From: a bacterium
Lineage (GTDB): Bacteria; SM23-31; JAUVVT01
Reading direction: 5' to 3'
Length of the DNA stretch: 23,597 nucleotides
Assembly: GCA_030616165.1 (NCBI GenBank)
Contig: JAUWXV010000030.1
Span: 1-23,597, forward strand
Position 1 is the first letter of the stretch; every line of letters starts with the position of its first letter. This document shows, one piece after another, positions 1 through 23,597 of this stretch. The translations under genes and the position numbers were made by a program. The notes below the pieces were generated by a model, which was not told the origin of the DNA, ran no database searches, and saw only the letters and a list, made by a program, of their open reading frames with translations.

Positions 1-140
1 ATTAAATATTCTATTTTCTACTAATATAGAAGAATTATTAGTTAAAGGGTTAAGAAATCACTTCACTATTATTATTTATAATAAATTGACTATATTAAAT
101 TTGCCAAAGCTTTTTAACAATATTGGGTTTATTACATAAA

Positions 141-1265
141 ATGAGCGAATATGTATGTTCTCTATGTGATAGAAAATATCCAGTAACCGAATTTCGATAT
201 AAATGTGACTGCAGTGGTGTTCTGGAACTAAAGAAACAAGTATCTTTTCCCCTGAGAGAAATCGCAAAAAGGAAGCCGACAATATGGAGATACTTGGAGG
301 CAATTCCAATTGAAAAAAAAGAAAATATAGTTTCATTTGATGAAGGAATGACTCCTCTGATAGATTTCTTTTACAAAGGCTTAAACCTTAAAGCAAAACT
401 CGATTATATCTTCCCAACCGGTTCATACAAAGACCGCGGGGCTTCAGTTTTAATAAGTAAACTTAAAGAAATTGGTGTAAAAAGGATAATCGAAGACTCA
501 TCAGGGAATGCAGGTGCTGCAATTGCCGGCTACTCTGCAAAAGCAAAAATTAAATGTGAAATATACTGCCCCCAATCAACATCGAAAGGCAAACTCTCGC
601 AAATCCAACTATACGGTGCAAAAATAAAGAAAATCCCCGGAACAAGGGCAGACACTTCAAATGCGGTTCTGAAAGATGCCGAAAAATTTTATTATGCTTC
701 CCATAACTGGAACCCTTTTTTCCTGGAAGGAACAAAAACCGCCGCATTTGAAATTGCTGAACAATTAGATTGGAAAAGCCCCGATAATATTATATGCCCT
801 ATTGGTTTCGGAAGTATATATTTGGGTCTTTATCTTGGATTTAAGGAACTTCTTGAAAATAAGATAATAGAAAGATTGCCTAAATTATTGGGCGTTCAAT
901 CCAGTGTCTGCTCTCCTGTATATAAAGCATTCATAAATAAAGATGATAATATACAGAAGTTTATCCAGGAAAAACAAACTATTGCAGAGGGCATTTGCTC
1001 GGAAAAACCAATCAGAGATAAACTTATCCTGAAAGCAATAAATCAAACTTCCGGTGCTATTACCTCTGTATCGGATACTGAAATCAAAAATGGGATAAAA
1101 ATCCTTGCAAAACAGGGATTATTTGTCGAACCAACATCAGCCGTCGTCATTCCAGCAGTCGATAAATTCTATAAACAAAATATTATCAATCCAGAACAAA
1201 CTACCATTCTTATCCTCACCGGTTCAGGCTTAAAAACAACGGAAAAATTGGTGAAGATTTTTTGA
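141..1265 (+). CDS. thrC: Threonine synthase-like PLP enzyme
   Basis: Likely converts O-phosphohomoserine to threonine in the cytoplasm, using pyridoxal phosphate. The ATG at 141 is preferred to an in-frame TTG at 123 because the protein then opens directly on the zinc-ribbon-like segment with paired cysteines (C6, C9, C22, C24) seen in many threonine synthases. The PLP lysine lies in SYKDRG (K97). The phosphate-binding SSGNAG stretch follows at about 121-126, and a C-terminal TGSGLK motif closes the fold-type II domain. At 374 residues it is slightly shorter than the usual 400 or so. The ribosome-binding site is weak. It stands alone, convergent with the next gene. A related fold-type II enzyme (a threonine dehydratase-like or paralogous synthase) is the main alternative. 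No other threonine genes are in the window. Confidence 0.85.
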   Translation: MSEYVCSLCDRKYPVTEFRYKCDCSGVLELKKQVSFPLREIAKRKPTIWRYLEAIPIEKKENIVSFDEGMTPLIDFFYKGLNLKAKLDYIFPTGSYKDRGASVLISKLKEIGVKRIIEDSSGNAGAAIAGYSAKAKIKCEIYCPQSTSKGKLSQIQLYGAKIKKIPGTRADTSNAVLKDAEKFYYASHNWNPFFLEGTKTAAFEIAEQLDWKSPDNIICPIGFGSIYLGLYLGFKELLENKIIERLPKLLGVQSSVCSPVYKAFINKDDNIQKFIQEKQTIAEGICSEKPIRDKLILKAINQTSGAITSVSDTEIKNGIKILAKQGLFVEPTSAVVIPAVDKFYKQNIINPEQTTILILTGSGLKTTEKLVKIF

Positions 1266-1334
1266 ATCTAATATTTAAAATATTTCAATTCTTAAATGAA
1301 ATAGAAAAATTCAATAAAATTTAGTTACTTAATA

Positions 1335-2174
1335 TCAAAATGACATTGATTCTGTTACTCTTCGGAATGCTTCTACGCATTTTCCATCTTTTATTTGGCT
1401 CTTAACGTTTTTTTCAACCAATCTTCGGGTCGCGGGGCTCATTACTGGCGAATATTTATCACTGCTTTTCCCAAATTCTCCTTCTAAGTACTGGCTGACA
1501 TGTTTACACATAGACTCAATTTTCTTATCGACGTAATCGGAAATATCCACCCAGTAGTCTGGTTCATAAGTACCAAAGAAAAAATAATCCGTCACTGTAA
1601 ATGGCTGTAAACCTTCATGGGATCTGTGATGAGGAAAGTATAAATAATATGATGCAGCTCTTGCTCCATCGAGAGTAACATAAGCTCCCATTCTGTGGTC
1701 AGATTTATGCCACTGCGCCCATTTAACACCAGGATCGTAAGAAAATACTGCATCTGGACGATATTTTCGTATTAACCAACAAACCTTTTCACACAACTCC
1801 TTTTCGGGAACATACTCTAATTCACCATCATCATATCCAAGCCAGATGATGTTTTCGGGCGGTAAACCTATTACAGCATTGGCAGCTTCATCTTCTACCT
1901 TCCTGATTGCAGCTATCTCTTCTGCAGAAATCGTAGTATCTCGTGTTCCTTTATTTCCAATTGTATATATCACAATATAAACTGTATTTCCATTTTCGAT
2001 AAGTTTTGCCATTGTTCCTGTACACCAGGTTTCATCATCCGGATGGGGAGCAAACACCAATACAGTTTTCCCACGCCAAGAATCAATGTCCTCCTGTGCA
2101 AAAATACTAATTACTGGATAAAAAACAAACATTAAAATGAATAACGTAAAAAAAATTACATTCTTGATTCTCAT
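1335..2174 (-). CDS. Secreted PIG-L family (LmbE-like) deacetylase
   Basis: Predicted zinc-dependent N-acetylglucosaminyl-type deacetylase acting outside the cytoplasm. The 279-residue protein starts with a hydrophobic signal segment (about 6-26) ending near FAQ. The family metal motif HPDDE is at 44-48, and the second metal site HKSDH at 156-160, so the catalytic residues look intact. The start is well supported: AAAGGAGG lies 7 bases before the ATG, and a TATAAT box sits further upstream on the minus strand (2214-2209). Members of this family deacetylate GlcNAc conjugates such as thiol precursors, glycolipids or glycans. A secreted form suggests an exogenous or envelope glycan substrate, which is inference. 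It sits near a sulfatase-fold enzyme and, further away, a sialate esterase, consistent with glycan handling. Confidence 0.85.
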   Translation of the reverse strand: MRIKNVIFFTLFILMFVFYPVISIFAQEDIDSWRGKTVLVFAPHPDDETWCTGTMAKLIENGNTVYIVIYTIGNKGTRDTTISAEEIAAIRKVEDEAANAVIGLPPENIIWLGYDDGELEYVPEKELCEKVCWLIRKYRPDAVFSYDPGVKWAQWHKSDHRMGAYVTLDGARAASYYLYFPHHRSHEGLQPFTVTDYFFFGTYEPDYWVDISDYVDKKIESMCKHVSQYLEGEFGKSSDKYSPVMSPATRRLVEKNVKSQIKDGKCVEAFRRVTESMSF

Positions 2175-2750
2175 TTTATTACCTCCTTTTTTTAAATGTC
2201 AAATAAAAATTATACTACAAAGATTCTATGAATTTACTATTTTAATCTTTTTTGCCTTTTAAGAAGGTGGAAAAAGGAAAAATCTTTAATGGGTGAGAAT
2301 ATTTGTGAAAATTTATTAAAACAAAAACCAAATGTCAATAAATTATTTTTGTGATATGATAGAAAAAATTGCTACATTGTTGATTGGAAAGTGGGTTGAT
2401 TATTTAATAAGAATATACGTAAACTTATTGATAAGAAAGTTTCAATTTTTGTTTCATTAATTATTTTTCCAAAGTTTGTAGAAAAATAATATTGTTCAAT
2501 TAAAATTTTAATTTCTGAAATTAACTTGACAAATAAAATTGGAATTTCTATATTTCTCATAGTCATTGATTCTTTTAATGGGTTGATCTATGGATGGAGG
2601 AATATGTAAAGCGGACACAAAGGCGAATTAAAGAGTTTTCAATAACATCTCGTTCATTGGAATTGTTCTAAATTATAAAGTAGTTTTAGTAGTGTCTCTT
2701 CTTTTATATTTAAAATTAATAATATGTTTTAATAATAAGAGGCCTTCGCA
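2175..2750. other. Intergenic region with possible ORF remnant
   Basis: About 575 bases between divergent genes. It carries the minus-strand ribosome-binding site and TATAAT box (2214-2209) of the PIG-L gene and the ribosome-binding site AAGAGG of the sulfatase gene. The middle is AT-rich with no convincing gene. At 2579-2671 a short open stretch without a good start ends ...KEFSITSRSLELF. It is arginine/lysine-rich and could be the tail of a decayed coding sequence, but I cannot assign it to a family. Confidence 0.4.
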
Positions 2751-4229
2751 ATGAACAGACGAATATTTCTTAAAAATTTATTATCAGGATTTTTTGGGAT
2801 CACTTTTATTCCCGGTATGCTTAAGTCGAAAAGCAATTTGAATAAGGACTTTTCGGTTATATCAGGAAAAAATGACAAAAAAAATGTAATAGTAATTCTT
2901 ACCGACAGTATGCGTGCTGACCATTTAGGATTTTATGGTAATACCTGGATAAAAAGCCCCAATCTTGATAAATTTGCATCAGAATCTTTAGTATTCGACC
3001 GTGCCTATTGTGAGGGGCTTCCGACACTTCCAACAAGGACAGCAATGTTCACTGGAAAATTCACGTTCCCATTCCGTGGCTGGCAGAGGCTTGAAGAAAG
3101 CGATGTTCCGCTGGCAGAAATCCTCTGGAATAAGGGATTTACAAATGCCCTAATAACAGATACTTATCATATGCACAAACCCAAAATGTCATACGAAAGA
3201 GGATTTGATTATGTCCAGTGGATTAGAGGACAGGAAGGCGACCCTTATATTGTGGATGAAGATATTAAAGTCAACCTTGAAAAATATTTCAAAGGAAACG
3301 GGCAAAAAAATGAAGAAACTGTCAGAAGACAGTTGATACAATATCTGAAGAATGTTTCCTGGTGGAAAGGAGACGAAGACCATTTTATTGCACAGGCTGC
3401 CAAAGCCGGGATTAAATTCTTGAAGGAACAGCCTCGCAACCGAAATATTTTCCTCTGGCTTGATTGTTTTGACCCACACGAACCCTGGGACCCACCCCCA
3501 CCATTTAATCGAATGTATAATCCTGACTATAAAGGTATTGAACTAATACACCCTATACCGGGAGAAGTAGAAGGATATCTTACTAAAGATGAATTAAAAC
3601 AGGTCAAAGCACTCTATGCAGGAGAGGTAACCCTTGTTGATAAATGGATTGGGATATTTCTTGATGAACTGAAGGATATGGGATTTTTTGAAAATTCCCT
3701 GATAATTTATGTTTCAGACCATGGAGAGCCCCTCGGAGAGCACCGCATCGTCAGAAAAGCAAGACCCTGGCCTTACGAAGAACTCGCCAGGATTCCCCTC
3801 GCAATTAGACACCCTGAAGGATATGGTTCAGGAAAACGATTTGGCGGTTTTGTTCATACATGTGATATTATGCCTACAATCCTTGATTTTTTGGAAATCA
3901 AAAAACCTGAAGACCTGACAGCAAAAAGTATTTTACCTATACTAAAAGGAGAAACCGAAAAAGTACATAAGTTTGGACTCAGCGCATACTTCAAAAGTGC
4001 CTGGAGCATAAGAGATGAAGACTGGACATATATCAAGTGGCTCGAAAGAAGCAGAAGAGATGCAGGATTTACTCCCTGGACACTTGGTGGAACTCTTGGT
4101 GCACCAACAAACCCGGAACTCTATTTCAGAAGAGACGACCCATACGAACAAAATAATATCATCAATAAAGAACCTGATAAAGCAGAAGAATTAAGCAGAG
4201 AACTTGAAGCGTTTGTGAAAAAATTATAG
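2751..4229 (+). CDS. Tat-exported sulfatase-fold hydrolase with Thr at the nucleophile position
   Basis: Member of the sulfatase/alkaline phosphatase superfamily, 492 residues. The N-terminus carries a twin-arginine signal (NRRIFLKN at 2-9, then a hydrophobic stretch), so the folded enzyme should be exported. The first metal site is seen at ILTDSMRADH (49-58) and the distal metal motif in SDHGEPLGEH. The catalytic loop reads T92-L-P-T-R-T-A-M-F-T-G102. In true sulfatases the first position is Cys or Ser, oxidised to formylglycine; here it is Thr. Thr nucleophiles are known in phosphodiesterase branches of the superfamily, so hydrolysis of a phosphate ester or diester, or an atypical sulfatase, are both possible. 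AAGAGG lies 8 bases before the ATG. The arsM-like gene follows after 25 bases, suggesting co-transcription. Confidence 0.88.
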   Translation: MNRRIFLKNLLSGFFGITFIPGMLKSKSNLNKDFSVISGKNDKKNVIVILTDSMRADHLGFYGNTWIKSPNLDKFASESLVFDRAYCEGLPTLPTRTAMFTGKFTFPFRGWQRLEESDVPLAEILWNKGFTNALITDTYHMHKPKMSYERGFDYVQWIRGQEGDPYIVDEDIKVNLEKYFKGNGQKNEETVRRQLIQYLKNVSWWKGDEDHFIAQAAKAGIKFLKEQPRNRNIFLWLDCFDPHEPWDPPPPFNRMYNPDYKGIELIHPIPGEVEGYLTKDELKQVKALYAGEVTLVDKWIGIFLDELKDMGFFENSLIIYVSDHGEPLGEHRIVRKARPWPYEELARIPLAIRHPEGYGSGKRFGGFVHTCDIMPTILDFLEIKKPEDLTAKSILPILKGETEKVHKFGLSAYFKSAWSIRDEDWTYIKWLERSRRDAGFTPWTLGGTLGAPTNPELYFRRDDPYEQNNIINKEPDKAEELSRELEAFVKKL

Positions 4230-4254
4230 TTTATTAAATAAGCATAGGTGAATC

Positions 4255-5013
4255 ATGAAAAAAGAAAAAGATATTAAAAAATATGTGAAAGACCGATATG
4301 GAAAAATAGCATCCGAAGGAAGTTCCTGTTGTCCGAGTAGTTGTTGCACCCCTGACATTATAAAACAAGAAAAATCTTTTGGATATTCAGAACAAGAAAT
4401 AGAAAACCTGCCTGAAGATGCCGTGATGGGACTAGGATGCGGCAATCCAACTGCATTGGCTGAATTAAAAGAAGGTGAAACTGTTATGGACCTTGGCTCT
4501 GGTGGAGGAATTGATGTATTTCTTGCAGCTCAGAAAGTTGGTGAAAAAGGGAAAGTTATTGGTGTGGATATGACACCTGAAATGATCCAAAGGGCAAGAG
4601 AAAATGCAAGAAAAGGAAACTACAATAATGTTGAGTTCAGACTCGGTGAAATTGAAAATTTACCCGCAGCGAACGATTCTGTCGATGTTATTATCAGCAA
4701 TTGCGTTATCAATCTTTCACAGGATAAATTAGCAGTTTATAAGGAAATTTACAGGATTCTGAAACCTGAAGGCAGGATTCTCATATCTGATTTAGTAACT
4801 GAAGGAGAACTCCCGGAAGAAATCCGAAAGAGCTTTGCAGCCTGGGCTGAGTGCATTGCAGGAGCTCTGGAGAAGAAGGAATATCTGGACACAATCAAAA
4901 AAGCAGGCTTTAGGGATATTACTGTCGTTGCTGAACAACCTTTTAACGAACAGGGAATGGACATTAGACTTATTGGAAAAATCTTAAGTATCCAGGTAAA
5001 GGCTTATAAATAA
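4255..5013 (+). CDS. arsM: Arsenite S-adenosylmethionine methyltransferase
   Basis: Predicted cytoplasmic enzyme that methylates As(III) using S-adenosylmethionine, giving methylated and volatile arsenicals. The 252-residue protein has the SAM motif DLGSGGGID at 79-87 and the acidic ribose-binding VDM at 104-106. The three cysteines expected to bind arsenite are present at C62 (GLGCGNP), C150 (SNCVINL) and C200 (WAECIAG). An extra N-terminal pair of CC dipeptides (25-26 and 30-31) is common in bacterial ArsM. AGGTGA precedes the ATG, and the gene follows the sulfatase-fold gene by 25 bases. No ArsR-type regulator or other ars gene is visible nearby, so arsenic-responsive control is not shown. 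Confidence 0.92.
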   Translation: MKKEKDIKKYVKDRYGKIASEGSSCCPSSCCTPDIIKQEKSFGYSEQEIENLPEDAVMGLGCGNPTALAELKEGETVMDLGSGGGIDVFLAAQKVGEKGKVIGVDMTPEMIQRARENARKGNYNNVEFRLGEIENLPAANDSVDVIISNCVINLSQDKLAVYKEIYRILKPEGRILISDLVTEGELPEEIRKSFAAWAECIAGALEKKEYLDTIKKAGFRDITVVAEQPFNEQGMDIRLIGKILSIQVKAYK

Positions 5014-5060
5014 AGTGAAAAAGTAATCTTGTGAAAATTATTCCGAACATTTAGGTTGTA

Positions 5061-5090
5061 TAAATTTCTCCTCGCAAGAGGAGAAATTTA
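5061..5090. terminator. 13-bp hairpin with GCAA tetraloop, bidirectional terminator candidate
   Basis: Perfect inverted repeat with 13-bp arms (5061-5073 and 5078-5090) and a GCAA loop. It lies between the convergent ends of arsM (+) and tonB (-). On the plus strand a run of six T follows about 10 bases later (5099-5104), so the T-tract is offset from the stem. It shares its 3' flank with the element at 7231-7303, so it may be a copy of a dispersed repeat that doubles as a terminator. Confidence 0.6.
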
Positions 5091-5241
5091 AGTATAAGTT
5101 TTTTGTGCAACTTTTTTACAAAAAATTTGCGAATTTTAAAATTTATCTAATTCCTTATTAATCTTTGACATTAATTTTAAATGATATAAATATATTCAGC
5201 ATATTGTTGGAAAGTCAATCTCGCTCATAACCATTCGAACA

Positions 5242-6027
5242 TCATTCGAGTCTATAGATAAATGTAATAACACCCTCTTGCATAACCTGCGGTGCTTCTT
5301 GCTCAAAAGAATTAAACTGCCATTCCTTTAGAGAGTTAATTGCAATATTTTCAAGTATGGTATTTCCTTTCCGTAAGGGTAAAATTTCCCCGACTGTACC
5401 ATTGGGAAAGACCTCGAATCTAAGCCTTATAACTGCGGTTTTATTAATCCCTTGAGGATAAACAGGCAAATTCCCTCTGACTTTTTCTCTTTGACCTCCC
5501 ACCCATTCAATCGTATAAGACTGAATCGCCGACACATTCATACCGGTCTCTCTCGATATGGTATCTGCTTGAAAAGTTCCGGTTATGCTCATATTTTCAA
5601 CATCAAAATTTTCTGTTACTTCCCCAAACAGACTTAAAATATTCTCAGGAGATTCGCGCTCTGGTTCTCCACCTATCTCTATTTTATCGCCCAATCTCAC
5701 CGGAGACTCATTTGCAAATATCTTTTCTTTTTCTGCAACTGGAATTTCCGGTACCTCTATATCAACCGTTCTTCTTTCGGGGAGTTCGACAACCTCTTTC
5801 ATTTTGATACTGATTGTTTGTACACCAGTCGGCTTTGAGGTTCTCGGAGGAGGAGGAGTATAAACCTTGCCTTCGGTTTCGCCTGCCGTAACTGTGGTAA
5901 ACGTAAGTTCAAAAAATTCAGGCAATTGAGGACTTAAATCAATACCTATTTTTAAAAATACAAGTGCTAAAAAAATATGAAATGCTGATGATACAATATA
6001 GCCCCTGTATTCTCTTTTTTCACTCAC
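5242..6027 (-). CDS. tonB: TonB-family energy transducer
   Basis: Couples the inner-membrane proton motor ExbB-ExbD to outer-membrane partners across the periplasm. The 261-residue protein has one N-terminal membrane anchor (about 11-30), a proline-containing linker starting PPPP near residue 58, and a C-terminal TonB-type domain at about 175-261 with the characteristic YPQGINKTAVIRLRF and LKEWQF segments. The start is a GTG that overlaps the end of exbD by 8 bases. GGAG sits 7 bases upstream of it, which supports translational coupling. The periplasmic linker is charged and not strongly proline-rich. This gene closes the exbB-exbD-tonB unit. A TolA-like role is the main alternative. Confidence 0.85.
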   Translation of the reverse strand: MSEKREYRGYIVSSAFHIFLALVFLKIGIDLSPQLPEFFELTFTTVTAGETEGKVYTPPPPRTSKPTGVQTISIKMKEVVELPERRTVDIEVPEIPVAEKEKIFANESPVRLGDKIEIGGEPERESPENILSLFGEVTENFDVENMSITGTFQADTISRETGMNVSAIQSYTIEWVGGQREKVRGNLPVYPQGINKTAVIRLRFEVFPNGTVGEILPLRKGNTILENIAINSLKEWQFNSFEQEAPQVMQEGVITFIYRLE

Positions 6028-6424
6028 TTTTTGGCTCCGTTGCTATAGAAAATCTTTCAAATCCGACATTTTTTGATATATCCATAACATCTACCGCACT
6101 CTGTAAAGTTACATCCCTATCGGCTTTTATTACGACTACCTGTTCCGTTCCAAAAGCGAATTTTTGCTGCAAAAGTGCCGGAAGTGATGATAATGTTACT
6201 CTTTCTTCATTTAAATAATATGACCCGTCACGTGTAATACTTATAGTAATATTTTTTTCCGATGTCATCTCCGTAGTTTCCGACCTCGGCAATTTTACCT
6301 TTATTCCCGGCTGAACTATAAAGGTCGATGACAAAAGAAAAAATATCAAAAGTAAAAAGATAATGTCTGTTAATGACGAAAAATTAAAAGTTGTGAGTAA
6401 TTTGTTCTCTACCTTTAAATTCAT
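6020..6424 (-). CDS. exbD: ExbD/TolR-type biopolymer transport protein
   Basis: Small proton-channel component of the TonB motor. With the chosen ATG at 6424 it is 134 residues. The upstream TTG at 6451 would add nine residues, but GGAGAAGGAAG lies directly before the ATG. One transmembrane helix spans about 18-36 and carries the essential membrane aspartate (D20 in SLTDIIF). A periplasmic domain with PGIKVKLPRSE after the helix is typical. The start lies within the 3' end of exbB and the stop overlaps the tonB start, so all three are tightly coupled. Confidence 0.9.
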   Translation of the reverse strand: MNLKVENKLLTTFNFSSLTDIIFLLLIFFLLSSTFIVQPGIKVKLPRSETTEMTSEKNITISITRDGSYYLNEERVTLSSLPALLQQKFAFGTEQVVVIKADRDVTLQSAVDVMDISKNVGFERFSIATEPKSE

Positions 6425-7055
6425 CTTCCTTCTCCGAATAAAGTAATTCAATTATTTCATTAGAGCCAACTTCCATATCATAAACGATTCTTTGAACCTT
6501 GCCTAAAAGAATATTGTAAAAAAAATATGAAGGGATGCCCACAGAAAGCCCAAATGCAGTTGTTAACAATGCTGTCCATATTCCCCCTGCAAGAACGGTG
6601 GCATTTACATTTCCTGCTAATCTTTCAATCTCCATAAATGCAATAATCATTCCCGCTACAGTTCCCAAAAATCCCAATAATGGTGCAACACCTGATATAG
6701 TCGCAAGAAAACCAAGATTCTTTTCCAGATTGTAAACTTCCTCCCTTCCCGCACCCTCAATAGTCTCTTGAACCTCTTTTTTATCTCGATGATGTTTTGC
6801 AATTCCCTTTTTTAATACCTTGGGCAGTGAACCTTCGGTCCTTGAGCAGAGTTCTATTGCATCCTCAACGTTATCCTTCAATATCAAATTCTTTACCCTC
6901 ATGATAAAATGGCTTGCATTAATCCTTGCTTTTCGCAAAATCAGGAACTTTTCAACTATTATTGCTACCGCAATTATTGAGCAGATTAAGATTAATACCA
7001 TTATAATAATGCCTGACATGCCACCTCTGGCAAACATTGATAATAAATTGGTCAT
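6384..7055 (-). CDS. exbB: ExbB/TolQ/MotA-family proton channel protein
   Basis: Inner-membrane scaffold of the TonB motor, 223 residues. The first membrane helix is at about 14-36. A cytoplasmic loop rich in charged residues follows. Helices two and three (about 115-143 and 152-180) hold the conserved GFLGTVAGM and ALLTTAFGLSVGIP segments that line the channel. GGAGGGG lies just before the ATG. A possible promoter on the minus strand (TTGGTT at 7130-7125 and TATATA at 7108-7103, 16-base spacer) sits in the preceding 259-base gap, so exbB-exbD-tonB could also be transcribed separately from the barrel gene. Confidence 0.93.
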   Translation of the reverse strand: MTNLLSMFARGGMSGIIIMVLILICSIIAVAIIVEKFLILRKARINASHFIMRVKNLILKDNVEDAIELCSRTEGSLPKVLKKGIAKHHRDKKEVQETIEGAGREEVYNLEKNLGFLATISGVAPLLGFLGTVAGMIIAFMEIERLAGNVNATVLAGGIWTALLTTAFGLSVGIPSYFFYNILLGKVQRIVYDMEVGSNEIIELLYSEKEDEFKGREQITHNF

Positions 7056-7102
7056 TTCCCCTCCATATTAAGTAAACAATTCTTATAAAAAATTTTAAAA
7101 AA

Positions 7103-7130
7103 TATATAATCTTTGCAATAATATAACCAA
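7103..7130 (-). promoter_or_regulatory. Possible promoter for exbB-exbD-tonB
   Basis: Minus strand TTGGTT, 16 bases, TATATA, about 50 bases before the exbB start. Only a moderate match to a housekeeping promoter in an AT-rich gap, so chance is a real alternative. Confidence 0.3.
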
Positions 7131-7171
7131 AATTTAATAAAATATCTACTTTCTTTTGAAAAAAAAAGTAA

Positions 7172-7303
7172 TTTCTGCCAAAGTCTAAACCAGCAGAGCC
7201 GTCTGAGGCAGAAAAGAAAACTTTAGACTTATTCCTTATCCTTGCGATGCAAGGATAAGGAATATATGTGAGTTTTTTGGGACACCTTTTTTTCAAAAAA
7301 GGT
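7172..7303. repeat. Nested inverted repeats, REP-like element between barrel gene and exbB
   Basis: Several inverted repeats follow one another: TTTCTGCC/GGCAGAAA (7172-7179 and 7207-7214), AAGTCTAAA/TTTAGACTT (7181-7189 and 7222-7230), a perfect 15-bp stem with a 3-base GAT loop (7231-7245 and 7249-7263), and ACCTTTTTT/AAAAAAGGT (7284-7292 and 7295-7303). The last two parts, with the intervening AGTTTTTTG, resemble the element at 5061-5119. It may be a mobile-type repeat and may stabilise or attenuate the transcript reaching exbB. Confidence 0.6.
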
Positions 7304-7314
7304 CTCTATTTTCA

Positions 7315-9054
7315 TTACCAATAATAACTTATATCCCCTGCTGAGACCATATCCGGCTGGTCGTAACCATTTCTGGTCTCATACTTCTGGTTGAAAAGAT
7401 TAAAAATCTTTGCCGAAATCGCTATCTTTTTACTCAGTCTTATACCAATCGTCATATCAGCAAGAAAATAAGGGTCAAGTTCTCCGCCTCTGATTGCCGA
7501 GATAAATCTCTTTCCCACATACCTCCCTGTAAGTTCAAACTTTGCACGACCGCCGGGTGATATATCAAGCGTAAAATCCCCACTCACATTCGGATGATAT
7601 GGAACATTCGGAATAATATCAATAATATCTAAGGGTATAGTGTATTCCAATTTGCTGTAATCAAGAACTCCTGCTGATACCCACAGTGTCAGAACATCCG
7701 ACTGCTGCCAATTCATCAAAAATCGAATCCCCTGGAGCTGGGTTTTGTAATTATACTCTAAATACCAAATACCAATCAAAGGTGTTGGATTTATTAATGA
7801 ATATGTATTTCTTTGTTCAACCTCTATCCCAAAGTTTTCAAATTTCTGAAAGAGATAATAGACCTCCCAGTTAAAATTCTGCAATTTTCTGTTTTTCCAA
7901 CCGACCTTAAAACTTAAAGGAGTATCAACATAAGAAAAGTTTGTATGCGTTCTTATATATCTATTTTTATTTAGGGCAGTTATCATATTGACAATAGACA
8001 AATCTGGAGCAAATTCGCCGTAGATTTCTCCAAGTCCTGGAATTGAGTTTGCCAGGCTTGCATAAGGATAAAACCTCGTCAATTTCTCATCATTGGTATC
8101 GGTAACATTGAATACATTAACACCAACCTTAAGGCGAAAAACACTCTTTATATTACCTTCTATCTCAAAGTTCCCTTTCAATAAATCAATTCTGCTCCAT
8201 TCATCGTTGCGATTTAAAAACTCCCCGTCGTAAAAAACCTCTCCCTTTATTAAAGAACTCCCCGCAATCTTCTTCACTGAAAACCTTCCATTAAGTCCCC
8301 TTTCCGGTGCTTCTTCAAAATCCTTTACCTTTCCAATCCTCCCCCCTGCCTCGAAACCAATATCCCAGGAAGCCCATCTCCTGAAATTAGTCTGGAACAT
8401 CCCATTTAAAAACTTTGTATTTCGCTCAACATCGCTATATAACTGAGAACCATAAAATTTATACATCCCTTGAGTATAATCCAGACTTAAAACTCCCGTT
8501 ATTCCCTCTGCAAACCTGTGAAAATCGTTGAAACTTACCATCCCTTTATACATATCAGCATTTTTCCTGAACCCGCTTGTCCTTCGGAAATCCCCACCAA
8601 TCAAAATATTGTCATTTTTATAAACCTTTTCAATCTGCGCTCCAATATCGAGTTCATTATATCTTCCGTATGTCAGATGAAAAAAATTCCCCTCTTCAAA
8701 CTCCGGGATTTTTATCGTCTTCGTATATTTAACGCCTATATCTTCAAACGGTTTCCTGGGGATAACCTCTGGAATATCTGAAACCGTCTCCTCTTTACCT
8801 TTCAAAACTTCAGGACTAACCTCCAAACTCTTTTCTGCAGGTTCTAACTTTATCTCCTCTTTACCGGTAATGATAAACTCTTTCATATCAATTGTGGGAA
8901 GTTTCCTTTCAGGTATGACTTTTTCCTCTTTTTCTGTTTCCATTCTTTGTGGAGCAGGAACAATCTTTTTCTCAACACCAGTCGTATCCTGAGAAAAAGA
9001 GTATCCAGACATAAAAACAAATATGACTAAGAAGTAATAAATAATTTTTTTCAT
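7315..9054 (-). CDS. Outer-membrane beta-barrel protein, TonB-receptor-like but without a visible plug
   Basis: 579 residues with a signal peptide (1-21, ending FSQ). Residues 22-120 are a Lys/Glu/Pro-rich linker containing EFIITGKE (59-66), which resembles a TonB-box type segment. I see no plug domain. From about 125 to the end the sequence alternates polar and aromatic residues as in a beta-barrel. The C-terminal part (KIFNLFNQKYETRNGYDQPD, then a final aromatic Trp) matches the end of TonB-dependent receptors. The usual full receptor is longer than 650 residues. It is encoded 47 bases after the TPR gene and before exbB-exbD-tonB, so it is the likely partner of this TonB. Substrate unknown; a structural or scaffold role is possible. 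Confidence 0.75.
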   Translation of the reverse strand: MKKIIYYFLVIFVFMSGYSFSQDTTGVEKKIVPAPQRMETEKEEKVIPERKLPTIDMKEFIITGKEEIKLEPAEKSLEVSPEVLKGKEETVSDIPEVIPRKPFEDIGVKYTKTIKIPEFEEGNFFHLTYGRYNELDIGAQIEKVYKNDNILIGGDFRRTSGFRKNADMYKGMVSFNDFHRFAEGITGVLSLDYTQGMYKFYGSQLYSDVERNTKFLNGMFQTNFRRWASWDIGFEAGGRIGKVKDFEEAPERGLNGRFSVKKIAGSSLIKGEVFYDGEFLNRNDEWSRIDLLKGNFEIEGNIKSVFRLKVGVNVFNVTDTNDEKLTRFYPYASLANSIPGLGEIYGEFAPDLSIVNMITALNKNRYIRTHTNFSYVDTPLSFKVGWKNRKLQNFNWEVYYLFQKFENFGIEVEQRNTYSLINPTPLIGIWYLEYNYKTQLQGIRFLMNWQQSDVLTLWVSAGVLDYSKLEYTIPLDIIDIIPNVPYHPNVSGDFTLDISPGGRAKFELTGRYVGKRFISAIRGGELDPYFLADMTIGIRLSKKIAISAKIFNLFNQKYETRNGYDQPDMVSAGDISYYW

Positions 9055-9101
9055 TTTTTTCTGTTTTCTGGTTTTAAAAATATATTTTAAACTTATTTTA
9101 C

Positions 9102-12100
9102 TTACCTTCTAAGGTTGTCTATCCTCTCTCTTACAATTAATCCAATTTCATCCCCTTTATGTTTTCTTAAAATCTCTTCATACAATTTTACGGCCTCTTT
9201 TGGTTTACCAATTTCCTCAAGGCACTCTCCTGCCGTTAAAAGTGAATTTGTAATCCATTTATCATAGGCAGGATAAATATATTTCACTTTCAGGAACTCC
9301 TGGTATGCTTCCTCCAGAGAACCCTCTGCCTTTTTGACCTCCCCAATATGAAACTGCGCCTCCGCTGCTATTTCATCTATCCTCTTCTTAACCACGTAAT
9401 CAAAGAGTTCCAGTGCATCCTCATAGTTATTTTCATTCAAATATACAATCCCAAGCGAATTTCTGCATCTGTCAGCGATGATACTGTCAGTTTCTTTTGA
9501 GATTGCTTCTTTAAACAATTCTTTAGCCCTTTCCACATTCCCCATACTGTTATACGCAACTCCCTCTTCATAGAGAGCCTCGATAACAGATTCTGAATTC
9601 GGATATCTCGATCTAAGGTTCTTATATGTGAGAAGAGCAGCAGTAAAATCTTTTATATCAGAATATATCTTTCCTATTCTCATCAGAGATTCTGGAGCAA
9701 GGGAATGCCTTGGATATCTTTCTGCCACAACCGTATAAGACTTTACAGCAAGGTCTTCTTGACCAAGTTCCTCCTGAGACCTCCCAACCCAGTAATATGC
9801 ATCAGAAACATGGTCACTTTTTGAATATCTGCTTATTAAAATCTTATACTCGCTAATCGCCATCTCAAAATCCCTCCGCCCAAAGTAATAATCACCCTTC
9901 TTTTTTTGAAGGTCAGCATTAATTTTATTTTCAGGATACCTCGCTATGAAATCTTCAACTCTCCTCAGAGCCTCCTCAGGATTGCCCATCTGTCGATAGC
10001 AGTAAAATATCCCGCTTATTGCATCACCAACCAGACTGCTCTCGGAAAAATTTTCTAATATCTGCTGATATGAATCAATTGCCTCCCGATACCTGCCAAG
10101 ATTATAATAACTGTCGCCAATCTCATAATACGAATCATCAACAAATTCACTCCCAGGATAGTTTATTCTCAAATTTTCAAATTCTTCTACTGCTTTTAAA
10201 AAATTTGCTTCACTGAAATATGACCTTGAAATCAATAACTGTGCGTCATCTGCATACTCTGATTTCGATGCGGTTCTTAAGATAGAACTGCACTCTGATA
10301 TAGCCGAATCATAATCCTCAAGACGATAAAAACACTCCGCTATTCTGAAACTGGAAAGTATCTTATCATCAAGCACTTTTGACGCCCGTGTAACTACTCT
10401 ATAATAATTTATAGCCAATTTAAAATCTTTCTTGGAAAAATAGCAGTCCCCCAGTCTAAAACTCGCATCAATTAATATATCCGCATTTTCTGGATATTTC
10501 TCCACAACTGCTTTAAAATCGCTTATCGCCCTGTCGGTATTCCCCACTTTTAAATAAGCATATCCCCTACCATAATAAGCATCGGCAATCCGTTTGCTCT
10601 TAGGGAAATTATCGATTAAAGAGGTGTATGATTTCAGAGAATTTTCATAATTCCCGCTCCTGTAATATCCTTCCGCTGACCAATACCAACAGTCAGGTGC
10701 AAATTCTCTCTTACTGAACTTTTGGGCATATTCTCTATATCCATCAGCAGCATCCTTATACCTCCCCAATTTATAATAACAGTATGCAGTTTGATAGATT
10801 GACGAGGATACAAGTTCATTATCAGAACTTCCGGATGTAATAAGTTCATAAAGTTTAACAGCATCTTCAAGTCTATAAGCGCTATCATTCTGGTTGAGAG
10901 AAATATAACATTCAGCAGCCATCTTAACTGCTTTATAATAATATTCACTCTCGGAATAATCATTTTTTAATTTTAAAAAATTTTCAAGGGCAAATTTATA
11001 ATCTTTTTCCTCATAATAATCAATCAGACCTATTTCGAAAAGTGCCTCATCCGTAACATCGCTTTTGGGAAATTTTCCAACCAATTCTTGGAAAATATTT
11101 TTTGCCTCTTGAAAATTTTCCACCTCCTTCAGTGCTTTCCCCTGCCTGAATAAACTCCTCAATCCAAGATTACTGTCATCCTCCCTTTCATAAACCTCAG
11201 CAAACGCCTTAGCAGCATTAACATATCTCTTTTCATTATAAAAAGTCCAACCTAAATTATATATTGTCTGATTAACTAACGGGTCTTTCGGAAATTTATT
11301 TACGAAAGATACAAAGTTTTCTCTTGCCTTTGTGTTATCACCCAAATGATAATATGAATCTCCTAAAAAATACAACTTCTTGGAAAGATAAACTTTGTCC
11401 AGACTCTTATCCTTTTCAAGAATGTCTATTACTTGCTTATAATCTTCTAATAAATAAAGCAACTCACAAAGATGATTTATCGTTATTTGAGGAACAAGAG
11501 GATTATCGGGGTAAATTTTTAAAAATTCTTTATAATAAGTAACAGCATCCTTATGATTATTCATTTTCTGATGAGCATATCCCAAAGAATAAAGAGCATA
11601 ATCGGCAATTGAACTTTGAGGATAATTTTTAACGACATCATTATAATATTTTAAAGCATCTTCATATTCTTTCAGATTAAAATATGACTCCCCAATCCAA
11701 TAATTTGCATCCCCTACTAATTTACTATCTGGATATTCTTTTAAAAATCTATTTAATTGTTCAATTGCTTTTTGATAATCCCTCTTTCTGAAATAAGACT
11801 CACCAATTCTATAACTCGTGTCATCAGCGTAAATACTGAATGGATATTTTACAGTAAACTCCTGATATATTCTAATCGCTTCTATATACTCTTTAAGGAA
11901 AAAATGGCACTCAGCGAGTTTAAACAATACATCTTCGGTCCTTGTACTTTTGGGGTAATCATTCAAGAATCTTTCGAATCGCACCTTAGCTATTTGATAA
12001 TTACCATCTCTATAAAGACCATCACCAAAAACATAATCCCTCTGCTCTTGAATCTGGTCTGTTTGACCAAAGATATTTGTAAATATTATTGTAAGAATAA

Positions 12101-12125
12101 AAAATAATAAAAAAATTCTCTTCAA
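9102..12125 (-). CDS. Large periplasmic tetratricopeptide-repeat protein
   Basis: About 1007 residues, almost entirely TPR repeats of the BamD/CpoB (YbgF) kind, recurring with a period near 36-38 residues around the pattern YP-S-DA-Y-G-Y-A. The N-terminus is a signal peptide ending near IFGQ with no lipobox cysteine, so a soluble periplasmic location is expected. I chose the TTG at 12125 because AAAGGTG lies 9 bases before it; the GTG at 12137 has no such site and would add four residues. The gene heads the co-directional set with the barrel and exbB-exbD-tonB. By analogy with CpoB and TolA it may bridge TonB and the outer-membrane barrel, which is inference. Confidence 0.85.
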   Translation of the reverse strand: MKRIFLLFFILTIIFTNIFGQTDQIQEQRDYVFGDGLYRDGNYQIAKVRFERFLNDYPKSTRTEDVLFKLAECHFFLKEYIEAIRIYQEFTVKYPFSIYADDTSYRIGESYFRKRDYQKAIEQLNRFLKEYPDSKLVGDANYWIGESYFNLKEYEDALKYYNDVVKNYPQSSIADYALYSLGYAHQKMNNHKDAVTYYKEFLKIYPDNPLVPQITINHLCELLYLLEDYKQVIDILEKDKSLDKVYLSKKLYFLGDSYYHLGDNTKARENFVSFVNKFPKDPLVNQTIYNLGWTFYNEKRYVNAAKAFAEVYEREDDSNLGLRSLFRQGKALKEVENFQEAKNIFQELVGKFPKSDVTDEALFEIGLIDYYEEKDYKFALENFLKLKNDYSESEYYYKAVKMAAECYISLNQNDSAYRLEDAVKLYELITSGSSDNELVSSSIYQTAYCYYKLGRYKDAADGYREYAQKFSKREFAPDCWYWSAEGYYRSGNYENSLKSYTSLIDNFPKSKRIADAYYGRGYAYLKVGNTDRAISDFKAVVEKYPENADILIDASFRLGDCYFSKKDFKLAINYYRVVTRASKVLDDKILSSFRIAECFYRLEDYDSAISECSSILRTASKSEYADDAQLLISRSYFSEANFLKAVEEFENLRINYPGSEFVDDSYYEIGDSYYNLGRYREAIDSYQQILENFSESSLVGDAISGIFYCYRQMGNPEEALRRVEDFIARYPENKINADLQKKKGDYYFGRRDFEMAISEYKILISRYSKSDHVSDAYYWVGRSQEELGQEDLAVKSYTVVAERYPRHSLAPESLMRIGKIYSDIKDFTAALLTYKNLRSRYPNSESVIEALYEEGVAYNSMGNVERAKELFKEAISKETDSIIADRCRNSLGIVYLNENNYEDALELFDYVVKKRIDEIAAEAQFHIGEVKKAEGSLEEAYQEFLKVKYIYPAYDKWITNSLLTAGECLEEIGKPKEAVKLYEEILRKHKGDEIGLIVRERIDNLRR

Positions 12126-12264
12126 TTTAAAAAACACCTTTATTTATTAAATCATTATCCATAATTTTAAAAATTCTTTCCGGAATTTAGTGATGATATA
12201 AATTTTTAAAATAAAAATGAATATTAACGTTAATGTGTTAAATTTCGTGTAAAATTGGATTTAA

Positions 12265-12295
12265 TGTAGGGGCAGAACATTGTTCTGCCCTTACA
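12265..12295. repeat. 14-bp inverted repeat, MITE-like
   Basis: Arms 12265-12278 and 12282-12295 match at 13 of 14 positions around a 3-base ATT centre, with core GGGCAGAAC/GTTCTGCCC. It is GC-rich against very AT-rich surroundings. Short palindromes of the TGTAGGGGC type are widespread in bacterial intergenic DNA, which is why I call it repeat-like. No T-run follows. Confidence 0.55.
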
Positions 12296-12485
12296 ATAAA
12301 TGGTGAATAAAAATATAGCAATAACGGGAAATTTTCCTAAAATTATTTAATTATCACAAAAATTCAGAAAGACCCACTTAAAAAATTCTAAACAATAATT
12401 TAATGAATATTTATCATTATTCAAAACAATTTGATTTTTTTTCATAAAAATTAATATAATTAAATAATGTTGTCAAGGAATAAAT

Positions 12486-12532
12486 TGATAAATTTAAAGC
12501 GACAAGTTTAACTTGATTTTATCATTTTTTTT
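12486..12532 (+). terminator. Terminator-like hairpin upstream of mazG
   Basis: Outer arms TGATAAA/TTTATCA (12486-12492 and 12518-12524) enclose inner arms CAAGTT/AACTTG (12503-12508 and 12510-12515), followed at once by eight T (12525-12532). This is a good intrinsic terminator shape on the plus strand, although no plus-strand gene precedes it. Confidence 0.45.
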
Positions 12533-12559
12533 CAACAAATTTGAAACAAATCATATAAT
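12531..12559 (+). promoter_or_regulatory. Promoter candidate for mazG
   Basis: TTCAAC (12531-12536), a 17-base spacer and a perfect TATAAT (12554-12559). The -10 is strong, the -35 is partial. The predicted start of transcription is about 50 bases before the mazG ATG. Confidence 0.5.
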
Positions 12560-12617
12560 ATTTAAAGACTTTCTAAATTAATCAATAGTTTTACTATACT
12601 TTAAATTCAGAAAAAAA

Positions 12618-13376
12618 ATGAAAGAATTTGACAGACTGGTAGAAATAATGGAAATGGTGAGGAAAGACTGCCCGTGGGATAAAAAACAGACTCATTTGTC
12701 CCTGATGCAGTACCTTTTAGAAGAGACTTATGAAGTAATAGAATCAATAGAAGAGAAAAATGATGAAAATCTTAAAGAAGAATTGGGAGACCTTCTTATT
12801 CAGATTATCTTTCATTGTATAATTGCTAATGAAAGAAAAAAGTTTGATATTAAAGAAGTTATGACAAGTATCAGCGATAAACTGACCAGAAGACATCCTC
12901 ATGTTTTTGATAATTTGAAGGTGTCAGATGAAAGTGAAGTCCTGCATAATTGGGAAAAAATAAAACTAAGTGAAGGCAAAACTTCAACCCTTCAGGGAGT
13001 ACCAAAATCACTTCCTGCACTCCTTAAAGCATCAAGAATCCAATCAAAGGCATCAAGGGTTGGATTTGACTGGAAAGAATATAAAGATGTATTTAAAAAA
13101 GTCGAAGAAGAACTCCAGGAACTAACAAATGCAGCAGAAATCAACAATAAAGATAAAATTGAAGAGGAGTTAGGAGACTTCCTCTTTTCTGTCGTCAATA
13201 TTTCACGTTTCCTTCATATAAATCCGGAAGATGCACTCCGAAGAACTATCAACAAATTCGTTAAAAGATTTACCTTTATCGAACAGGAAATCTCAAAACA
13301 AGGGAAAAAACTTGAAGATGTTTCTCTTGAAGAGATGGACAAAATATGGGAACAATCAAAAGATTTACTTTCCTAG
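12618..13376 (+). CDS. mazG: Nucleoside triphosphate pyrophosphohydrolase MazG
   Basis: Hydrolyses nucleoside triphosphates to monophosphate and pyrophosphate in the cytoplasm, a housecleaning and stress-related role. The 252-residue length and the two tandem MazG domains match the long bacterial form. The N-terminal half opens with VRKDCPWDKKQTH (14-26) and carries the magnesium-binding acidic set E36xxE39 and E55xxD58 (EELGDLL). The second half repeats the pattern with EEELQEL and EEELGDFL. The ATG at 12618 has only an A-rich leader. It is followed after 70 bases by an unrelated secreted esterase. Confidence 0.93.
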   Translation: MKEFDRLVEIMEMVRKDCPWDKKQTHLSLMQYLLEETYEVIESIEEKNDENLKEELGDLLIQIIFHCIIANERKKFDIKEVMTSISDKLTRRHPHVFDNLKVSDESEVLHNWEKIKLSEGKTSTLQGVPKSLPALLKASRIQSKASRVGFDWKEYKDVFKKVEEELQELTNAAEINNKDKIEEELGDFLFSVVNISRFLHINPEDALRRTINKFVKRFTFIEQEISKQGKKLEDVSLEEMDKIWEQSKDLLS

Positions 13377-13446
13377 ATGTATAAGAACATTTTAATAAGG
13401 AGAAAAATAGTAGTGTCAAAAGTTCTATGAAAAATGAGGATATAAT

Positions 13447-14994
13447 ATGAAACATTTAAGGTATTTTATATGGTTGCCTCTAACTCTTATATTACTTTTC
13501 GCGTCATCAGTTTCAGCGGATGTGAAACTTCCTGCTGTAATCGGGGATAATATGGTTCTTCAGCAAGGCATGAAAGTACCAATCTGGGGAATGGCTGAAA
13601 CTGGAGAACATGTCACTGTCACCCTCGGTAGTCAACGAATAACCGCCACAGCAAACGATAATGATTACTGGAAGGTCAATCTCAACCCAATGGAAGCAGG
13701 GGGACCATTCGAGATGCACATAGTCGGAAACAATACAATCACGCTTCACAATGTAATGGTTGGTGAGGTATGGGTTTGTTCGGGTCAGTCCAATATGTGG
13801 TGGCCCGTCAATAGATCAGCCATTCCAGAGTACGAGATAGCCAAATCTAAATACCCTATGATAAGGCTGTTTACCGTAAAGAGGCAAGTTGCTGGCACTC
13901 CACAGAATCATGCTGAAGGAGAGTGGCTCGAATGCAGTCCACTAACAGTCGGGGATTTCTCAGCAGTTGGATACTTTTTTGGTCGAGAACTTCACAAGAC
14001 CTTGGGTATTCCAGTCGGACTAATCCACACCTCTTGGGGTGGCACACCGGCTGAAGCGTGGACAAGTTTACCGACCCTCAAGTCTGAATCCGACTTTAAA
14101 CCTATACTCGACCGCTTTGAGCAGGCGATGAAAATCTATCCTCAGGCAAAGGAAAAGTACGAAAAACAGATGACCAGGTGGAAGCAAGAAGTCAAAAAGG
14201 CAAAAATCGAGGGCAAACCGGAACCAAACCAAACCAGACAGCCCCTCGGCCCAGAGCACCAGCACCGACCCGCAGGGCTTTATAATGGCATGATAGCTCC
14301 CGTTATACCTTATGGAATCAAGGGGGTCATCTGGTATCAGGGTGAATCAAACGCAGGCAGAGCATTCCAGTACCGAAAATTATTCAAGGCAATGATTCAG
14401 GATTGGCACCGTTCATGGAGACAGGGCAATTTCCCGTTCTTATTCGTACAACTGGCAAATTACATGGAAATTCAACCCCAACCAGTCGATGACGAATGGG
14501 CTGAACTCCGTGAAGCACAATTGATGGCACTTGCATTACAAAAGACAGCCATGGCAGTTACTATTGACATCGGTGAAGAAGACGACATCCATCCAAAAAA
14601 TAAACAAGAAGTCGGTCGTCGTCTATCCCTTGGTGCATTGGCAATTGCATACGGTCACGATATTGAATATTCCGGACCAATCTACGATTCGATGTCCATC
14701 GAGGATGATAAGATACGCCTGAAATTCAAACATATTGACGATGGGCTGGTAACAAAAGACAACGAACCGTTAAAAGGCTTCGCAATTGCAGGAAAAGACC
14801 ATAAGTTTTTCTGGGCAAATGCAGAGATAGATGGCAGCGAGCTCGTAGTATGGAGTAACCAGGTTCCAAAACCTGCGGCAGTTCGTTATGCCTGGGCAGG
14901 TAATCCGGTATGTAACCTCTATAACAAGGTGGGACTGCCGGCTTCCCCATTTCGCACTGATAACTGGCATGGAATCACGGTGGACAAAAGATAA
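13447..14994 (+). CDS. Secreted sialate O-acetylesterase-like (SASA/SGNH) esterase
   Basis: Predicted to remove O-acetyl groups from sialic acid or another acetylated sugar outside the cytoplasm. The 515 residues begin with a signal peptide (about 1-24, ending VSA). The nucleophile block is CSGQSNM (S115). A second conserved block GVIWYQGES lies at 293-301, and the catalytic His is in DDIHP (H382). SWGGTPAEAW at 196-205 is also typical of the family. GAGGAT precedes the ATG. Codon use is visibly richer in G and C than the surrounding genes, hinting at acquisition by transfer. Residues about 219-275 form a charged insertion. Acetylxylan or other sugar esterase activity is an alternative. Confidence 0.88.
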   Translation: MKHLRYFIWLPLTLILLFASSVSADVKLPAVIGDNMVLQQGMKVPIWGMAETGEHVTVTLGSQRITATANDNDYWKVNLNPMEAGGPFEMHIVGNNTITLHNVMVGEVWVCSGQSNMWWPVNRSAIPEYEIAKSKYPMIRLFTVKRQVAGTPQNHAEGEWLECSPLTVGDFSAVGYFFGRELHKTLGIPVGLIHTSWGGTPAEAWTSLPTLKSESDFKPILDRFEQAMKIYPQAKEKYEKQMTRWKQEVKKAKIEGKPEPNQTRQPLGPEHQHRPAGLYNGMIAPVIPYGIKGVIWYQGESNAGRAFQYRKLFKAMIQDWHRSWRQGNFPFLFVQLANYMEIQPQPVDDEWAELREAQLMALALQKTAMAVTIDIGEEDDIHPKNKQEVGRRLSLGALAIAYGHDIEYSGPIYDSMSIEDDKIRLKFKHIDDGLVTKDNEPLKGFAIAGKDHKFFWANAEIDGSELVVWSNQVPKPAAVRYAWAGNPVCNLYNKVGLPASPFRTDNWHGITVDKR

Positions 14995-15097
14995 TATGTA
15001 TCCTTTCAATTCCAGGTTTAATATTAATAACGTTATTTATTAACGTTATAATAGGATTTCATAAAAATACTCTTTTAGAAATGATTAAATTTCATTA

Positions 15098-15119
15098 ACC
15101 CCTAACTTCAGTTAGGGGT
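15098..15119 (+). terminator. 9-bp hairpin downstream of the esterase gene
   Basis: ACCCCTAAC and GTTAGGGGT pair around a TTCA loop. There is no clear T-run, so it is either a weak terminator or a structured 3' end of the esterase transcript. Confidence 0.4.
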
Positions 15120-15144
15120 ATATTAGATGATATTACATCATTAC

Positions 15145-15165
15145 AAACCGTTTCAACGGTTTTTC
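15145..15165 (+). terminator. Intrinsic terminator candidate before the tRNA cluster
   Basis: AAACCGTT and AACGGTTT (15145-15152 and 15155-15162) form an 8-bp stem. The T-run begins in the stem and continues to 15164. It lies just before the tRNA promoter and would insulate it from the esterase gene. Confidence 0.55.
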
Positions 15166-15174
15166 ACAAAATTA

Positions 15175-15202
15175 TTGACAAAAAGAAAATTTTTATTATA
15201 TT
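15175..15202 (+). promoter_or_regulatory. Promoter of the tRNA-Gly repeat array
   Basis: TTGACA (15175-15180), 16 bases, TATATT (15197-15202). Transcription should start near 15209, about six bases before the first partial tRNA-Gly copy. No similar promoter is seen before the intact tRNA, so the partial copies are probably transcribed as its leader. Confidence 0.7.
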
Positions 15203-15214
15203 TAAATACCAAAA

Positions 15215-15304
15215 GCGGGTGAAACTCAGTCGGTAGAGTGCAAGCTTCCCAAGGCATATAAATTGAGTGTTTTTAAACACTCAATAAAAAAATAAATACC
15301 AAAA
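15215..15304 (+). repeat. tRNA-Gly 5'-half pseudogene, tandem copy 1
   Basis: Bases 15215-15253 match the intact tRNA-Gly from the acceptor 5' strand through the CCC anticodon loop, with one change in the acceptor region. The 3' half is absent. In its place is a spacer containing a perfect 11-bp hairpin (15262-15285, TT loop) and an A-rich tail. The unit is about 90 bases and repeats at 15305. It cannot form a tRNA. Confidence 0.8.
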
Positions 15305-15393
15305 GCGGGTGTAACTCAGTTGGTAGAGTGCAAGCTTCCCAAGCATATAAATTGAGTGTTTTTAAACACTCAATAAAAAAATAAATACCAAAA
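15305..15393 (+). repeat. tRNA-Gly 5'-half pseudogene, tandem copy 2
   Basis: Second unit, 89 bases, nearly identical to copy 1. The tRNA part (15305-15343) ends just past the anticodon loop. The same 11-bp hairpin lies at 15351-15374. It runs directly into the intact tRNA-Gly. Confidence 0.8.
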
Positions 15394-15466
15394 GCGGGTG
15401 TAACTCAGTCGGTAGAGTGCAAGCTTCCCAAGCTTGATGTCGCGGGTCCGAGCCCCGTCACCCGCT
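15394..15466 (+). tRNA. tRNA-Gly (anticodon CCC)
   Basis: 73 bases forming a full cloverleaf. The acceptor GCGGGTG pairs with CACCCGC. The anticodon stem CAAGC/GCTTG encloses TTCCCAA, giving CCC. The T-stem GCGGG/CCCGT pairs with one G-T. CCA is not encoded. One oddity: the T-loop reads TCCGAGC, so position 55, normally the pseudouridine U, is C. Function is still likely. Confidence 0.85.
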
Positions 15467-15789
15467 CAATAAAACTGATTTGTAAATACATTAAAATATA
15501 GTTTGAAAATGAATTTTTATTTAGTAAATTTAAACAATATTTTTTATATTTAGAAAAATTGCCAAAGATTTGGGGTTTCTGCCAAAGGCGGATTCTATAC
15601 TGCAGACGAGCCCCGCCACCCGCTCAATAAAGCCTATTTGTAAATACATTAAAATATAGTATGAAAATGGATTCTTATTTAGTAAATTTAAAAAATGTTC
15701 TTTTTATATTTAGAAAAATTGCCAAAGATTTGGGGTTTCCTCCAAAGGCGGATCCGCCTACGGTGGATGAGCCCCGCCATCCGCTCATA
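15450..15789 (+). repeat. Tandem repeat carrying the tRNA-Gly 3' end
   Basis: A unit starting with GAGCCCCG at the 3' end of the tRNA-Gly gene occurs at 15450, 15608 and (partial) 15769, with periods of 158 and 161 bases. Each full unit has the last ~17 bases of the tRNA, an AT-rich stretch that includes TTTGTAAATACATT, and a module with GCCAAAGATTTGGGGTTT. The second unit ends with the palindrome GGCGGATCCGCC (15748-15759). Copies have diverged by substitutions, so the duplication is not brand new. No protein gene is evident here. Confidence 0.8.
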
Positions 15790-15798
15790 GAATATAAA

Positions 15799-15871
15799 GG
15801 CGACGTAGCCAAGTGGTTAAGGCGGAGGTCTGCAAAACCTCTATTCATCGGTTCGACTCCGATCGTCGCCT
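15799..15871 (+). tRNA. tRNA-Cys (anticodon GCA)
   Basis: Acceptor GGCGACG pairs with CGTCGCC. The anticodon stem GAGGT/ACCTC encloses CTGCAAA, giving GCA. The T-loop TTCGACT is standard, and the discriminator base is T as expected for Cys. CCA is not encoded. Confidence 0.93.
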
Positions 15872-15886
15872 CAATTTTTATTTTAC

Positions 15887-15976
15887 GCCTGGGTGGCGGC
15901 GGAATTTGGTAGACGCAAGGAACTTAAAATTCCTTGTCCTTTCTAGGAAGCACCGGTTCGATTTCGGCTCTCAGTA
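15887..15976 (+). pseudogene. Degenerate tRNA-Leu (anticodon TAA)
   Basis: Clearly derived from tRNA-Leu(UAA). The anticodon stem AGGAA/TTCCT with loop CTTAAAA is intact, and a long variable arm and T-arm are present. However, the D-arm has extra bases (GGCGGCGG and TTTGG), and the acceptor 5' strand GCCTGGG does not pair well with the 3' strand ending TCTCAGT. It is either a pseudogene or carries sequence errors. If it is real decay, a functional tRNA-Leu(UAA) must be encoded elsewhere. Confidence 0.65.
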
Positions 15977-16224
15977 CAAATCTTAAATTTATAAATGAAT
16001 TAAGCTAATTTCTTATTTCTTATTTTTAAACTTTCCTGGTAGATAGAAATAATATTAATAACCTTCTAGTTTTTATAACCATAAATAAATTTTTTATTCT
16101 ATTCGCTGACTTGTAATGCTTCCAGACAACCTATAAGAATATATTAAACATTGTCTTACAGTTAATATTAAATGAGATTATTCAATCCCATTAAACAAAA
16201 AAATTATAAAATTAAAAAAAATAC

Positions 16225-16252
16225 TTGACAATAAAAAAATACTTTCTATATT
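16225..16252 (+). promoter_or_regulatory. Promoter of the HTH-receiver/actin gene cluster
   Basis: TTGACA (16225-16230), 16 bases, TATATT (16247-16252). Hexamers and spacing are identical to the tRNA array promoter. Predicted transcription start is near 16259, inside the tandem repeats, giving a leader of about 90 bases. Confidence 0.7.
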
Positions 16253-16305
16253 TAGAACAGATAGAACAAATAAAACAATTGAAACAATTGAAACAGTTAG
16301 AATAA
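16252..16305 (+). repeat. Six tandem 9-bp repeats at the transcription start
   Basis: Six head-to-tail imperfect copies of a 9-mer with consensus WTRRAAYAR (for example TTGAAACAA) with no gaps. They begin at the -10 box and run into the leader. They are candidates for an operator array for the HTH-receiver protein encoded just downstream, or for an unstructured leader RNA. Confidence 0.65.
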
Positions 16306-16349
16306 TATTAAAATTACTTCTTGAAAATTATTTTTGTGAGAAATTATAA

Positions 16350-16916
16350 ATGTTAAAAGATATTTTTACTACGACAGAGGTTGCCAATATTTGTAGAGTC
16401 TCCCGAATGACAGTAAATCGATGGCTTAAAGAGGGTGATTTAATGGGTTATAAATCTACTCCCAAATCCAATTGGAGGATTACTAAAAAAGACCTTAAAA
16501 AATTTATGCAATTTAATAATATTCCAATGAATTTGTTAAAAACCGATAAATTAAAAATCCTAATAGTAGATGATGAGATAGATATAACTTCTTTTATTTC
16601 AGAAGTTTTAGAAGAAGAAAGAAATTTAGAAACCGATACAGCCAATTCAGGATTTAAAGCAGGAGTAAAATTAACAGAATTTAGACCCGATATGGTAATA
16701 CTTGATATAGTCTTAGGTGATATGGACGGTAGAGAATTTTTTGAGCATATTAGAGAAAATCCCGAATTTAATGATATAAAGGTTATCGGAATTTCAGGGC
16801 AAATTGATCCTTCTGAAGAACAATCATTACTTGACCAAGGATTTAGTGCTTTTATAAGAAAGCCCTTTATGATAAAAATGCTTAAAGAAAAAATTTTTGA
16901 GGTGTTAGAGAAATAA
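16350..16916 (+). CDS. Excisionase-type HTH fused to a C-terminal receiver domain
   Basis: Predicted DNA-binding response regulator of 188 residues with reversed architecture. The N-terminal MerR/excisionase-like helix-turn-helix spans about 5-53 (TTTEVANICRVSRMTVNRWL, then NWRITKKDL). The receiver domain (about 68-186) keeps all key residues: D74-D75, phospho-acceptor D119 in ILDIVLGDMDG, S149 and K171 in RKPF. Most response regulators have the receiver first. The ribosome-binding site is weak (GTGAG). It is the first gene after the promoter and 9-bp repeats, so autoregulation is plausible. No histidine kinase is in the window, so its phospho-donor is unknown. Confidence 0.85.
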   Translation: MLKDIFTTTEVANICRVSRMTVNRWLKEGDLMGYKSTPKSNWRITKKDLKKFMQFNNIPMNLLKTDKLKILIVDDEIDITSFISEVLEEERNLETDTANSGFKAGVKLTEFRPDMVILDIVLGDMDGREFFEHIRENPEFNDIKVIGISGQIDPSEEQSLLDQGFSAFIRKPFMIKMLKEKIFEVLEK

Positions 16917-16955
16917 TATTACAATTTGCAAGGGATTACTTTAATAAAAAGGTTG

Positions 16956-17837
16956 ATGTTATTTATGATGAAACTTAAGTGGGAATTTAAAATAATTTTA
17001 TATTCTTTGTTATTATTTAGTGTTTTACTCACAAAAGAATATGCTGCTGTTCTTGTAAATCCTTTTTTACAGTCTAAACAGAAAAGATTGTATATGGTAA
17101 GAAGGGGAAATTTAAGGGAAAGTAATAATATTAATAGTTCTATTATTACTATGCTGGATAGCGGCACAGTGGTGGTGGCAATTGAAAATGATGAGGTTGA
17201 CAACTGGTTTCATGTATCATTGGAAGATGGAACAATAGGATGGATATATTACTACCTTTTAAGCTCATATGAGGATGATTATCAGGAAAAAGGTGGATTA
17301 GAAGAAATGGTTGTGAAGGTTGACGATGAGTCGGAAATGAAATCAGAGGAAGTAAAAAAAGAAGATTATAAAGTGGAATCGGAAGAAAATGCAAGTTTAC
17401 AGTTAGATAGAAAACCTCTGTCTGAGAGTGTTCCCCAAATAATTGAAAATCCAGTAAATAAATATTTATTGGTTTTAATTGCATTTTTGTTGCTAACGAA
17501 CGTAAGTTCGGTTTTGTTGTTCTATAAGTCCAATAAAAAGTTACGAAGTATTTTAATAAGAAGTAAAGGAATAGAATTAGAGAATTATAAGAAGGAAAAT
17601 GAAAAATTAAATAAGAAAGTCTCCTTTCTTGAGAAAAAAATAAGTCAACTGGAAAAAGAGATAGAAGAAGGTATTCAGGTTGTGGAAAGTGAGGAATCTG
17701 AGGTTGAAACATTTGATTCAGAATCAAAAATTTCTGACCAGGAAGAAGAATTAGATAGAGAAATCGATAGTCCACTGAATTTATATAAAATTTATATGCA
17801 TCAGTTTGTCAAAAAAATAAGGGAGAGTTATTCTTGA
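16956..17837 (+). CDS. Membrane protein with periplasmic SH3 domain and cytoplasmic coiled coil
   Basis: About 293 residues from the ATG at 16956. ATGs at 16965 and 16968 are also possible, since AAAAGG sits 12 bases before 16965. An N-terminal hydrophobic segment (about 8-26) is followed by a bacterial SH3 domain (about 47-102, NLRESNN ... GWIYYYLL) and an acidic Lys/Glu-rich linker. A second membrane helix follows at about 168-190, then a coiled coil (about 203-240) and an acidic tail. If the first segment is an anchor or cleaved signal, the SH3 domain is periplasmic and the coiled coil cytoplasmic, so the protein could tie the cell wall to the cytoskeletal proteins encoded downstream. Family not otherwise recognised. 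Confidence 0.7.
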   Translation: MLFMMKLKWEFKIILYSLLLFSVLLTKEYAAVLVNPFLQSKQKRLYMVRRGNLRESNNINSSIITMLDSGTVVVAIENDEVDNWFHVSLEDGTIGWIYYYLLSSYEDDYQEKGGLEEMVVKVDDESEMKSEEVKKEDYKVESEENASLQLDRKPLSESVPQIIENPVNKYLLVLIAFLLLTNVSSVLLFYKSNKKLRSILIRSKGIELENYKKENEKLNKKVSFLEKKISQLEKEIEEGIQVVESEESEVETFDSESKISDQEEELDREIDSPLNLYKIYMHQFVKKIRESYS

Positions 17838-18016
17838 GAAATTATAGATAATTTTTAAATACTTATTGATTTTTTTTTATTTTTTTTTTATTATATTTAT
17901 ATAAAAAGTTGAAGTTTTATTTTTAATTTTTAGAAATATTTTTCAAATACAAGTTATAACATTAGAATTATTAATTAGTTACTATCCCTCCCACAAAGTG
18001 TTATAAGTAAAGTATT

Positions 18017-18052
18017 TGACATTTGTCATTTATCCTTAGACCATTATATATT
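18017..18052 (+). promoter_or_regulatory. Promoter candidate with overlapping palindrome
   Basis: TTGTCA (18023-18028), 18 bases, TATATT (18047-18052), about 45 bases before the ATG at 18099. A palindrome TGACA-TT-TGTCA (18017-18028) covers the -35, as an operator would. The preceding 261-base gap makes an internal promoter reasonable. Confidence 0.45.
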
Positions 18053-18098
18053 TAGTCTGTTATATAAATGTGTTAATATATCTTAAAGGTAAACAATT

Positions 18099-18806
18099 AT
18101 GGGACTCAGAGAATTAAAAAATCAGATATTATATGAGATAAAAAAAATGGAAGAATTTCCCTCTGAAATTCAGGAAATTGAACCTTCTGAAACTATTGAT
18201 GCAAAATTAGAAAAGGATACACCTGGGATTTTCGAACCTGTTCAGAAAATCGAATCAGCAAGAGATGCAAAACAGGAAATTATACAACCGGAAACTATTA
18301 AAACAAAATTAGAAAAAAGTGAGCCAGAAAGTTTAGAGGCGGATAAGAAAATTAAATTAGCAAGGGATGTAAAACAGGTTTTAAAGGATATCATCCATCA
18401 TTTGGAACCGGAATATTTACCACAAAAATCTTATTATCCCTTAAAAGATGCTTCAGGGCTTTTTAATAAATTTGATATAAAAAGGGTTTCAGGAAAATCT
18501 GGAACAAAATTTTATAAAGAATATGATATCCCCACTGGTTTAAAGTCAAGGTTTGGTATATTTAAGAAATATTCTGAAGAAGATAAACCAAAAGAAGGTT
18601 TTGTTTTTCTGCCGGAAGTAGAGAAGCCCTTGGAGAGTGTGATTAAAAAAGATGTTTTTACCATAAAAGGCATGCATGAACGTGTAAAAAAGGAGAATGA
18701 GGTAAAGGAAGATGTTAATAGCCAAAACAAAGGTAGAGGCGCGATTATTGATATGAAAAAAGACAGGAAAATAACTGAAAAAGGAGAAAGTAAAGATAAT
18801 AGTTAA
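18099..18806 (+). CDS. Hypothetical charged protein with internal duplication
   Basis: 235 residues, not recognised. No signal peptide or membrane helix. A 33-residue segment is repeated at 29-61 and 63-95 (ETIDAKLEK...ARDAKQE against ETIKTKLEK...ARDVKQV), offset by 34. A middle region (about 96-180) has more aromatic residues and may fold (HHLEPEYLPQKSYYPLKD, RFGIFKKY). The tail is Lys/Glu-rich and probably disordered. AAAGGT lies 10 bases before the ATG. Position between the SH3 protein and the actin suggests an adaptor or linker, which is inference. Confidence 0.7.
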   Translation: MGLRELKNQILYEIKKMEEFPSEIQEIEPSETIDAKLEKDTPGIFEPVQKIESARDAKQEIIQPETIKTKLEKSEPESLEADKKIKLARDVKQVLKDIIHHLEPEYLPQKSYYPLKDASGLFNKFDIKRVSGKSGTKFYKEYDIPTGLKSRFGIFKKYSEEDKPKEGFVFLPEVEKPLESVIKKDVFTIKGMHERVKKENEVKEDVNSQNKGRGAIIDMKKDRKITEKGESKDNS

Positions 18807-18857
18807 AGTCAAGCGGATGAGAAAGAAAATGCCCTTTAAAAAATGTAATATAATTAT

Positions 18858-19049
18858 ATGAAATTTATAGAAAAACTGGGGATTAAAAATTTAGGTGCAC
18901 ATAAGTCTTTTACATCTGTTTATTCTTACAGGGAATGGACTGATATGCATAATATTAATTGGGAAAGAAAAATAACGGACATCGATTCGCTTTTGAAAGA
19001 AGCCAAACATTTATTGGAAAAGTTACTTAATGTTTATGATAATTCTTAA
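18858..19049 (+). CDS. Small hypothetical protein (63 aa)
   Basis: 63 residues, not recognised. The N-terminal third is basic/aromatic, with WTDMHNINWERK in the middle. The C-terminal third is a likely amphipathic helix (DIDSLLKEAKHLLEKLLNVY). No clear ribosome-binding site is visible. A 14-codon frame at 18817-18861 overlaps its start (ATGA) and could couple translation. The stop is two bases from the next start, which supports a real gene in an operon. Confidence 0.5.
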   Translation: MKFIEKLGIKNLGAHKSFTSVYSYREWTDMHNINWERKITDIDSLLKEAKHLLEKLLNVYDNS

Positions 19050-19051
19050 AT

Positions 19052-19303
19052 ATGGATAAGTTCGCCTTTAAAAATGATAACTCGGGAGAAAATGTTAGAA
19101 AAACTTTGAAAACGCTTGATTTATTAGAAAAAAAAATTGGTTCTTTACTCAATAAATTAAGGAAGTGTGAAATTGAAAATAGGGAAATGAAATCAGAAAT
19201 TGATAATTTACGTAAAGAAAACTCAATTCTACGAGATAACACCAGATACAGTTCAAAATTAATAGAGGAACTTTTAAATAAGTTTGATGAATTGGGGATT
19301 TAG
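19052..19303 (+). CDS. Small coiled-coil protein, ZapB-like
   Basis: 83 residues, mostly one long heptad-patterned helix (about 18-60: LDLLEKKIGSLLNKL, then ENREMKSEIDNLRKENSIL) and a short C-terminal helix ending LIEELLNKFDEL. This layout resembles ZapB-type division-associated coiled coils, though sequence identity cannot be judged here. It starts two bases after the 63-residue gene and precedes the actin gene by 41 bases. A filament-associated accessory role is plausible. Confidence 0.6.
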   Translation: MDKFAFKNDNSGENVRKTLKTLDLLEKKIGSLLNKLRKCEIENREMKSEIDNLRKENSILRDNTRYSSKLIEELLNKFDELGI

Positions 19304-19344
19304 TTGAATGTAATTTAAAATTATAAAATTTATCGGAGGTATGT

Positions 19345-20421
19345 ATGAATGCAGAAAAGAATGTCAATATTTTAGAGACAAAAAAAGAATCATCAAATAT
19401 TCTTTATTTTGGTCTTGATTTGGGCACTTTTCAGAGTGCATTAGCAGCAAGTTCAGGGTTAAGAGTAAATGTTGGAAGTGTCGTAGGTTGGCCCAAGGAT
19501 TTTATTTCTTACAAACTTCTTAATAAACAGATAGTGTTTGGTGAGGAATGTTTAAAAAATCGTCCATCCTTAGATATAGTTTACCCGCTGGAAAAAGGGG
19601 TTGTAAAATATAGGAATACAGATTTTGCTGAAAAACGAGAAGAAGAAAGAGTGACATCTGCGGCTGAAGAACTTATAAGACATCTTTTAAGTTTAGCGGA
19701 AGCGAGGGAAGGTCAGAAAATATATGCTGTTGTCGGTTCTCCTGCAAAGGCGAGTATGGAAGATAAACAGGCGATTATCAGTGCTTCTGAGGGATTAGTC
19801 GATTCTATTTTGGTTGTTTCGGAACCCTTTTTGGTAGCCTATGGTCTCGGGATATATGGTTTTGCAATCATTGTTGATATTGGAGCCGGAACACTTGATA
19901 TATGCAGGATGCATGGAACAATACCTGATGAAGAAGACCAGAGAACCTTGTATACTGCAGGAAATGAAATAGACAAAAAGTTATACGAATTAATGAAAGA
20001 GAAGGTTTCTGGCATTCAACTTACCCCAAGTTTATCGCGAAAGATTAAGGAGGAGTATGGATTTGTGGGAGAAGGTCAGGAGACGGTGAATGTTGATTTT
20101 TATGTGGATGGGAGATTGGAAACAATTGATATTGCAAATGAATTAAAGGAGGCATGTTCTATTATTATTCCTGAAATTTGCGATAATATCAGAGAATTAG
20201 TTGTAAGTTTTGACCCTGAATATATGGGTGAACTGACAAAAAATATTATTCTTGCCGGTGGTTGCAGTCAGATAAAAGGATTGGCTCATGAGATTGAAAC
20301 CAACCTTGCTGATTTGGGTTCTGTGAGAATCAATGTGATTGATGACCCGATTTTTGCCGGTGCTGTTGGGGGTCTTGTGTTAGCGCAGGAGATGCCTCTT
20401 GAAGAATGGGAACAAGTATGA
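19345..20421 (+). CDS. mamK-like: MamK-like bacterial actin
   Basis: Actin-family ATPase of 358 residues expected to form cytoplasmic filaments. Phosphate 1 motif FGLDLGTFQSA (22-32), phosphate 2 VDIGAGTLDICRMHG (177-191) and adenosine motif ILAGGCSQIKGL (302-313) are all present. Many stretches match MamK rather than MreB or ParM as I recall them: VGWPKDFISYKLL, GEECLKNR, PLEKGVVK, CRMHGTIPDEEDQ, TAGNEIDK, EEYGFV, and the C-terminal PIFAGAVGGL followed by EMPLEEWE. Residues E160 and D178 keep the spacing of the MamK catalytic pair (E143/D161). CGGAGGT lies 4 bases before the ATG. No other magnetosome gene is in the window, so a non-magnetosome role such as cargo alignment is possible. Confidence 0.88.
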   Translation: MNAEKNVNILETKKESSNILYFGLDLGTFQSALAASSGLRVNVGSVVGWPKDFISYKLLNKQIVFGEECLKNRPSLDIVYPLEKGVVKYRNTDFAEKREEERVTSAAEELIRHLLSLAEAREGQKIYAVVGSPAKASMEDKQAIISASEGLVDSILVVSEPFLVAYGLGIYGFAIIVDIGAGTLDICRMHGTIPDEEDQRTLYTAGNEIDKKLYELMKEKVSGIQLTPSLSRKIKEEYGFVGEGQETVNVDFYVDGRLETIDIANELKEACSIIIPEICDNIRELVVSFDPEYMGELTKNIILAGGCSQIKGLAHEIETNLADLGSVRINVIDDPIFAGAVGGLVLAQEMPLEEWEQV

Positions 20422-20458
20422 AAGTATAAAAAATTTCTAATATAAGTTAAGGTGTATT

Positions 20459-21073
20459 ATGTGTAAAGAAATACCAATAAATGAAATTATCGATGACATT
20501 TCTCTTATTAGAAAAGAGAAATTTGATGATGACCTTGATTATTTAGAACAATCTATAATAAATTATGGATTATTATGTCCGATTATTGTGAGAGAAGTCC
20601 CGAACGGTTATCAGTTAGTTTCAGGGAGGAGAAGATTAATAGCGTGCAAAAGGCTTGGTTATAAAACTATTCCTGCCATAGTAAAGGAAGTAACATCTGA
20701 TGAAGCAATTGAAATTGCTTTTCAGGAAAATGTACAGAGGATTCCCTTTAGTTCCATAGAAGAAGCAGAAATTATTGATAAAATACGTATTGAGAAAAAG
20801 ATGATTGATAAAGATTTATGTGAGGCTCTGGGCTTATCCCTAAATGAAGTTAATCTTGGAAAAAGGCTGAATGATTTACCGAATAACGTAAAACAGGCTG
20901 TTTCAGAGGGTAAATTAACTGAACGTCAGGCTTTATCTCTCACACGTATTAATGATAAAGAGATTCAGTTGAAAGTTTTCAATAAATTAATTTCCAATTA
21001 TTATTCTGCTGGTGAAACTGAGGATTTGGTGTCAGAATTGTTGGAAGAAAATATTAAAAGTCAAGTGTATTAA
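20459..21073 (+). CDS. Short ParB/Spo0J-type protein
   Basis: 204 residues with the ParB N-terminal (CTPase-type) fold. The nucleotide-motif region reads SGRRRLIACKRLG (55-67; classic proteins have GERR) and ENVQR (90-94), followed by FSSIEEAE. A helix-turn-helix-like region covers about 115-145, then LPNNVKQAVSEGKLTERQALSL as in Spo0J. The lysine-rich C-terminal dimerisation domain of chromosomal ParB is not evident, and the protein is well short of the usual 280 or so. AAGGTG lies before the ATG. It sits between an actin and a ParA, so it may be a cargo or DNA adaptor for ParA rather than the chromosome ParB. I found no classical parS in the window. Confidence 0.85.
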   Translation: MCKEIPINEIIDDISLIRKEKFDDDLDYLEQSIINYGLLCPIIVREVPNGYQLVSGRRRLIACKRLGYKTIPAIVKEVTSDEAIEIAFQENVQRIPFSSIEEAEIIDKIRIEKKMIDKDLCEALGLSLNEVNLGKRLNDLPNNVKQAVSEGKLTERQALSLTRINDKEIQLKVFNKLISNYYSAGETEDLVSELLEENIKSQVY

Positions 21074-21091
21074 ATTCCGAGGAGGAATGTT

Positions 21092-21730
21092 ATGCAAAGG
21101 AAAAAGAGATTAGGAAATGAGTCTCTTAATTGGATTAAGGATACTAAAGAGTCATCTCCAATGACTTCGGTGTCCAAAAAAGAACTTAAAGGCAAATCTA
21201 AGGCAAAAATGTTAGGAGTATTGAAACAATACGTTTATGAAAAATCAGAAGTAAAAAAGATTAAGCCTTAAAAAGCACTCCCACCAATTCCTGATAAATC
21301 CGCAACTATTGTTAAAAGTAAAAAGAAGTTTCCACCCAGGAAGAAGGAAATTAAAGAAAAAATAGAAGTTTCCAGAAAGGAAAAAGTCGAAGAAAAAAAG
21401 ATAACTGCACCTGAAAAAGTAAAGTTTAGAACAGGCGAGATTATTGAAACGGCAAAGAAAGAGGTTACTAAGGTTGCTGATACAATCACTAAACCTTTTG
21501 GCTCTATTAAAAGGCTGAGTATTAAGAAAGGATTAAATTCGGTTATTTCTGCTTCCACTCATCCAATTAGGACTATTTCTTCAATTGATAGGAAGATTAC
21601 CACGTCTGTGAGAAAGATAAGTCTGTTTGATGATAGGAATCTGATTAATAATCGTATAGTAAAGCCTGTTAAAAATGTGGATGATTCGATAAATCGGGTT
21701 GTAAATAAGTTTTTGGATTCAATTCTCTAA
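21092..21730 (+). pseudogene. Basic protein gene interrupted by an in-frame stop
   Basis: A strong GAGGAGG site precedes the ATG at 21092, and the frame encodes a 59-residue Lys-rich protein ending at TAA (21269-21271). The same frame then stays open for 152 more codons to TAA at 21728-21730, without any credible start codon. The downstream part has a Lys/Glu/Pro-rich linker and a more ordered end (AKKEVTKVADTITKPFGSIK ... VVNKFLDSIL). The simplest reading is one ~212-codon gene with a nonsense change or a sequence error. Stop readthrough is a less likely option. The product is unrecognised; its basic character and place between parB-like and parA genes suggest a DNA- or filament-binding partner. 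Confidence 0.65.
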
Positions 21731-21781
21731 TAATTTAGAATAATTTGTATCGATTAGTTTGTTTCTTAATTAACGTTTATT

Positions 21782-23032
21782 ATGCATACAAGAATAATAG
21801 CCTTGGTTAATCAGAAGGGTGGAGTGGGAAAAACTACAACTGCGGCAAATTTAGGAGCGTGTTTAGCCTCTTTAAAGCAAAAAACCCTTCTTGTTGACCT
21901 TGACCCTCAGTCAAATTTAAGTTTGCACTTTGGTATGAAGGTTCATAAGATAGAAAAATCTATTAATGAGCTGTTGTTGGATGAGAATATAAAATTTAAA
22001 GATGTTGTTGTAAATACTGGAATAGACAATTTAGAACTAATACCAGCCAATATAGAATTATCCAGTGCCGAGATGGAATTAGTAAATGTTGTCGGCAGAG
22101 AAAGAGTCTTAAAAGATGTGCTTGATGACATTTTAAAAAAGAACAAATATGATTTTGTGATAATAGATTGTTCACCTTCATTAGGTTTGTTAACATTGAA
22201 TGCATTAACCACGGCTGAGGAAGTCTTCATTCCTTTACAGGCAGAATATTTTGCTTTGCAGGGATTGGGAAGGCTTTTAAAAACTGTTGAACTGGTCAAA
22301 AATAGATTAAATCCAGAATTAGAGCTAACTGGCATAATTCCATGCATGTTTGATGTGAGGCGAAGCCTTTCATGGGAAGTTTTAGAAAAAGTTAGAAGTT
22401 TTTTTAGAGAAAGTGTATTCAAAACAATTATAAGGGTAAATGTAAATTTGGCAGAAGCTCCGGGTTACGGGCAGTCAATCTTGACTTATGCTCCCGGTTC
22501 ACACGGCGCTAAAGATTATTTGCAACTGGCAAAAGAAGTTATTAGGAAGGGAAAAAGAGATTTAAAAACAAGAGAAAAGACTTCTGCAGAAAAATTAGTT
22601 GAAAGTGATAAGATAAAATTCTTGAATAAAAAAACAAGAATTTTAGTTGTGGATGATGAAGCCGGGATATGCGACCTTCTAAAAGAATGTTTTTCGGAAT
22701 TTACTTCAAACGTATATATTGCAAATGATTTTAAACAGGCTGTAAAGCATCTAAAAAAAGGCTTATTAGATATTCTTATTTTAGATGTTAGCCTCCCGGG
22801 AAAAGATGGTTTTGACTTGGCTGAATGGGTTAAGAAACAAGATTATCTTATGGATTTACCGATTATTATGATAACCGGTGTGAAGAAAGATAGAAATTCT
22901 GTTGTCAGAGCAATGGAAATCGGAATCGATAAATATGTTATAAAACCTTTCAACTTAAAACGATTAATAATTGATGTTAATAATGTCTTGGACCCTACTT
23001 ATAAGAAAAGTAAACTCAAAAAGCCTATGTAA
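21782..23032 (+). CDS. ParA ATPase fused to a C-terminal receiver domain
   Basis: 416 residues. Residues 1-258 are a complete ParA/Soj ATPase: deviant Walker A KGGVGKTT (12-19), VDLDPQ (38-43, Walker A'), IIDCSPS (127-133, Walker B) and the family segment EAPGYGQSILTYAPGSHGA. A Lys-rich linker (about 255-284) leads to a receiver domain (about 286-405) with D291-D292, phospho-acceptor D335 in LILDVSLPGKDG, T365 and K388, so phosphorylation should be possible. ParA proteins are normally about 260 residues and act by ATP-dependent DNA-bound dimers. A receiver tail suggests that phosphorylation gates positioning. No clear ribosome-binding site precedes the ATG. Confidence 0.93.
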   Translation: MHTRIIALVNQKGGVGKTTTAANLGACLASLKQKTLLVDLDPQSNLSLHFGMKVHKIEKSINELLLDENIKFKDVVVNTGIDNLELIPANIELSSAEMELVNVVGRERVLKDVLDDILKKNKYDFVIIDCSPSLGLLTLNALTTAEEVFIPLQAEYFALQGLGRLLKTVELVKNRLNPELELTGIIPCMFDVRRSLSWEVLEKVRSFFRESVFKTIIRVNVNLAEAPGYGQSILTYAPGSHGAKDYLQLAKEVIRKGKRDLKTREKTSAEKLVESDKIKFLNKKTRILVVDDEAGICDLLKECFSEFTSNVYIANDFKQAVKHLKKGLLDILILDVSLPGKDGFDLAEWVKKQDYLMDLPIIMITGVKKDRNSVVRAMEIGIDKYVIKPFNLKRLIIDVNNVLDPTYKKSKLKKPM

Positions 23033-23176
23033 AGAGTTAAAGAAACTAAGGAAAATTATTCAAAAAGAGAAAGTGTGTTTTAAAAATTATAAAAAAGAAA
23101 ATAAATGAATTGAAAAGTGAGAATATAGAATAAAAAGATTAATCTATTAATTAGTTTAAATATATTTAGTAAAGAT

Positions 23177-23566
23177 ATGAAGAAATTAAATTTTTTAGTA
23201 GTAGAAAATTCTTTAACTTCGAGAAAGATAATAGTTAATTGTCTTAAAAAAATGGGTTGTACGTCTATTGTTGAAGCAACCGATGGAAAGGATGCGCTCG
23301 GCAAAATGTATACTGAAAATATAAATTTCATTATAACGGAGTGGATTATGCCAAATATGGATGGTTTGAAATTTGTTAAAGTAGTTAAAGAGGAGATTTC
23401 TTTTAAGGAAATACCAATTCTGATGATCACGTCAAGAGGTGGAAAAGGTGACATTCTTACTGCATTAAAAGCCGGGGTTGATAACTATATCATTAAACCT
23501 TTTACTCCCATGGTTCTTAAAGAAAAAATAAATGCAATTTTAGAAAAAAAGCAACCAGGAAAATGA
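23177..23566 (+). CDS. CheY-like single receiver with Glu at the phosphorylation site
   Basis: 129-residue stand-alone receiver domain, CheY-sized. The acidic pair usually DD reads E10-N11. The phospho-acceptor position reads E55 (ITEWIMPNMDG, where CheY has Asp). T85 and K107 (IIKPF) are kept. Glu at this position cannot take the normal aspartyl phosphate and often mimics the phosphorylated state, so this may be a fixed-state binding protein. It shares direction with ParA-receiver, 144 bases downstream, and its stop overlaps the next start (ATGA). The intervening gap shows no clear terminator. Target unknown. Confidence 0.9.
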   Translation: MKKLNFLVVENSLTSRKIIVNCLKKMGCTSIVEATDGKDALGKMYTENINFIITEWIMPNMDGLKFVKVVKEEISFKEIPILMITSRGGKGDILTALKAGVDNYIIKPFTPMVLKEKINAILEKKQPGK

Positions 23567-23597
23567 TGAGAATAATATTTCAATTTTGTCTAAAGTT
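23563..23597 (+). CDS. Start of a further gene, cut by the window edge
   Basis: ATG at 23563 overlaps the stop of the CheY-like gene by four bases and follows AGGA. The visible codons read MMRIIFQFCLK. Overlap and ribosome-binding site suggest a translationally coupled gene, but too little is present to name it. Confidence 0.35.
   Translation, partial: MMRIIFQFCLK

Follow-up and report, generated by a model that had tools for sequence, protein, structure and literature searches.

A candidate mamK operon encoding a ParA-receiver protein in an uncultured bacterium related to SM23-31

What might be positioned by a locus that encodes a MamK-like actin next to ParA- and ParB-type proteins? Two modes of positioning bacterial organelles are described: by filaments, as for magnetosomes (MamK), or by nucleoid gradients, as for carboxysomes (ParA/McdA). 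In a 2025 review, MamK and McdA figure as distinct strategies (PMC13052382), and the MamK mechanism has been called entirely dissimilar to ParA-based segregation (PMC5059902). The window analyzed here, 23,597 nucleotides long, is the entire contig C145 of genome G000, whose host is best read as an uncultured bacterium of an SM23-31-related phylum. Relatives in this lineage are bacterium SM23_31, KSB1 B69T1L10 and PL23a_bin.125.

Gene content and organization of the cluster

An earlier note on this DNA had described a co-directional cluster with an actin, a ParB-type protein, a ParA fused to a receiver, an HTH-receiver, a CheY-like protein, an SH3 membrane protein and coiled-coil proteins. Pfam and profile searches confirmed this inventory. 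All of these genes lie on the plus strand between positions 16350 and 23566:

16350..16916, +, HTH_17 plus canonical receiver, a DNA-binding response regulator (Pfam)
16956..17837, +, membrane protein with N-terminal signal/transmembrane segment, SH3_3 domain, second transmembrane segment and C-terminal coiled coil (Pfam)
18099..18806, +, lineage-specific protein of 235 aa with two internal repeats (coding bias)
18858..19049, +, lineage-specific protein of 63 aa (open reading frame with coding bias; no family match)
19052..19303, +, small coiled-coil protein of 83 aa (homologues beside MamK in relatives)
19345..20421, +, MamK-family actin (NF040964, structures 5jyg/5ljv, AlphaFold, tree)
20459..21073, +, ParB/Noc-type protein with ParB_N and HTH_ParB (Pfam and profile matches)
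21092..21730, +, strongly basic protein, pI about 10, frame interrupted (open reading frame, coding bias)
21782..23032, +, ParA-type ATPase with C-terminal canonical receiver (AAA_31, Response_reg)
23177..23566, +, CheY-like protein with degenerate acceptor site (Pfam, alignment)

The contig stops 31 bp beyond the CheY-like gene, and the cluster is thus cut at its right end. Because the intergenic gaps from 18806 to 21782 measure 3-52 bp, the segment 18099-23032 looks like a single transcription unit. Its putative first gene, 18099..18806, specifies a product with no family match in Pfam/NCBIfam-type profile searches. Coding bias is strong, and the frames are intact in all cluster genes except 21092-21730. 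An integrative element beside the tRNA genes was considered and rejected, since no integrase was seen in the window and the copy in the same-family genome G001 has different flanks.

The two leading genes have counterparts in G001. The HTH-receiver (HTH_17, E 1e-10; Response_reg, E 1.5e-20) has a same-family orthologue with 65% identity, and the SH3 protein (SH3_3, E 3e-8) one that is 67-68% identical and adjoins the HTH-receiver in G001. Both genes are under purifying selection relative to G001, with a dN for the HTH-receiver of 0.11 in the receiver part and 0.47 in the HTH part. The order HTH-receiver, SH3, start of the 18099 gene is kept as well, the first 19 aa of the latter being 84% identical at the same place; the G001 contig then ends, just before the position of the mamK operon. 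SH3 homologues in G004 and G005, sharing the SH3 domain alone and lying within a different histidine-kinase cluster, were dismissed as true counterparts.

The CheY-like protein of the earlier note is present, but its phospho-acceptor Asp is replaced by Glu and its acidic pair by Glu-Asn, whereas the other two receivers of the cluster are canonical. No CheW was found in genome G000, so the protein does not belong to a chemotaxis system in this genome; a chemosensory cluster with ParA, or a chemotaxis CheY, was rejected on both grounds. Contig C312, rich in CheW, and additional ParB-like contigs from G001, G000 and G004 were likewise rejected as continuations of the cluster, their gene content being unrelated.

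The actin belongs to the MamK family

The MamK-like identity proposed in the earlier note holds by profile, structure and tree. In an NCBIfam profile search the actin scores 380.9 bits (E 4.6e-114) with MamK profile NF040964, slightly under the curated cut-off of 400 bits, as do the actins of loci L027 and L047; scores with other actin profiles are 187.7 bits (BeeR) and 57.3 bits (MreB). The nearest solved structures are MamK 5jyg/5ljv (E about 1e-72), and the predicted fold (AlphaFold, pLDDT 89.2) ranks 5ljv_A first (TM 0.88, rmsd 1.4). The ATPase residues E143 and D161 of AMB-1 MamK align with E160 and D178. In the tree, the protein groups with those of class relatives (UFBoot/SH-aLRT 100/97) inside a 15-row set that includes AMB-1 and Rhodospirillales MamK (90/88), apart from MreB and BeeR. 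The AU test rejects a clade of this actin with just the two magnetosomal MamKs, those of AMB-1 and Rhodospirillales (p-AU 0.00016), the outcome expected under vertical descent. By sequence and model, then, the actin is a member of the MamK family. It did not group with plasmid segregation actins: a ParM, AlfA or Alp7A type was rejected in view of its place within MamK, the absence of plasmid matches and an Alp7A-type Pfam match of merely E 0.06.

The gene immediately upstream likely specifies a MamK partner, judging from homologues of 71-76 aa that directly adjoin MamK in three class relatives. These relatives, whose genomes are 63-79% complete, have MamK and the coiled coil without a magnetochrome gene, and their actin lineage may serve another purpose. 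Conservation of the neighborhood is therefore partial: the leading gene order recurs in G001 and the MamK/coiled-coil pair in the class relatives, but nowhere else among 78 actin-family loci does MamK adjoin ParA or ParB.

Outside magnetosome loci, actins of this family are common, occurring in Latescibacterota, Gemmatimonadota, Acidobacteriota, Gammaproteobacteria and Poseidoniales, and the family extends into archaea and a phage. BeeR, from Verrucomicrobiota (PMC11929497), is a MamK-related actin of non-magnetotactic bacteria; the window actin differs in scoring 381 bits to MamK versus 188 to BeeR, which falls outside its clade.

A magnetosome gene cluster in the same genome

The remark that no magnetosome gene is present is true inside the window, but two other contigs of G000, C181 and C135, bear a magnetosome gene cluster. 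Magnetochrome domains occur on C181 above the curated cut-off; searches of four relatives and of 14 control genomes found none. Between them the two contigs encode MamE-like (E 4e-83) and MamP-like (E 1.6e-83, three magnetochromes) proteins, MamM-like and MamB-like CDFs (E 4e-78), MamA (E 5e-50), MamQ (E 5e-32), MamN (E 3.5e-111), the C-terminal part of MamO (E 1e-54), FeoB, a DtxR-type regulator and an FmpB-like protein made of NifX plus magnetochrome. C181 opens with a histidine kinase and an NtrC-type regulator, and the cluster has its own receiver protein. Most of the Mam-like matches are below NCBIfam equivalog cut-offs, as would be expected for sequences of a distant phylum. In the relatives, MamQ searches returned LemA-like matches below cut-off and none over it. 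A literature search found no report of a magnetosome gene cluster in this lineage.

The GC content and tetranucleotide signature of C181 and C135 agree with the rest of G000. We infer a physical linkage of the mamK operon to these contigs; no overlap was found between the ends of C145 and either of them, and the window contig is unjoined to both. C181 and C135 appear to meet within one CDF gene, over about 30 similar bases, and the reading frame of a CDF gene at C135 1-533 is broken near C135:225. This break, the unjoined contigs and an in-frame TAA at 21269-21271 in the basic-protein gene could mean that the operon is a decayed or mis-assembled relic without present function, from a degrading magnetosome island or a strain mixture. 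We consider this highly improbable: the remaining reading frames are uninterrupted and have a strong coding bias, the HTH-receiver and SH3 genes show purifying selection, and draft metagenome assemblies yield such breaks.

Owing to the magnetosome gene cluster in the same genome, the probable cargo is the magnetosome rather than an unknown body. The magnetochrome domains of G000 also led us to set aside an initial view of this as a non-magnetosomal MamK locus. In a related alternative, a general MamK-family actin serves a filament-based system of cell organization and the magnetosome cluster works without it. Such a role is unlikely. It would fit the actins of relatives without magnetosome genes, the spread of the family outside magnetosome loci, and the presence of the HTH-receiver, SH3 and 18099 genes in G001, where MamK and magnetochrome were not found. 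G001, however, is 70% complete and its contig breaks off just short of the relevant place; moreover, the window actin is the sole MamK detected in G000, and mamK has been placed among nine conserved genes of magnetosome islands (PMC12713370).

A putative ParA-type partner with a receiver domain

The ParA-receiver fusion suggested earlier was borne out, with AAA_31 at residues 3-181 (E 1e-62) and Response_reg at residues 287-397 (E 1e-23). The ParA matches from 115 other genomes (E 1e-70) and the best 5000 plasmid records included no such fusion, though weaker fusions could be missed by these searches. TadZ/CpaE likewise combine a receiver-like domain and a ParA-type ATPase in one chain; the order is reversed relative to the window protein, which carries its ATPase at the N-terminus and its canonical receiver at the C-terminus. 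The ParB-type protein has the expected ParB_N and HTH_ParB domains but is truncated at both ends, lacking the LGKGL motif at the N-terminus and the dimerization domain at the C-terminus that the relatives' chromosomal ParBs have. G000 also has a separate canonical Soj/Spo0J pair, on contig C291.

These proteins might be a separate second Par set, say for nucleoid or regulatory DNA segregation, that happens to share an operon with a MamK/coiled-coil unit serving the magnetosome. We find this rather unlikely, even though the ParB retains its HTH domain and CTP-site motifs, ParA is 48% identical to the Soj of G000, and ParA/ParB lie near MamK in no other locus of the family. The genes are tightly spaced (18-52 bp) on a single strand, and the ends typical of partition ParBs are missing. 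The canonical parS, TGTTTCACGTGAAACA, has 0 matches in the window at up to 3 mismatches; these absences speak against membership in a ParABS DNA partition system. Finally, the basic protein between ParB and ParA, in which in-frame coding bias continues past the TAA, resembles a magnetosome-cluster protein: its C-terminal half aligns with the tail of the cluster's receiver protein at a score of 86 (shuffled mean 46; 0/1000 shuffles reach 86). Likeness to the tail of a 109 aa protein of C135 is borderline (13/1000 shuffles).

Known systems offer partial parallels. The window actin shares its family with Magnetospirillum MamK by profile, structure and tree, and its genome likewise has magnetosome genes; in place of MamJ/MamY or McaA/McaB, which are absent from the window operon, stand the small coiled-coil protein, ParB, ParA-receiver and other receiver proteins. 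In Desulfovibrio magneticus RS-1, a Mad coiled-coil and MamK/Mad28 network (PMC12748827) is a similarly deep-branching MamK/coiled-coil organization, and the FmpB-like NifX-magnetochrome protein (PMC4287615) is a further likeness; the window differs in that no second actin was found adjoining MamK and that ParA/ParB and receivers are present. Like McdA/McdB, PpfA and ParC, the locus has a second, non-chromosomal ParA beside cargo-type genes; those systems have neither a receiver on ParA nor an actin partner.

Our preferred reading of this uncultured genome assembly, in which we place about even confidence, is a mamK operon serving organelle positioning in a magnetosome-forming bacterium and combining MamK with receiver-controlled ParA-type positioning. 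Counted in its favor are the magnetosome cluster, the sole MamK, the basic-protein tail, the operon-like spacing of 18099-23032, the C181 kinase and NtrC-type regulator, the matching base composition of C181/C135 and the lack of CheW. Against it count the unjoined C145, the class relatives that pair MamK and the coiled coil without magnetochrome genes or MamQ matches above cut-off, the lack of a second genome with MamK beside ParA/ParB, the interrupted gene between ParB and ParA, and the truncated ParB without LGKGL. Positioning by an actin and ParA under two-component control, much as the earlier note put forward, remains the best functional guess, with the magnetosome as the likely cargo.

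MamK filaments would carry or space magnetosomes, with the coiled-coil protein regulating them. ParA, whose role we infer, would bind the nucleoid in its ATP state, and the basic or ParB-type partner on cargo or filament would release it locally, spacing or segregating the magnetosome chain or filament ends. The magnetosome-cluster histidine kinase could phosphorylate both the ParA receiver, tuning positioning to conditions, and the HTH-receiver, which would control expression; the coil network may be anchored in the envelope through the SH3 protein.

To judge from the literature search, a magnetosome gene cluster is new for the lineage of SM23_31, KSB1 B69T1L10 and PL23a_bin.125, and the MamK family reaches well past magnetosome loci. 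The operon probably represents an undescribed way of placing magnetic organelles, through MamK and a ParA with a receiver domain. That a phosphorylation-controlled ParA and an actin filament position magnetosomes jointly, in a candidate phylum not known for magnetotactic bacteria, we propose tentatively. If true, one operon would unite positioning by cytoskeleton (MamK) and by nucleoid gradient (ParA/McdA). With both MamK and a receiver-bearing ParA encoded in one operon of a genome that has a magnetosome gene cluster, whether the two can act as one machine becomes a testable question.

The actin and its gene cluster

Ten co-directional genes lie at 16350-23566 (+) of the window, which is one whole contig (C145) of a 3.74-Mb draft genome, G000 (completeness 90%, contamination 1.6%). 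All the gene types that the earlier note had brought together in one cluster are present:

Genes at 16350-23566, + strand, in order
HTH-receiver
SH3/TM/coil protein
235 aa lineage-specific protein
63 aa protein
83 aa coiled-coil protein
MamK-family actin
ParB-type protein
Basic protein (21092-21730)
ParA-receiver fusion
CheY-like protein

Gene spacing suggests two units, the HTH-receiver and SH3 genes and a second one at 18099-23032. The contig terminates 31 bp past the CheY-like gene. The HTH-receiver gene is preceded by a putative promoter (TTGACA), with direct repeats of 9 bp in between, both here (16253-16300) and in a same-family genome (L132:5326-5344); the repeat sequence differs between the two genomes, and the element is possibly an operator. 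Further upstream (15203-15433), 2.6 copies of an 89-bp unit, made of the 5′ part of tRNA-Gly and a hairpin-like stretch, precede the intact tRNA-Gly.

The MamK-like identity proposed for the actin was borne out by profile, fold and phylogeny. Profile search gave 380.9 bits with NCBIfam MamK, 187.7 with BeeR and 57.3 with MreB. The nearest solved structures are MamK chains (E about 1e-72), and an AlphaFold model (22-sequence input, pLDDT 89.2) aligns with 5ljv, a MamK filament structure, at a TM of 0.88 and an rmsd of 1.4. In a maximum-likelihood tree (supports as UFBoot/SH-aLRT), the actin groups with class relatives (100/97), adjoined by Latescibacterota/Gemmatimonadota actins (98/95); the sister of this set (90/88) comprises MamK of Magnetospirillum AMB-1 and a Rhodospirillales MamK whose gene lies between those for MamM and MamO. 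The actin found no match on any plasmid, and no second MamK was found in the genome.

Magnetosome genes elsewhere in the genome

The earlier remark that no magnetosome membrane gene is seen holds inside the window but not for the genome, which has a magnetosome cluster on two other contigs, C181 (10.75 kb) and C135. Magnetochrome domains were matched in this genome and in none of 4 relatives or 14 control genomes.

Genes on C181
PAS histidine kinase
NtrC-type regulator
Receiver protein with basic tail
NifX-like protein
MamE-like protease
PDZ protein
NifX + magnetochrome protein, a domain combination as in FmpB of Desulfovibrio magneticus RS-1 (PMC4287615)
MamP-matching protein (E 1.6e-83), with three PDZ and three magnetochrome domains
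LapA-domain protein of MamL size
Start of MamM-like CDF

Genes on C135
MamB-like CDF (E 4e-78)
MamA (E 5e-50)
MamQ (E 5e-32)
MamN (E 3.5e-111)
TauE protein matching the MamO C-terminal part (E 1e-54)
FeoB
DtxR-type regulator

C135 starts inside a CDF gene, at about the position where the MamM-like CDF of C181 breaks off; one CDF frame is broken near C135:225. Most mam-type scores fall under equivalog cut-offs, as expected for a distant phylum. GC and tetranucleotide signature of both contigs are consistent with the rest of the bin. Judged from these genes, the presence of a magnetosome gene combination is not in doubt. In the literature searched we found no report of magnetosome genes in SM23-31 relatives, and no magnetotactic member of the lineage; the name used for the phylum follows GTDB and the contig names of relatives.

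The window shares no contig-end overlap with C181 or C135. The C-terminal half of its basic protein aligns with the basic tail of the receiver protein on C181 (score 86; shuffled mean 46; 0/1000 shuffles reach 86). Two-component proteins abound at both loci; the window has no kinase, and C181 has a histidine kinase.

Conservation of the neighbourhood

Conservation of gene order, which the earlier note proposed to test, was found in part. One contig of the same-family genome (70% complete) keeps the HTH-receiver gene (65% identity), the SH3 gene (67%) and the start of the 18099 gene (84% over the first 19 residues) in window order, then ends. Downstream of MamK in L029, L036 and L037, three class relatives, come a homologue of the small coiled-coil gene and then FeoB; the next gene in L029 and L036 is ferritin/rubrerythrin-like. 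The setting is iron-related, and no magnetochrome genes were detected. The pair of actin and coiled-coil genes in these relatives, together with a MamK family clearly wider than magnetosomes, would fit a non-magnetosomal role for the window actin; however, those class-relative genomes are only 63-79% complete, and we consider such a role unlikely.

Among the 78 actin-family loci that turned up in about 85,000 scanned species genomes, not one has ParA, ParB or receiver genes like those of the window within the locus DNA examined; MamK beside ParA/ParB is therefore known from the window only. The two Par genes might be passengers in a mamK operon, which we regard as rather unlikely. MamK, ParA and magnetosome islands are already known kinds; MamK, a receiver-bearing ParA and ParB in one operon were not found in the literature searched.

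The family has other settings. A phage-like contig (IMGVR_UViG_3300009370_000045, L161:7998-9041) encodes a member (36% identity, NF040964 359 bits) adjoining terminase-like and capsid-like genes. Marine Group II archaea (L050, L054, L085, L092 and other Poseidoniales loci) have members at 37-40% identity, often with the gene of a large protein (a Peptidase_S8 protein in L085) on one side and that of an uncharacterised protein of roughly 400 aa on the other. In Acidobacteriota (Thermoanaerobaculales; L042:8943-10031) the actin gene follows one for N-acetylmuramoyl-L-alanine amidase. MamK paralogues at L027 and L028, whose surroundings include NfeD-like genes and a 409 aa gene, have Gln for the SEPF-motif Glu (AMB-1 E143), a change suggesting a non-hydrolysing second MamK.

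Par proteins, receivers and a possible mechanism

Chromosomal ParBs have an N-terminal LGKGL motif and a C-terminal domain, and the window ParB is missing both; a separate Soj/Spo0J pair sits on contig C291, and no parS-like site was found in the window at up to 3 mismatches. ParA keeps its Walker motifs and ends in a canonical receiver. The receiver of the HTH protein is canonical as well; in the CheY-like protein, Glu occupies the acceptor position and the acidic pair reads Glu-Asn. An in-frame TAA (21269-21271) interrupts the basic gene that separates ParB from ParA; codon bias persists in frame beyond this stop. The gene's product starts with KKRLGNESLNWI, loosely like the KKHLGKGLRALF start of chromosomal ParBs, a likeness that offers only a lead to a candidate ParA trigger.

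In established work, MamK filaments both move magnetosomes and keep them spaced (PMC5059902), and cargo is spaced over the nucleoid by ParA-type ATPases when a cargo protein triggers ATP hydrolysis (PMC13052382). We infer that MamK and ParA would act jointly, the target of both being the magnetosome or the ends of MamK filaments, and that receiver phosphorylation would control their action.
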